Shown: piece by piece, positions 1 to 64,000 of the stretch
How the letters are laid out: every line of letters starts with the position of its first letter
Position numbering within the stretch: position 1 is the stretch's first letter
Assembly: GCA_026707325.1 (NCBI GenBank)
Contig: JAPOXA010000110.1
Location: 1 to 64,000, forward strand
Direction: 5' to 3'
DNA length: 64,000 bases
DNA from: Acidobacteriota bacterium
Lineage (GTDB): Bacteria; Acidobacteriota; Thermoanaerobaculia; Multivoradales; Multivoraceae
Notes under the pieces: generated by a model
What the model was told of the DNA's origin: nothing
The model's input: only the letters and a program-made list of their open reading frames with translations
Database searches by the model: none
Made by a program: the position numbers and the translations under genes

Positions 1-122
1 CTCAGCGACTGCCTGCCGACTACCGCTCAACACCACTTCCACCACGGGCTGCTAGGGCGCGCGACCGGTTGCTTGTGACCGGAGTAGACCCGGCTTCAGA
101 GTTCCTCGACGACCTCGCGTGA
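1..122 (+). CDS. C-terminal fragment of a possible SF1 (UvrD-like) helicase, truncated by window edge
   Basis: Open frame from base 3 to TGA at 120-122 ending ...RAARARDRLLVTGVDPASEFLDDLA, resembling the motif VI/C-terminus of UvrD-like helicases (TRARDRLLVTGV-PASEFL-DL). The motif VI Thr is not present as read, so frame disruption is possible. Confidence 0.35.
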   Translation, partial: QRLPADYRSTPLPPRAARARDRLLVTGVDPASEFLDDLA

Positions 123-160
123 GGCGCAGAGAAAGCTCCCGGTTGTAGGCTGTCGTGGTC

Positions 161-1258
161 ATGGCCGCGATCAGCAGTCTCAGCATCGAGGGGTTCAAGA
201 GCTTCCGACGTCTGGAGCGCCTGGAGCTAGGCCCGCTGAACGTCCTGATTGGCGCCAACGGTTCTGGGAAGTCGAACTTCCTGGCTGCCTTCGAGTTGCT
301 GGCGAAGGCTTGCTCCGCTCGACAGATCGCCTTCCATGTAGGGGAAGCGGCCGGTGCAGACCGCCTGTTGCACTACGGCCCCAAGGTGACCCGGAGCATC
401 CGTTTCAAGGTCAACTTCGTGGACGGACAGGCCGACTTCACGCTTCTTCTTCGGCACGCCGCAGAGAACACCCTCCATTCCGGTCTGCAGATCGAGACCG
501 ACGGTTTGCCGGCGAACTACGCCGAACAGTTCGAGCCGGAGCCAGGTCTGGCGCCGGCGGTTGAGTTCCTTCGTCCGAGGCTGGATGGTTGGCGGGCGTA
601 CCACTTTGCCGACACAGGTCGGACCTCGCGCATGAAGGGGGCACCGGAGGTGGACGACAACCGGCATCTACGGCCAGACGGCGCCAATCTGGCCGCCTAT
701 CTCTACCTCCTGCGCGCCAGGAACAAGAGGGCTTACTCGCAGATCCGCCGTACCGTCCAGTTGGCCGCCCCTTTCTTCGAGGACTTCGTTCTCAAGCCGC
801 GGTCTCTGTGCCCCGACACCATCCAACTCGAGTGGCGGCATCGTCACTCGGATGCCCACTTCGGCACCTCCTCGCTGTCGGACGGCACCCTGCGGTTCAT
901 GGCCCTTGCGACACTGCTCCTACAGCCTGTCGCGATGCGGCCCAAGGTGATCCTGATCGATGAACCGGAACTGGGCCTCCATCCCTATGCGGTGACGCTC
1001 CTGGCGGCCATGCTCCGGGAGGCGTCGGTGGACTCGCAGATCATCGTAGCGACCCAGTCCCCGCTTCTTCTTGATCACTTCGAACCGGAGGAGGTTCTGG
1101 TGACCGACCGGCAGGAGGGCGCCACGACCGTCCGAAGGCTCAGCGCCGAGACTCTCCGGGTGTGGTTGGAGGACTACAGCCTCGGTGAACTCTGGCAGAA
1201 GAACGAGTTTAGCGGCCGGCCCGCGCCCGAGATCGTCGGCGGAAGATCGCCCGCGTGA
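161..1258 (+). CDS. AAA/ABC-type ATPase (RecF/OLD-like, AAA_21-type)
   Basis: N-terminal GANGSGKSN Walker A, C-terminal VILIDEPELGLHP Walker B, LSDGTLRFMAL signature-like segment. ATG at 161 (track start is GTG 155). Confidence 0.85.
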   Translation: MAAISSLSIEGFKSFRRLERLELGPLNVLIGANGSGKSNFLAAFELLAKACSARQIAFHVGEAAGADRLLHYGPKVTRSIRFKVNFVDGQADFTLLLRHAAENTLHSGLQIETDGLPANYAEQFEPEPGLAPAVEFLRPRLDGWRAYHFADTGRTSRMKGAPEVDDNRHLRPDGANLAAYLYLLRARNKRAYSQIRRTVQLAAPFFEDFVLKPRSLCPDTIQLEWRHRHSDAHFGTSSLSDGTLRFMALATLLLQPVAMRPKVILIDEPELGLHPYAVTLLAAMLREASVDSQIIVATQSPLLLDHFEPEEVLVTDRQEGATTVRRLSAETLRVWLEDYSLGELWQKNEFSGRPAPEIVGGRSPA

Positions 1259-1974
1259 CACGGCTACTGGTCCTCGTGGAGGGGCCGACCGAAGAGAACT
1301 TCGTCAACCGCCTGCTCAGTCCTCATCTCGGGCGCCACGGCGTCTGGGCCTCCGCCCGGCTGATGGGGCGTGCCAGGCCGCGAGCGCGGCGCGGCGGCAT
1401 CGTCGGCTGGCCGCAGGCGCGCCGCGAGATCGCCCACCATTTGAAGGAGGATCGCGAGCGGTGCGTGACGACGATGGTGGACTACTACGGGTTGCCCCAA
1501 GAGGGTACGACTGCTTGGCCCAGCCGGGCGCAAGCCGCGACCGCTCGAGTCGTCTCCGAACGACCGGTCGTCGTCGAGACGGCGATGCATCGAGACGTCA
1601 GCAGGGACATGGGTTCCGGTTTCCTCGCCTCGCGTTTCGTGCCGTTCGTGATGTTCCACGAGTTCGAGGCGTTGTTGTTCAGTGACTGCAGCGCCTTCGC
1701 GGCGGCGATCGGTCGGCCGGCCTTGGCGACGGACTTCCAGAAGATCCGCGACCAGTTATCGAGCCCCGAGGAGATCAACGACTCGAAGAACACGGCACCG
1801 TCGAAACGAGTAAGCGCACTGGTAAGGGGCTACTCGAAGCCACGTATGGGACAGCTTGCTGCCAACGCGATCGGCTTGGACGCGATGCTCTTGCAGTGCG
1901 CGTGTTTCGAAGACTGGCTGGGCCAGCTTGAACGGCTGCCCGGCGGAGGGGCGAGCCGCCAAGGCAACCCGTAG
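1255..1974 (+). CDS. DUF4276 family protein (TOPRIM-like)
   Basis: LLVLVEGPTEENFVNRLLSPHL N-terminus; GTG start overlaps the ATPase stop (GTGA). Confidence 0.8.
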   Translation: MTRLLVLVEGPTEENFVNRLLSPHLGRHGVWASARLMGRARPRARRGGIVGWPQARREIAHHLKEDRERCVTTMVDYYGLPQEGTTAWPSRAQAATARVVSERPVVVETAMHRDVSRDMGSGFLASRFVPFVMFHEFEALLFSDCSAFAAAIGRPALATDFQKIRDQLSSPEEINDSKNTAPSKRVSALVRGYSKPRMGQLAANAIGLDAMLLQCACFEDWLGQLERLPGGGASRQGNP

Positions 1975-2094
1975 AGGCCTTCAAGGAGATCGGTGGTCGC
2001 TCTGCACGCCGGGTCTGACGTAAGCTCGCCGCCGCCCCGCGGCCGGACGAGTGAGCGTAGTTCGCGTGCCGGCCTGACTCAAGGGAGTACATTC

Positions 2095-2514
2095 ATGGCG
2101 CTCAGCACCTATCTGACCTTCGACGGCAACTGCCGGGAGGCATTCGAGTTCTACCGGTCCGTCTTCGGCGGGGAGTTCTCGGACTTCAACACCTTCGGCG
2201 AAGGCCCGGAGGGGCTGCCGCTCGCCGAGGGTCAGGAGGAGCAGATCATGCACGTGTCCCTGCCGGTCGGCGACAGCGTGCTGATGGGGAGCGACAGCAC
2301 GACGTTCGGCCCGCCGCTCGAGGTCGGCAACAACTTCTCGATCTCGGTGGAGGCCGAGAGCCGGGAACGGGCCGACGAACTGATCGCGAAGCTGTCGGAC
2401 GGCGGCGTGGTGACGCTGCCGATGGAGGACCAGTTCTGGGGCGCCTACTTCGGCATGTGCGCCGACCGCTTCGGCGTCAACTGGATGCTGGTCTACGCAC
2501 CGCCGCAGGAGTAG
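2095..2514 (+). CDS. VOC/PhnB-like glyoxalase-fold protein
   Basis: MALSTYLTFDGNCREAFEFYRSVFGGEF...; internal ATG at 2095 preferred over track start. Confidence 0.85.
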   Translation: MALSTYLTFDGNCREAFEFYRSVFGGEFSDFNTFGEGPEGLPLAEGQEEQIMHVSLPVGDSVLMGSDSTTFGPPLEVGNNFSISVEAESRERADELIAKLSDGGVVTLPMEDQFWGAYFGMCADRFGVNWMLVYAPPQE

Positions 2515-2562
2515 CCGGGAAGCACGGCTTCCACTACCGGGGAGTTTCGAGGAGCCATCACG

Positions 2563-3663
2563 ATGACCGCCATTTCTGCACACGACGGCCCGGTCGCCGT
2601 CACCGGTGTTTCCGGTTTCACCGGCGGCCACATGGTGCGCGAACTCGTCCTCCAGGGTTACACGGTCCGGGCCTGCCTGCGCAACGCCGATTCCTGGCGC
2701 GGCCGGGACTGCGTCGAGTACCTGAACCGGCTGCCCAATGTCGAGATCGTGGACGGTTGCGACCTGTTCGTGCCGGGCTCGTACGACGAGGCGTTCGCGG
2801 GATGCTCGGGCGTGTTCCACGTGGCCGCGGTGCTCGGCAACTCGGCCGACGGCAAGTCGCAGCCGCTCGGCTCCGGCAACGTCTCGACGGACGTCTACGA
2901 GGGCGGCATGGCCGGGACGCGGAACGTCATCGACGCGGTCAACCGGAGCGGCAGCGTGAAGCGCGTCGTCTACACGAGTTCCCTGGCGGCCGTCGCGGGC
3001 CTGGGGGCGCCGGCGATGCCTCCGGGCTACGCGTGGACGGAGACGGACTGGGCTTCCGGTAACTTCCCGGAGGAAGTCTGGAACCACCTGCGGATGTCCT
3101 ATGCCCGCAGCAAGGTGGACACGGAGCATCTGCTGAATCAGGCCGCCGACGACAGCGGCGGCCGCTGGGACGTGGTCACGCTGAACCCGGCGATGATCTG
3201 CGGGCCGATCCTGTTCAAGGCCCAGGTCGGCCAGTGGATCGAGCAGATCGGCCGGCTCGCCGCGGGACAGGCGACGTCGTGGCCGACGCCGTACGACATG
3301 TACTACAACATCATCGACGTGCGTGACCTGGTGAAGGCGGAGCGCCTGGCGGCCGAGTCGAACGTCGATCACCGGGCCACGAACGGCGGCAGCCGCTACC
3401 TCCTCCACGGCAGCGGTGGGCGTTCCGCTCTCCGGCTCGGCACGGAAGTTCGCGGGATCATCCAGGAGCTCTTCCCGGGCTTCGTGGTGGGCGAAGCGGA
3501 AGTTCCTGAGGGCGGCACGCCACCCCCGGCGGCGATCAACCACAGCAAGAAGGCGGTGTCCGTGCTGGGCGCCACCCTCCGCCCGGTTGAGGACACGATC
3601 CAGGCGGTCGTCGAGACCTCCATCGAGCTCGGCGTGATCGAGCCGCGGCTCAAGAGCCGCTGA
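2563..3663 (+). CDS. NAD-dependent epimerase/dehydratase (extended SDR)
   Basis: VTGVSGFTGGHMVREL nucleotide-binding motif, YxxxK-like MSYARSK; SD ggagc upstream. Confidence 0.85.
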   Translation: MTAISAHDGPVAVTGVSGFTGGHMVRELVLQGYTVRACLRNADSWRGRDCVEYLNRLPNVEIVDGCDLFVPGSYDEAFAGCSGVFHVAAVLGNSADGKSQPLGSGNVSTDVYEGGMAGTRNVIDAVNRSGSVKRVVYTSSLAAVAGLGAPAMPPGYAWTETDWASGNFPEEVWNHLRMSYARSKVDTEHLLNQAADDSGGRWDVVTLNPAMICGPILFKAQVGQWIEQIGRLAAGQATSWPTPYDMYYNIIDVRDLVKAERLAAESNVDHRATNGGSRYLLHGSGGRSALRLGTEVRGIIQELFPGFVVGEAEVPEGGTPPPAAINHSKKAVSVLGATLRPVEDTIQAVVETSIELGVIEPRLKSR

Positions 3664-3676
3664 CAACGACCCGGCG

Positions 3677-5095
3677 GTGGACGGCTGCCGGACGGCTTCG
3701 GCTCGGAGAGGTTCGAGGGTGGCTTTCGCCACGCTGCTCCTGCGGGCGGCTCTCGCCACCCTGGCCATGGGCGTTCCGCTTGCCGCCGACGACCCGAACC
3801 CGGCGCGCAACCGCGTGGCGGAGGCCGCGGATCTTCCGGTGTTCTGGGATGTCGCGTCCGGCGAGGGCATTCTGTGGTCAGCCAACCTCGGCAAGACGAC
3901 CTACGGCGGCCCGACGATCGCGGGCGATCTCATCGTTGTCGGCACGAACAACGAACAGCCACGCGATCCGGCGGTGACCGGCGACCGCGGAGTCGTGATG
4001 GCCTTCGACCATCGTGACGGCGGTTTCCGCTGGCAGATCGTTCACGAGAAGCTCGAGACCGGGGACGCGAACGACTGGCCGCTCCAGGGCGTGTGTTCGA
4101 CGCCGTCGTTCGATGGCGAGCGGCTCTACTACGTTTCGAACCGGGGGGAGATCGTGGCCGCGGATCGCGCCGGCAACGTCTCCTGGTCGTTCGACATGGT
4201 CACGGAGTGGGGAGTGTTCCCGAAGCACATGGCGGCGTCGACGCCGCTCGCCATAGGCGATCTGGTCTTCGTGTCGACCAGCAACGGGATCACGGACGAC
4301 GGCCGGGTGCCGGCGGCCGGGGCGCCGAGCTTCGCGGCCTTCGAGCGTGCGACGGGGCGTCCCGTCTGGCGCGACGGCAGCCCCGGCGCGGCCCTCGTGG
4401 ACGGACAGTGGGGGAGCCCTTCGTACGGGCGCGTCGGCGGCCGGGACCAGGTCGTTTTCCCGGGCGGCGACGGCTGGCTCTACGGCTTCGAGCCCTCGAC
4501 GGGACGGGCGCTGTGGCGGTTCGACGGCAACTCGGCGCTCGGTGCCGAGGAGGTCGGCCGTGCGCAGTTCATGAATGCGTTCGTGGCGACGCCGGTACTT
4601 CACGAGGGCGTGGTCTTCGCCGCCGTGGGGCGGGACCCGGAGGTCTCCCTGCGGCCGGGCGTCGTCTGGGCAGTCGACGCGGGCGGCCGCGGCGACGTGA
4701 CCTCGACCGGCGTCCGCTGGCGCTTCCAGGACCCGGATCTCGGCCGTGCGATCGCCACGGCGGCGGTGGCGGACGGCATCGTCTACGCCGCGGATCTCAA
4801 CGGCTTCCTGTTCGCGATAGACGCTTCGACGGGAGAGAAGCTCTGGACCTACGACGCGCTGGCGCCGTTCTGGAGCTCGCCCCTGGTCGCCGACGGCAAG
4901 GTGTACGTCGCCGACACGGAGGGCGATATCGCGGTGCTGAGGCATGGCCGAACGCTCGAGGTTCTGGCCGAAATCTCGATGCCGCGGCCGGTGTACACTT
5001 CGCCGTCCACGGATGGCTCGGTCGTCTATCTGGCGACCAGCGAAACACTGTACGCGCTGGTTGCCCGGGCATCGGGCGGCGGCGCGGACGCCTGA
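3677..5095 (+). CDS. PQQ-like beta-propeller repeat protein, exported
   Basis: Signal peptide-like N-terminus and repeated blade motifs (ATGRPVWR, STGRALWRF, STGEKLWTYDA). Confidence 0.8.
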   Translation: MDGCRTASARRGSRVAFATLLLRAALATLAMGVPLAADDPNPARNRVAEAADLPVFWDVASGEGILWSANLGKTTYGGPTIAGDLIVVGTNNEQPRDPAVTGDRGVVMAFDHRDGGFRWQIVHEKLETGDANDWPLQGVCSTPSFDGERLYYVSNRGEIVAADRAGNVSWSFDMVTEWGVFPKHMAASTPLAIGDLVFVSTSNGITDDGRVPAAGAPSFAAFERATGRPVWRDGSPGAALVDGQWGSPSYGRVGGRDQVVFPGGDGWLYGFEPSTGRALWRFDGNSALGAEEVGRAQFMNAFVATPVLHEGVVFAAVGRDPEVSLRPGVVWAVDAGGRGDVTSTGVRWRFQDPDLGRAIATAAVADGIVYAADLNGFLFAIDASTGEKLWTYDALAPFWSSPLVADGKVYVADTEGDIAVLRHGRTLEVLAEISMPRPVYTSPSTDGSVVYLATSETLYALVARASGGGADA

Positions 5096-5131
5096 CAGCG
5101 ACGGACCCCCTGACAGCCACGGACCAAGCTC

Positions 5132-6571
5132 ATGAAGACCCGAATCTCCCTTTCCTTCCTACTCGTCCTGGCGTCCCTGGTGGCGGGCGCCGCGGTCGCC
5201 GCGGCGAACGAACCGCCGGCAATGTTCGGCAACACGCCGGCCCGGAACATGGTGTCCGACGCCAGCAACCTGCCCACCGAATGGGACGTCCGATCCGGCG
5301 AGAACATCGTCTGGCGGGCCAAGGTGGGTTCGCAGACCTACGCCGGCCCCGTGATCCACGGCGGTCGGGTGTACGCCGGCACGAACAACGAGGGGCTTCG
5401 CCGTCCGGGCATCGAGGGCGACAAGGGTGTCCTCATCGCGCTCGACAAGGAGACGGGCGCCCTTCTCTGGCAGGCCACGCACGACAAGCTGGGGGCCGGG
5501 AGAGTCAACGACTGGCCGCTCCAGGGCATCTGTTCGACGCCGTACGTGGAGGACGAACGGGTCTACTACGTGTCCAACCGGGCCACGGTCGTGGCCGTCG
5601 ACGTGGACGGCTTCCGCGACGGCGTGAACGACGGCATGACGGACGAGCAGTACAGGCAGGAACTCGATGCCGACATCGTGTGGGAGTACGACATGATCGG
5701 CGAACTCGACGTGTTCCCGCACAACCTGGCTGCCGGTTCGCCCCTGGTCATCGGAGACCTCCTGTTCACCGTCACCGGCGCCGGCGTAGACGAGGGGCAC
5801 ATCAACCTGCCCTCGCCGGCCTCGCCGGCCTTCATCGCGCTGAACAAGAACACGGGCGAACTGGTCTGGGAGAGCCTCGACAGCAGCGACGCGGTTCTTC
5901 ACGGCTCCTGGTCGAACCCGGGCTACGGAGTGGTCGACGGCCAGCCGCAGATCGCCTTTCCGGGCGGCGACGGTTGGCTCTACACCTACGAGCCGGCGAC
6001 CGGCAACCTGCTGTGGAAGTTCGACCTGAACCCCAAGGACTCGATCTGGGAACTCGGCGGCGCCGGCACCCGCAACAACATCATCTCGACGCCGGTCTTC
6101 TACAACAACCGCTTCTACCTCGGAGTCGGCCAGGACCCCGAGCATGGAGAAGGCCCCGGCCACTTCTACGCCATGGACGCCAACGTCGAAGGCGACGCGA
6201 CCGGCAGCGCCGCCGTCTGGCACTTCGGCAACGAGGACTTCAACCGGACGATCTCGACGGCGGCGATCTCCGACGGCCTGCTCTACATCCCCGATCTGAG
6301 CGGCTTCCTCTACGTCCTGGACGTGGAGACCGGTGAGCATCTCTGGACGCACGACACCTTCGCGGCGGTCTGGGGTTCGGCGTTCGTGGCGGACGGCAAG
6401 GTCTACCTTGGCGACGAGGACGGGGACATCGTCGTGCTCGAAGCGGGACGCGAAGAGAAGGTGATCGCGGAGCAGAACATGGGCTCGGCGGTGTACACGA
6501 CGCCGGTCGCGGAGGACGGGAGAATCTACGTGGCGACACGCTCGGACGTGTTCGCGATCGGTTCCGACTGA
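5132..6571 (+). CDS. PQQ-like beta-propeller repeat protein, exported
   Basis: Signal peptide, repeated blade motifs (ETGALLWQ, NTGELVWE, ATGNLLWKF, ETGEHLWTHD); paralogue of the upstream gene. Confidence 0.85.
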   Translation: MKTRISLSFLLVLASLVAGAAVAAANEPPAMFGNTPARNMVSDASNLPTEWDVRSGENIVWRAKVGSQTYAGPVIHGGRVYAGTNNEGLRRPGIEGDKGVLIALDKETGALLWQATHDKLGAGRVNDWPLQGICSTPYVEDERVYYVSNRATVVAVDVDGFRDGVNDGMTDEQYRQELDADIVWEYDMIGELDVFPHNLAAGSPLVIGDLLFTVTGAGVDEGHINLPSPASPAFIALNKNTGELVWESLDSSDAVLHGSWSNPGYGVVDGQPQIAFPGGDGWLYTYEPATGNLLWKFDLNPKDSIWELGGAGTRNNIISTPVFYNNRFYLGVGQDPEHGEGPGHFYAMDANVEGDATGSAAVWHFGNEDFNRTISTAAISDGLLYIPDLSGFLYVLDVETGEHLWTHDTFAAVWGSAFVADGKVYLGDEDGDIVVLEAGREEKVIAEQNMGSAVYTTPVAEDGRIYVATRSDVFAIGSD

Positions 6572-6594
6572 GGCGCCTTCGCGCTCCCCGGGTC

Positions 6595-7827
6595 GTGGCG
6601 ATCAAGCGAGGCCAGCGACCGCTGAAAGCGGGCGACTCCTGGAGCATCGACACCGCGCCGGGGCGGGTGCTCTACGGCGCGGGCGTCATCGACCTCGTCG
6701 GCGAGGTCGTGCGGGAACTCGGCGGCCGGCGGGTGCTGGTGGTCACCGATCCGGGAGTCGCCGCCGCCGGCCACGTGCATCGTGCCTCCGTTTCCCTTCG
6801 CGAAGCCGGTCTCGAGCTTGCCGTCTTCTACGGCGTTGGTGAGAACCCGGGCGAGCGCCACGTGGCGGCCGCGGCGTCTGCGGCACGGGTCCACGAGGCC
6901 GACTTCCTGATCGGCCTGGGCGGCGGTTCGGCGATGGACTGCGCCAAGGGCGCGAACTTCGTGTTCACGAACGGCGGCCGGATGGAGGACTACTGGGGCT
7001 TCGGCAAGGCCAGCCGGCCGATGCTGCCTTCGATCGGGGTTCCATGCACCGCGGGGACCGGCAGCGAGGCGCAGTCGTTTGCCGTGATCTCGCGCGAGGA
7101 CGACCACCGGAAGATGGCCTGCGGTGACCCGAAGGCACGGTTCCTGGCCACCCTGCTCGATCCGGAACTGGTCCGCACGGCGCCGGCCCGCGTCATGGCC
7201 GCCACGGGTCTGGACGCCTTCTCCCACGCGATGGAGAGCTTCGTGGCGACCGCGGCCAACCCCTATTCGCGGATGTTCGCCTCGGAGGGTTTCCGCCGGC
7301 TTCTGCGCGGCTTCGAGGTGGTCGTCGAAGTTCAGTGCCCCGACTCCCGGGCGGGCTCGAAGCCCAAACCGAAGACGGACGCGGAGATCAACGAGTCGTG
7401 GGGCGACATGCTGTTGGGAGCGCACCTTGCCGGGGCGGCGATCGAGGCGTCGATGCTGGGAGCCGCCCACGGCTTGGCGAATCCGCTGACCGCTCGCTAC
7501 GACATCACGCATGGCGTGGCCGTTGCGGTCATGCTGGATCACGTGGTTCGCTACAACGGCGAGACCGGCGACACGGGCTACAGGGGCCTCGTCCGCCTGC
7601 TCGGCGGCGAAGGAACGCATGACGGGTCAGCGAGTACGCGGCTTGCCGATTCCTGGACCGGTCTTCGCCGCAGCGCCGGAGTGGCAGGGCGCCTGCGGGA
7701 TCTGGGTGTCGAAGAGGCGGATCTCGAGGTGCTGGCGACCCAGGCGTCCAAGCAGTGGACGGCTCAGTTCAATCCGCGCGCCGTGAATGCCTCCGATATG
7801 CTGAGCCTCTACGAGGCGGCCTTCTGA
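6595..7827 (+). CDS. Iron-containing alcohol dehydrogenase
   Basis: GGGSAMDCAKGANFV, PCTAGTGSEAQSFAVI, HAMESF, AAHGLANPLTARYDITHG family motifs; GTG start. Confidence 0.9.
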   Translation: MAIKRGQRPLKAGDSWSIDTAPGRVLYGAGVIDLVGEVVRELGGRRVLVVTDPGVAAAGHVHRASVSLREAGLELAVFYGVGENPGERHVAAAASAARVHEADFLIGLGGGSAMDCAKGANFVFTNGGRMEDYWGFGKASRPMLPSIGVPCTAGTGSEAQSFAVISREDDHRKMACGDPKARFLATLLDPELVRTAPARVMAATGLDAFSHAMESFVATAANPYSRMFASEGFRRLLRGFEVVVEVQCPDSRAGSKPKPKTDAEINESWGDMLLGAHLAGAAIEASMLGAAHGLANPLTARYDITHGVAVAVMLDHVVRYNGETGDTGYRGLVRLLGGEGTHDGSASTRLADSWTGLRRSAGVAGRLRDLGVEEADLEVLATQASKQWTAQFNPRAVNASDMLSLYEAAF

Positions 7828-7880
7828 CGGGTACGGAACCGGTTCGCCTCGAGCCGCCGATCACTGTCCTGGTAACTGCC

Positions 7881-9110
7881 ATGTTTGAGTTCGTTCAGCT
7901 TCGAAACCTCCGGCGCCGCAAAGCGGTGAAACGGGCGCTTCCGCGGCCGTTGGAGAATCTGGCGGCGGTCGCGGTCCTGCTGCTTTTCGGACTCGTGGCC
8001 GCCGGAACCGTGGCGAAGGCTGGAGACCGCGCGAATCCGGATCCGGCTGCGAAGAGCGACCTGTTCCGGCCGTCCGCCGACGCCTGGCCGGTGTTTCGGG
8101 GCAACTTGCTCGGCACCGGCGTTGCCGGCACGACGCTGCCGGAGAACCCGAAGCTCCTGTGGACCTTCGACACGGAGAGCGAGATCGAGGGCACGGCGGC
8201 GATCGCCGGCGGCGTCGTCTACTTCGGCGACTACGAGGGCCGGGTCTACGCGCTGACCCTTGCCGACGGCAAGGAGCTCTGGCGGTTCGACGCCGGCACG
8301 CCCATCAAGGCGCCCGTGTCCGTGTTCGACGACGTGGTCTACGTCGGCGACGAGTACGGCTACGTCTACGCACTGGACGCCGGCAGCGGCGAGCAGAAGT
8401 GGAAGTTCGAGACGCTTGGGGAGATCTACGCCGGCGTATCTCTCCATGAAGACCGGTTGCTTGTCGGTTCCTACGACAATTCGCTCTACTGCCTCGATCG
8501 GGCGAGTGGCGAGAAGGTCTGGCAGGTGGAGACGGAAGGCTACGTCCATGGCACGCCGGCGGTGGCCGACGGGCTGACCACGGTCTCCGGCTGCGACGGC
8601 TTCATGTGGCTGATCGACATAGAGACGGGTGAGACGGTTCAGAAGATCGACCTTCGCGGGCAGGCGGCCTCGAGCCCGGCGGTGGTCGGCGACATGGCGT
8701 ACGTCGCCACGTACGAGAACGAAGTGCTGGGTATCGACCTCGCGAAACGCCAGGTCGCCTGGGCCTACGAGCACGAGATCCGGAAGTTCCCCTTCTACGC
8801 CTCGGCCGCGGCCGACGATGAGATCGTCGTCATCGGCGGACGCGACAAGATCGTCCACGCCCTCGACCCGGCGACGGGCGAGCGGAAGTGGGAGTGGAAC
8901 AGCGGCGCGCGGCTCGACTCATCGCCGGTCATCGTGGGCGATCGGGTCTTCCTGGGCTCCAAGCGTGGCCCGCTGCTCGCGCTGCACAAGGCAACGGGAG
9001 AGCCCGTCTGGGAGTTCGACACCGGTTCGGCGATCATGGCCTCGCCGGCGGTGGCCTCCGAGCGGCTGGTCATCGGCAGCCTGGACGGCATCCTGTACTG
9101 CTTCGGGTAA
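7881..9110 (+). CDS. PQQ-like beta-propeller repeat protein
   Basis: Repeated blades (ADGKELWRFDAGTPIKAPVSV, GSGEQKWKFETLG, ASGEKVWQVETEG, ATGEPVWEFDTGS); ATG 7881. Confidence 0.85.
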   Translation: MFEFVQLRNLRRRKAVKRALPRPLENLAAVAVLLLFGLVAAGTVAKAGDRANPDPAAKSDLFRPSADAWPVFRGNLLGTGVAGTTLPENPKLLWTFDTESEIEGTAAIAGGVVYFGDYEGRVYALTLADGKELWRFDAGTPIKAPVSVFDDVVYVGDEYGYVYALDAGSGEQKWKFETLGEIYAGVSLHEDRLLVGSYDNSLYCLDRASGEKVWQVETEGYVHGTPAVADGLTTVSGCDGFMWLIDIETGETVQKIDLRGQAASSPAVVGDMAYVATYENEVLGIDLAKRQVAWAYEHEIRKFPFYASAAADDEIVVIGGRDKIVHALDPATGERKWEWNSGARLDSSPVIVGDRVFLGSKRGPLLALHKATGEPVWEFDTGSAIMASPAVASERLVIGSLDGILYCFG

Positions 9111-9121
9111 GGCGCCGCGGA

Positions 9122-10507
9122 ATGAACGAAGCGGCGCCACGGAGCGACGGGACGAGCGTGGCCGAGCCCGAGCCGGTCAGGGCCGAGCCGGCGACCGGCC
9201 TTCTCGACCTCGAAGCGACGGACATCGGTTCCGTCTTCGTCTCGAACTATCCGCCGTACTCGGCGTGGAACGAGGCCGCGGTCCCGGAGGCCTTCGCCGC
9301 GCTCGACCGGGCGCCCGCCTCAGGCACGTCTCTCGGTCTCTACATCCACATTCCGTTCTGCCGGAAGCGCTGCAAATTCTGCTACTTCCGCGTCTACATC
9401 GACAAGAACCACGAGCAGATCGGCCGCTACCTGGACGCCCTGGGCGCCGAGCTGGAGCGTTACGCGGCGCGGGCTGCGGTCGAGGGCCGCAGCCTCGACT
9501 TCGTGTACTTCGGCGGCGGCACGCCGTCCTACATCGCCGCCAAGCAATTGATCCCCTTGGCCGAGCGGCTCCAGGGCGTGATTCCTTGGGACGGCGCCGA
9601 GGAGGTGGCTTTCGAGTGCGAGCCGGGGACGTTGACGCAGTCCAAGCTGGAGGCGATCCGGAGCATCGGCGTCACCCGGCTGAGTCTCGGCGTCGAGAAC
9701 TTCGACGACGGGATCCTGCAGGAGAACGGCCGCGCCCACGTGTCGAAGGAGATCTATCGGGTGCGCGACTGGATCCGCGCCCAGGAGTTCAGGCAACTGA
9801 ACGTCGACTTGATCGCCGGCATGGTCGGCGAGACCTGGGAGAGCTGGAAGCGGACGGTGGACCTGACGATCGAATACGACCCGGACTCGATCACCCTCTA
9901 CCAGATGGAACTGCCGTTCAACACGGTCTACTCGAAGGCCAAGCTGCGTGGCGAGGAGGACGTGCCGCCCTTCGCCGACTGGCGCACGAAGCGGGAGTGG
10001 CACGCCTATGCCTTCGAGCAGTTCGAGCGCGCCGGCTTCGAGCGCTGGAGCGCCTACACGATGATGCGCCGCGACCGGGGCTGCAAGTTCGTCTACGCCC
10101 GGGAGGTGTGGAGCGGCGCCGACATGATCCCGATCGGGGTGTCGTCGTTCGGCCATATGGGCGGCGTCCACATGCAGAACCACGACCGCTGGGACGGCTA
10201 TCTGGCTGCGGTCGACGCCGGCGGCCTGGCCACGCGCCGGGCCCTGGTCACGACGGAGCGCGAGCGGCTGACGCGGGAGGTCATCCTCCAGTTGAAGCGG
10301 GGCTGGCTCGAGCGCGGCGCCTTCGAGCGGAGGTTCGGCGTCGACGTGGTGGAAGACTACGCCGAGGCCTTCGGCAGCCTGACTGAGCAGGGGCTGGCAA
10401 CGGTCGGTCAGGACCGGGTGGAACTCAGCGAAGGCGGCCTTCTGCGTGTCGATCAGCTACTGCCGCGCTTTTACGACGAGCAATACCGGGGCGCCCGCTA
10501 CACGTAG
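9122..10507 (+). CDS. Radical SAM protein, HemN/HemW-like (coproporphyrinogen III oxidase family)
   Basis: LYIHIPFCRKRCKFCYF (CX3CX2C), DFVYFGGGTPSYI, HemN-type C-terminal region. Confidence 0.85.
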   Translation: MNEAAPRSDGTSVAEPEPVRAEPATGLLDLEATDIGSVFVSNYPPYSAWNEAAVPEAFAALDRAPASGTSLGLYIHIPFCRKRCKFCYFRVYIDKNHEQIGRYLDALGAELERYAARAAVEGRSLDFVYFGGGTPSYIAAKQLIPLAERLQGVIPWDGAEEVAFECEPGTLTQSKLEAIRSIGVTRLSLGVENFDDGILQENGRAHVSKEIYRVRDWIRAQEFRQLNVDLIAGMVGETWESWKRTVDLTIEYDPDSITLYQMELPFNTVYSKAKLRGEEDVPPFADWRTKREWHAYAFEQFERAGFERWSAYTMMRRDRGCKFVYAREVWSGADMIPIGVSSFGHMGGVHMQNHDRWDGYLAAVDAGGLATRRALVTTERERLTREVILQLKRGWLERGAFERRFGVDVVEDYAEAFGSLTEQGLATVGQDRVELSEGGLLRVDQLLPRFYDEQYRGARYT

Positions 10508-10532
10508 CGGCAGACGCGGACCCCGGGGTGGC

Positions 10533-12920
10533 TCAGAAGTCGAAGCCGAGCTGGACGCCGACTTCTCGCGGCGGCGCCCACACGCGCAGGGAACCCGTGT
10601 AGGTGGTGAAGAACTCCGTCAGGCGGTACTCCTCGTCGCCGAGATTGCGTCCGTACAGACCGACGAACAGCGGCGCGTTCGCCGCCGTCCAGCGCAGTTG
10701 CGCGTGCAGCAAACCGCGTGACGGCTGGACGAAGTTCTCGAAGGGGTCGAAGGCCAGGTCGTCCGTGTACTGGTATTCGGCACGGGCCAGGAGCGACCCC
10801 GCGGGCCCCAGATCGAACGCGTAGCGAACCGCGGCGGCGGCGGAAAAGTCGGGCGCGCGCGGCAGTCCCTTGCCGGTCTGGTCGGTCGGTTCGAGTAGCA
10901 CGCCCGCCCCCAGCAGGGTCGCGATGTCCAGCGTGCCGCCCGCCACGAACCGGTCCAGAAGCGAGGCCACGTCGGTCGGGTTCTGGGAGGTGAATTCGCG
11001 AAACTCGTCGTCCAGGACCTCGAAGGAGAGATCGAAACCGAAGCGCGGGTTCGGGCGCAGCAGCAGTTCTACGTCCAGGCCCTGGATGCGGGCGCTCGCC
11101 GCGTTCTCGACCGTGGAGCGGTCGGGAAACAGCACGGCGACCTGGAGGTCGTCGTAGTCGTAGGCGAAGGCCGATGCGTTGAAGGTGACGCCGCGCGCCG
11201 GACGGGACTTGACGCCGACTTCGTAGCTGGTGATCGTCTCTTCGTCGAAGGATGGCTGGAGCGAGATGGAGTTGAAGCCGCCGCTCTTGTAGCCGGTGGT
11301 CACCGCGCCGTAGACCATCACGCCGTCGCGGGGCCGGAACTCCAGGCCGAGCTTGGGGGTCACGGCGTTCCAGGAGTCCTTCAGCGTCTCGTTGGCGGGC
11401 TGAAAGGTGACGAAGTCGATCGTCGTCTGGCTGTGCTCCTTCGTGTCGCTGGTGTAGCGGAGGCCCGTCGTCAGCGTGGTGCGCTCGCCGAGACGCCAGT
11501 CGACCTGGCCGTAGCCGGCCCAGGACGACGTGTCGAGCACGGTGTCGAACACGTTGGCGGAAGCAACCGTGCCGGGCAGGGGCAGCCCCAGGAAGGGCGC
11601 CATGGCGCCGTAGTAGGCCGGCCCGCAGAGCGTTGGCGGTGCGAAGACGCCGAGCGAGCAGAAGTCGGCGGGGTTGAACAGGAAGATGCCCGGGTTGTTG
11701 GCGAACAGCCAGACTCCGAAGAGGGCCGGGTCCGACCGCGTGTCGGTCGCCGCCCGCGCTTCCTCGCCGAAGGCGTAGACCCCGGCGATCCAGCGCGCCC
11801 GGTCGCGGTCGCCGCTTACCTGGAACTCCTGGGACCACCACTCGGATTCGTACTCCCCGACGTTCTCGACGAAGTCGACCGGCATCGCGTCCACGTCGGC
11901 TCGGCGGTTGGAACCGAAGTCCCGCCAACTGCTGATCGAGGTCAGGTTCGCCGCGCCGCCGCTCAGCACTTTGTCCACATGGAGCGAGAACCCGTTCTCC
12001 TCGTAAAGGGACAGCGGGGCGATGTTGGCCGCGATCCGGTGGACGTCCAGCGGGTTCTCGAAGCCGTAGAACCGGCTGAGTGTGCCGACCAGGCTCAAAG
12101 GCGAGACGTCGCCCGGCTTCAGGTGGAAGTTGCCGTGGCTGTCGTCGTCCGTGCCGTCCGCCCGCAGCGTGAACGTCAGCGTGTCGGAGGGCAGGAACGT
12201 CAAACCGGCCCGGAAGGAAAGACCGTCGTTTGCGTCGCTGCCCTGGCCAAGATGATCGTTCCAGGTCGCGTCCTCGATCGTCGTCGCGGAGGCGGATGCC
12301 CGCGCCCAGACCTTCTCGGTCAGCGGCCCGGTCAGCGACAGGCCGTAGCGCTGACCGGATGCGCTCTCGGGCGCCGCGAAGTCGCTCGTCGAGGCGAAGA
12401 GACGCCCCTTGAACTGGCCCTCCGGGGCGCGGGTGACGAGGTTGATCGCGCCGCCGGTCGAGTTGCGGCCCCAAAGCGTGCCTTGCGGGCCGCGCAGGAT
12501 CTCCACCCGCTCCAGATCGAGGAAGGGGTTGACGAAACCCTGCGGCCGCGGCAGGTAAGCGCCATCGATGTAGTAGCCGACGGTCGACTCCGTGCCCAGC
12601 CCGAACGTGTTCGAGCCGATCCCGCGGATGACCAGGGATACCTCTCCGGTTGTCGAACTCTGACTCGAAACGACGACGCCAGGCGCCGCGTCGGCCAGCC
12701 CCTGAACGTCGAGGATCGCCTGCCGCTCCAGTTCCTCGCCGGAGACGGCGACGACGGAGACCGGCACGTCCTGCAGCGACTCCTCGATCCGCTGCGCGGT
12801 GACCGTGATCTCTTCGGTGACGGTGGATTCCGGGTCATCGGGCTCCTGCGCCGATGCTGTGCCGGCAAGGAGGGCCAGCGGAAGACTGACGGTCAGAAGA
12901 GGGGCAGAACTGAAGGGCAT
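10533..12920 (-). CDS. TonB-dependent receptor
   Basis: Signal peptide MPFSSAPLLTVSLPLALLAGTASAQ, TonB-box/plug motifs (EEITVTAQRIEESLQDVPVSVVAVSGEEL; RVEILRGPQGTLWGRNSTGGAINLVTRAP), terminal aromatic residue. Confidence 0.93.
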   Translation of the reverse strand: MPFSSAPLLTVSLPLALLAGTASAQEPDDPESTVTEEITVTAQRIEESLQDVPVSVVAVSGEELERQAILDVQGLADAAPGVVVSSQSSTTGEVSLVIRGIGSNTFGLGTESTVGYYIDGAYLPRPQGFVNPFLDLERVEILRGPQGTLWGRNSTGGAINLVTRAPEGQFKGRLFASTSDFAAPESASGQRYGLSLTGPLTEKVWARASASATTIEDATWNDHLGQGSDANDGLSFRAGLTFLPSDTLTFTLRADGTDDDSHGNFHLKPGDVSPLSLVGTLSRFYGFENPLDVHRIAANIAPLSLYEENGFSLHVDKVLSGGAANLTSISSWRDFGSNRRADVDAMPVDFVENVGEYESEWWSQEFQVSGDRDRARWIAGVYAFGEEARAATDTRSDPALFGVWLFANNPGIFLFNPADFCSLGVFAPPTLCGPAYYGAMAPFLGLPLPGTVASANVFDTVLDTSSWAGYGQVDWRLGERTTLTTGLRYTSDTKEHSQTTIDFVTFQPANETLKDSWNAVTPKLGLEFRPRDGVMVYGAVTTGYKSGGFNSISLQPSFDEETITSYEVGVKSRPARGVTFNASAFAYDYDDLQVAVLFPDRSTVENAASARIQGLDVELLLRPNPRFGFDLSFEVLDDEFREFTSQNPTDVASLLDRFVAGGTLDIATLLGAGVLLEPTDQTGKGLPRAPDFSAAAAVRYAFDLGPAGSLLARAEYQYTDDLAFDPFENFVQPSRGLLHAQLRWTAANAPLFVGLYGRNLGDEEYRLTEFFTTYTGSLRVWAPPREVGVQLGFDF

Positions 12921-13077
12921 TGGCGGGTACCTCTTGAGGCTGCGGACAGTCGGACTCGAACGACTCGAGCCCGACAAGAGCAAGTAAGGCGCGCAGGCTA
13001 CAACATAGGCACTACGTAGCCGAGGCCTTTCAGGTTGCCGGTGGTCGGCGTCGATTCCCTGCCGTAGACTCGCCGCG

Positions 13078-14370
13078 ATGTTCGCCGCATCCTGCTACGA
13101 CGTGATCGTTGTTGGCGCCGGCCCGGGCGGTTCGGCGGCGGCGGCAATCGCCGCGCGTGGTGGCCTGCGAACGCTGCTGCTCGAGCGGGAGCCGGTGCCG
13201 ATCTTCAAGATCGGCGAATCGCTGATGCCGGACACCCATGGCGTGTTCGAGAAGATGGGAGCGCTCCGCGCGATGCAGAGGAGCCACTTCGTGGAGAAGC
13301 ACTCCGTCCAGTTCTTCACGAAGACCGGCAAGGCGTCCATGCCGTTCTACTTCGACAAGGAGCGGCCGGGGGACGACAGCGCCCGCACCTGGCAGGTGCG
13401 CCGCTCCGAGTTCGACCAACTGCTGATGGACACGGCGGCCGGGCAGGGCGCGGAAGTCCATCGCGGCGTCAACGTCCGCGACGTGCTGTTCAACGACGGT
13501 CGCGCGGTCGGCGTGCGTGCCGTCGCGGAGGGCAACGGCGGGCCGGTGGAGCTCCCGAGCCGGATCGTGATCGACGCCACCGGCCAGAGCGCGCTGCTCG
13601 CGAGGCGGCTCGATCTCGGCCGGGTCGACTACGGCCTGCGCCATGCCTCGATCTACACTCACTTCCGGGGCGCGATCCGGGATGAGGGGAAGGACGAGGG
13701 CGCGACCCTGATCCTGCACACGACGTCCGGAGAGTGCTGGTTCTGGTACATCCCGCTGGCCGGGGACGTGGTCAGCGTCGGCGTCGTCGGGCCGATGGAC
13801 CCACTGATCAGGAACCGCGACGGCAGGCCGCACGAGATCTTCTTCGAGGAGGTCAGGAACTGCGCCGAGATCGAGCGGCGGATCCGGCCGGCCCGCCAGT
13901 GCCGCCCGGTGTCCGTCATGAAGGACTTCTCCTACCGGATCGAGAAGATGGCGGGCGACGGCTGGATCGCGATCGGCGACGCGTTCTCCTTCATCGACCC
14001 GGTTTACTCGTCGGGTGTCTTCCTGGCGCTCAAGTCGGGCGAGATGGCGGCCGAAACCGCGATCGGGGCGATCGCCGCGGACGATCTCTCCGGCGAGCGC
14101 CTGGGCGCGTTTCAGCCGCTGCTGATGCGCGGCGTGGAAGCGGTGCGGCAACTGGTCAACGTCTTCTACGACCGGAACTTCAGTGTCGGCGCGTTCCTGC
14201 GGCTCTACCCGCAACACCAGAGCAAGGTCACGCGAATCCTGATCGGCGACGTGTTCGAGCTGGACTTCACCTCGATGTTCGAGGACATGGCGACCTTCGC
14301 GGCCGCCGGCGGCGGGAAGGCAGCGCGTGCCCCCGAGGCAGCCGCCGCGCAGCCGCTCCAGGCGCCCTGA
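13078..14370 (+). CDS. FAD-dependent oxidoreductase, flavin-dependent halogenase-like
   Basis: VIVVGAGPGGSAAA FAD motif, GESLMP, WFWYIP (WxWxIP), FIDPVYSSG (FxxPxxSxG). Confidence 0.8.
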   Translation: MFAASCYDVIVVGAGPGGSAAAAIAARGGLRTLLLEREPVPIFKIGESLMPDTHGVFEKMGALRAMQRSHFVEKHSVQFFTKTGKASMPFYFDKERPGDDSARTWQVRRSEFDQLLMDTAAGQGAEVHRGVNVRDVLFNDGRAVGVRAVAEGNGGPVELPSRIVIDATGQSALLARRLDLGRVDYGLRHASIYTHFRGAIRDEGKDEGATLILHTTSGECWFWYIPLAGDVVSVGVVGPMDPLIRNRDGRPHEIFFEEVRNCAEIERRIRPARQCRPVSVMKDFSYRIEKMAGDGWIAIGDAFSFIDPVYSSGVFLALKSGEMAAETAIGAIAADDLSGERLGAFQPLLMRGVEAVRQLVNVFYDRNFSVGAFLRLYPQHQSKVTRILIGDVFELDFTSMFEDMATFAAAGGGKAARAPEAAAAQPLQAP

Positions 14371-14394
14371 GCCGGAAGGCCACCGAGCGGATTC

Positions 14395-14646
14395 ATGGCG
14401 GCACGAGCGGCCCGAGTCACGGCCTACGCGGCACTGCCGGCGCTGTACGCGCTGCACAACGATCTCTGGCTCTGGGACGACCCGAGCCGGCTTTTGGGTC
14501 TGCCCGTCGGATTGACGTACCACATCCTGTTCTCCGCGGCGGTGGTGCTCGTCATGTGGCGGCTGGTCCGGGTCGCCTGGCCCGGAGACGCACTCAGGAA
14601 GCTGGCCGCGCGGAGTGACGGCGCCGGCGGGGAGGAGACGGGATGA
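14395..14646 (+). CDS. Small membrane protein, DUF3311-like, symporter partner
   Basis: Two hydrophobic segments (LPALYALHNDLWLWDDP...GLPVGLTYHILFSAAVVLVMWRLV); overlaps the downstream SSS symporter gene. Confidence 0.6.
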   Translation: MAARAARVTAYAALPALYALHNDLWLWDDPSRLLGLPVGLTYHILFSAAVVLVMWRLVRVAWPGDALRKLAARSDGAGGEETG

Positions 14647-16100
14647 CCCTCGCCGTCATCTTCGCCTACCTCGGGGCGGTCCTGCTGATCGGCGTCTGGA
14701 GCAACCGACGTCTGGCGGCGACCGGCGAGGACTTCTTCGTCGCCGGCCGGACGATCGGTCCGTTCGTGCTGCTGATGACCCTGTTCGGCACGCACATGAC
14801 CTCGTTCGCCCTGCTCGGCGCTTCGGCGGAGTCGTACCGGATCGGCATCGGCGTCTTCTCCCTGATGGCGTCGTCGTCCGCCCTGATGGTGCCGATCGTC
14901 TTCTTCTTCGTCGGCACCCGGGTCTGGGCGGTCGGGAGCCGGCTCGGACTCCTGACCCAGGTGCAGTTCGTTCGGGCCCGCTGGGGTTCGGACGGGGTGG
15001 GCCTGCTGCTCTTCGTCGTGCTCGTCCTGCTGCTCCTGCCGTACCTGCTGATCGGCGTCATGGGAGGCGGCGTCGTCCTCGGGCAGATCACCGACGGGGC
15101 GGCCCCGTCCTGGCTCGGCAGTCTGCTCGTGTCCGTGGTCGTGATCGGCTATGTGACGAGCGGCGGCCTCCGCGGGACGGCCTGGGTGAACACGTTCCAG
15201 ACCGCGATGTTCATGCTGCTTGGCGCGGTGACCGCGATCCTGATCGTGACGAAGCTGGGCGGCGTCGGTGCGGCGCTCGACCGGGTCGCGGAGAGCCGGC
15301 CGGAGCTGCTGGTCCGGGGCGAGGCGATCCATCCGCTGCGTTTGCTCAGCTACACCCTGATCCCGCTGTCCGTGGGCACCTTTCCCCACATCTTCGCGCA
15401 CTGGCTGTCGGCGAAGCGGGCGGCGACCTTCAAGGCGCCGGTCGTGCTGTATCCGGTCTGCATCGCCGTGGTGTGGATACCGAGCGTGTTGCTCGGTCTG
15501 TTCGGGAACATCGACTTTCCGGGGCTCGACGGCGCGGCCTCGAACTCGGTTCTGGTCCGGATGATCGGGTTGTACGCTCCGGACCTGCTCGCGGGCCTCC
15601 TGGGCGCGGGCGTCTTCGCCGCCATCATGTCGTCGCTCGACTCCCAGTCGCTTTCCCTGGGCACGATGTTCACGCAGGACGTCGTCAGGCACTATCGCTG
15701 GGGCGGCGACCTGAACGAGGCGCGTCAGGTACGGCTGGGCAGACTGTTCGTCGTCGCCGTCGTGGCGACGGTGTTTCTTCTGTCCCTGGTCGCCGAGCGG
15801 AGCATCTTCGCCCTCTCGGTGTGGTCGTTCACCGGATTCGCCTCCCTGCTGCCGGTCGTGGTCGCGGCGCTCTACTGGCGGCGCAGCACGGCGGCAGGGG
15901 CCTGCGCGGCCATCCTCACCGTAATCGCGCTCTGGACCTGGTTCTTCGTGCGCGGCATCGGCAACCCGGACTACAGCGTCGGCGGCACCGGCATCATGCC
16001 GGTCGCCGTTGTTTTCGCCGGCTCCACCCTGGCCATGGTCGTCGTCTCGCTTCTGAGCAGACCGCCCGCGCCCGAGCGGGTAGCGCGCTTTTTCCCGTGA
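14643..16100 (+). CDS. Sodium:solute symporter family (SSS) protein
   Basis: Multiple TM segments, AGRTIGPFVLLMTLFGTHMTSFALLGASAESYRIG, SSLDSQSLSLGTMFTQDV. Confidence 0.9.
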   Translation: MTLAVIFAYLGAVLLIGVWSNRRLAATGEDFFVAGRTIGPFVLLMTLFGTHMTSFALLGASAESYRIGIGVFSLMASSSALMVPIVFFFVGTRVWAVGSRLGLLTQVQFVRARWGSDGVGLLLFVVLVLLLLPYLLIGVMGGGVVLGQITDGAAPSWLGSLLVSVVVIGYVTSGGLRGTAWVNTFQTAMFMLLGAVTAILIVTKLGGVGAALDRVAESRPELLVRGEAIHPLRLLSYTLIPLSVGTFPHIFAHWLSAKRAATFKAPVVLYPVCIAVVWIPSVLLGLFGNIDFPGLDGAASNSVLVRMIGLYAPDLLAGLLGAGVFAAIMSSLDSQSLSLGTMFTQDVVRHYRWGGDLNEARQVRLGRLFVVAVVATVFLLSLVAERSIFALSVWSFTGFASLLPVVVAALYWRRSTAAGACAAILTVIALWTWFFVRGIGNPDYSVGGTGIMPVAVVFAGSTLAMVVVSLLSRPPAPERVARFFP

Positions 16101-16116
16101 GCGGCAGGTTCTCTTC

Positions 16117-17473
16117 GTGAGCGATTCGGGCCAGCCGCTGCGGATCGCCTATCTGGCGGCCGGCGCCGGCGGGATGATCTGCGGGAGCTGCATTCACGAC
16201 AACGCCCTGGTCCGCGAACTCCAGCACAGGGGGCACAACGCGCTGCTGCTGCCGATTTACACCCCTCTGCGGACGGACGAGGAGAACGTGAGCTACGGCC
16301 GCGTGTTCTACGGCGCGGTGAACATCTACCTGGAGCAGAAGCTGCGACTGTGGAGCCGGGCGCCGGCAGCGATTCGCCGCCTGCTCGACAACCCCGGGCT
16401 GCTGTCCCGGGTGACGCGTTCGGCCTCGGCGACGGACGCTCACCAGCTCGGCGAACTCGCGCTGTCGATGGTGCGGGGCGAGGAGGGTCGTCAACTGGCG
16501 GAGCTCCAGGGCCTGGCGAAGTGGCTCGCCGGCGAGTTCCGGCCGGACGTCGTCCACCTGACGAACTCGATGTTGGTGGGAATGGCCCACCGGTTGCGGG
16601 AGGCGCTCCCCGAGGCGCTGATCGTCTGCGGCCTCCAGGGCGAGGACATCTTCCTGCAGGACCTGGACGAACCCCACAGTTCCCTGGTGGTGGAGGAGAT
16701 GCGGAAGCGGGTGCGCGAGGTCGACGTGCTGGTGGCCCCGAACGACTACTACGCGGCGACCATGGCGGAACTGCTCGAACTGCCCCTGTCCGGCATCGAC
16801 GTCGCGCGCCTGGGGATCGAACTCGAGGGGCACGGTGAGCGCGACGCGGAACCTCCGGAGTCGCCTCTGGTCATCGGCTACCTGGCGCGGATATGTCCCG
16901 AGAAGGGCTTTCACCTCGCTGCCGAGGCGTTTCGCGAGCTGAGCGACCGCCTGGGGGCCGGCCGGGTCCGCTTTCGCGTCGCGGGTTATCTGGGCGGCCG
17001 TGACCGCGCGTACTTCGAGGAACAGCGCCGGCGGATCGCCGACTGGGGCCTCGAAGCGCACTTCGATTGGCTCGGCGAAGTCTCCCGGGAGGAGAAGATC
17101 GAGCTGCTGTGCAGCCTGCATGCGCTCGTGCTGCCGACGGTCTACCGCGAGGCCAAGGGCCTGCCGGCGCTCGAGGCGATGGCGAACGGGGTCCCCGTCC
17201 TGCTGCCCGACCATGGATCGTTTCCTGAAATGCTCGAGCGGACGGGCGGCGGGGTGCTGGTGCCGGCCGGCGATCCGGCGGCCCTGGCGGACGCCGTCGA
17301 ACAGTTGGCCCAGGACGCGGAACGAAGGAGCCACCTCGGCCGTTCGGGGATGGACGGCGTGCGCCGTCACTACTCGGCCGAACTGATGGCGGCGGACACG
17401 CTCGCCTCGTACCGACGGGGACTGGCACGGCGCCGGAGCGGCGACCTCGGGCCGGCGGTAGCATCGGCCGGTC

Positions 17474-17481
<8 letters not shown>
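16117..17481 (+). CDS. Glycosyltransferase family 4
   Basis: C-terminal GT4 signature (REAKGLPALEAMANGVPVLLPDHGSFPEMLERTGGGVLVPAGDP), IGYLARICPEKGFH. Confidence 0.88.
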
Positions 17482-18175
<694 letters not shown>

Positions 18176-18179
18176 GACG

Positions 18180-21100
18180 ATGGGCGCCGCGCGTCCGGGC
18201 GGACCCCTGCCGAGCCTTCGTCACTACTGGCGGTCGAACGTCGCCGTGGTGCTGACCGCGGCGGTCGCGACCTCCGTTCTGACCGGCGCGTTGATGGTTG
18301 GCGACTCGGTGCGGGGAAGCCTGCGCCAGCTCACCCTCGACCGGCTGGGCGGCATCGATCACGCGCTGCTCGGCGCCGGCTTCTTCCGTGAGCGCCTGCG
18401 GGACGAGCTGGCGGCCTACGGGCAGTTCTCGGCCCGCTACGGGCCGGTGTCGGCAGCCATCCTCATGCAGGGCAGCGTGGTCGAACCCGAGAGCGGTCGG
18501 CGTGCCGCCCGGGTCAACGTGCAGGGGATCGACGACGAGTTCGCCGCCTTCTTCCCGGGCCGCGAGGAGGCGCTCGACCTGTCCCGGCCCGAGGGCCAGC
18601 TCTTCGCGTCGCTGGCGGTCAATCGTTCGCTCGCCGAGGCACTCGCCGTCGAGCCGGGCGATTCGGTCGTGCTCTATCTGGAGCGACCGAGCGAGGCGCC
18701 GCGGGCCAGCCTGATGGGGGAGAAGGACCCGGAGGACCAGTTGGAGAGCGTGCGGCTGAGCGTCGTCTCGGTGCTCGACGACGCCGGCCCGGGGAGCTTC
18801 GGGCTGGCGCCGCACCAGAACCAACCGCTGGTCGGCTACGCGCGGCTGCGCGATCTCCAGCGGGAGCTGGATCGCCGCGGGCTGGCGAACGCGCTGCTCG
18901 TCGGCGAGCGCGCCGGGGCGGGAGACGGCGCCGAGGCCGATCCCGAGGCCGCGGTCCTGGACCTTGAGCGGTGGATCCGCTCCCAGGCCCGGGCGGAGGA
19001 CTTCAGCCTCGCGTTCGTCGAGGCGGAGGACCACCTGCGGGTCGCCACGTCGCAGATCGTGTTCGGGGAGGAGCTCGCCGCGGCCGTAGAGGTATTGGCG
19101 GCCGACGCGGGCGTCGAGGCGCTCGGCGTCTCGACCTACCTCGCCAACCGCGCCGCGGCGGAGAACGGCTCGGCGGCACCGTACTCGACGATCGCCGCGC
19201 TCGACACCGGGAGAGCCGGGGAACTCGGCGTGCTGCGGCTCGCCGACGGTCGAGCTGCGCCCGCGCTCGGGCCGGGCGAGGTGCTCGTCAACACGTTCCT
19301 GGCGGAAGACCTCGAGATCGGAGAGGGCGACCGGCTGGAGGTCGACTACTTCGTCGTCGGCGACCGCGAACAGTTGGTCGAGCGGACAGTGCGGACCACG
19401 GTCGCCGGAGTCGTCGAGATGGCGGGCTGGGCCGCGGACCGCGACCTGACACCCGATTTTCCCGGCGTCGCCGACGCCGACAACATGAGCGACTGGGACC
19501 CGACCTTTCCGGTGAATCTCGGCCGCATCCGGGACCGGGACGAGGCGTACTGGGACGAGTACCGCGGCACACCGAAGCTGTTCGTCGACCTGGACTACGG
19601 CGCCGAGCTCTGGTCCAGCCGCTTCGGCCTCCTGACCTCGTTGCGGTTGCTGCCGGCCGAAGGGAGCGATCCGGCTCGGCTCCGGATCGCCCTTGAAGCG
19701 GAGGCGCCGGCCAGCATCGCGCTCCACGCGGCGGGCCTGGCGGTCGAGCCGGTCAAGGCCGCGGGCCTGCGCGGCGCCACCGGCGCTACGGACTTCGGAG
19801 GCCTGTTCATCGGTTTCAGCCTGTTCCTGATCGTCTCCGCGGCGCTGCTGGTGGGCCTGTTCTTCCGTCTGGGAACGGAGAGCCGCGCCAGCGAGATGGG
19901 CCTCCTGCTGGCCCTCGGCCACGGCATCAGGCGGGTGCGGCGTCGCTTCCTGCTGGAAGGCGCTCTGCTCGGCGGTGCGGGCGTCCTGCTCGGCCTGGGC
20001 GGAGCGGTGCTCTACGCCGGCGCGATGATGGCCGCGCTCCGCACCCTGTGGCGCTCGGCCGTGGGTTCGAGCCACCTGTACCTGCATGTCGAGCCGCTGA
20101 CTCTGGCGCTGGGCGGGGCGGGCTCGCTCCTCGTCGTGTTCTTCGCGATCCGGGGCGCGGTTGGCCGGCTGGCGGCGGTCTCGCCCATCCGGCTGCTGCG
20201 GGGAGAAACCGCCGAACTGCCGGCGACGGTTTCCGCGCCGGGCCGCAGGGCGCGCTGGACGAGGGGAATCGCCGGCGGCCTCGCGGTGGCCCTGCTGGGC
20301 GGGTCGGCGGCCGCCCCGGCGTCGGCGGCCGCCTACCTGTTCTTCTCGGGCGGGGCCTGCCTGCTGGTCGCGGGGCTCGCCGGCTTCACGCTGTGGCTCC
20401 GCCGCCGCCCCGAGGCGCCCCTTCGCGGCTGGTCCTGGCGGACCGGGTCGAGCATGGCGGCCGCGAACGCTTCGCTCAACCCGGGCCGGAGCCTGCTCTG
20501 CGCCGCTCTGGTTGCGAGCGCGTCGTTCGTCATCGTGGCCGTGGGCGCCTATGGGCTCCGCTTCGGCGAGGAGACGCGGAACCTGGATTCGGGCGCCGGG
20601 GGATTCGACCTGGTCGCCGAGTCCGACGTCTCCATCCTCGCCGACCTGGCCAGCGTGGAGGGCCGCTACGACCTGGGTTTCGGGAGGGAGGCGTCGGACC
20701 TCGTCGGCGGGAACGAGATCGTCGCTTTCCGGACGGTGCCCGGGGACGACATCAGTTGCCTGAACCTGTTCCAGCCGGAGCGGCCGCGGCTGCTCGGCGC
20801 GCCGCCGGAGTTCGTCGAGCGCGGGGGCTTCCGCTTCCAGTCGCTCGTCGACCGGGCGGGGGACAATCCGTGGGCGCTGCTGGAGGAGGACCTGGGCCCC
20901 GGCGTGGTGCCGGCGATCGGAGACTTCAACTCGGTCATGTGGATCCTGCACTCGGGGTTGGGCCAGAGCATCGAGATGGAGACTGAGCGGGGCGAGACGA
21001 TCGAGCTGCGGCTGGTCGGGCTCCTGCGCAAGAGCGTGTTCCAGAGCGAACTCGTGATCTCCGAGGCGAACCTGGCGGAGCACTTCCCGAGCCGGACCGG

Positions 21101-21620
21101 AGCGTCGTACTTCCTCCTGCGGACGCCGGCAGGCGAGCGGGAGCGGACGATGCAGGAGCTCGAACGGACGCTCTCGGGTTTCGGCTTCGACGCCGTTCCC
21201 ATCGCCCAGCGCCTCCAGGCGTACCAGGCGGTCGAGAACACCTACCTCGGCACCTTCCAGACCCTGGGCGGCCTTGGCCTGCTGCTCGGCACGCTGGGCC
21301 TCTCGGTCGTCCTGCTGCGCAACCTGCTCGAACGCCGCGGCGAACTCGCGACCATGCAGGCGATCGGCTTCTGGCGGCGCGCCCTGGCGTGGCTGGTAGT
21401 GGCCGAGAACGGTCTGCTCCTGGCCGCGGGCGTCACCGTGGGCGCCGCTTCCGCGCTCGTCGCGGTGAGTCCGCACCTTCTTGGAGGTCACGCGCTGGTG
21501 CCGTGGTTCTCGCTTGGCCTCACCCTGCTTCTGGTGCTGGCGGCCGGCACGCTGGCCAGCCTTGCGGCGGTGAGGCGCGTCACTCGGGAGGACCTGCTGC
21601 CGGCGCTGCGCGGCGGCTAG
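18180..21620 (+). CDS. ABC transporter permease (FtsX-like, large)
   Basis: N-terminal and multiple C-terminal TM segments with long periplasmic domains; directly follows the ATPase gene. Confidence 0.85.
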   Translation: MGAARPGGPLPSLRHYWRSNVAVVLTAAVATSVLTGALMVGDSVRGSLRQLTLDRLGGIDHALLGAGFFRERLRDELAAYGQFSARYGPVSAAILMQGSVVEPESGRRAARVNVQGIDDEFAAFFPGREEALDLSRPEGQLFASLAVNRSLAEALAVEPGDSVVLYLERPSEAPRASLMGEKDPEDQLESVRLSVVSVLDDAGPGSFGLAPHQNQPLVGYARLRDLQRELDRRGLANALLVGERAGAGDGAEADPEAAVLDLERWIRSQARAEDFSLAFVEAEDHLRVATSQIVFGEELAAAVEVLAADAGVEALGVSTYLANRAAAENGSAAPYSTIAALDTGRAGELGVLRLADGRAAPALGPGEVLVNTFLAEDLEIGEGDRLEVDYFVVGDREQLVERTVRTTVAGVVEMAGWAADRDLTPDFPGVADADNMSDWDPTFPVNLGRIRDRDEAYWDEYRGTPKLFVDLDYGAELWSSRFGLLTSLRLLPAEGSDPARLRIALEAEAPASIALHAAGLAVEPVKAAGLRGATGATDFGGLFIGFSLFLIVSAALLVGLFFRLGTESRASEMGLLLALGHGIRRVRRRFLLEGALLGGAGVLLGLGGAVLYAGAMMAALRTLWRSAVGSSHLYLHVEPLTLALGGAGSLLVVFFAIRGAVGRLAAVSPIRLLRGETAELPATVSAPGRRARWTRGIAGGLAVALLGGSAAAPASAAAYLFFSGGACLLVAGLAGFTLWLRRRPEAPLRGWSWRTGSSMAAANASLNPGRSLLCAALVASASFVIVAVGAYGLRFGEETRNLDSGAGGFDLVAESDVSILADLASVEGRYDLGFGREASDLVGGNEIVAFRTVPGDDISCLNLFQPERPRLLGAPPEFVERGGFRFQSLVDRAGDNPWALLEEDLGPGVVPAIGDFNSVMWILHSGLGQSIEMETERGETIELRLVGLLRKSVFQSELVISEANLAEHFPSRTGASYFLLRTPAGERERTMQELERTLSGFGFDAVPIAQRLQAYQAVENTYLGTFQTLGGLGLLLGTLGLSVVLLRNLLERRGELATMQAIGFWRRALAWLVVAENGLLLAAGVTVGAASALVAVSPHLLGGHALVPWFSLGLTLLLVLAAGTLASLAAVRRVTREDLLPALRGG

Positions 21621-21650
21621 GAGCCTGCGACGGTTTTGGCGGCTCTAGCC
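21615..21650. terminator. Possible bidirectional terminator hairpin between convergent genes
   Basis: Inverted repeat ggctaggagcc ... ggctctagcc (one bulge) spanning both stop codons; no clear U tract. Confidence 0.4.
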
Positions 21651-24293
21651 CTGGGGTTTCAGGTGGGTCTCGAACAGCTTGAGAATGCGGCGGTACTCGT
21701 CGAGCCAGCTTGAGGGTTCGACGAAGCCGTGGGCTTCGGCCGGATAGACGGCGAGTTCCCAGTCCTCCTTGCCGAGTTCGATCAGGCGCTGAACGAGGCG
21801 AACCGAGTCCTGGAACAGGACGTTGTCGTCCAGCATGCCGGTGCAGATGAGGAGGGGTTCCCGCAGGCCCTCGGCAAACTCGATCGGCGAGCTCCGCTCG
21901 TAGGCTTCGGGGTCGAGTTCCGGCGTGTTCAGGATGTTCGACGTGTAGCGGTGGTTGTAGTGGGCCCAGTCCGTCACCGGCCGGAGCGCCGCACCCGCCG
22001 CGAACAGTTCGGGGCGGCGGAACATCGCCATGAACGTGACGAAGCCACCATAGGAGCCGCCGTAGACGCCGATCCGTTCCCGGTCGACCCCGTGCTCGGC
22101 GACCAGGTAGTCGATGCCGTCGGCGAGATCCTCGACCTCGGGAGTGCCCATCTGCCGGTAGATCGCCGTGCGCCAGTCGCGGCCGTAGCCGGCGGAGGCG
22201 CGGAAGTCCATGTCGAGCACGACGTAGCCGCGACGGGCGAGCAGGGTGTGGAACATGAACTCACGGAAGTAGGAGGACCAACCCTGGTGGGCATTCTGGA
22301 GGTAGCCGGCGCCGTGCACGAAAACGACGGCGGGTCGTGGAGCTTCCGTGGGGCCGGGAGGCAGGTAGAGGCGGGCATGGACCGGGCGTTCGACGTGCGA
22401 GGAAGGCACCTCGACGAAGCGGGGCGGGACCCAGTCGATGGCGAGGAACTCCGGCGACGCCGTGTCGGTCAGGGGGATGGCCTCGGCGCCCGGCGATGCC
22501 TCCTGGAGCCAGAGTTCGGGCGGCCGGGTGGCGGTGGAATGGACGATCAGGAGATGGCGATCGTCCGGCGAGAGGAGGAAGGAGTTGAGCCCGCCGAGTG
22601 CGGTGACCTGTTCGATCGCGCCGGCGGCTGATTCCTGGACCGGCGCGCGGAAGATCTCGAAGACGCCCGGGTGATTCCGGTTCGCCTCGAAGTAGAGGAA
22701 GGCGCCGTCGGCCGAGAGCCGGGGCGAACGGACGACGAAGTCCCCGTCCGTGATCCGACGTCCTTCGCCGGTCGCCGTGTCCATCAGGTTGAGATGCGAG
22801 TAGCCGGTTTCCTCCGACAGGAAGAAGATCGTCCGGTCGTCCCGCAGCCAGCCGAGATCGCGAAAGGCGTAGTTGATCCAGGCCGGGTCGGTCATCCGGT
22901 GCAGGGGACGCAGTTCGCCGGCTTCGAGGTCGTCGGTTCCGAGGTCGATTCCGGCGATCCAGCGGTCCTTGTTGTCCACCGAGTAGACCTGCACGACGGC
23001 CCGTGTGCCGTCGCGGTTGAAGGACACCGGGCCGAAGCGGACCGGCCGGGGTCCGGGCTTCTCCTCACCGGTCTCCTCGTGGTTCTGTTCGACGGATTCC
23101 GGTTCGGCCTCGTCGGCGCCTTCGCCGCTGGCTGCTTGCTTCGCTGCCGCTTCCCGGGCCTCCTTCCGCTCGCGCGCCGCCTCGCGCAGGTCGGCCAACG
23201 GATCGTCCGCGATGCCCGGCAGCACGGAGAGGTCCACCGTCGCGGGCTCCGGGTCCTCGGCACGCAACAGGAGCAGCGTTTCGCCGGCAGCCTCCGACGT
23301 GCCGACCTTCGGCCGCACCTCCTCGACGTCCACCATCCCCGTGGCGGTGACGTAGTTCGGCATCCTGTCCCGGAGACCCTCGTCGCGCTCTTTCGGACGG
23401 GTTCGCACGATGAGGCGGTCGAGCGCGGGTGACAGCGTTGAGCCGGCGACTTCCACCTCCCTGCCCAGGTAGTGGGGAAGGGCCGGCCGGCTGGAGTCGC
23501 CGGTCTGCCGCTCCCTGAAGACCTCGAGGCTTCGTTCCTCGCGCTGGCGCCGCAGGCGGACGATCTCGAGCAGTCGCGGCTGCTGGCGCTCCAGGTAGCC
23601 GGCCCTGGCGTCCTGCTCGGAGCGCGCCTGCTCGGGCTCGTCTTCCGTGCGAACGTCGAACGGCTGCCACAGAAGGCCGGTTCTCCGCTCCCGCACGAAC
23701 CACACACCGATCCGCCGGAAGGCGAGGTCGCCGCCGACGGTGAAGAAGGGCGCGCTTTCCGGGGCGACGGTGCGGGTGATCTGGATCAGCCCGCCGTCAC
23801 GGTCCAGGTCGCGGACGAAGAGATCCCCGGCCTTGACGAAGACCCGGCGGCGTTGTTCGCGGTCCCAGTTGCCGCCGGCGCCGTCCGCGCCCGCGCGGTC
23901 GCGGTCGGAGACCCGGATCGTCTCGCGCGTGTCGAGGTCGACCCGGTAGAGGTCGCGGGTTTCCTCGCCCTCCCGCTTGCGCTGGAAGTAGACGCTGCCG
24001 CCCTCGCTGCTCCAGTACGGGCCCTCCGGCTGGCGGCCCAGCCAGTCGGGATGGGCCATGATCCGTTCGAGGGTGAGGTCGTCCTGGGCCCCCAGGGGAA
24101 GAACAGGCAGGAACAGGCCCGCGGCCAGGGCGGCCGCGCCAAAGCGGTGCCGGCCTTGCGGCCGGCACCTTGTCTCCCGGGGGTCAGAAGACCCCCGGAC
24201 ACGCGCCTTCGGCGCGCTCTCTCCGCGGGTCAGAAGACCCGCGGCAACAGACCCGCGCACCCAGTGGGCGGCCGCGGGCGGTCGAACGGGCAA
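21645..24293 (-). CDS. S9 family peptidase (prolyl oligopeptidase/DPP IV-like), exported
   Basis: GVYGGSYGGFVTFMAMFRRPELF catalytic Ser motif, DDNVLFQDS Asp, AEAHGF His, propeller region. No ATG before the signal peptide; start is TTG 24293 or GTG 24260. Confidence 0.88.
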   Translation of the reverse strand: MPVRPPAAAHWVRGSVAAGLLTRGESAPKARVRGSSDPRETRCRPQGRHRFGAAALAAGLFLPVLPLGAQDDLTLERIMAHPDWLGRQPEGPYWSSEGGSVYFQRKREGEETRDLYRVDLDTRETIRVSDRDRAGADGAGGNWDREQRRRVFVKAGDLFVRDLDRDGGLIQITRTVAPESAPFFTVGGDLAFRRIGVWFVRERRTGLLWQPFDVRTEDEPEQARSEQDARAGYLERQQPRLLEIVRLRRQREERSLEVFRERQTGDSSRPALPHYLGREVEVAGSTLSPALDRLIVRTRPKERDEGLRDRMPNYVTATGMVDVEEVRPKVGTSEAAGETLLLLRAEDPEPATVDLSVLPGIADDPLADLREAARERKEAREAAAKQAASGEGADEAEPESVEQNHEETGEEKPGPRPVRFGPVSFNRDGTRAVVQVYSVDNKDRWIAGIDLGTDDLEAGELRPLHRMTDPAWINYAFRDLGWLRDDRTIFFLSEETGYSHLNLMDTATGEGRRITDGDFVVRSPRLSADGAFLYFEANRNHPGVFEIFRAPVQESAAGAIEQVTALGGLNSFLLSPDDRHLLIVHSTATRPPELWLQEASPGAEAIPLTDTASPEFLAIDWVPPRFVEVPSSHVERPVHARLYLPPGPTEAPRPAVVFVHGAGYLQNAHQGWSSYFREFMFHTLLARRGYVVLDMDFRASAGYGRDWRTAIYRQMGTPEVEDLADGIDYLVAEHGVDRERIGVYGGSYGGFVTFMAMFRRPELFAAGAALRPVTDWAHYNHRYTSNILNTPELDPEAYERSSPIEFAEGLREPLLICTGMLDDNVLFQDSVRLVQRLIELGKEDWELAVYPAEAHGFVEPSSWLDEYRRILKLFETHLKPQG
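24146..24244. repeat. Cluster of four perfect hairpins (REP-like palindromes)
   Basis: 24146-24169 ggtgccggcc-ttgc-ggccggcacc; 24177-24198 ccgggggtc-agaa-gacccccgg; 24202-24216 cgcgcc-ttc-ggcgcg; 24223-24244 ccgcgggtc-agaa-gacccgcgg. Confidence 0.85.
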
Positions 24294-24297
24294 GCTG

Positions 24298-25374
24298 TTA
24301 CAGGGACTCGAAGTACTCGATCATCGCCTGGGCGGTGGCTCCTTCCGGATGGTTGGGGGCCACTTCCAGGAACTTCCTGAACGTCTCGAGCGCCTTGTCG
24401 TTTTCCGACTGGGCGGCGTAGCAGAGGCCGAGCATGTTGAGCGCTTCGGGGTGATTCGGATTGAACCCGACGACCTGCTCCAGCTTCGACAGGGCTTCGG
24501 GAATCTTGCCGGCGTTGTAGAGGTCCGCTGCCTCGTTGTAGAGGTTCTTCGCGGCTTTCTCCGGATCCGTGTTCTGGAGGGACGCCAGGGCGGCTGCGGC
24601 CTTGTCGTCCATTCCCAGCGCGTTGTAGCCGGCGTAGAGGATCTGGTTCATGTTCTCCAGGTCCTCTCCCTCCGCGGCCACCTTCTCGGCGTACTCCACG
24701 GCCCGGACGTGGTCCTCCCGGAACGAGTAGACGCGGGCGAGTCCGCCCATCGCCGAGGTCAGGTCCGCCTTCCTCTCGAGGGCGCTCTGGAACATGAACT
24801 CGGCGGTCTCGTAGTCGCCCGAGTTCAGGGCGTTGCTGCCCTGGTTGTAGAGCTTGATCGCGCTGCCCCGGGCCTCGGCTTCCAAGTCCACGGCCTGATC
24901 GGGCTGCGGGATGCCGGCGGCCTCGAACTGCGCCGCCTGCTGCTTCAGGGCCTCGTCTTCCGAGGTCAGGTTCCAGTCACCGCCGCCGGGGAGCTGGCTG
25001 AGCCTGGTCTCGTTCCGGGCGGGGATGCGGACGTTGCCAACTCGCCGGGTCACGTAGCCTTCCTTCTTCAACTCGACGGTGAAACCGCCGCGCTCGTGCG
25101 TGACGACGTTCTTGATCATGATCCGGAACCGGCCGTTCTTTCCGGAGTGGTGCACCTCCCGGAAGGTGGGCGCCTCGGGGTTCGTGAAGATGATCTCCAC
25201 GCCCTCGATCGTTTCTCCGGTTGTGGCGTCGAAGATCTGACCCCACACGGTGCCCGGGAGCTGCGCCGCCGCGGGCGCGACGAGGGCGAGCGAAAGGCAG
25301 ATGCCGAGGGCGGCAGCGAAGAGTCCGGGCCGCGCCGGCTGCTCCAGGGTCCACGGTTCGCGAATCGGCTTCAT
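24298..25374 (-). CDS. Carboxypeptidase-regulatory-like plus TPR repeat protein, exported
   Basis: Signal peptide (LFAAALGICLSLALVAPAAAQ), GTVWGQIFDATTGETIEGVEI domain, TPR segments; ATG 25374 preceded by aaggaga SD. Confidence 0.8.
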   Translation of the reverse strand: MKPIREPWTLEQPARPGLFAAALGICLSLALVAPAAAQLPGTVWGQIFDATTGETIEGVEIIFTNPEAPTFREVHHSGKNGRFRIMIKNVVTHERGGFTVELKKEGYVTRRVGNVRIPARNETRLSQLPGGGDWNLTSEDEALKQQAAQFEAAGIPQPDQAVDLEAEARGSAIKLYNQGSNALNSGDYETAEFMFQSALERKADLTSAMGGLARVYSFREDHVRAVEYAEKVAAEGEDLENMNQILYAGYNALGMDDKAAAALASLQNTDPEKAAKNLYNEAADLYNAGKIPEALSKLEQVVGFNPNHPEALNMLGLCYAAQSENDKALETFRKFLEVAPNHPEGATAQAMIEYFESL

Positions 25375-25483
25375 TGTCTTCTCCTTCGGCCGCACGGGCT
25401 CATGGCGGATCTGCTGGCGCGCGACGGGCCTCCTCCCGCCGGCGGACCTGGTTCCCGGAAGGGGCACTTAGAATAACAGAGCC

Positions 25484-26896
25484 GTGGTTGCGGATCCTGG
25501 CTCTCGCCTCGCGCGCCATCCGGCCTGGCCGAGGGTGCTGCAGATCTGCCGCGCAGCGGCGGAACGGGGCGGCTGCGTTCGCGTGGTGGGGGGCTGCGTA
25601 CGGGACGCGCTCCTCGACAGGTCGTTCGAGGAGTTCGATCTCGAAGCCTTCGGGATCGAGCCCGACGATCTCGACCGCATGCTGGAGGATCTGGGCATGC
25701 GGGTGGACCGGGTCGGCCGTGCCTTTTCGGTTCTCAAGCTCCGGGACATCCTCGTCGACATCGCCTTGCCGCGCCGGGAAGTCAGCATCGGGTCGGGCCA
25801 CCGCGACTTCCTCGTGGATGCGGACCCGCACATGACGGTCGAAGAGGCGGCTGAACGCCGCGACTACACGATCAACGCGATCTCCTACGAACCGCTGGCG
25901 GGCCGCGTCGACGATCCGCTGGGCGGCGCGGCCGATCTCGAGCGCGGCCGGCTTCGTCACGCCTCGCACCGGTTCTCGGAGGATCCCCTCCGGGTGCTGC
26001 GGGGGATGCAGCTAGTGGCCCGGCTGGGGCTCGAACCGGACCCGGATACGGCGGGTCTCTGTTCCGGGATCGACTGGCGCGAGCTGAGCGTCGAACGCGT
26101 GTTCGAGGAGTGGCGGAAGCTGCTCGTCCTGGGGGTCGAGATCGGACGAGGTCTTCGCTTCCTGCAGGCGACCGGTTGGATCGAGGCCTACCCGGAGCTC
26201 AAGGCCACCGTCGGCTGCGGGCAGGATCCGGAATGGCATCCCGAGGGCGACGTCTGGACCCATACGGGTCATGTCCTGGACGCTTTCGCGGTCGAGCGCC
26301 TGGGCGACGACGAGGAGGACCTGGTCGTCGGCCTGGCCTGTCTCTGCCACGACCTGGGCAAGCCCGCGACGACGCGCTTCGCCGACGGCCGGCTTCGTTC
26401 ACGGGGCCATGAGGCGGCCGGCGAGGCGCCCACGAGGAGTTTTCTGGCGCGGCTCACGAACCGCCGCAGCCTGGCGGACGACGTGGTGCGGCTGGTCGTC
26501 GATCACCTGAAACCGCGCCAGCTCTACCAGGGCGGCGCGGGGGACGCCGCCGTGCGCCGCCTGGCCCACCGGGTCAAGCGGATCGACCGGCTGGTGCGGC
26601 TTGCCCGTGCCGATGCCCGGGGCCGTCCGCCGCTGCCGCCGACGGACTGCGACGACTGCGACTGGCTGCTCGCCCGCGCGGAAGCGCTGCGGATCAGGGA
26701 TCAGGCGCCGCGGAAGCTGATCCTCGGCCGCGACCTGATCGACCGCGGTCTGACCCCCGGCCCCGAGATCGGGGACCTGGTGGATCGCTGCTATCAGGCA
26801 CAACTCGACGGGGCCTTCGAGGACCGGACCGCGGGCCTGCGTTTCCTCGATTCGCTGCTCCGGCGCCGGCCGGCTGCCTGGCGGGCGGAACCATGA
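25484..26896 (+). CDS. CCA-adding/poly(A) polymerase family nucleotidyltransferase with HD domain
   Basis: GGCVRDALLDRSFEEFDLEAFG, RRDYTINAISYEP, RFSEDPLRVLRGMQ, HTGHVLDA, CHDLGKP HD motif. Confidence 0.88.
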   Translation: MVADPGSRLARHPAWPRVLQICRAAAERGGCVRVVGGCVRDALLDRSFEEFDLEAFGIEPDDLDRMLEDLGMRVDRVGRAFSVLKLRDILVDIALPRREVSIGSGHRDFLVDADPHMTVEEAAERRDYTINAISYEPLAGRVDDPLGGAADLERGRLRHASHRFSEDPLRVLRGMQLVARLGLEPDPDTAGLCSGIDWRELSVERVFEEWRKLLVLGVEIGRGLRFLQATGWIEAYPELKATVGCGQDPEWHPEGDVWTHTGHVLDAFAVERLGDDEEDLVVGLACLCHDLGKPATTRFADGRLRSRGHEAAGEAPTRSFLARLTNRRSLADDVVRLVVDHLKPRQLYQGGAGDAAVRRLAHRVKRIDRLVRLARADARGRPPLPPTDCDDCDWLLARAEALRIRDQAPRKLILGRDLIDRGLTPGPEIGDLVDRCYQAQLDGAFEDRTAGLRFLDSLLRRRPAAWRAEP

Positions 26897-27600
26897 CCGG
26901 CTCCTCCGGTGGCCGGACGAGCGAAACAAGGGCCGCCAGCGAGTCGTCCCTGCACCGAGAGGACGATGGCTTGCCCGCACAGAAACCGTCTGACGGGGAA
27001 TCGACCCGCGAGTCGACCGGTCTTCCCGAAGACGCCGAGTTCGTTCGACGTGCGGCGGCGGGTGACGGCAGCGCGTTCGAAGCCCTGGTGCTTCGCTACG
27101 AGACACCGCTCCGCAAGCTGGTCTACGGCTACGTCCTCAACTGGGAGGTCGCCGAGGACGTGGCCCAGGACGCGTTCCTGGTGGCCTACCGGAAGCTCGG
27201 CGATCTGGGAGAGTCGGCCGCGTTCAAGAGCTGGCTCTACCGGATCGCGATCAACCGGGCTCACGACGAGCTGCGCCGGTCGGCGCGTTGGGGCAGGCGG
27301 CTGGACCGGAACGTGGGGGAGGAGGCCCTCGCGGAGTTGCCGGCGGCCGGCGCGGAGTCGGCCGTCGAGTCGCGGCTGCTGCGGCGCGCCCTCGTGCGCG
27401 AGCTGGCGCGGCTGCCGAAGAGGCAGCGGACGGCGGTCGTGCTGAAGGACGTGGTGGGAATGAAGTACGTGGAGATAGCGGAGCTTCTGGGCTGTCCGAT
27501 CGGCACGGCGCAGATCCGGGTCCATCGGGGCCGCCGGAAGCTCCGGCGCCGGCTCGGCGAGCCGGGCTCCAGGGAAGAAGGAGGTAGAGGAGGTACCTGA
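26893..27600 (+). CDS. ECF-type RNA polymerase sigma factor
   Basis: FEALVLRYETPLRKLVYGYVLNWEVAEDVAQDAFLVAYRKLGDL (region 2), LPKRQRTAVVLKDVVGMKYVEIAELLGCPIGTAQIRVHRGRRKLRRRL (region 4). Confidence 0.93.
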   Translation: MTGSSGGRTSETRAASESSLHREDDGLPAQKPSDGESTRESTGLPEDAEFVRRAAAGDGSAFEALVLRYETPLRKLVYGYVLNWEVAEDVAQDAFLVAYRKLGDLGESAAFKSWLYRIAINRAHDELRRSARWGRRLDRNVGEEALAELPAAGAESAVESRLLRRALVRELARLPKRQRTAVVLKDVVGMKYVEIAELLGCPIGTAQIRVHRGRRKLRRRLGEPGSREEGGRGGT

Positions 27601-28022
27601 TGAGGGAGGAGAAGAGGTCGAGGCGTCCGGAGGAAGGCGGAGGCAAGCTCGATGCGCTGTTCGATGCGCTGCGTGAGGAGTGCGCGGCGCCGCCGGCGGC
27701 GCGCGGTTTCCTGGCGGGTTTCAGAGCCCGGCGCGAGGCTTGGCTGAAGCGTACGGATCAGGCCGCGCCATGGCGGCTTCTTGCCCTGCGCCTGTCGCCC
27801 GTCGGGGCGCTTGCGGCCGGCGCCGCGCTGGTCATGACGCTCGGCGGCGGCACCCAGCCCACGGCTCCGGAGACTGTTCCGGAAACACCGGTTGCCGCCG
27901 AGTACCCGGATCCGTTCGTGGCCGGGCTGGAAGAGGCTGGTGTGGCGACCCTGGCGATGAACGACGATGACGCCGGCTACGAACTGCTGGCCGTTCTCTA
28001 CGAGCCAATGGGGACACGGTGA
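27600..28022 (+). CDS. Hypothetical membrane protein, possible anti-sigma factor
   Basis: Single TM segment (SPVGALAAGAALVMTLGGG), immediately follows the sigma factor gene. Confidence 0.5.
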   Translation: MREEKRSRRPEEGGGKLDALFDALREECAAPPAARGFLAGFRARREAWLKRTDQAAPWRLLALRLSPVGALAAGAALVMTLGGGTQPTAPETVPETPVAAEYPDPFVAGLEEAGVATLAMNDDDAGYELLAVLYEPMGTR

Positions 28023-28606
28023 TGTCGAACGGCCCCACGAAGTTATGGATGAGTGTCGCGCTGGGTTCCGTGCTGGTCGTGGGCCTGTCAGCCGGTCTGG
28101 TGGCGGACCGGCTCCTGCCCGAACGCCGGGCCGCCGAGAAGAAGCAGGACGCTCCGGCGGAGGCGCACACTGCCGGATCGTCGTCGATGTTCCACTTCGA
28201 CTGCCGAGGCTGGGAGGAAGACACGAACCAAACGGCGGCGAGTTCGGCGCCGGAAGCCGCGGCCGGTGCGGCGCGTTCCGAGGCCTTCGCCGAGCACAGG
28301 TTGAAGATGACCCACCGCATGGCGCGTCGCCTCGAACTCGATGCGGAGCAGATCGAGGCGCTGGAGCCGATTGTCGGCGAGGCGATGGTGCGAGGCCGGC
28401 GCTACTGGACCGGTGCGCGCGACGAGTTCTGCGCCATGCAGAGGGACTTCCACCGGCAGGTGGGAGAGCTGCTTCGTCCGGACCAGGCGGCCCGTTTCGA
28501 CGAGATGAGCCGGGAGCTCTGGCAGCGGGGCCGGCGGCACGAAGATCGAGACCAGGACGGCCGCGGCCGCCGTGGTGACGGCGGCGCGCCGGGTGAGTGC
28601 CGGTGA
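28022..28606 (+). CDS. CpxP/Spy-like periplasmic protein, membrane-anchored
   Basis: N-terminal TM plus helical RLELDAEQIEALEPIVGEAMVRGRRYW...LLRPDQAARFDEM pattern. Confidence 0.55.
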   Translation: MSNGPTKLWMSVALGSVLVVGLSAGLVADRLLPERRAAEKKQDAPAEAHTAGSSSMFHFDCRGWEEDTNQTAASSAPEAAAGAARSEAFAEHRLKMTHRMARRLELDAEQIEALEPIVGEAMVRGRRYWTGARDEFCAMQRDFHRQVGELLRPDQAARFDEMSRELWQRGRRHEDRDQDGRGRRGDGGAPGECR

Positions 28607-31600
28607 GCGTCGAGGAGAAGGAGGCCGCGATGGAAGGGCAGGCAACCGGCTTGCGCGGGGGACCAGAGGAGCAGGAGGCGGCACTGCAGGAGGCGGCGGC
28701 GCACGTCCCCGTCCACCCGCTCATCCGCTTCGCCGTCGAGCGCCGCGTGACCATGTTCATGGCGACTCTGGGCGTGCTTGTGCTCGGCTGGTTGTCGCTC
28801 ACGCGCCTGCCGCTGGAGTTCCTGCCCCTCTTCCAGTCGTCCAACATCTCGGTCCGGGTGCCGTACCAGTCGTCCTCACCGGAGGAGATCGCGCGGTCGA
28901 TCATCTGGCCGCTGGAGGACAGCCTGGGAACGATCAACGGCGTCCGGCTGCTCAGCTCGCGGGCCAGCGGCAGCTCGGCTTCGGTCGACATCGAGTTCCA
29001 GGACGGGACGGACATGGAGCTGGCGGCCGTCGACGTCCGTGACCGGATCGACCGCGTGCGCAACGAACTGCCGAGCGATGTGGAGCAGATCTACGTCCGG
29101 CGTTTCGAGAGCACGGACATTCCGGTCCTCCGCAGCAGCCTCAGCGCGCCCTGGACCCAGGACGAGTTGAACGACTTCGTCGAGGACGTGCTCCTGCCGC
29201 GGATCGAGCGGCTGGAGGGCGTGGCGCAGGCGGAAGTCTGGGGCATGCTGAGCCGAGAGCTCCGGATCGAACTGCTGCCCGACCGCATGGCCGCCCACGG
29301 CGTGGACATCCGCGAGTTGCGGCAGATCCTGCAGAGCAACCACGTGAACGTATCGGGCGGCTATCTGCGCGAAGGCAGCCGCCGCCTGCTGGTGCGCACG
29401 ATCGGGGAGTTCCGGACGCCGGACGAGATCCGCGATCTGCCGATCCGCGGCGACGGCCTGCGCGTGGGCGATGTCGCCGACGTGAAGTTCGGCTACCCCG
29501 ACAAGTACGAGTACAGCTTCCTGAACGGGTCGGAGGCGATCAGCCTGAGCGTGAACAAGGCCTCCGACGCCAATCTCCTGGAGGTCGTCGGCCGGGTCAA
29601 GGCCGAGTTCCAGGCAATCCAGGAGACGCCCGAGGGCGAAGGCCTGGAGTTCCGCCACTTCCACGACACCTCGGTCGACGTGCGCCAGGGCCTGACCGAG
29701 CTCGGCCGCAGCGGGCTCATCGGCGGCGGTCTGGCGATCGTCTTCATGTTCCTGTTTCTGCGCAAGTTCCGGACCACGTTGCTGGTGGCCCTGGCGGTGC
29801 CGCTGTCACTGGTCATGACCTTCGTGATGATGTACCTCGGCCGTCAGGCGGGCGTCACCGAGATCACCCTGAACGTGATGAGCCTGATGGGGCTGATGCT
29901 GGCGATCGGGATGCTGCTCGACAACTCGATCGTGGTCATCGAGTCGATCTTCCGGCACCGCCAGGACCTCGGGGCCAGCGCGAAGTACGCCGCCCTGGGC
30001 GGCGCCAGCGACGTGGCGATGCCGATCATCTGTTCGACCATGACCACGATGTGCGTGTTCGTGCCGCTCATCTTCTTCGGCAGCGGCGGCGGCGGACCGG
30101 GCAGTTTCTCACGCTTCATGGGGGACATCGGTACGACCGTCTGCGTCGTCATGCTCGGTTCCCTGGTCATCTCCCTGACCGTGGTGCCGATGATCGCGGC
30201 GATCCTGCTCAGGTCGGAAAGCAAGCGCCGGTTCAAGCTGCTCGACCGGATCAGCGACCTCTACGGGGCCACGCTGGGCTTCACTCTCCGCCACCGCTTC
30301 ATCTTCACGATGATCATCGGCGCGCTGCTCTACGGTTCGTGGGAGCTGTACAACAGCATCGAACGGAGCTTCAACCAGCCGTCTCAGGGCCGGGCGTTGA
30401 CCATCTTCGTCGAAACGCCGCGGCAGATGGGGATGGACGACCGCCTGGCTCTCTATGACGAGGTTTACGGGCTGCTCGACTCCAGGCGCGACGAGTGGGA
30501 GATCGCCGACATCGCCCACCAGGTTCGGCGGGGCGGCGGTCGCAGCCGGGGGTACGGCGGCGGCAACCGCTTCGAGGTCTATCTCAAGCCGGAGGAGGTC
30601 TCGGAGATGTCCACGGACGAGGTCACCGAACTCATTCGGGAGGCGATGCCGCAGAAGGTCGGCGTTCTCTTCAAGCTCGCCCGGACCGAGTTCGGGCCTC
30701 CGGGTTCCGGGAGATCCGGGATGGACGTGGAGCTGATCGGCGACGACATGGGCACCCTCGAACTCTTGGTGCCGCGGATCACCGACCGGCTGCGTCAGAT
30801 CCCCATCGTCGGCGACATCGACAACTCGTTCGAGAGCGGCGACGACGAGATCCGGGTTTCGGTGAACCGTGAACGCGCCCTGCAGGGCGGCCTGTCGAGC
30901 CAGGCCGTGGCGATGACCGTGAACGGCGCGCTGTCGAGCCGCTCGCTGGCGTACTTCAAGACCGCGGAACGCGAGATCGGCATGGTCATGCAGTACCGGG
31001 AGGAGGACCGGGAGACGCTCGATCAGTTGAAGAAGATGCCGGTGCTCGTGTCGGACCCGAACGGCCAGGACCCGGACGGCGCGTCGGGAGCGGTGACCCT
31101 GCCGATCTCCAGCCTCGCCTCGTTCCGGGTCCAGAGCGGACCGTCCGAAGTCGAGCGGGAGAACCGCCGCTCCAAGGTGGAGATCGACATCACGGCCGCG
31201 GGCGGTACCCCGGGCTTCATGCTGCGGCGGCCGGTCCAGATGGCCCTCGCGGATGTTCCGCTGCCGCCAGGCTACGAGTGGTCGCTAGGCAGGAGGTTCA
31301 TGGAGGCCGAGGAGGACGCGTCGCGCGCCGTCCTGGCGATGATCCTGGCCGTCGTGCTGATCTACATGATCATGGCGGCCCTGTTCGAGGACTTCCTCCA
31401 GCCGTTCACGATCATGCTGTCGATTCCCTTCGCCTTCATCGGCGTCGGCCTGATCATGTATCTGGCCGGCCAGCCGCGGTCTGACTCGTCGAACATGGGA
31501 CTCCTCATCCTGGCCGGGATCGTGGTGAACAACGCGATCGTCCTGATCGACCACATCAACCGGCTGCGGCGCGAAGGCATCGCCCGAGACAAGGCGATCG

Positions 31601-31893
31601 TCCTCGGCGGGAAGAATCGCCTGCGGCCCATCCTGATGACGGCCGTGACGACGATTCTCGGCCTGTCACCCATGGTGGCGCCCTTCTTCCTGCCCCAGGT
31701 GTTCGGGCAGCCCGAGGGCCGGGCCGCCTTCTGGGCGCCCGTGGGCCTCGTCATCCTGGGCGGGCTCACGACGTCCACCTTCCTGACCCTGCTTGTGATT
31801 CCGACGGTCTATTCCCTGGTCGACGACGTGAAGCTCTTCGTCCAGCGGGTTGTGCGGGCGGTCACGACCGTTCCGCGGAGAAAGATGGCATGA
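28603..31893 (+). CDS. Efflux RND transporter permease (AcrB/HAE1-type)
   Basis: Full-length RND layout: FAVERRVTMFMATLGVLVLG, IGMLLDNSIVVIESIFRHRQ, GIVVNNAIVLIDHINRLR. Confidence 0.93.
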   Translation: MSVEEKEAAMEGQATGLRGGPEEQEAALQEAAAHVPVHPLIRFAVERRVTMFMATLGVLVLGWLSLTRLPLEFLPLFQSSNISVRVPYQSSSPEEIARSIIWPLEDSLGTINGVRLLSSRASGSSASVDIEFQDGTDMELAAVDVRDRIDRVRNELPSDVEQIYVRRFESTDIPVLRSSLSAPWTQDELNDFVEDVLLPRIERLEGVAQAEVWGMLSRELRIELLPDRMAAHGVDIRELRQILQSNHVNVSGGYLREGSRRLLVRTIGEFRTPDEIRDLPIRGDGLRVGDVADVKFGYPDKYEYSFLNGSEAISLSVNKASDANLLEVVGRVKAEFQAIQETPEGEGLEFRHFHDTSVDVRQGLTELGRSGLIGGGLAIVFMFLFLRKFRTTLLVALAVPLSLVMTFVMMYLGRQAGVTEITLNVMSLMGLMLAIGMLLDNSIVVIESIFRHRQDLGASAKYAALGGASDVAMPIICSTMTTMCVFVPLIFFGSGGGGPGSFSRFMGDIGTTVCVVMLGSLVISLTVVPMIAAILLRSESKRRFKLLDRISDLYGATLGFTLRHRFIFTMIIGALLYGSWELYNSIERSFNQPSQGRALTIFVETPRQMGMDDRLALYDEVYGLLDSRRDEWEIADIAHQVRRGGGRSRGYGGGNRFEVYLKPEEVSEMSTDEVTELIREAMPQKVGVLFKLARTEFGPPGSGRSGMDVELIGDDMGTLELLVPRITDRLRQIPIVGDIDNSFESGDDEIRVSVNRERALQGGLSSQAVAMTVNGALSSRSLAYFKTAEREIGMVMQYREEDRETLDQLKKMPVLVSDPNGQDPDGASGAVTLPISSLASFRVQSGPSEVERENRRSKVEIDITAAGGTPGFMLRRPVQMALADVPLPPGYEWSLGRRFMEAEEDASRAVLAMILAVVLIYMIMAALFEDFLQPFTIMLSIPFAFIGVGLIMYLAGQPRSDSSNMGLLILAGIVVNNAIVLIDHINRLRREGIARDKAIVLGGKNRLRPILMTAVTTILGLSPMVAPFFLPQVFGQPEGRAAFWAPVGLVILGGLTTSTFLTLLVIPTVYSLVDDVKLFVQRVVRAVTTVPRRKMA

Positions 31894-33428
31894 AACTCAA
31901 GAGACGCTTGGGCAAGGCGCGGTCGGCCGGCGCCCTTCTGTTGATAGCGGCCGTGGCGACCGCGGGTATCGGCTGCGGGCAGTCCAACGCCGAAGCGGGC
32001 GGCGACAACCCCCGCGCCGGCCGGGGCGGACCCGGAGGCGGCCCCGGGGGCCGGGGCGGCGGACCGCCGGGTGGCTTTCCGGGATTCCCGGGCTTCGGAG
32101 GCTCGCCGAACGCCGCCGTGATTCCGGTCGCGGTAACGAGCGCTATTCGACGCGACATCGCGGACTACCTGGAGACGAACGGTTCGCTCGAAGCCGAGAA
32201 CGAGGTCGACATCGTGGCCCGGACGACCGGTCCGATCGTCGAACTGAACGTGGAGGAAGGCGACTTCGTGCGGGAGGGCCAGGTGCTGGCGCGCATCGAC
32301 GCCGCCGAAATCGAGGCGCAGTTGGGCATTGCCCGGGTCAATCTGGCCGAGGCGGAACTGTCCTGGAACCGGGCCCAGTCGTCCTACCGCGAGGAAGTGA
32401 TCAGCCAGGAGGCCTACGACCTCGCCAGGTCGACGTTCGAAAGCGCCGCTGCCCAGATCGTCGGTACCGAGATTCTCCTCGACTACACCGTGATCAGGGC
32501 GCCGTTCGACGGCCTGATCATCGAGCGCGTGATCAAGAACGCGGAGTATGTCGCGACCAACACGAGGCTGTTCCGGATCTCCGACTTCGACCCGCTGCTC
32601 TGTCCGATTCAGCTTCCCGAGAAGGACCTGCCGCGGCTCAAGCTGGACCAGCCCGCCCACCTGACGGTCGAGGCCTGGCCCGGCGTGCGCTTTCCGGCCC
32701 GGGTGCTGCGGATCAGCCCGGTCGTCGAGGCGGCGACCGGTACGGTCAAGGTCACGCTGGAAGTGCAGGCCCAGGGCCGCCTGCGGCCCGGGATGTTCGC
32801 CAGCGTGTTCGTCGAGACGGACGTTCACGAGAACGCCATCGTCGTGCCGAAGCAGGCCCTGGTCCTGGAAAGCACCTCCGACACGGTTTACGTGGCGGTC
32901 GACGACGGGCAGGGCGGTACCGTCGCCCAGCGCCGCGAACTCGAGCTCGGCTACGAGGAGAGCGACAGTCTGGAAGTGCTCTCCGGCCTCCGCGAGGGCG
33001 AGGACGTCGTGATCGTCGGGCAGGACGGACTGTCGGACCAAACGCCGATTTCGGTCGACGAGCGGGAGGGGCCGGCCGCGGCGCCCGCGATGTTCACTTC
33101 CATGCCGGCCGGCGCCGAGGGCGCGGTCGGTCCGTCGCCTGCCGCGGCTGGCGGTGCCGCCGCCGCCGGGCAGGCCGTACCGGGGCGGCCCGGACCAGGC
33201 GGCCCCGGAGGCTTCCGCGCTGGACCTCCCGGCGGTTTCGACCCCAGCCAGATGACGCCCGAACGGATGGAGATGATGCGGGCCCGCATGAAGGAGCGGG
33301 GCATGAGCGACGAGCAGATCGACCAGATGATGGAGCGCATCCGGAGCGGCCAGGGGCCGCCGGGAAGGCCGCCTGGCGGTCCGGCGGGCAGGCAGCAGGG
33401 CGGACCGCCCGGCCGACCGCAAGGTTGA
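31890..33428 (+). CDS. RND efflux periplasmic adaptor subunit with Gly/Pro-rich ends
   Basis: NEVDIVARTTGPIVELNVEEGDFVREGQVLARID lipoyl/barrel-sandwich motif; DYTVIRAPFDGLI; Gly/Pro-rich N- and C-terminal segments. Confidence 0.9.
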   Translation: MKLKRRLGKARSAGALLLIAAVATAGIGCGQSNAEAGGDNPRAGRGGPGGGPGGRGGGPPGGFPGFPGFGGSPNAAVIPVAVTSAIRRDIADYLETNGSLEAENEVDIVARTTGPIVELNVEEGDFVREGQVLARIDAAEIEAQLGIARVNLAEAELSWNRAQSSYREEVISQEAYDLARSTFESAAAQIVGTEILLDYTVIRAPFDGLIIERVIKNAEYVATNTRLFRISDFDPLLCPIQLPEKDLPRLKLDQPAHLTVEAWPGVRFPARVLRISPVVEAATGTVKVTLEVQAQGRLRPGMFASVFVETDVHENAIVVPKQALVLESTSDTVYVAVDDGQGGTVAQRRELELGYEESDSLEVLSGLREGEDVVIVGQDGLSDQTPISVDEREGPAAAPAMFTSMPAGAEGAVGPSPAAAGGAAAAGQAVPGRPGPGGPGGFRAGPPGGFDPSQMTPERMEMMRARMKERGMSDEQIDQMMERIRSGQGPPGRPPGGPAGRQQGGPPGRPQG

Positions 33429-33463
33429 CCGGGAACCGGGGCGCCTGACCAGGTAACGCGACA

Positions 33464-36400
33464 ATGCGGGTTGTTTCCTTCGCCACCCGGCGACCGGTCA
33501 CCGTGTTCATCTTCGCCCTCGCGGCGGTGGTCTTCGGCGGCGTCGCCTTCCGCGATCTGGCGGTCGACCTGCTGCCGGACATCACCTATCCGTCGCTGAC
33601 CGTTCAGACGGGGTATGAAGGCGCGGCGCCGGTCGAGATGGAGACCCTGATCACGCGGCCGGTCGAGGACGCGGTCGGTGTGGTCAACGGGGTCAACCGG
33701 GTCATCTCGAGTTCCCGGGCGGACATCAGCGAGGTCACGCTGGAGTTTTCCTGGGGCACGAACATGGACTTCGCGTCGCTCGACGTGCGCGAGCGTCTGG
33801 ATCAGGTGCGGTTGCCGATCGCGGCCGACCGCCCGGTCCTGCTGCGCTACGACCCCTCGCTCGACCCCATCCTGCGGATGGGGCTCGCCGGCGGCGGCAG
33901 CGACCTGATCGCGCTGCGCCTGCTGGCGGAGGAGGATCTGAAGCGGAAGCTGGAGCGTCTGGAAGGCGTGGCGGCCGTCGTCGTCAGCGGCGGTCTGGAG
34001 GAGGAGATCCAGGTCGAGATCGACGAACGGAGACTGACCTCCCTGGGCCTGACGATGAACCAGGTCATGAACCGCCTGGCGCAGGAGAACGTGAATCTCA
34101 CGGGCGGGCGGCTGCGCGACGGCCAGACCGACTATCTGGTGCGCACGATCAACGAACTGCTGCGTCCGGAGGAGATGCGGGAGATCGTGATCGACCGCTC
34201 CCAAGGGGCGATCGTGCGCCTCGAGGACATCGCCCGCGTCTACCAGGGCGCCAGGGAACGCGAGGTGATCACCCGGATCGACGGCAACGAGGCCGTGGAG
34301 ATCGCGGTCTACAAGGAGGGGGGCACGAACACGGTCACCGTCGCATCCGCCGTTCTCGATCGGGTGAACGGGCTCGTGGAGGAGATCAGGCAGATCGATC
34401 CTCAGCTCGAACTGAGCGTTCTCACCGACCAGTCGCGCTACATCCGCGACTCCGTGTCGGCGGTGATCGAAACCGCCCTGATCGGCGGCTCGCTGGCGAT
34501 CGTCGTCCTGTTCCTGTTCCTGCGCAGCGCGCCGAAGACGCTGATCATCGGGATCTCCATCCCGGTCTCGGTCGTGGCCACCTTCTTCCTGATGTACGTC
34601 GCCGGCGTGTCCCTCAACATCATGTCGCTGGGCGGTATCACGCTCGGCATCGGTCTCCTGCTGGACAACTCGATCGTCGTCCTGGAGGCGATCCAGCGCC
34701 GCCGGGACCAGGGCCTGGGGGTCGTCGAGGCGGCCCGGGCCGGCGCCTCCGAGGTCGGCCGGGCGGTGATCGCGAGCACGATCACGACCGTCTGCGTGTT
34801 CGTGCCGATCGTGTTCGTCGAGGGTGTCGCCGGCCAGATGTTCGGCGACCAGGCCCTGACCGTGACGTTCTCCCTGCTGGTGTCGCTAGGGGTCGCGCTG
34901 ACCGTGATCCCGATGCTCGCGTCGCGAAGGTTCTTCGCTGCAGGAGACCCGGTCGAGACGGTCCGGAGCGCGGGGCGTTCCAATCCTGTGACCCGGGCCC
35001 TTTCGGCATTCTTCAGCGCCATAGGCGTCGGCATCGCCTTGGTCGTCAAGCACGTGTTTCGCGCCGTCGCCACGGTCATGTCCGTGCTGCTGCGGCCGGT
35101 GCTGGCCGCCTTCGACGCGCTGCTCCGGGGCATTACCGCGGTGTACGCCCGTGTCCTTCGCGGTGCCCTTCGCCACCCCGCTCTGGTCGTCCTGGTGGCG
35201 GTCGTGCTCCTCGCGGGGAGTGTCCAGCTCGTGGGCTCGCTGGGTAGCGAACTCGTGCCGGAGCTGATCCAGGGCGAGTTCTACGTCGACGCCGAACTGG
35301 CGCCCGGGAGCCGGCTGGAGGTCACGGACCGGCGGCTGAAGAACATTGACAAATGGGTGCGCGACTTTCGCGAGGAGCTCGGCGTGCAGTCGGTCTACAC
35401 GGTGGTCGGCACCTCGAACGAGCAGGGAGGCGCGGCCGGCGAGAGACGGGAGAACATCGGCCAGGTCAACGTGCGGATGGAACCGCCGATCGACGCCGAG
35501 CGCGAGGAACTCGTGATGAGCCGGATCCGGAACCTGATCGACGCGGAGAACGCATCCTTCGCCGGTCAGGCGGCGCCCGTCGCCGGCGCGGCGTCGGCTC
35601 CGGCTGGCGCCGGATCGCTGCTAGGGGACGACTCGTTGAAGTACCGCTTCGGCCGTCCGACCTACTTCAGCTTCAGGAGCCCGGTCGAGGTGCAGATCCG
35701 CGGCCACAACCTGGCCCTGCTGGAGGTGCTTGCCGACCAGGTGGCGGCGCGGATGCGCGAAGTCGAAGGGCTGGTAGACGTCAAGTCGTCGACGGAGGGC
35801 GGAAATCCGGAACTGCAGATCATCTTCGACCGGGAGCGGCTGTCGACGCTGAACTACACCGTTGCCGAACTCGGCGCCGTGATCCGGTCCAAGGTGCAGG
35901 GCGACATCGCGACGGACATCGTGCGCGAGGATCGGAACATCGAGGTCCGGATGCGGGCCGACGAGGGCTACCGCGACTCGGTCCGCGATCTTCGCAACCT
36001 GAACATCCGCCAGAACGGCGCCACGCCACTGCCTCTCTCGGCGGTGGCGGAAGTGATCGAGACGGAAGGGCCGGCCGAGATTCGCCGCAGCGACGGGGGC
36101 CGGGTGGCGCTGATCGAGGCGAACATCGTCGGCCGCGACCTGGGCAGCGTCTCCGACGACATTCAGGCGATCCTGGACACGACCCGGTTCCCGGTCGGCT
36201 TCGACTACTCGGTCGGCGGGCAGCGCCAGGAGATGGAGCGCTCTTTCGACAGCATGCGACTGGCGATCCTGCTCGCCGTGTTCATGGTCTACCTGGTCAT
36301 GGCGTCCCAGTTCGAGTCGCTGCTGCACCCCTTCGTCATCCTCTTCGCGGTGCCGTTCTCGATCATCGGCGCGATCGGCATCCTCTATCTGACCCGGACG

Positions 36401-36775
36401 CCGGTCAGCATCGTCGTGCTGATCGGCGGCATCCTGCTGGCCGGCATCGTCGTGAACAACGCGATCATCCTGATCGACTACACGAACCGCTTGCGGCGCG
36501 CCGGCAAGGCCAAGGTGGACGCCCTGCGCGAGGCCTGCCTGGTCCGCCTGCGGCCGATCCTGATGACGACGTCGACGACCGTGCTGGGCCTGCTGCCGAT
36601 GGCCCTGGGCCTGGGCGAGGGTGCGGAACTCAGAACTCCCATGGCCCTGACCGTTGTCGGCGGGCTGCTGACCTCGACGCTGCTGACGCTCGTCGTGATT
36701 CCGGCGCTCTATCTGCTGCTGGACTTCCACGAGCGCGACGCCGACCCTGAGGCCGTCGCCGAAGCCGCTACGTAG
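33464..36775 (+). CDS. Efflux RND transporter permease (second, HAE1-type)
   Basis: ATRRPVTVFIFALAAVVFGGVAFRDLAVDLLPDITYPSLTV, GIGLLLDNSIVVLEAIQRRR, GIVVNNAIILIDYTNRLRR. Confidence 0.93.
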   Translation: MRVVSFATRRPVTVFIFALAAVVFGGVAFRDLAVDLLPDITYPSLTVQTGYEGAAPVEMETLITRPVEDAVGVVNGVNRVISSSRADISEVTLEFSWGTNMDFASLDVRERLDQVRLPIAADRPVLLRYDPSLDPILRMGLAGGGSDLIALRLLAEEDLKRKLERLEGVAAVVVSGGLEEEIQVEIDERRLTSLGLTMNQVMNRLAQENVNLTGGRLRDGQTDYLVRTINELLRPEEMREIVIDRSQGAIVRLEDIARVYQGAREREVITRIDGNEAVEIAVYKEGGTNTVTVASAVLDRVNGLVEEIRQIDPQLELSVLTDQSRYIRDSVSAVIETALIGGSLAIVVLFLFLRSAPKTLIIGISIPVSVVATFFLMYVAGVSLNIMSLGGITLGIGLLLDNSIVVLEAIQRRRDQGLGVVEAARAGASEVGRAVIASTITTVCVFVPIVFVEGVAGQMFGDQALTVTFSLLVSLGVALTVIPMLASRRFFAAGDPVETVRSAGRSNPVTRALSAFFSAIGVGIALVVKHVFRAVATVMSVLLRPVLAAFDALLRGITAVYARVLRGALRHPALVVLVAVVLLAGSVQLVGSLGSELVPELIQGEFYVDAELAPGSRLEVTDRRLKNIDKWVRDFREELGVQSVYTVVGTSNEQGGAAGERRENIGQVNVRMEPPIDAEREELVMSRIRNLIDAENASFAGQAAPVAGAASAPAGAGSLLGDDSLKYRFGRPTYFSFRSPVEVQIRGHNLALLEVLADQVAARMREVEGLVDVKSSTEGGNPELQIIFDRERLSTLNYTVAELGAVIRSKVQGDIATDIVREDRNIEVRMRADEGYRDSVRDLRNLNIRQNGATPLPLSAVAEVIETEGPAEIRRSDGGRVALIEANIVGRDLGSVSDDIQAILDTTRFPVGFDYSVGGQRQEMERSFDSMRLAILLAVFMVYLVMASQFESLLHPFVILFAVPFSIIGAIGILYLTRTPVSIVVLIGGILLAGIVVNNAIILIDYTNRLRRAGKAKVDALREACLVRLRPILMTTSTTVLGLLPMALGLGEGAELRTPMALTVVGGLLTSTLLTLVVIPALYLLLDFHERDADPEAVAEAAT

Positions 36776-36782
36776 GCGGTGA

Positions 36783-39086
36783 CTAGGGGAAGACCTCTGC
36801 GAGTTCGGAGGCAGTCCAGGGGTCGATGCGGTCGCTTGTGCGTTCGCGGATTGCGGTGACGAGTTCGGGCGAAACCGGATCGGCGGTGTTGCCCCAGCTT
36901 CGGCGGATGTAGGTGAGGAGGGCGGCGATGGCGGTGTCGGGGAGGCGGGGGTCGGCGGCGAAACCGGGCATCAGGTCGTCCCACGCCTGGCCGTGGACTT
37001 CGATCGGCCCCTCGAGGCCATGGAGCACCAGGGCGGCCAGGCGCTCCGGGGATCCCAGAACCCACGGAGTGTTGACCAGAGTCGGGCCCAAGCCCTCCTG
37101 GCCCCGGCCGTCGTTGTTGTGGCAGGAGCGGCAGGCGCGGTAGTGGCGGCGGCCACGGTTGAACTGGGCGGCTTCGGCGGCGGTCAGGGCAGGGGCCGAT
37201 TCCGGTGTATCCGGGGGTTCGCCCGTAGTGGTTCCGGCCAGGTTCGCGGCGAGGCCGACCTGGCGGTGGAAGGGGTCGTCGGCCTGCGCCGCCACGCGCT
37301 CGGCCAGGACGTTCTTCGCCCAGGTCGACTGCCGGGCCATGGCGCCGACGGTCAACAGCGCCTGGGCGCGCACCTCGGCCGACGGGGAGTCGAGCAGTTC
37401 GGCGATCGTGGCCTCGCCGGCGGCGCTTCCTGCCAGCATTTCCTCGCCGACTCGCAGAGCGTGAACGACTAGCCAGGGATCCCGGGCTCGCAGCCCCCTC
37501 TGCACGGTCGCGTCATCCAGCTCGCCGCGGCCATGGAGCGTCCACAGGGCGTGGATCCGGGAGAGCGGGTCGTCGCCGGAGCGGGCGAGCTCGCGCAGGG
37601 CGCTGCGGCCCGCGTCGTCGAGTTCGTTCTCGACGAGCAGCCGCTGGGCCGCGTCACGCAACCAGCCGTTCGGGTGGGACAGGGCGGCAATGCGGTCAGC
37701 CGCGGTCGCAAGGCCCGGTACGTCGCGACGGACGGAGGCGGGGTCCTCGACGTCTCCCTCCCAGACCACGCGGTAGATGCGGCCCATGCCGACCGGGCGG
37801 TCGAGTCCGTGCTCGAGGATGTACTCGCGCAGATAGGTCGTCACATACCGGACGTGCTGGAGGATGCCGCGGTACATGTCGATCACATAGAGCGCGCCAT
37901 CCGGTCCGACCTTCGCATCGACCGGACGGAAGCGCTCGTCGGTCGAGGCCAGGAACTCGCGCTCGACCCAGTTCGGATCGCCGTAGCGACGGTGCTCGGC
38001 CACCAGTGTCGGAATTCCGTTCGTCGCCGTACCGGGCGCCAGATCGAAGTGGGCGACGACGTTGCCGGCTGGTTCCGGCACGAAGACATCGCCGCGGAAG
38101 GTGGCGGGGAACTGGTCGCCGCGATAGACCACGAGGCCGCTGACCGAGGTCGTGACCGCGAGCCTGCCGTCCTCGCGCAGCATGCTGTTTACGTAGCCGC
38201 GGTTGATGCCGGGATTCACGCGGATCGAGTAGACCGTCTCGTCATGCACGAGCCGTTCGCTGGCGCCGATGCCGCCGTTTCTCGGCTGGTGCTCGGCGTT
38301 GGCCAGCGCGTAGTCGGCCGGGATCAGGTCGGCGAACAGGTAGCGCGAGTTCGTGTTGTAGTAGAGGCGGCCGACGTCGTCCTGGGCGATGCCCCACTGG
38401 CCCCGGAACAGCGTCGGATCGACCTCGATCGAGGCGCCCTCGGGACCCTGGCGCAGCCGAAAGCGCCGGTCGGACTTGGCGTTGTAGATCCAGTTGTCGA
38501 GCGCCCACAGCAGCCCGTTCTCCGTGTGTTCCAGGAGATCGGGGTCCGGGTCGCCGTAAGCGAGCAGCCGCTTCCGGCTTACGCAGCGGGGCAGCCCGCC
38601 GGCCTCGGCTTCGCTGCGGCACAGCCACAGGTTCGGCGGTTCGCCGATCAGGATGCCGCCTGAGACGGCGGCGATCGCGCGCGGGCTGACCAGGCCGTCC
38701 AGGTAGACCGCGTTCCGGTCCATCGCGCCGTCCGCGTCCGTGTCCTCGAGCACGACGACCCGCCCCACAGGCTCCTGTTCGCCCTCGCCGTCGACGGTCG
38801 GCATGAAGCCCCGCATCTCGACGACGTAGAGGAGTCCCCGCTCGTCCCAGGCCATTGCGACCGGGTCTTCGACCAGGGGTTCGGCGGCCACCAGCTCGAC
38901 ACGGAAGCCGGGGGCCACGCGTAGCGTCGCCATCGCCTCGGCCGGCGCGAGTGGAGGCGATTCGGGCACCTTGAACCGGCGCCACACCTGATCCATCACG
39001 TGGCCCTCGCGGTCGCCTCGCTGGGCGTCCGCCGAAGGTGACACGGACAGGGCGAGCGCGATCAGGGAAGGAACTCGCCAGCGCAT
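36783..39086 (-). CDS. PVC-type heme-binding protein (membrane-bound dehydrogenase-like N-terminus, HEAT repeats, c-type cytochrome)
   Basis: FRVELVAAEPLVEDPVAMAWDERGLLYVVEMRG, and CRSCHNNDGRGQEGLGPTLVN heme-binding CxxCH. Confidence 0.85.
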   Translation of the reverse strand: MRWRVPSLIALALSVSPSADAQRGDREGHVMDQVWRRFKVPESPPLAPAEAMATLRVAPGFRVELVAAEPLVEDPVAMAWDERGLLYVVEMRGFMPTVDGEGEQEPVGRVVVLEDTDADGAMDRNAVYLDGLVSPRAIAAVSGGILIGEPPNLWLCRSEAEAGGLPRCVSRKRLLAYGDPDPDLLEHTENGLLWALDNWIYNAKSDRRFRLRQGPEGASIEVDPTLFRGQWGIAQDDVGRLYYNTNSRYLFADLIPADYALANAEHQPRNGGIGASERLVHDETVYSIRVNPGINRGYVNSMLREDGRLAVTTSVSGLVVYRGDQFPATFRGDVFVPEPAGNVVAHFDLAPGTATNGIPTLVAEHRRYGDPNWVEREFLASTDERFRPVDAKVGPDGALYVIDMYRGILQHVRYVTTYLREYILEHGLDRPVGMGRIYRVVWEGDVEDPASVRRDVPGLATAADRIAALSHPNGWLRDAAQRLLVENELDDAGRSALRELARSGDDPLSRIHALWTLHGRGELDDATVQRGLRARDPWLVVHALRVGEEMLAGSAAGEATIAELLDSPSAEVRAQALLTVGAMARQSTWAKNVLAERVAAQADDPFHRQVGLAANLAGTTTGEPPDTPESAPALTAAEAAQFNRGRRHYRACRSCHNNDGRGQEGLGPTLVNTPWVLGSPERLAALVLHGLEGPIEVHGQAWDDLMPGFAADPRLPDTAIAALLTYIRRSWGNTADPVSPELVTAIRERTSDRIDPWTASELAEVFP

Positions 39087-39109
39087 CGCGGTGAAGTAGC
39101 CTAGCTGAG
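39087..39109. promoter_or_regulatory. Candidate overlapping bidirectional promoter for leaderless divergent genes
   Basis: TAGCCT (+, 39097-39102) lies 7 nt before the ATG at 39110. TAGGCT (-, 39103-39098) lies 11 nt before the ATG at 39086. Confidence 0.5.
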
Positions 39110-40531
39110 ATGCCGGAACAGTTGTCCGCCGCCGAGCGGGACGACCTGCGGGTCGGCCTGCGGATGGCCCATCCGCCCGACCCGGCGGCGCTGGCCGCGG
39201 AACGGCGGGAACTCGCTGAACTCGAGGGCAAACCCCGGACGGCCCGCTGGCGAGCGTTCGCGGGACTGATCGGTCCGGGCTACATGCAGAGCGCGATGAC
39301 GCTCGGCAGCGGCACGGCGGCTTCCGCCCTGTTCGCCGGGGCCGTGTTCGGCTACCAGCTCCTGTGGGTGGCGCCGCTCGCCATGCTGCTTGGGCTCGTC
39401 ATGCTCTCGGCGGTCGCCCATCAGACCCTGTCGACCGGCATGCGGCCGTTCGACGCGATGCGCCGCTTCGCGGGAGCGCCGCTGGCCTGGAGCTGGGCCC
39501 TGGGCGCGCTCATCGCGTCGATCGTCTGGCACTTCCCGCAGTACTCGCTGGCCTCCGCGGTCCTGGTCGACCTCGGAGAAGCGGCGGGGATCGAGGGGTT
39601 GCCGGCGGCGGGCCTCGGCTTCGTCGTCCTCGTCTGGGCCGTGCTCATCTCGTCGCTCTACGGTCGCCGGCCGGAGTTGATTCGCGTCTACGAGCGGCTC
39701 CTGCGCTACATGGTGTGGGGGATCGTCGTCTGTTTCGCCTGGGTGGTGATCCGCACGGGAATCTCGGACTGGGGCGGCCTCTTTCGCGGTTTCGTCGGTT
39801 TCGCGGTGCCCGGGGAACGGAACGGAGTGCTCGGCGTGACGGTGATCCTGAGCGGCTTGTCGGCCGCCGTCGGGATCAACATGGTGTTCCTCTACCCGTA
39901 CTCGCTGCTCGCCCGCGGCTGGTCGCGCGAGCACAGATCGCTGGCCCGTTTCGACCTGTGGACCGGGACCTTCGTGCCCTACGTCCTGGCCGCGAGCCTG
40001 ATGGTCATCGCTGCGGCGAACACGATTCACCTCGACCCCGCCTACGACGGCGTGCGGCTGAGTCCGGTCGAGGCGGCCCAGTCGCTGGCGGCCGTCGCGG
40101 GACCCGCGGTGGGACGGGTGGTATTCGATCTGGGCGTGCTCGGCATGGCGCTGTCGACGATCACCCTGCACATGCTGGCGACCGGCTTCGTGGCCTGCGA
40201 ACTGTTCGGGTGGGACTTCGGCAGCAGGAAGCACCGGCTGGCCATGCTGCTTCCGGCGCCCGGCGTGCTCGGGCCGGTGTTCTGGGGCGACATCGCGGTC
40301 TGGCTGGCGGTGCCCACGAACATCGTCTGCGGGCTCTTCCTGCCCGCGGCCTACGTCGGCTTCGTCATGCTCCAGAAGAACCGCGGCTACCTGGGCGAGG
40401 ACCGTCCGTCCGGCGGTCGGGGCTGGGTGTGGTGGGGAGCGATGGTCGCCGTCACCGTCTTTCTGACGGGCTTCATGGCCTGGTACGTCTTGACGCAGGG
40501 TCCGTCCTACTTCGAGCGCTTCGCCGGTTGA
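39110..40531 (+). CDS. Nramp-family-like transporter (divergent)
   Basis: FAGLIGPGYMQSAMTLGSGTAASALFAGAVFGYQLLWVAPLAMLLGLV; about 11 TM segments. Confidence 0.75.
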   Translation: MPEQLSAAERDDLRVGLRMAHPPDPAALAAERRELAELEGKPRTARWRAFAGLIGPGYMQSAMTLGSGTAASALFAGAVFGYQLLWVAPLAMLLGLVMLSAVAHQTLSTGMRPFDAMRRFAGAPLAWSWALGALIASIVWHFPQYSLASAVLVDLGEAAGIEGLPAAGLGFVVLVWAVLISSLYGRRPELIRVYERLLRYMVWGIVVCFAWVVIRTGISDWGGLFRGFVGFAVPGERNGVLGVTVILSGLSAAVGINMVFLYPYSLLARGWSREHRSLARFDLWTGTFVPYVLAASLMVIAAANTIHLDPAYDGVRLSPVEAAQSLAAVAGPAVGRVVFDLGVLGMALSTITLHMLATGFVACELFGWDFGSRKHRLAMLLPAPGVLGPVFWGDIAVWLAVPTNIVCGLFLPAAYVGFVMLQKNRGYLGEDRPSGGRGWVWWGAMVAVTVFLTGFMAWYVLTQGPSYFERFAG

Positions 40532-40550
40532 GCCGGCTCACCGCCTGGCG

Positions 40551-41285
40551 ATGCTGGAACTGAAGTCGGTCGGCATGCGCTTCGGCGCCGTCGAGGCGCT
40601 GCTCGACGTTGACCTGGAGGTCGGCGCCGGAGAAGTCGTGGGGCTCATGGGCGACAACGGCGCCGGCAAGTCGACCCTGCTGAAGATCGTCGCCGGGAAC
40701 TTCGCTCCGACGTCGGGCCGGGTGCTGTGGGGCGGCGCCGATGTCGATCTCTCGCCGCTGTCGGCGCGGGAACTCGGCATCGAGGCCGTCTACCAGGATC
40801 TGGCGCTTTGCGACAACCTCTCGGCGGCCGCCAACGTGTTTCTGGGGCGCGAGTTGAGCCGCCGGCTGTTGGGGATTCTGCCGGTGCTGGACCACGCGGC
40901 GATGCGGCGGAGATCGACGGAGCTGTTCGAGGAACTCGGCTCGGACACCCGTGCGGACGACCTGGTGCGGCGAATGTCCGGCGGCCAGCGCCAGGCCGTG
41001 GCCATCGCGCGGGCGCGGTTGAGCTCTCCCCGGCTCATGCTGCTCGACGAACCGACCGCGGCGATCAGCGTGCGCCAGATCGCCGAAGTGCTGGAACTGA
41101 TCCGGGGACTGAAGGAGCAGGGCGTGGGCATCCTGCTCGTCTCGCACCGGATGTCGGACGTGTTCGCGGTTGCCGATCGCATCGTCGTTCTGCGACGCGG
41201 ACGCAAGGTGGCGGACAAGCCGACGGCCGAGTCGTCGCCCGAGGAGGTCACGGCCCTGATCACCGGCGCGATCGAAGCCGCGTGA
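40551..41285 (+). CDS. Sugar-type ABC transporter ATP-binding protein (RbsA/FrcA-like, single domain)
   Basis: GDNGAGKSTLLKIVAG, RMSGGQRQAVAIARA, LMLLDEPTAAISVRQ. Confidence 0.9.
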   Translation: MLELKSVGMRFGAVEALLDVDLEVGAGEVVGLMGDNGAGKSTLLKIVAGNFAPTSGRVLWGGADVDLSPLSARELGIEAVYQDLALCDNLSAAANVFLGRELSRRLLGILPVLDHAAMRRRSTELFEELGSDTRADDLVRRMSGGQRQAVAIARARLSSPRLMLLDEPTAAISVRQIAEVLELIRGLKEQGVGILLVSHRMSDVFAVADRIVVLRRGRKVADKPTAESSPEEVTALITGAIEAA

Positions 41286-42226
41286 AGAGCCTCCGCCGAG
41301 CACCCCAGTCGCTGTGGGTGACGCTGACGGTTGCCGCCCTCGCCGGCGTGATGAGCCTGGTCTCGGAGCCGTTCGCGAGCAGCGACAACATCTTCAACGT
41401 CAGCCGGAACTTCGCCTTCATCGGCCTGATCGCCCTGGGCCAGACGGCCGTGATCGCGACCGGCGGCATCGATCTCTCGGTTGGCTCGGTGATGGGGCTC
41501 GCGGGGATCGTGACCGGACTCGTTCTGGGTTCGGGCCAGCCCCTGGTGCTGGCCGCGGCCGCCGGCCTGGCTTGCGCGCTCCTGTGCGGCGTCGTGAACG
41601 GCGCGCTCGTGGGGTATCTCCGGCTGTCGCCCTTCGTGGTCACGCTCGGCATGCTGAGCATCGCCCGGTCGCTTGCGCTCGTCATCTCGAACAACAGGAT
41701 GGTCCACGATTTCGGGCCGGACGAGGATCTCCTGCTTGGCCTGGGCGGCGGCCGTTTCCTGGGGCTGGCCAACCCGGTCTGGCTTTTGCTGGTTGCCGCG
41801 CTCGGCGCCGCGGCCTGGTTCCGGTACAGCCGGCTGGCCCGGCACGTCCTGGCGGTCGGCGGTAACGAGGTGTCGGCACGGCTGGCCGGGGTGCCGGTGG
41901 CCCGGGTCCGACTCACGGTCTACGTCCTGAGTTCCCTGCTCGCCGGGGCATCGGCGATTCTGATGATCGGCTGGCTGGGAGCGGTCACGAACGCGTTGGG
42001 GCAGGGCTACGAACTGCGCGTCATTGCCTCCGCGGTCATCGGCGGCGCCAACCTGATGGGCGGGGAGGGCGGCGCGTTCGGAGCGGTCGCCGGTGCGGCG
42101 CTGATCGAGCTGATCCGGAACAGCCTGCTTCTGCTCGGCGTCGATCCGTACTGGCAGGGCGCTTTCGTCGGGGGCTCCATCGTCGTCGCTATGCTCGTCG
42201 AACGAGTGAGAAGGACCGGTCGATGA
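41282..42226 (+). CDS. Sugar-type ABC transporter permease (RbsC-like)
   Basis: GLIALGQTAVIATGGIDLSVGSVMGLAGI; GGANLMGGEGGAFGAVAGAALIELI; GTG start overlaps the upstream stop. Confidence 0.9.
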   Translation: MKSLRRAPQSLWVTLTVAALAGVMSLVSEPFASSDNIFNVSRNFAFIGLIALGQTAVIATGGIDLSVGSVMGLAGIVTGLVLGSGQPLVLAAAAGLACALLCGVVNGALVGYLRLSPFVVTLGMLSIARSLALVISNNRMVHDFGPDEDLLLGLGGGRFLGLANPVWLLLVAALGAAAWFRYSRLARHVLAVGGNEVSARLAGVPVARVRLTVYVLSSLLAGASAILMIGWLGAVTNALGQGYELRVIASAVIGGANLMGGEGGAFGAVAGAALIELIRNSLLLLGVDPYWQGAFVGGSIVVAMLVERVRRTGR

Positions 42227-43230
42227 AGCTCCGCGTGGTTGGGTTCCTGGTTCTGGTGCTGGCGGTCGGAGGCTGTGCCCGGGAGCGGGCCGGCTACACC
42301 TTCGCCCTGGTGCCGAAGGCGATGAACAACCCGTTCTTCGACCTGGCCCGCGACGGCTGCATGCAGGCGGCCGCGGACCTCGAGGATGTCGAATGTCTGT
42401 ACATCGGCCCCAGCGAACACACGGAGGCGGATCAGATCCAGGTGGTGGAGGACCTGATCACCCGCCGCGTGGATGGACTGGCCGTATCGCCCTCGAACGC
42501 GACCGCGATGGCGCGGGCACTGACCCGCGCGAACGAGGTCGGTATCCCCGTGATCACCTGGGACTCGGACCTGCTGGCGGAAGACGCGGAGTTGAGGACG
42601 ACGTACATTGGCACGGAGAACCGCGCCATGGGCGTCGAGCAGGCGAAGCTGCTCCAGGAACTGAAACCGGACGGCGGCACGATCTGCATCCAGTCGGGCG
42701 GCCCGGCGGCGATGAACCACAACGAGCGGATGCAGGGGCTCCGCGAGACCCTCGCGGGAGTCGAGTCCGCCGGTCCTCCCGGTGACCGCCTCGAGAACCG
42801 GAACGGCTGGACCGAGGTCGCGGCCTGCCCGCTCTACACGAACGACGACTTTCCGCTCGCCGTCCAGCAGATGGCCGACGTGCTGGCCTCGGAGCCGGAA
42901 CTCGACGTGTTCTCGATCACCGGGGGGTTCCCGCAGTTTGTCGATCAGGCGTATCGGCAGGCGGTCGAGCCCTACCGGGCGCGGATCGAGTCACTGGATC
43001 TCGTGATCATCGGCGCCGACGTGCTGCCGATGCAACTGGACCTGCTGGTCGAGGGGCTGAGTCACGGCCAGGTGGGGCAGCGGCCCTACGCCATGGGCTA
43101 TCGGTCGATGGAGGTACTGCTGCAGTTGACTCGGGGCGAGAACGTGGAAGACCCGATCTACACTGGCCTGGACGTGTTGACCGGCGCCGCGGACGTCGAG
43201 GCCTTCCGGGCCCGCGTCACCGGCCCCTGA
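42223..43230 (+). CDS. Sugar-type ABC transporter substrate-binding lipoprotein (RbsB-like)
   Basis: Lipobox LAVGGC, FALVPKAMNNPFFDLARDGCMQAAADL, DLITRRVDGLAVSPSNATA. Confidence 0.9.
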   Translation: MKLRVVGFLVLVLAVGGCARERAGYTFALVPKAMNNPFFDLARDGCMQAAADLEDVECLYIGPSEHTEADQIQVVEDLITRRVDGLAVSPSNATAMARALTRANEVGIPVITWDSDLLAEDAELRTTYIGTENRAMGVEQAKLLQELKPDGGTICIQSGGPAAMNHNERMQGLRETLAGVESAGPPGDRLENRNGWTEVAACPLYTNDDFPLAVQQMADVLASEPELDVFSITGGFPQFVDQAYRQAVEPYRARIESLDLVIIGADVLPMQLDLLVEGLSHGQVGQRPYAMGYRSMEVLLQLTRGENVEDPIYTGLDVLTGAADVEAFRARVTGP

Positions 43231-43301
43231 ACCCGCGCACCGACACCCGGACCTGCACCGGAGGGCCGGCCGCAGGTTCCGTTGGCCTGCTCAGGTTGCC
43301 T

Positions 43302-45119
43302 TCAGCCGCCCGGAAGTTCGACGACCGCTTCGCGGACGAGATAGCTGCCGCTGCCGGAGGCCTCGTCCCGGACGCCGACCGCGACGTCGAACCGACCGGG
43401 CGGCAGATCGACGTTCACGACCACGAGGGCGCTCTCGAGTTCCGGTGCCAACTGCGCGTCGCTCAGTGTCACGGCCTTCTGCCGTATCGGTGTCCGCTCG
43501 CCCTTGTCGTTGCCGGCGACCAGAAAGATCCGGACCGTGCCGCTCGAGCCGGAAGGCCCCGGCAGCCGTGTGACGGCGGCTACCGGCACCTGAACTTCCA
43601 CCGGCAGCGTGACCTGTCCCTGGCCGGCCCCGTCCCGGACCTCGCCAAAGGTCACATCGGCCCCAAGGGCGTTCGACTGCTCCCCAAGCTTCAGGGCGGC
43701 GTACAGACGGTCGGCGAGGCGCTGTTCCTCGGATTTCAGAATGTAGGAGCGGCGGTACCGCACCCGCCAGCCGTTCTTCGGGTTCGTCAACCGGACCTCG
43801 ATCTGGCGGATCGGGTGGCGCCGGTGGGGCGGAGCGGCGTAGCCAAGGGAATAGTAGGAACCGAAGTCGGCGGCAATCTCCTCCAGCGCCTCGGCCGGGC
43901 GCGCCTGGTTGAACACGGCGCGGCCTCCCGTCTCGTCCGCCAACAGGCTCAAGGGCGCCTGCAGGTTGTCGGTTCTCAATCGGTCGTTCTGGTGGCTCGG
44001 TACCAGGACGTTGGCAAGGCGGAGGCCGCCGGCGCCGCCGCCGTCATCTGCGCCCACCGGTCCCGCGACACTGACGTCCGAGGAAGAGGATGCGCGGATG
44101 CCGGCGGCGTCCACCGGGTAGATGGTCACCCGGTTCGCGTTGCTGAAGGCGCTCAAGTGATTGAAACGCGTCGTCTCGTCCCGGTCGAACTGTCGCCTTT
44201 CCATTTCCTGTTGGCGCTCTGGGCATAGCTCCCCCAGAAAGTGGAACAACTCGGCACCCGGCCGCAGCGGAAGGCCGTCACTGACGTGAACCAGCGCTTT
44301 GGGACCGGGCAGGCCACCGAGGGCCACCGCCAGTTCGCCGAGAGCCGAAAGCGAGTCCGCGACCCTCAACTGCGTCTCCGCCGCGTACTCGTCCGCCGAA
44401 CCCAGGAGGTCGGCCCACATGTCCTGACAAGGTTCGCAGTCCGGCACGAAGGCGCCCCTGCTCTCGCCGAGGGCGCAGTTCTCGTAGCTGGACCGGATTC
44501 TCCGGAGTGCCTGGCGGCGAAGAAGATCCGGGTCGTGCATGGGCTTCAGGGCACGAAGCGCCGCCACGAGGTCGCTCGGATCCTCGGTGAAGGGTACACG
44601 GATGTTCAGGCCTGGGTCCCCGGTGGCGAGCAGATAGCGGCGCCCGGCCGGATGATCCGTTCGTTCGCCCAGGAAAGCGGCGAAGTCGCTCTCGATCCGG
44701 CGCAGGCTTCCCAGACTGATCCGGAAGCGGTCGACGTACAGCGCCACCAGGAGGGGCGCGTCCGTCCCCTGCGGGCTGGCGAGTTCCTCGACTTCGCTCT
44801 CCAGCCACTCCCGGTCTTCGGTCTGGCGGGCGCTTCGATCGGTCTGGCGGGCGCTTCGAGATGCGGCGTTCAGGAAGTTCGTAATCGCCATCGGCTCGCC
44901 TTCCTCGAAGATCTCGAAGTCCTCGACGGAGAGGTCGGAGACCGGGCGGCCGCGGCGGTCCGTGACGTGGACGTCGATGTTCACGACGTTGACCGTGACC
45001 TCCTCGACGACGGTCGCCGCGGGGTCCTGGGCGGGCCGGGCCTGGGCCAGGGCCGCGGGCGCCCCGAGCGCCACGATCAGGGCGGCGGAGCAGGCCGGAA
45101 CCGGCGGTAGCGGGCGCAT
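43302..45119 (-). CDS. VWA-domain protein (VWFA-related Acidobacterial-type)
   Basis: Signal peptide; VNVVNIDVHVTDRRGRPVSDLSVEDFEIFEEGEPMAITNF is the characteristic N-terminal block of this family. Confidence 0.8.
   Translation of the reverse strand: MRPLPPVPACSAALIVALGAPAALAQARPAQDPAATVVEEVTVNVVNIDVHVTDRRGRPVSDLSVEDFEIFEEGEPMAITNFLNAASRSARQTDRSARQTEDREWLESEVEELASPQGTDAPLLVALYVDRFRISLGSLRRIESDFAAFLGERTDHPAGRRYLLATGDPGLNIRVPFTEDPSDLVAALRALKPMHDPDLLRRQALRRIRSSYENCALGESRGAFVPDCEPCQDMWADLLGSADEYAAETQLRVADSLSALGELAVALGGLPGPKALVHVSDGLPLRPGAELFHFLGELCPERQQEMERRQFDRDETTRFNHLSAFSNANRVTIYPVDAAGIRASSSSDVSVAGPVGADDGGGAGGLRLANVLVPSHQNDRLRTDNLQAPLSLLADETGGRAVFNQARPAEALEEIAADFGSYYSLGYAAPPHRRHPIRQIEVRLTNPKNGWRVRYRRSYILKSEEQRLADRLYAALKLGEQSNALGADVTFGEVRDGAGQGQVTLPVEVQVPVAAVTRLPGPSGSSGTVRIFLVAGNDKGERTPIRQKAVTLSDAQLAPELESALVVVNVDLPPGRFDVAVGVRDEASGSGSYLVREAVVELPGG
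44818..44859 (-). repeat. Perfect 21-bp in-frame tandem duplication
   Basis: tcggtctggcgggcgcttcga x2 (44818-44838, 44839-44859), encoding the SARQTDRSARQTE repeat. Confidence 0.95.
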
Positions 45120-45140
45120 CGCTTCACTATACTGGCGCGG
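45120..45140. promoter_or_regulatory. Candidate overlapping bidirectional promoter for leaderless divergent genes
   Basis: cgcttcactatactggcgcgg. TATACT (+, 45128-45133) lies 7 nt before the ATG at 45141. TATAGT (-, 45131-45126) lies 6 nt before the ATG at 45119. Confidence 0.6.
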
Positions 45141-45992
45141 ATGTCCCGGGTCCCGGCGCCGCTCTTTTCGGCTCTCGCTCTCGCGGTCGCCGGAGCGGCG
45201 GCGCCGGCCGCGGCTCAGGTGTCCCGGCCGGAACCGGTCTACGAGGGTTCAGACCGAATCGAAGAGTGGTCGGCCCGCCGCATCCTGGTCGTGACGCCGC
45301 ACCCGGACGACGAGACCTTCACCTCCGGCGGCACCCTCGCGATGCTGGCGGCGAACGGTAACGAGATCCGCGTCGTGGTCTACACGACGGACAACGCCGG
45401 CTCCCGGGATCCTTCGATGACGAAAGACCGCCTGAAGGCGATCCGGCGGGCCGAAGAGGAGGAGGCATGCCGGATCCTCGGCATTCCGAAGGAGAACATC
45501 GTCTGGCTCGGCCATGACGACGGCATGCTGGAGTACGTCGACCGCCGGGAGCTGACGCGCCAGGTGGCCCGCGAGATCCGGCGGTTCAAGCCCGATGCCC
45601 TGTTCTCCGTCGATCCCGGCTCGCCATACGAGCAGTACCACAAGTCGGACCATCGTTCGGGCGCGATCATCACGGTCGACGCGATCCGCGCGGCGCGCTG
45701 GCGGCTGTACTTTCCGGAACTCGAGGCTGAGGGCTTCGAGGCCTGGAGCGTGCCGCTCGTGTTCTTCTACTACAGCGCCAGCCCGAACTACACCGTCGAC
45801 ATCACGGACGTTGCGGAGACGAAGGCCCGGGCCTCGGCGGCGCACATCAGCCAGTTCGGATCGATGGTGGATCGCTACGATCCGGCCGCCGTCGACGAGC
45901 AGCGCAAGGAGTGGGCGGCGCGGCTCCTGGAACGTGCCGAGCGCGAGAACGGCAGGGTGGTGGAGCGGTTCCGGCGTTCCACGGCATACTGA
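45141..45992 (+). CDS. PIG-L family deacetylase, exported
   Basis: ILVVTPHPDDETFTSGGTLAML metal-binding motif; signal peptide. Confidence 0.92.
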   Translation: MSRVPAPLFSALALAVAGAAAPAAAQVSRPEPVYEGSDRIEEWSARRILVVTPHPDDETFTSGGTLAMLAANGNEIRVVVYTTDNAGSRDPSMTKDRLKAIRRAEEEEACRILGIPKENIVWLGHDDGMLEYVDRRELTRQVAREIRRFKPDALFSVDPGSPYEQYHKSDHRSGAIITVDAIRAARWRLYFPELEAEGFEAWSVPLVFFYYSASPNYTVDITDVAETKARASAAHISQFGSMVDRYDPAAVDEQRKEWAARLLERAERENGRVVERFRRSTAY

Positions 45993-47015
45993 GTGGTTGA
46001 GGCGCCGCCGCTGCTGGCGCTCAGCGTTCTCGACCAGTGCCCGGTCCGGGCCGGCAGCACGCCGGCGGAGGCCATCCGGGAGGCGGTGCGGCTCGCTCGG
46101 GCGACCGACCGTCTCGGCTATCGGCGCTACTGGCTGGCGGAGCACCACAACTCGCAGTCGCTGGCCTGCGCCGCGCCCGAGGCCCTGATCGGCCAGGTGG
46201 CCGCGGCGACCAGCCGCATGCGGGTGGGCTCGGGCGGCGTCATGTTGAGCCACTACAGCGCACTCAAGGTGGCCGAGGTGTTCCGCATGCTGGAGACCCT
46301 GTATCCGGGCCGGATCGACCTGGGTATCGGCAGGGCGCCCGGATCGGACCGGTTCACTGCCCACCTGCTCGCACACGGGCCGGGACGCCTCGGCGTGCAG
46401 CACTACCCGGAGCAGGTGGCCGACCTCCTCGGCTATCTGGGCCGGGGTCACGAGGACGCCCGGTTGAACGGCGTCCGGGCGATGCCCCAGGGCGAAACCC
46501 AGCCGGAGGTCTGGCTGCTTGGCTCGAGCCTCGGCTCCGCGCGGTTCGCGGCCCACTTCGGTTGCCCCTACAGCTTCGCCCACTTCATCCAGCCCCGCGA
46601 TGCCGAGGCCGCGCTCGAGCTCTACCGGAGCGAGTACCGACCGTCGGAGGGCCACCCCGAGCCGCGGGCGAGCGTCGGCGTCAGCGCGATGGTCGCGGAC
46701 ACGGAGGAGGAAGCGCGGCGCCAGTCGCTGAGCCGGTTCCTCTGGTGGATCCGGCTGACGCAGGGTCGACCCGGGCCGTTCCCGAGCCTGGAGGAAGCGG
46801 AGGCGTACGAGTTCACGGACGCCGACAGGGTCGTGATCCAGAGGATGCGGGCCCGCAGCCTGGTCGGGGAGCCGGACGCGGTGGCCGCGCGGGCGCGGGA
46901 GCTCGCCGAACGGCTCGGAGTCGGCGAACTCGTCGTGCTGACGATCTGTCCGAGCTTCGAGGCCCGGCTGCGGTCCTACGAACTGTTCGCCGACGCCGTG
47001 GGGCTGGCCGGTTGA
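45993..47015 (+). CDS. LLM class flavin-dependent oxidoreductase (luciferase-like)
   Basis: RYWLAEHHNSQSLACAAPEALIGQVAAATSRMRVGSGGVMLSHYSALKVAEVFRMLETLYPGRIDLGIGRAPG. Confidence 0.93.
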   Translation: MVEAPPLLALSVLDQCPVRAGSTPAEAIREAVRLARATDRLGYRRYWLAEHHNSQSLACAAPEALIGQVAAATSRMRVGSGGVMLSHYSALKVAEVFRMLETLYPGRIDLGIGRAPGSDRFTAHLLAHGPGRLGVQHYPEQVADLLGYLGRGHEDARLNGVRAMPQGETQPEVWLLGSSLGSARFAAHFGCPYSFAHFIQPRDAEAALELYRSEYRPSEGHPEPRASVGVSAMVADTEEEARRQSLSRFLWWIRLTQGRPGPFPSLEEAEAYEFTDADRVVIQRMRARSLVGEPDAVAARARELAERLGVGELVVLTICPSFEARLRSYELFADAVGLAG

Positions 47016-47155
47016 CAGCCCGGCCCTCAAGCCTGAGGATCCCATCAGCCGAAGGCGGAGTGAGAGTCGCCGCGCGCGTACTCACCGCCGGAACCCTGGC
47101 CGATGCCGACGATTGACCGCGGACCCGCTCTTCGGGTCCCTGGAGAGCCGAGACG

Positions 47156-48706
<1,551 letters not shown>

Positions 48707-48784
48707 TCGCTGCCGCTGGCGAATCCGACACGACGACCCTCGGAGATGCGTAAGTCCCTGTTTTTCAGTAAGATACGGGTCTCG

Positions 48785-50563
48785 ATGCGGAGTAACCGAA
48801 GGAGTGGCGCCCGGCTTCCCGGGCTGGTCCTGGTTTGCGCTGCGGCGCTGGTTCTGATCGCGTCGGTAACTGCGGCCGAGGAGCGCTACCACCCGGCGAT
48901 CGATCCGGAGCTGTTCCCGCTGCCGGAGAACCTCGAGGCTGCGGTCGAGTTCTGGAAAGACGTGTTCGCTACCTACAGCAGCGATCAGGTCATCCTGCAC
49001 GACGAGCGGCACCTGGACGTCGTCTACAGCGTCGTCGACATGGGCGACCTGCGGGCGATGGGTTCGTCCGAACTCGAGATCGACCGGACGCGGATCAGGC
49101 GCGTTCGCGCCGAGATGAACCGCATTGCCAAGGCGCTGCGCGATCTCGCGGCGGGACGGCCGGTGTCGGGTCTGCCGGCGGATCTCCGCGCCATACCCGG
49201 CCGCATGGAGCACATCGACGGGGGCAGGGCGAAGTACAGGAGAGCAGCCGGCCTGATCCGCTCGCAGCGCGGGCTGCGCAACCGTTTCGAAGAGGCGATC
49301 GAGATCTCGGGGATGTTCATGCCGGGAATCCGGCGAATCCTCACGGAGTACGGCCTGCCGGTCGAGATCCGCTGCCTCCCTTTCGTCGAGTCGATGTTCA
49401 ACTACCGCGCCCGTTCCAAAGTCGGTGCGTCGGGCGCATGGCAGTTTACCGCCTCGACCGGCCGGGCCTTCCTGCAGATGGACGAGGCCGTCGATGCCCG
49501 CTCGGATGTACTGCTTGCGGCTGAAGGCGCGGCTCGCAAGCTCCGCCAGGACCACGAGTCGCTGGAGGCGTGGCCGCTTGCGCTGACCGCGTACAACCAC
49601 GGCGCCGGCGGCATGGCGAGGGCCGTGCGGCGGCTGGAAACGCGGGACATCGGCGTGATCGCCGAGAAGTACCGGTCCAGGACGTTCGGCTTCGCCTCCC
49701 GGAACTTCTATCCCGAGTTCCTGGCGGCCGTGATCGTCTACGCGGAGCGTGAGAGGTACTTCCCCGGCGTCGAGCCGTTTCCCGAGATTCGGTTCGACGT
49801 CGTCGATCGGGACCGCTACGTCGCCCTGACCGACCTGGCGTCCGCCACCGGCGTGGACATGGACGATCTCGCGGAGCTGAACCCGGCGCTGGACCGCTCG
49901 GTGCTTGCCGGCTCCCTGCTGGTGCCGCCCCGGTATCCGTTGCGGGTGCCGGCGGGAACTGGGCAGGAGTTCGAACTGGCCTACGCCGAGTTGCCGTCCG
50001 AGCGCAAGCCCGATCGGCAGGCGGCGTTCGGCTATCGGGTGCAGAGGGGCGACACCCTGGGGGCGATCGCGCGGCGATTCGGATCCTCCGTTTCCGCGAT
50101 CCAGCGCGCCAACCGCCTGCCGCGGGCGGACCGGATCTACGTCGGCCAGCGACTCCGGATCCCGACACCCGGTTCCGGTCGGGCGGCGCCGCCGCCGATC
50201 CGGCGAGCCGTGGTCGATCCGCCCGAGGAGAGGGCTCCGGGGACGGAGCAACCTGCTCGGACTGAAATCGTCCACGTCGTGGTGCGCGGCGAGTCGGTGA
50301 ATCGCATCGCCCGCAAGTACGGCGTGACGGTCGCTACGGTGGTGGCGGCGAACGACCTGGGCCGGCCCGACCTGATCCATGCCGGGCAGCGCCTGCGGAT
50401 CCCGGCGGGTGGCAGGGACGTGGTCTACCGGGTCCGGCGCGGCGACACGCTGAGCCAGTTGGCGCGGACCTTCGGAACGTCCACGGCGAAGATCCAGCGG
50501 GCGAACGGCCTGCGGAACAGCCGGATCGTCGTCGGTCAGACGTTGCGCATCCCGGCGGGATGA
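48785..50563 (+). CDS. mltD: Membrane-bound lytic murein transglycosylase D-like protein with LysM repeats
   Basis: PFVESMFNYRARSKVGASGAWQF catalytic region; three LysM repeats (YRVQRGDTLGAIARRFG, HVVVRGESVNRIARKYG, YRVRRGDTLSQLARTFG). Alternative ATG at 48746. Confidence 0.88.
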   Translation: MRSNRRSGARLPGLVLVCAAALVLIASVTAAEERYHPAIDPELFPLPENLEAAVEFWKDVFATYSSDQVILHDERHLDVVYSVVDMGDLRAMGSSELEIDRTRIRRVRAEMNRIAKALRDLAAGRPVSGLPADLRAIPGRMEHIDGGRAKYRRAAGLIRSQRGLRNRFEEAIEISGMFMPGIRRILTEYGLPVEIRCLPFVESMFNYRARSKVGASGAWQFTASTGRAFLQMDEAVDARSDVLLAAEGAARKLRQDHESLEAWPLALTAYNHGAGGMARAVRRLETRDIGVIAEKYRSRTFGFASRNFYPEFLAAVIVYAERERYFPGVEPFPEIRFDVVDRDRYVALTDLASATGVDMDDLAELNPALDRSVLAGSLLVPPRYPLRVPAGTGQEFELAYAELPSERKPDRQAAFGYRVQRGDTLGAIARRFGSSVSAIQRANRLPRADRIYVGQRLRIPTPGSGRAAPPPIRRAVVDPPEERAPGTEQPARTEIVHVVVRGESVNRIARKYGVTVATVVAANDLGRPDLIHAGQRLRIPAGGRDVVYRVRRGDTLSQLARTFGTSTAKIQRANGLRNSRIVVGQTLRIPAG

Positions 50564-52278
50564 TGGTCCTGAGTGCCGCTGAGCGTTGCGGCCCGGTCCT
50601 CGGGGCTCTGCTTGGAGCCGTCCTGGGCGGCTGTGGGGGAGGCGGTCCGGATCCGGCGGACCTGGTGGTCCTGAACGGCCGTCTGGTGACCCTGGCGAGC
50701 CCGTCCGAAGCGGAGGCGCTCGCCGCGGCCGGCGGCCGGATCGTCTTCGTCGGCTCGAGCGACGGCGCGCGCTCGTGGATCGGTCCGGACACGGAGGTCC
50801 TCGACCTGCAGGGGCGGCTGGGAGTTCCCGGGTTCATCGAAGGACACGGTCACTTCTGGAGTGTCGGGGAGGCCCGACTCCAGTTGGCGCTCGATGGAGC
50901 GCGAACCTGGGACGAGATCGTCGCGCAGGTCGCGGAGGCAGTAGCGGAGGCCGAGCCGGGAACCTGGATCCTGGGCAGGGGCTGGCACCAGTCGAAGTGG
51001 TCCGAGACGCCGGTTCCGGCCGTACAGGGACTGCCGACACACCATGGCCTGAGCGCCGTGTCTCCGGAGAACCCCGTGCTTCTCGGTCATGCCAGCGGTC
51101 ACATGGCGTTCGCGAACGCGAGGGCGATGGAGTTGGCCGGCATCGATGCCGCGACGGCCGATCCGGAAGGCGGGGAGATCGTGCGGGATGCGGACGGTCA
51201 GCCGACCGGCGCGCTCAGGGAGACCGCCGAGACCCTCGTCGCCGGGCTGCGTTCCGAGACTCTCGAGCCGAACTACGCGCGGCAGGTCGTGCGGCTTGCA
51301 GGCGAAGAGTGCCTGGCCAAGGGCATCACGAGCTTCCAGGACGCGGGCTCCAGTTTCGGGCTGATCGACGCCTATCGGCAGATGGCGGACGACGGCATCT
51401 TGCCATTGCGGCTTTGGGTGATGGTGAACGAGAGCAACGAGGCGTTGGCCAGGAGGTTGGGCCGCTATCGGATGATCGACCGCGGCGACGGCTTCCTCAC
51501 CGTCCGGGGAATCAAGCGGTTGATCGACGGGGCGTTGGGATCGCACGGCGCCTGGCTGCTCGATCCCTACGAGGACATGCCGCAGTCCACGGGTCTGAAC
51601 ACGACGAGTCTCGACGTGATGGAGGAAACCGCCCGGCTGGCGCGGGAGCATGACTTCCAGCTCTGTGTCCATGCGATCGGCGATCGGGCCAATCGCGAGA
51701 CGCTGGACCTGTTCGAGCGGGTGCTGGCGGGCGACCGTACGAGGCGCTGGCGCGTTGAGCACGCCCAGCACCTCCATCCGGACGATGTCCCCCGGTTCGC
51801 TCAGCTCGGAGTGATCGCGTCGATGCAGGCTGTGCACTGCACGTCTGACGGGCCCTGGGTGCCGGACCGACTCGGCGAGCAGCGGAGCGCCGAGGGCGCC
51901 TACGTCTGGCGGGACCTGATCGAGTCCGGGGCCGTGGTCACGAACGGCACGGACGCGCCGGTCGAGGATGTCGACCCGATCGCGTCGTTCCATGCCTCGG
52001 TGACTCGGCGGATGGCGAACGGCGAGGTCTTCTACGAGGAGCAACGGATGACCCGCGAAGAGGCCCTGCGCTCCTACACGATCGACGCCGCCTATGCGGC
52101 TTTTGAGGAGGGGGCGAAGGGAAGCCTGGAGGTCGGGAAGTACGCCGATCTGACCGTCCTGTCGCGAGACATCATGACCGTTCCGGAGGAGGAGATCCCG
52201 GGAACCCGGGTTGTCTACACCGTCGTCGGCGGCCGGCTTGCGTACCGCCTGCCGTCGCCCCCCTCGCCCGCCGGATGA
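50560..52278 (+). CDS. Amidohydrolase family protein (YtcJ-like)
   Basis: LNGRLVTLASPSEAEALAAAGGRIVFVGSS, GFIEGHGHF, HAIGDRANRETLDLFE, GTDAPVEDVDP. Confidence 0.9.
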   Translation: MMVLSAAERCGPVLGALLGAVLGGCGGGGPDPADLVVLNGRLVTLASPSEAEALAAAGGRIVFVGSSDGARSWIGPDTEVLDLQGRLGVPGFIEGHGHFWSVGEARLQLALDGARTWDEIVAQVAEAVAEAEPGTWILGRGWHQSKWSETPVPAVQGLPTHHGLSAVSPENPVLLGHASGHMAFANARAMELAGIDAATADPEGGEIVRDADGQPTGALRETAETLVAGLRSETLEPNYARQVVRLAGEECLAKGITSFQDAGSSFGLIDAYRQMADDGILPLRLWVMVNESNEALARRLGRYRMIDRGDGFLTVRGIKRLIDGALGSHGAWLLDPYEDMPQSTGLNTTSLDVMEETARLAREHDFQLCVHAIGDRANRETLDLFERVLAGDRTRRWRVEHAQHLHPDDVPRFAQLGVIASMQAVHCTSDGPWVPDRLGEQRSAEGAYVWRDLIESGAVVTNGTDAPVEDVDPIASFHASVTRRMANGEVFYEEQRMTREEALRSYTIDAAYAAFEEGAKGSLEVGKYADLTVLSRDIMTVPEEEIPGTRVVYTVVGGRLAYRLPSPPSPAG

Positions 52279-52847
52279 GCCGGCGCCGATCCGGCCCGGC
52301 GAAGCGCCCCGGCGAGGTCAAGGTGCTTGGCGGCTGCTGGCGCGGGCGCCGGCTGGCGGCGCCGGAGGGTGCCCGCCCGACGCAGGCGCGTGTGCGCGAG
52401 GCCCTGTTCTCCCACTGGGGCGACCGCGTCGCCGGCAGCCGCCTCCTGGAGCTCTATGCCGGCTCTGGAGCCGTCTCGTTCGAAGCCCTGTCTCGCGGCG
52501 CCGGGTTTGCCCTTGCGGTCGACCGGAGCCCACGCGCCCAGGCCTGCATGAGGAAGAGCCGGGAAGCGCTCGGAACCGACGATCTGCTTCTGGCCACAGC
52601 GGTTCTGCCGGGGGACCTCGAGAGCGTGGTGGATGGGGAAGCCGCGTTCGACCTCGTGTTCATCGATCCTCCCTACGATGCCGCCGGGCTTGCCGGGTTG
52701 CTCGCCGCCGTCTCCGCGGTCGTCGTGGACGGGGGCGAGATCGTCCTGGAACACTCCAGCCGGCGCCCGCCGCCGGCGGCGGCCGGGAGGCTCGGTTCGC
52801 GGCGGCACAGGCGCTACGGGGACAGCGCGCTGGCGTTCTACGCCTGA
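52275..52847 (+). CDS. rsmD: 16S rRNA (guanine(966)-N(2))-methyltransferase RsmD
   Basis: VLGGCWRGRRLAAPEGARPTQARVREALFSHWGD, LLELYAGSGAVSFEALSRGA, DLVFIDPPYD. Confidence 0.9.
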   Translation: MSRRRSGPAKRPGEVKVLGGCWRGRRLAAPEGARPTQARVREALFSHWGDRVAGSRLLELYAGSGAVSFEALSRGAGFALAVDRSPRAQACMRKSREALGTDDLLLATAVLPGDLESVVDGEAAFDLVFIDPPYDAAGLAGLLAAVSAVVVDGGEIVLEHSSRRPPPAAAGRLGSRRHRRYGDSALAFYA

Positions 52848-52854
52848 GCGGGCC

Positions 52855-52942
<88 letters not shown>

Positions 52943-53028
52943 GGATCACGGCAATCAGCCGGAGCCGGATTCTATCCGCATATCGGCTCGTCGGCAGCAG
53001 AGTGGCAGCAGGCTGCTAGGCTCATCTC

Positions 53029-53556
53029 ATGAGCATCTCGACCCCGGTGTGTCCGCCCGCCTGTCTTCCCAGGGCCTCCGCCCGAACGGTGGTGGTTTCG
53101 GCGATTCTGCTCGCTGGTGGAGCGGTCGGTTGCGCCGAGTCGGGGCCGGACGGCGCCTCCGTGGAAGATCGGACGGCGATCGAGACCGTGCTGGCGGACT
53201 ACCTTCCCAAGCTCGGGAACGCCTACGCCAACGGCGACTTCGACGCGCTTGCTTCGGGCGCCGTACCCAAGGAGATCGCTACGGTCAGGAAGCGCGTCCA
53301 CGATCTCGAGATGGAGGCGAGCCGCACCTTGCGCCCGACCCTCAAGAGTTTCGAGATCGAACGGATCGACGTCTGGCGGTACTCCAACGCGGCGGTGACG
53401 ACGATCGAGGTCTGGGACATCGACTCGCTGGTCAGCGGGACGGAACGGTTGCTGTCGTCCGGCACGGATCGCTACCGCGTCCGCTACCAGTTCAAGCGCC
53501 GCGACGAGGGCTGGATGGTGATCGGGCGACTCATCGAGCATCAGTTCGAGTCCTAG
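53029..53556 (+). CDS. Hypothetical lipoprotein with IMS/NTF2-like domain
   Basis: Lipobox-like LAGGAVGC; ETVLADYLPKLGNAYANGDFDAL...RYQFKRRDEGWMVIGR C-terminal pattern. Confidence 0.6.
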   Translation: MSISTPVCPPACLPRASARTVVVSAILLAGGAVGCAESGPDGASVEDRTAIETVLADYLPKLGNAYANGDFDALASGAVPKEIATVRKRVHDLEMEASRTLRPTLKSFEIERIDVWRYSNAAVTTIEVWDIDSLVSGTERLLSSGTDRYRVRYQFKRRDEGWMVIGRLIEHQFES

Positions 53557-53601
53557 GGACTTGCGCCGTAGACGCTACTCGTGAGTCGAGGCGCAAGTCC
53601 C
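53556..53601. repeat. 12-bp perfect inverted repeat, candidate terminator or regulatory hairpin
   Basis: gggacttgcgcc (53556-53567) / ggcgcaagtccc (53590-53601), 22-nt loop, directly after a stop codon and upstream of der. Confidence 0.7.
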
Positions 53602-53679
53602 TGGGAGAGGACGGGATGGGCCGAAGCACCGAGCCTGCGAGGTGGTTCGGGGCGGTAGCATCGCCGCCGTCTTTCCTCC

Positions 53680-55017
53680 ATGCCCGCCGCGATCGCCATC
53701 GTCGGCCGCCCCAACGTCGGCAAATCGACGCTCTTCAACCGGCTGATCGGTCGCCGGCAGGCGATCGTCCACGGCACGCCTGGGGTCACGCGAGACCGCC
53801 TCGTCGGGCGCTTCGAGCTGGAGGGGCAGGGCACGGTCGAGTTGATCGATACGGGCGGTCTGGTTCCGGGCGACGATCCTTTGGGCCTGAATGCCCAGGT
53901 CGAGTCCGCGGTCGAGGAAAGCGAACTCCTGTTGCTCGTCGTGGACGGCAGGGAAGGGCTGGCGGCCGCGGACGAACAGGTCATGGAACGTCTCCGGACC
54001 CGTGGCCGGCCGATCGTCGTGGTGGTCAACAAGGCCGATACCCGGGCCGCCAGGGAGGGCTACCACGAGTTCTACGCCCTGGGCGGAGAGGCCCTGGTGC
54101 TCCTGTCGGCGGAGCACGGCAGCGGCTTCGAGTCACTGCACAGCGAGATCGCCGCCCATCTTCCCGCAGCTTCCGGCGCGGTCCTGTCGACGGCGCCGCC
54201 CGTGGCGGTCGTGGGCCGGCCAAACGTCGGAAAGTCCTCCCTGGTCAACCGTCTTCTGGGCAGGGAACGGACGCTCGTCTCTCCGACCGCCGGAACAACC
54301 AGGGATCCGATCGACAGTCTGCTGGAGCGCGAAGGCGGTCAGGACTACCTGCTCGTCGACACGGCAGGCATCCGGCGGCGTTCCCAGGTCCAGGACACTC
54401 CCGAGGAGCTGGCCGTGATGCTCGCCCGCCGCCAGATCGAGCGCGCGGAACTCGTCGTCCTGGTCGTGGACGCGGGCGAGGGCATAGCTTCCGGAGACCT
54501 TGCGATCGCCGATGTCGCCTGGCAGGCGGGCCGGGCCGCCGTCGTCGTCTGCAACAAATGGGATCTGATGGACGACGGGAAGCGGGAGCGGCTGGAGTCG
54601 GGCTGGGAACGGGTTTCCGAGCTGTTCGCCAGACCGCCTCGAGTCAACGTCTCCGCCCTGACGGGCCGTGGAGTGGGGAACGTCGTGCCCGCGCTCGACC
54701 GGGTTGGCGAGCGGCATCGCCTGCGGGTGCCTACGCCTGAACTCAACCGGGAAGTGCGCCGCATGGTTGGTCGCCACCAGCCGCCGGCGGAGCGGGGGCG
54801 GCCGTGGAGGTTTCTCTACGCGACCCAGGTGGCCGGGGCGCCTCCCACCTTTCTCCTGTTCGCGAACCGGCGTCTCAAGCGTGGTCACAACTACCGGAGG
54901 TATCTCGAGAACAACCTCCGGCAGACCTTCGGGCTTGACGGTGTTCCGCTGCGGCTCGTGGTACGGGAACGGAGGGGAGACGCCGACGAAGTCCGCGGAT
55001 CTTCACGTTTCGTATAA
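53680..55017 (+). CDS. der: Ribosome biogenesis GTPase Der (tandem G domains)
   Basis: AIVGRPNVGKSTLFNRL and VAVVGRPNVGKSSLVNRLLG, NKAD, NKWD, C-terminal KH-like region. Confidence 0.96.
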   Translation: MPAAIAIVGRPNVGKSTLFNRLIGRRQAIVHGTPGVTRDRLVGRFELEGQGTVELIDTGGLVPGDDPLGLNAQVESAVEESELLLLVVDGREGLAAADEQVMERLRTRGRPIVVVVNKADTRAAREGYHEFYALGGEALVLLSAEHGSGFESLHSEIAAHLPAASGAVLSTAPPVAVVGRPNVGKSSLVNRLLGRERTLVSPTAGTTRDPIDSLLEREGGQDYLLVDTAGIRRRSQVQDTPEELAVMLARRQIERAELVVLVVDAGEGIASGDLAIADVAWQAGRAAVVVCNKWDLMDDGKRERLESGWERVSELFARPPRVNVSALTGRGVGNVVPALDRVGERHRLRVPTPELNREVRRMVGRHQPPAERGRPWRFLYATQVAGAPPTFLLFANRRLKRGHNYRRYLENNLRQTFGLDGVPLRLVVRERRGDADEVRGSSRFV

Positions 55018-55018
55018 T
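55013..55018 (+). promoter_or_regulatory. Consensus -10 element TATAAT, candidate promoter for merR/tRNA-Pro/ribH region
   Basis: cgTATAATcc overlapping the der stop codon; no convincing -35 seen. Confidence 0.45.
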
Positions 55019-55109
55019 CCGCACCGCGGATCACCGCCCTCAAGCCCGGAATCGTCCCCCCTCGTCCGTTGCGCTCGGGTTCAGTTGACGCGTAGCCGGG
55101 GAGGCTCCC

Positions 55110-55571
55110 ATTCCCAAGCAGTACAAGATCGCCGACGCGTGCAGGTTGCTGGATATCCAGCCCTACGTGTTGCGCTACTGGCAGACGGAGTTCCCGGCCC
55201 TGGCCTCGAGGAAGGCCGGCGGGGGCCGCCGTGACTTCGATGCCGAGGATCTCGAGACGATTCGTCGGATCAAGGAGCTCCTCTACGACGAGGGGTACAC
55301 GATCGCAAGGGCCAAGAAGAAGCTGGCTGCGGAACTGGAGGAAGGCCGGCTCCGGGGCCGGCCACTGATTCCGGCCACGGAAGACGGGCCGAACGGCGGT
55401 CAGGCGACGGCGGACGAGGCGGGGGAGGAGGCTCCGCCCGTCGACACGAGCGAGATCGGGGCGCTTGCCCGACGCGTCGAGCGGCTGGAAGGGGGAGTCG
55501 CGGCGCTGGTCGCTCAGGCTCGGCAGCTCGCCGCCGAACTCAAGCCGGAAGCGGGCAGGGAAAGCGACTGA
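55110..55571 (+). CDS. MerR family transcriptional regulator; apparent ATT start codon
   Basis: (I)PKQYKIADACRLLDIQPYVLRYWQTEFPALASRKAGGGRRDFDAEDLETIRRIKELLYDEGYTIARAKKKL; SD ggggagg 5 nt upstream. Track start TTG 55146 would cut into the HTH. Confidence 0.8.
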   Translation: MPKQYKIADACRLLDIQPYVLRYWQTEFPALASRKAGGGRRDFDAEDLETIRRIKELLYDEGYTIARAKKKLAAELEEGRLRGRPLIPATEDGPNGGQATADEAGEEAPPVDTSEIGALARRVERLEGGVAALVAQARQLAAELKPEAGRESD

Positions 55572-55650
55572 CACGGAACGGCGCCGGCGTGTCGTTCCGG
55601 TCGCCGGAATCTTGCCAAGGGCCGCAAACCAATAGAGAATGCCCTTCGGT

Positions 55651-55727
55651 CGGGACGTGGCGCAGTCTGGTAGCGTACCTGAATGGGGTTCAGGGGGTCG
55701 CGAGTTCGAATCTCGCCGTCCCGACCA
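55651..55727 (+). tRNA. tRNA-Pro(GGG), CCA encoded
   Basis: CGGGACGTGGCGCAGTCTGGTAGCGTACCTGAATGGGGTTCAGGGGGTCGCGAGTTCGAATCTCGCCGTCCCGACCA; full cloverleaf, anticodon GGG. Confidence 0.97.
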
Positions 55728-55745
55728 TTAGCAGCGTGATCGCCC

Positions 55746-56213
55746 GTGCACGACGTGAAGACCGCAGTCGATGCGGCTGGCTTCCGGATCGGCCTGGTCG
55801 CGGCGCGATTCAACGGCGCCATCGTTGAACGGCTGATCGCCGGTGCGCGGGACGCCCTGCTACAGAACGGTGTCCCGGACGAGCGCATCGAACTGGTCCG
55901 GGTCCCCGGCGCCTGGGAGCTGCCGGCCGCTCTGGACGCGATGGCGGATACCGGGAGGTTCGACGCCCTGGTGTCGCTTGGAGCGGTGATCCGGGGAGAG
56001 ACGCCGCACTTCGACTACATCTGCAAGGAGTGCGCGGCGGGATGTGCGCGGGTCACCGCACGAACCGGACTCGCCGTGGGATTCGGTGTTCTGACCTGCA
56101 ACGACGCGGAGCAGGCGGCCGCCCGGGCGGGCGGCAAGGCGGGAAACAAGGGCCAGGAGGCCGCGGAAGCTGCCCTGGAGATGGCGTGTCTGCTGCGGTC
56201 GTTGAGGTCATGA
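55746..56213 (+). CDS. ribH: 6,7-dimethyl-8-ribityllumazine synthase
   Basis: RIGLVAARFNGAIVERLIAGARDAL, VRVPGAWELPAALDAM, LGAVIRGETPHFDYICKE. Confidence 0.95.
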   Translation: MHDVKTAVDAAGFRIGLVAARFNGAIVERLIAGARDALLQNGVPDERIELVRVPGAWELPAALDAMADTGRFDALVSLGAVIRGETPHFDYICKECAAGCARVTARTGLAVGFGVLTCNDAEQAAARAGGKAGNKGQEAAEAALEMACLLRSLRS

Positions 56214-56707
56214 CGAAGACCGGGGCGGCGGCGGCCGAGGTTCGCCGCCCGACGGGGAAACGCCGGCAGGCACGCGAGATGGCGCTTCAGATGCTCTACC
56301 AGCGAGAAATCGGCCGGCTGGAGCCGCCGCTGTTGGTCCGCGAGTTCGACGTCCATGCGTTCCGCGCGGAGACCGCCGACGCGGGCGCCACGCTGCGCGC
56401 CTCGAGGCTGGCGCTGGACTACGCACGCACGCTCCTGGAAGGCAGTCTCGTCAACCGGGAGTCGATCGACGCCCTGATCGACGAGCAGGCGGAGAACTGG
56501 CGGCTCGAGAGAATGCCGGTGGTCGACCGGAACGTCCTGCGGCTCGCCGTCTACGAACTCCGTCATCAGCCGGAGGTCCCTGCCGTCGTAGTGATCGACG
56601 AGGCGATCGAGCTGGCCAAGAAGTTCGGATCCGAGCAGTCGGGGAGGTTCGTCAACGGGATTCTGGATGCTCTACTGGCCACTTTGGGCCGGGATGCCAG
56701 CCGCTGA
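56210..56707 (+). CDS. nusB: Transcription antitermination factor NusB
   Basis: KRRQAREMALQMLYQREIG, RMPVVDRNVLRLAVYELRH, VVIDEAIELAKKFGSEQSGRFVNGILD. Confidence 0.95.
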   Translation: MTKTGAAAAEVRRPTGKRRQAREMALQMLYQREIGRLEPPLLVREFDVHAFRAETADAGATLRASRLALDYARTLLEGSLVNRESIDALIDEQAENWRLERMPVVDRNVLRLAVYELRHQPEVPAVVVIDEAIELAKKFGSEQSGRFVNGILDALLATLGRDASR

Positions 56708-56724
56708 CTGCTAGGCTGCCGGCG

Positions 56725-57276
56725 ATGAAGGTGGCATGGCCGGTGCGATTCGTGGCGGCGGTTTCGGCACTTGCCGCCGGCCTGGCGCTGGTCGGCTGCG
56801 GTTACACCCTGGTGGGTAGAGCCTCCAACATCCCCGAGGACATACGGCGGGTGTTCCTGCAGCCGTTCGAGAACCAGACCACGCGGGTCGAGGTCGAGCA
56901 GTTCCTCACGCAGGCGATCGCCGACGAACTGGTGACGAGGCCGCGGTTCGAACTGGTGGCGACCGAGGGCGAGGCGGACGCGGTGATTCGCGGCGCGGTG
57001 ACGGCCTTCCGCGTGGCGCCGATCACGTTCACGAGCGACGGTCGCGCCCAGGAGTACGAACTGGCGATCATCACGGACGTCTCGTTCCGGCGGACTCCCT
57101 CGCCGACCGGGGAGGAAGGGGAGGTGATCTGGGCGAACGACCGCTACCAGTTCAAGGAGAGCTACGAGGTCGAGAGCGCCGACAGCGACTTCTTCGACCG
57201 TGAGAACCTCGCCATCGAAGACAGCGCCGAGCGCTTCGCCGACACGATGGTGACGGACCTGCTCGAGGGATTCTGA
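56725..57276 (+). CDS. LptE-like LPS assembly lipoprotein
   Basis: Lipobox LALVGCGYTLVGRASNIPEDIRRVFLQPFENQT; LptE-like pattern. Confidence 0.8.
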   Translation: MKVAWPVRFVAAVSALAAGLALVGCGYTLVGRASNIPEDIRRVFLQPFENQTTRVEVEQFLTQAIADELVTRPRFELVATEGEADAVIRGAVTAFRVAPITFTSDGRAQEYELAIITDVSFRRTPSPTGEEGEVIWANDRYQFKESYEVESADSDFFDRENLAIEDSAERFADTMVTDLLEGF

Positions 57277-57301
57277 GTTCGATCCCCCGCGCCGCGGACG
57301 A

Positions 57302-57601
57302 TCAGTCGGACGATTCGGCGGGAGCCGGTCCGGCGGCCGCCTCGGCGCGCCGGTTCACAAGCCTGGTCAGGCGCGACTTGCGTCGGGCGGCGGCGTTCGC
57401 GTGGATCACGCCTCTTCGGGCCGTCGCGTCGATCAGGCTGAGCGTCGAGGGGAGAAGCTCGCGTGCCTTCGTCACGTCGCTGTCCGCGGCGGTGCGAAGC
57501 TGCTTGATCGAGGTGCGGAGCCGGGACAGGGCAGCCCGGTTGCGGTCCCGCCGGATGAGGGACTGCCGGATGCGCTTCTCGGCCTGCTTGCTGTTCGCCA
57601 T
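57302..57601 (-). CDS. rpsT: 30S ribosomal protein S20
   Basis: MANSKQAEKRIRQSLIRRDRNRAALSRLRTSIKQLR...DATARRGVIHANAAARRKSRLTRLVN. Confidence 0.97.
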   Translation of the reverse strand: MANSKQAEKRIRQSLIRRDRNRAALSRLRTSIKQLRTAADSDVTKARELLPSTLSLIDATARRGVIHANAAARRKSRLTRLVNRRAEAAAGPAPAESSD

Positions 57602-57677
57602 TTGGTGTTCTCTCCGGGCTCGGGGCCGTAGGGTTCGTGTTGGCCGAGTTGGGGGTGACCGGCGCCGGCGGCGCAGT

Positions 57678-58514
57678 TTACAGTTGGTCGGCCGGGTTGT
57701 CGAGTTGCTGGAGGGCCAGGGCCGCCTCATCCGAGTCGGGATACTCCTGCGTGACCCGGAGCAGTATCTCGTTGGCCCGCTCACGTTCGCCGAGTTCGAT
57801 GTGAGCCATTCCAATGCGCAGCATGGAACTCGCGACCTTGTCGCTGGCCGGGTAGCGTTCAGCGACCCGGCCGAGTTCGTCGATCGCCGTGCGAAACCTC
57901 CCCTGTCCCATGCACGACTCTCCGAGCCAATACTGGGCGCTGTCCGCGTCCTCACCGTCGGGAAAGGTCTCGAGATAGCGCTCGAAGCCGGTGGCGGCCT
58001 GTTCGTAGTCTCCGCTCAGGTAGTGCTGGTAGGCGGCGTTGTACAGCGTCTTCGGCTCTACGGATTGGGCGGGACTCTGGCGGCTGGCCTCGAGCTGCTG
58101 GCTGAGAGTGGACAGGACCGTTTCCTGGCGCTCAAGCTGGCTCCGGAGGAGGTCGAGCTCGTCGCTCACCTGCCCGATGCGCTCGAGCGACGCGTTGAGG
58201 GCCCGTCGCTGTTCCTGGGTTGAGGTTTGCAGGGCTTCGACCTCGGCGAGGATCTGGCGGAGATCCTCTTTCAGGTCCGCCCTCGCGCTGACGTCGCTCT
58301 CAAGCAGTTCTTCCACGGCACGAGCTACGACGGTCAGGTCGTCGCGGGTGGGCGTTTGAGACCGGAACGAAGCGACCTGCTGCTCAAGGGCGGCGAGTCC
58401 GGCCTCCAGTTCCGTCAACTGGGTCGACGACGTGCAGGAAGGCAGCGTCACCAGGAGGACAGCCGCCAGCAGGAAAAGCCACCGGGATTCCCAGCCAACA
58501 GGACGGGGAATCAT
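57678..58514 (-). CDS. cpoB: Tol-Pal system protein YbgF/CpoB
   Basis: N-terminal coiled coil, C-terminal YNAAYQHYLSGDYEQAATGFERYLETFPDGEDADSAQYWLGES. Confidence 0.9.
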   Translation of the reverse strand: MIPRPVGWESRWLFLLAAVLLVTLPSCTSSTQLTELEAGLAALEQQVASFRSQTPTRDDLTVVARAVEELLESDVSARADLKEDLRQILAEVEALQTSTQEQRRALNASLERIGQVSDELDLLRSQLERQETVLSTLSQQLEASRQSPAQSVEPKTLYNAAYQHYLSGDYEQAATGFERYLETFPDGEDADSAQYWLGESCMGQGRFRTAIDELGRVAERYPASDKVASSMLRIGMAHIELGERERANEILLRVTQEYPDSDEAALALQQLDNPADQL

Positions 58515-58575
58515 GTTGGTGCAGCGGCCCGGCCCGGCCCGCGGCGAAGGACTCGCCAGAGCGCCGGGCCCCGAA

Positions 58576-59154
58576 TCACATGCGGTCGGTTACGCGGAAG
58601 TAGGCGCGCCGGTTCAGTTGCCAGCAGTCTTCGTTCGACTCCTCGCACTGTGGCCGCTCCTCTCCGTAGCTGATCGTTTTCAGGCGGTTGCCGGAAATGC
58701 CGAGCGAGGTGAGGTAGTCGCGAGCCGAGTTCGCTCTGCGGTCGCCAAGGGCCAGGTTGTAGTCGTTCGTGCCCCGTTCGTCGCAGTGACCTTCGATCGT
58801 GATGACGAAGTTCTCGCCGTCCTGGCTCTTGAGGAAGTCGGCGTTCTTGCCGAGTTGGGACCTTGTCGCGTCGGTCAGGGTCGCCTTGTCGAATTCGAAG
58901 TAGACATCGCCCAGGAGGCCCTTCTCATGGACTTCCTGGTTCGCCTCCACGATGTCCTCGGACCATGGCGAAACGTAGGCGGGCTCGACCGGCGGTTCCG
59001 GTGGCGGCGGTACGGGTTCCGGCGGCGGCGGGTCGGCCGCGGGAGCCGGCGGTGGCGGCGGTGGCGGCGGTTCCGGTTCCGCCTTCTTGCAGGCCCCGAT
59101 GGCCAGCAGGAGGAGAGCCGACAGGAAGAGTGCAGAGAAGCTTCTGGCCAACAT
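58576..59154 (-). CDS. pal: Peptidoglycan-associated lipoprotein Pal with Pro-rich linker
   Basis: Lipobox LLAIGAC, Pro-rich linker, OmpA-type VYFEFDKATLTDATRSQL...IEGHCDERGTNDYNLALGDRRANSARDYL. Confidence 0.93.
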   Translation of the reverse strand: MLARSFSALFLSALLLLAIGACKKAEPEPPPPPPPPAPAADPPPPEPVPPPPEPPVEPAYVSPWSEDIVEANQEVHEKGLLGDVYFEFDKATLTDATRSQLGKNADFLKSQDGENFVITIEGHCDERGTNDYNLALGDRRANSARDYLTSLGISGNRLKTISYGEERPQCEESNEDCWQLNRRAYFRVTDRM

Positions 59155-59263
59155 GCGGGGACTACTCCCAAAGTCTGGAAACTTGGATCGTTTCGGTTGT
59201 ACGGACACTACCAGAGCGCTGCTCGGGCGGCAACATCGGATTCTGCGGGGCATTCAACGCGCG

Positions 59264-60646
59264 TCAGTCGAAGTAGCCGGACCAGGAGGGCGAGTAGTTG
59301 TTGCCGCGCGTGGTCACCTGGCGCACGTAGCGGCCGTCTCCGCTCATGACGTAGATCTGGCGACCGCGGCCCCGCTGGCGCGACTCGAAGACGACCCACT
59401 CGCCGTTGGGAGAAAACGTCGGGTACTCGTGGCTGCCGGGCCCGGTCGTCAGCAGTTGATCGTGATCCGTGACCAGGTCGACGACCGCGATGTCGAAGCG
59501 GTCGCCGCGTTCGGTACGCCGGGCGTACACGAGCTTGCTGCCGTCCGGATGCCAGGAGGCCCCTTCGTTGTACCTGCCGTTGACGGTCACCCGGTCCAGA
59601 TTGCCGCCGTCCATGTCCATCACGTAGATCTGCGGGGTTCCGGAGCGGCTGGAGGTAAAGGCGATCCGGCTGCCGTCGGGTGAACACTCGGGGTTCGTGT
59701 CCTCGCCGCTCGAACGGGTGATCTGCCGGGGCGTGCCGCCGTCGCGCTCGACGGAGAAGATCTCGGTGCTGCTCTTCCCGCTGCGCCGGACCGGGCGGGA
59801 GAAGAGGACCGTTTCGCCGTCCGAACAGACGCTGGGCGAGTACGCGGGCTGCTCCTCGAAGACGACCGCCGTCTTGCGGCCGGTCGTGAGGTCGGCCCAG
59901 TAGACGCCGGGACGCCCCTGGAAGTACGAGAGATAGGCCAGTCCGCTGCCGTCGACGGCCCAGACCGGCGAGAGACTCGTCGAGATGTGGCCGGTGATCC
60001 GGCGCTGGGCGTGACCGTCGTAGTCCATCAGGAAGATCTCCTTGCTCCCCTGGCCTTCGCGGTCCGAGACAAAGGCGATCGAGGTCATCGCGATGCCGCG
60101 ACGACCGGTGAAGTAGAGGACGACCTCGTCGGAGAGGGCGTGCGCGATACGCCGCGCCAGGTCGATGGCGCCGCTGAACCGCTTGCCGAGAATGAACTGG
60201 CCGTTCGCCAGGTCGTAGACGCGTCCCTCGAGGATCAGCTCCTCTCCGTTCAGCTTGAACTCCGTCAGGAGAGCGACCTCGTTGCCGTATGCCCGGTACT
60301 GTTCCAGGTCCCTGGCGCGGTCGCCGCTCAGGCGGACGGCCGAGAGGACTTCCGGGCCCTGAACATCGAACAGTTGGGTGAACGCCAGATCCTCGCGGAG
60401 GGTCTGCTCGAGTTCGCCCATCGCGTCGAGGAACTCCGGCCTTGCGCCGGGAGGGCGTCCGGCGCGCGGCAGCGCGAGATTCAGACGCACCGACGCGTCG
60501 GGTTCGAGCACGAGCTGGAGGTCGGACGGAAGTGCCGCTGGATCCGCGGTGGCTGCTTCCGGCCCGGTCTGCGCCAGCACGGGGGACGCGGCGAGGAGGC
60601 AGGGCGCAGTCGCCAGAACGATCATGCGGAGGATAGGAACTCTCAT
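59264..60646 (-). CDS. tolB: Tol-Pal system protein TolB
   Basis: Signal peptide and WD40-like repeats (NPECSPDGSRIAFTSSRSGTPQIYVMDMDGG, YPTFSPNGEWVVFESRQRG). Confidence 0.93.
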   Translation of the reverse strand: MRVPILRMIVLATAPCLLAASPVLAQTGPEAATADPAALPSDLQLVLEPDASVRLNLALPRAGRPPGARPEFLDAMGELEQTLREDLAFTQLFDVQGPEVLSAVRLSGDRARDLEQYRAYGNEVALLTEFKLNGEELILEGRVYDLANGQFILGKRFSGAIDLARRIAHALSDEVVLYFTGRRGIAMTSIAFVSDREGQGSKEIFLMDYDGHAQRRITGHISTSLSPVWAVDGSGLAYLSYFQGRPGVYWADLTTGRKTAVVFEEQPAYSPSVCSDGETVLFSRPVRRSGKSSTEIFSVERDGGTPRQITRSSGEDTNPECSPDGSRIAFTSSRSGTPQIYVMDMDGGNLDRVTVNGRYNEGASWHPDGSKLVYARRTERGDRFDIAVVDLVTDHDQLLTTGPGSHEYPTFSPNGEWVVFESRQRGRGRQIYVMSGDGRYVRQVTTRGNNYSPSWSGYFD

Positions 60647-60663
60647 CGTCTGCTCCTCTGTCG

Positions 60664-61440
60664 TCATCGGATCGTCATCGTCACGCCCAGGCTGGGCTTC
60701 CGGAAGCTGACGGGAAGCGGCGGCACTGGCGACGCCAGCTCGATCGCCCGCAAACCGGCGTTGTCGAATCGCGTGACACCGGACGACCGGAGGAGGTCCA
60801 GGTCGCTGACGGTGCCGTCGGTCGCGATCCGGAAGAAGACGACGGCCTCCACCCCCTCGATCGGGGGCCTGGTCCAGCGGGCCTTGATGGCGGCCATCAG
60901 CCGGGACGTGTAGTAGGCGTAAGTGAAGTCCTCGCTGTCGTAGCCGATCACCGGCGCCTCGGCATCGTCGCTCCCAGCCAGCGAGTCGTCCACGGTGCGT
61001 GGGGGCTGAAACGGCCGCTCCAGCCGGGGACGCGGTTGGGGTTCCGGTTCGGGATCAGGCTCCGGAGGTGGCGGTTCCGGTTCGGGCTCTTCGGGAGCAA
61101 GGGTCGGAACGTCGGGTGGCGGCTCCTCGGGCTCCGGTTCCGGTTCGGGTTCGGGAACTGGCTCCGGTTCCGGTTCTTCCTGGGGCGGTGGCGGCGGAAT
61201 GGGCTCCGGCCTGATCGTCGGCAGGCGCACGATCTCGAGCGGCTGCCGTACCAGTTCCGTCCGCTCTGCAAACAGCCCCGGTCCGAACAGGAGGCCACCG
61301 ATCAGGGTGATGTGCAGGGTAAGGGACGCCGCCAGGCAAGGCCGGTTCAGACCCTGGCCGCGCCGTTCCCGGCCCGCGAGTGCGCGTTCGAGCGGAAGCG
61401 TGCGGTCGTCCTGGTTCTCCAAGAGGGTCTCGGTCCTCAA
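60664..61440 (-). CDS. TonB/TolA-like energy transducer with Pro/Glu-rich spacer
   Basis: One TM, long EP-rich segment, TonB-type C-terminus; in the tolA position of the tol cluster. Confidence 0.85.
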   Translation of the reverse strand: MRTETLLENQDDRTLPLERALAGRERRGQGLNRPCLAASLTLHITLIGGLLFGPGLFAERTELVRQPLEIVRLPTIRPEPIPPPPPQEEPEPEPVPEPEPEPEPEEPPPDVPTLAPEEPEPEPPPPEPDPEPEPQPRPRLERPFQPPRTVDDSLAGSDDAEAPVIGYDSEDFTYAYYTSRLMAAIKARWTRPPIEGVEAVVFFRIATDGTVSDLDLLRSSGVTRFDNAGLRAIELASPVPPLPVSFRKPSLGVTMTIR

Positions 61441-61856
61441 TCCGCTGGTTGTACGACGAGGGACACGCGATGGATGTCCGCACGCTCAAGAACGTCGAGC
61501 ACGTCGATGATTCTTCCGTAGGGGACGTCCTCGTCTCCCTTGACGAACACCGCTTCGTAGTCGCGCAGCTCGAGCATCGGGAGCAGGCGGTCGACCAGCA
61601 GCGCCGTGGCCACCGGTTCGTCCTTGATGTAGACGAGATCGTTCCGGGCGATCGTGAGAATCATCGGATCCTCGTCCCGGATGGCCAGCGACGCGGGAGA
61701 TTCCATCTCCGGCAGCGTCACTTCGACGCCCTGGTGGAGCATCGGCGTCGCGATCATGAAGATGATCAGCAGGACGAGCATGACGTCCACCAGGGGCGTG
61801 ACATTGATGTCGGCGAGGACGGAATCGTCGCTGTCGGTGTCCTGGAAGAACGCCAT
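61437..61856 (-). CDS. tolR: ExbD/TolR biopolymer transport protein
   Basis: INVTPLVDVMLVLLIIFMIATPMLHQGVEVTLPE. Confidence 0.95.
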   Translation of the reverse strand: MAFFQDTDSDDSVLADINVTPLVDVMLVLLIIFMIATPMLHQGVEVTLPEMESPASLAIRDEDPMILTIARNDLVYIKDEPVATALLVDRLLPMLELRDYEAVFVKGDEDVPYGRIIDVLDVLERADIHRVSLVVQPAD

Positions 61857-61878
61857 GCTGCTGCCTCCGGACTCGGGC

Positions 61879-62571
61879 TCAGCCGAAGTTCCGTTCGGCC
61901 AGATTCAGGAACTCGAGCGTGAAGTCGTCCATTTCGGCGCGCAACTGCCGAAGCCTCGTGGCCAGGTAGTTGTAGCCGACCAGGGCGGGAATCGCGGCAA
62001 CCAGGCCGGCGGCCGTGTTCACCAGCGCCTCGGCGATGCCGGGCGCGACTGCGGTGATCGTGGCGGTGCCGGAAGTTCCAATGTCGTTGAAAGCGATCAT
62101 GATTCCCCACACCGTGCCGAACAGGCCGATGAACGGAGCCGCCGCGGCGGTCGTCGCCAGCCAGGACGTGTTGCGCGCGAGAACCCGGAGTTCGACGTTG
62201 GCAGCCCGCCGGAGAGTCCGTTCCAGGCCCATCAACGATTGCAGGCGCAGGCTCTCGTCGTCTCCGTGAGGCTCGCGCAACGCCTTGATCTGCGTGTCGA
62301 TCTCCAGGTAGCCGGCCTGGAACAGCCCGGCCAACGACGCAGCGCGGTGACCGGATGCGGCCTTGCCGATGTCGCTGAAGCGGGCGGCCTTGCGAAAGAG
62401 GCCCAGGAAGCTCCGATTCTGCCGGGCGGTGCGCCGGAAGAGCAGCAGACGCTGAAACAGCACGTACCAGGACGAAAGCGACATGAGCACCAGGATCCCG
62501 AGGACGATCTTCGCCACCGGACCCGAGCGGAGAAAGAAGTGGATGACCGCGGAGTCGCCGGGGGCCATCAT
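61879..62571 (-). CDS. tolQ: MotA/TolQ/ExbB proton channel protein
   Basis: LERTLRRAANVELRVLARNTSWLATTAAAAPFIGLFGTVWGIMIAFNDIGTSG...AEALVNTAAGLVAAIPALVGYNYL; start at MMAPGDSAV rather than the long track extension. Confidence 0.94.
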   Translation of the reverse strand: MMAPGDSAVIHFFLRSGPVAKIVLGILVLMSLSSWYVLFQRLLLFRRTARQNRSFLGLFRKAARFSDIGKAASGHRAASLAGLFQAGYLEIDTQIKALREPHGDDESLRLQSLMGLERTLRRAANVELRVLARNTSWLATTAAAAPFIGLFGTVWGIMIAFNDIGTSGTATITAVAPGIAEALVNTAAGLVAAIPALVGYNYLATRLRQLRAEMDDFTLEFLNLAERNFG

Positions 62572-62624
62572 CGTGGCGAGAGGTATGGCGAACGAAGGCA
62601 CCGTCACGAAAAGGTACCAGACAG

Positions 62625-62640
62625 ATAGACGGACGTCTAT
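62625..62640. promoter_or_regulatory. Palindromic candidate operator between tol and etf operons
   Basis: atagac-ggac-gtctat perfect inverted repeat in the divergent intergenic region. Confidence 0.35.
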
Positions 62641-62751
62641 AGCTTGGCTTACCCGGCGGACTGCCCGGTCGCCGGCTTCGGCGTCCGCGGATGCGGCGCT
62701 ATGCTCGCCCGCCCGGCGGAATGCCGCGACAACATGGGGCGGGAGGAACGT

Positions 62752-63558
62752 TTGAGGATCGGCGTCTGCATCAAACAGGTTCCGGACACGGATTCCCACC
62801 TGCGGATCGCGGACTCCGGACGAGGGATCGACGACAGCGATCTGAACTGGGTCATCTCCAGTTGTGACCTCTGCGCGCTGGAGGAAGCGCTCCTCCTGGC
62901 CGAAGCGGAGGCGTCGGGCGGCGAGGAACGACCCGAACTGGTCGTGTTCAGCCTCGGTCCGTCGCGGGTCGAGGAAGCGCTGAGGAAGGCCCTGGCGCTG
63001 GGCGCCGATCGCGCCGTTCACCTGGCCGGCGAGGCATTGCAGGGCGGCGACGCGCTCGCCGACGGATGCGCCCTGGCGTCGGCGCTGGCGAAAGAGCACT
63101 GCGACCTCGTGCTGACCGGTGCCCAGTCGGACGATCTCGGACAGGCGGCGACTCCGGCCGTGATCGCTGAAGTGCTGGGCTGTCCGTACGCCTGGCTGGT
63201 CATGGCGGTCGAACTGGACTCGCGGAGGGGCTCGCTGCGCATCGTGCGGGAGCTGGAGGGGGGCATGAACGAGGTTCTGAGGTTGGACCTGCCGGCCGTA
63301 CTGGCGATTCAGGCCGGCATCAACAAGCCGCGCTTCGCTTCCCTGCGGGGAACGCTTCAGGCCCGCAAGAAACCGCTCCGCCGCGAGGACTGCGCGGATG
63401 TGGATGTGGGCCTGGTGGGAACCGCGGGCGCCGGGACCGAGACGGAAGCCGTCGCCTTGCCGCCGGCCGGCGCCGGCGGCGTGGTGATCGAGGGCGTGTC
63501 GGCCGAGGCGGCAGCGGGAGAGCTGATCGCACATCTCGAGCGGGAGGCGGTGCTCTGA
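62752..63558 (+). CDS. etfB: Electron transfer flavoprotein beta subunit
   Basis: LRIGVCIKQVPDTDSHLRI, NWVISSCDLCALEEALLLAEA, LVLTGAQSDD; TTG start with gggagga SD (alternative ATG 62734). Confidence 0.9.
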   Translation: MRIGVCIKQVPDTDSHLRIADSGRGIDDSDLNWVISSCDLCALEEALLLAEAEASGGEERPELVVFSLGPSRVEEALRKALALGADRAVHLAGEALQGGDALADGCALASALAKEHCDLVLTGAQSDDLGQAATPAVIAEVLGCPYAWLVMAVELDSRRGSLRIVRELEGGMNEVLRLDLPAVLAIQAGINKPRFASLRGTLQARKKPLRREDCADVDVGLVGTAGAGTETEAVALPPAGAGGVVIEGVSAEAAAGELIAHLEREAVL

Positions 63559-63560
63559 GC

Positions 63561-64000
63561 GTGGCGGCGCCCGTGGTATGGCTGGTCGAAGGCGCGGGCG
63601 GCGGACCGGGGACGCAGGAAGTGCGCGCTTGCGGACGGGCTCTCGGCGGCGACTCCCGGGTCGCCCTTCTGGAGGAAGAGCGTGTCGGTCCCTACTCGCC
63701 GGGGCTCTACGCCGAGGCGCTTCGTGTCCTGATCTCTCGGGAGAGCGGCGGCGAGCCGGCGGCGCCGACAGTGGTTCTCCTGCCACACACCTACCAGTCG
63801 GCCGAGTACGCGCCAGGGCTTGCGCTACGGCTCGGCGCCGCCTACATCGCCTCCGTCGGCTCGGCGATGGTCAACGATGGCGGCGGCCTCCGTTTCGGCC
63901 GGGCCATCCTCCAGGGCAGGCTCCGGGCCGAGGTTCGACCGAAGAGGCGCGTTGTGGTCGCCACGGTGCAGATCGGCGGGTTCGGCGGCGGCGAGCCGGT
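63561..64000 (+). CDS. etfA: Electron transfer flavoprotein alpha subunit, truncated at window end
   Basis: GTG start 3 nt after the etfB stop; VLLPHTYQSAEYAPGLALRLGAAYIASVGS; frame open to window end. Confidence 0.8.
   Translation, partial: MAAPVVWLVEGAGGGPGTQEVRACGRALGGDSRVALLEEERVGPYSPGLYAEALRVLISRESGGEPAAPTVVLLPHTYQSAEYAPGLALRLGAAYIASVGSAMVNDGGGLRFGRAILQGRLRAEVRPKRRVVVATVQIGGFGGGEP

Follow-up and report, generated by a model that had tools for sequence, protein, structure and literature searches.

A REP-like palindromic element at the start of an S9 peptidase gene in a Candidatus Multivorans-type acidobacterium: a probable translated leader insert with a putative RAYT partner

The window, that is, the whole stretch of 64,000 nucleotides that was analysed, carries on its minus strand a gene for an S9 peptidase with a signal peptide. 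It is preceded by a gene for a TPR-repeat protein running in the same direction, with which it is probably co-transcribed (Table 1). Between the TPR stop codon (24298-24300) and the peptidase core lie four hairpins, placed within the first codons of the peptidase frame. A preliminary description made from the letters of the window had reported these hairpins, had noted that the second and fourth share GGGTCAGAAGACCC, and had read the peptidase frame as open through them to GTG 24260 or TTG 24293, with no ATG ahead of the signal peptide. All of these statements were borne out by the window sequence.

Table 1. Features at the junction of the TPR and S9 peptidase genes, in window positions
Feature	Position	Strand	Basis
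S9 (prolyl oligopeptidase family) peptidase gene, with signal peptide	21645-24293	-	Pfam PF00326, E=7.7e-50; orthologues
TTG, native initiation codon of the peptidase (first letter at 24293)	24291-24293	-	TTG kept in seven empty and in the other filled orthologues
In-frame GTG inside the element, alternative start	24258-24260	-	
TPR-repeat protein gene, upstream, same direction	24298-25467	-	Pfam TPR families
Whole copy of the REP-like element (four hairpins and tail)	24146-24264	.	Family comparison; empty-site orthologues
Tail end of the window copy, GACCCGCGCACCCAG	24250-24264	.	Family comparison
Hairpin 1, family position H3, GGTGCCGGCC-TTGC-GGCCGGCACC	24146-24169	.	H3 recurs in most one-ended copies
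Hairpin 2, CCGGGGGTC-AGAA-GACCCCCGG, extra GGGTC hairpin that few copies have	24177-24198	.	
Hairpin 3, family position H4, CGCGCC-TTC-GGCGCG	24202-24216	.	
Hairpin 4, family position H5, RAYT-linked palindrome, CCGCGGGTC-AGAA-GACCCGCGG	24223-24244	.	Core GGGTCAGAAGACCC present 100 times in the genome

Perfect hairpins with arms of at least 8 and loops of 3-8 nucleotides number 17 in the 64-kb window, and three of the 17 fall inside the 99 nt from 24146 to 24244. When this segment was folded and compared with shuffled sequence, z was -6.3 for RNA and DNA alike, and none of 200 shuffles folded as well. The four hairpins are real and above chance. The element exceeds them, extending to 24264 and terminating in the tail end given in Table 1, and the flanks at 24128-24145 (GGCCGCGCCAAAGCGG-like) and 24265-24272, which resemble the flanks of other copies, may also belong to it.

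The hairpins are part of a dispersed repeat family. A search of the 5.1-Mb genome found GGGTCAGAAGACCC 100 times and the reversed control sequence not once; the hairpins are neither unique nor ordinary conserved coding sequence, the outcome that the preliminary description had named as contrary to its reading. The family end GGGTCNGAAGACCCGCGCACCCAG occurs 120 times in the genome at up to 3 mismatches. Full copies measure 126-144 bp (mostly 139-144) and have inverted ends, CTGGGTGCGCGGGTCTTCYGACCCGC, of 26 bp. More common are one-ended units that span about 71 bp and comprise three hairpins, [GCCGGCC..GGCCGGC]-spacer-[GCCGCCTTCGGCGGC]-A-[GCGGGTCAGAAGACCCGC]-GCACCCAG. The window copy is a variant in which a fourth hairpin is present and the tail is doubled; its extra GGGTC hairpin is also found, with identical 46-nt spacing, at G000:C184:66004-66063. 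Of 128 copies sampled, about 72 fall between genes, although intergenic DNA amounts to about 9% of the sequence; these counts are rough, as the crude gene calling was strand-unreliable on GC-rich DNA and misplaced the TPR gene. Some short copies (L217, L221, L231, L234 and L245) have an additional outer inverted repeat, for example GGAACTGGCCGCC ... GGCGGCCAGTTCC, past the conserved ends.

The family end was found in 19 of the 21 genomes searched of the genus (Candidatus Multivorans-type Acidobacteriota), and 39 further genomes from the same family and order gave no match; within this set the repeat is restricted to the genus. The named public genomes among the matches listed all belong to Thermoanaerobaculia, to Holophagales or to otherwise acidobacterial MAGs, and include Candidatus Multivorans thiocomprendens. 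The host genus and the matched genomes are presumably sponge-associated, judging partly from sample names. A literature search returned no paper bearing the genus name of Candidatus Multivorans.

A gene for a Y1 (HUH) transposase-like protein lies at G000:C25:71996-72598 on the minus strand, with full copies of the repeat on either side (71817-71957 and 72669-72812), on a contig that holds 47 of the repeat copies. Proteins of this kind scored 79-87 bits against the NCBIfam model of REP-associated tyrosine transposases (RAYTs), NF047646, whose cut-off is 80, with two of the four scanned falling just below it. They also match TnpArep of E. coli (4er8) with the HUH and Tyr motifs aligned, and the motifs HVH and Y..NP are invariant among them. 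An AlphaFold model of the RAYT had a mean pLDDT of 51, too poor for a structure search. Around the G000 gene, about 33 repeat copies are found in about 74 kb (G000:C25:28000-102000; L032-L036), far denser than elsewhere in that genome, and similar clusters surround RAYT genes on G007:C10 and G002:C8.

Altogether, 13 RAYT genes were found in 12 genomes, each flanked by the palindrome of its own lineage. The palindrome is GGGTC-RGAA-GACCC in five genomes and GGACC-RGAA-GGTCC in G008 and G014. It is CGGCC-RGAA-GGCCG in G009 and G013, with a CCGAC or CCGGC tail, and in G006, with a CCCAGTG tail; it is CGGCG-RGGR-CGCCG in G010, G011 and at the second gene of G000. The stems differ between lineages with compensation, while the GCGCACC tail is constant. 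Copy number mostly tracks RAYT type: type III (GGACC) palindromes number 79 and 44 in the two genomes with that RAYT and 0-15 in type I genomes, with one mismatch, G006, in which 44 type III copies occur but no type III RAYT does. No RAYT was detected in nine genomes of the genus, some of which are rich in copies; the RAYT may have been lost there or may fall in gaps of the assembly. On such co-variation, the palindromes and RAYTs are predicted to be cognate pairs, and RAYT is the probable mobiliser of the element. Separately, 15 type III palindromes, mostly in inverted pairs about 113-133 nt apart, were found in G000 on C13, C34, C91, C178, C180 and C194, and a search of the same genome for a type III RAYT found none.

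The 26-bp inverted ends of the full copies would also suit a MITE mobilised through its terminal inverted repeats by a transposase of the classical DDE kind, with the Y1 gene nearby by chance. We regard this as very improbable, given that the ends are themselves hairpins, that most copies are single-ended, that no target-site duplication is evident at the aroE insertion (see below) or beside full copies, and that all 13 of the 13 Y1 genes carry a lineage-specific palindrome.

The peptidase gene is present in all 21 genomes of the genus, and comparison of the locus separated empty from filled sites. In seven relatives the site is empty: a short spacer separates the TPR stop from TTG-CCC-GTT-CGA-CCG or close variants, which encode (M)PVRPLAVALAAGLLLPVLPLGAQ. 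Six genomes are filled (G000, G016, G013, G002, G003 and G011), with the element between PVRP (of 'MPVRP') and the hydrophobic core of the signal peptide, and the peptidase of the window is 46 codons longer than its empty-site orthologues. The distance from TTG to a fixed codon is 228, 228, 204, 195, 171 and 171 nt in these six genomes respectively; each of the six keeps the reading frame open and in phase, and four different lengths are represented. Assuming that these lengths are independent of one another, we estimate that the frame would be kept by chance in about 1 in 81 cases. The locus tree places the empty G017 within the filled group (support 89/81), and the AU test disfavoured a single clade of filled genomes (p = 0.036). 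Exact loss of the element, recombination or an error in the tree may be the cause.

The strong hairpins between two co-directional genes could suggest a gene-specific regulatory leader, such as an attenuator or terminator, or else an artefact of assembly, with no link to a mobile repeat. Such explanations can scarcely be credited for a sequence that is missing from seven orthologues and variable in others, and that is repeated about 100-fold. No Rfam family came near threshold on the leader, and the same insertion occurs in a second assembly, G016.

As TTG stands at the same place in the seven empty-site relatives, TTG 24293 is the native start, and the gene was already ATG-less before the insertion. 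The earlier suggestion that the element replaced the native start finds no support in this genome. The orthologue in G009 (L193) records a separate and independent event: a type II (CGGCC) element sits at the same TPR-peptidase junction, the old TTG has become CTG, and the frame now runs through the element from a new ATG that came with it and that overlaps the TPR stop.

In the explanation that we consider likely, one copy of a non-autonomous, REP/REPIN-like palindrome, partnered with a RAYT, inserted in the start of the S9 peptidase gene and is translated as a leader insert. The partner would be the HUH single-strand nuclease encoded on contig C25. The copy would have entered the signal-peptide-coding start some 16-20 nt past the native TTG, in a recent ancestor of some members of the genus, and the gene would have survived because most frames of the GC-rich element lack stops and because the net added length is divisible by three. 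The ribosome would most likely initiate at TTG 24293 and read through the hairpins, adding an Arg/Gly/Ser/Pro-rich insert of 46 residues to the n-region, ahead of the intact hydrophobic core FGAAALAAGLFLPVLPLGAQ. The protease would probably be made with a longer leader peptide, presumably removed on export, and export should still work. The element proved no more open across its frames than expected, with 4.40 of 6 frames open compared with 4.28 in shuffles; its openness follows from high GC content, so that selection need discard frame-breaking insertions only.

Among the alternatives offered in the preliminary description, the N-terminal extension is the best supported, by the dispersed repeat, the empty sites and the in-frame copies at this and other genes, and translation through the element is our best, as yet unproven, reading of the S9 gene. 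An unlikely but weightier rival than those above accepts the same REP-like element and leaves it untranslated: a late, non-standard start, also among the alternatives of that description, would lie in or after the element, and the hairpins would act on the mRNA through stability, pausing or coupling to the TPR gene. The RNA hairpins are indeed very stable, and N-terminal REPs of other species were judged often to be non-coding (PMC3733652). In G002 and G013 an in-frame ATG inside the element directly precedes RRPQGRHRF-GAAALAAG, a conventional signal peptide, but the same position reads ACG or AGG in the remaining four filled genomes. Synonymous and non-synonymous changes in the insert are few, and purifying selection is not clear. 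Sister-clade orthologues without any ATG, GTG or TTG indicate that unusual starts occur in this gene. Against an untranslated leader, the native TTG is retained, all the length variants share its frame, and in three other genes read-through of the element is either required or the simplest reading.

The element-free orthologues without these start codons are those of G015, G019, G014, G012, G008, G006 and G020 (L197-L202 and L204), in which ATG, GTG and TTG are all missing in frame ahead of the signal peptide. All seven share an ATA codon that stands 7-8 nt after GGGAG and overlaps the last part of the TPR gene; they may use a non-standard start or some other mechanism of coupling.

The three other genes are aroE, purH and that of a second S9 peptidase. 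In aroE (an aroDE fusion), the same insert adds 25 residues net between GANTLLP and RWRAESTDPEG, with the predicted element-encoded peptide DFLAASGGSGSEDPR; five genomes are filled and 16 are empty. In purH, element-derived inserts (VRGSSDPLPPKAASTRRPKAD and a variant) lie within the AICARFT/IMPCHase domain in G000 and G017, with GSSDPLPPK as a predicted element-encoded peptide of PurH; in other genomes the insert is absent or leaves shorter traces. Since conserved protein lies on both sides, read-through is unavoidable in aroE and purH if each enzyme is one chain, and the insert would be present in the expressed AroE and PurH. In the second S9 peptidase, about 31 residues separate MNRNI from the signal core in six genomes, and MNRNI or MNRSI is joined straight to the core in nine relatives. 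A nucleoside-hydrolase signal peptide and a hemCD linker look similar, but were set aside as too variable for clean empty and filled pairs. G015 (L293) has a different insert, around GLRGNEQDTNQSDRPSAVGQMDD, in the PurH loop where G000 and G017 carry those derived from the element.

The family resembles the REP/REPIN-RAYT systems, or REPtrons (PMC2817692; PMC3116915; PMC6006769; PMC8266576), in its roughly 100 short palindromes, single or in inverted pairs and mostly between genes. It also has a RAYT gene of HUH and Tyr type flanked by palindromes, and a palindrome proper to each RAYT lineage apart from the G006 mismatch. It differs in lacking a GTAG or GTGG foot (or CGTC); the conserved 5' foot is (CTG)GGTGC, and GGTGC adjoins the H5 hairpin in the copies and in the RAYT flanks, for which reason we call the element REP-like and not a GTAG REP. 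Its units are composite, those of about 71 bp containing three hairpins and those of about 140 bp five, and the host is a Candidatus Multivorans-type acidobacterium.

Intragenic REPs have been reported before (PMC3733652). Like these and the Rickettsia palindromic elements (RPEs), the family contributes in-frame inserts of tens of codons to unrelated genes, including N-termini, that are absent from orthologues, here in the two S9 peptidases, aroE and purH. The host and palindrome are different and a cognate RAYT-type transposase is present, and the element may be said to work like an RPE by behaviour, with no claim to membership of that family. TIRYTs are RAYT-type genes with long flanking inverted repeats, as in Koribacter versatilis (PMC3733652; subclass 2.1 of PMC6006769). 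They are similar by description, being bounded by inverted repeats with self-complementary tracts and known from an acidobacterium, but copy numbers here are REP-like, and the likeness carries no subclass assignment. The kind of element is already known; what is new lies in the foot and the host genus, in palindrome-RAYT pairs that co-vary, and in a series of sites seen in both the empty and the filled state.

This RAYT-linked REP family with a non-GTAG foot may, we suggest tentatively and with somewhat less than even confidence, be a recurrent source of new protein sequence in the genus, in signal-peptide n-regions and loops of essential enzymes, and in one species together with a new start codon. 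To our knowledge, the mover and the translation of intragenic palindromes, in Rickettsia and in other genomes, have seldom been demonstrated. This one genus brings together a likely mobiliser, palindromes that co-vary with it, and sites both empty and filled in several genes; both questions become directly testable in it, and two of the insert-bearing genes encode housekeeping enzymes in which read-through is hard to avoid.
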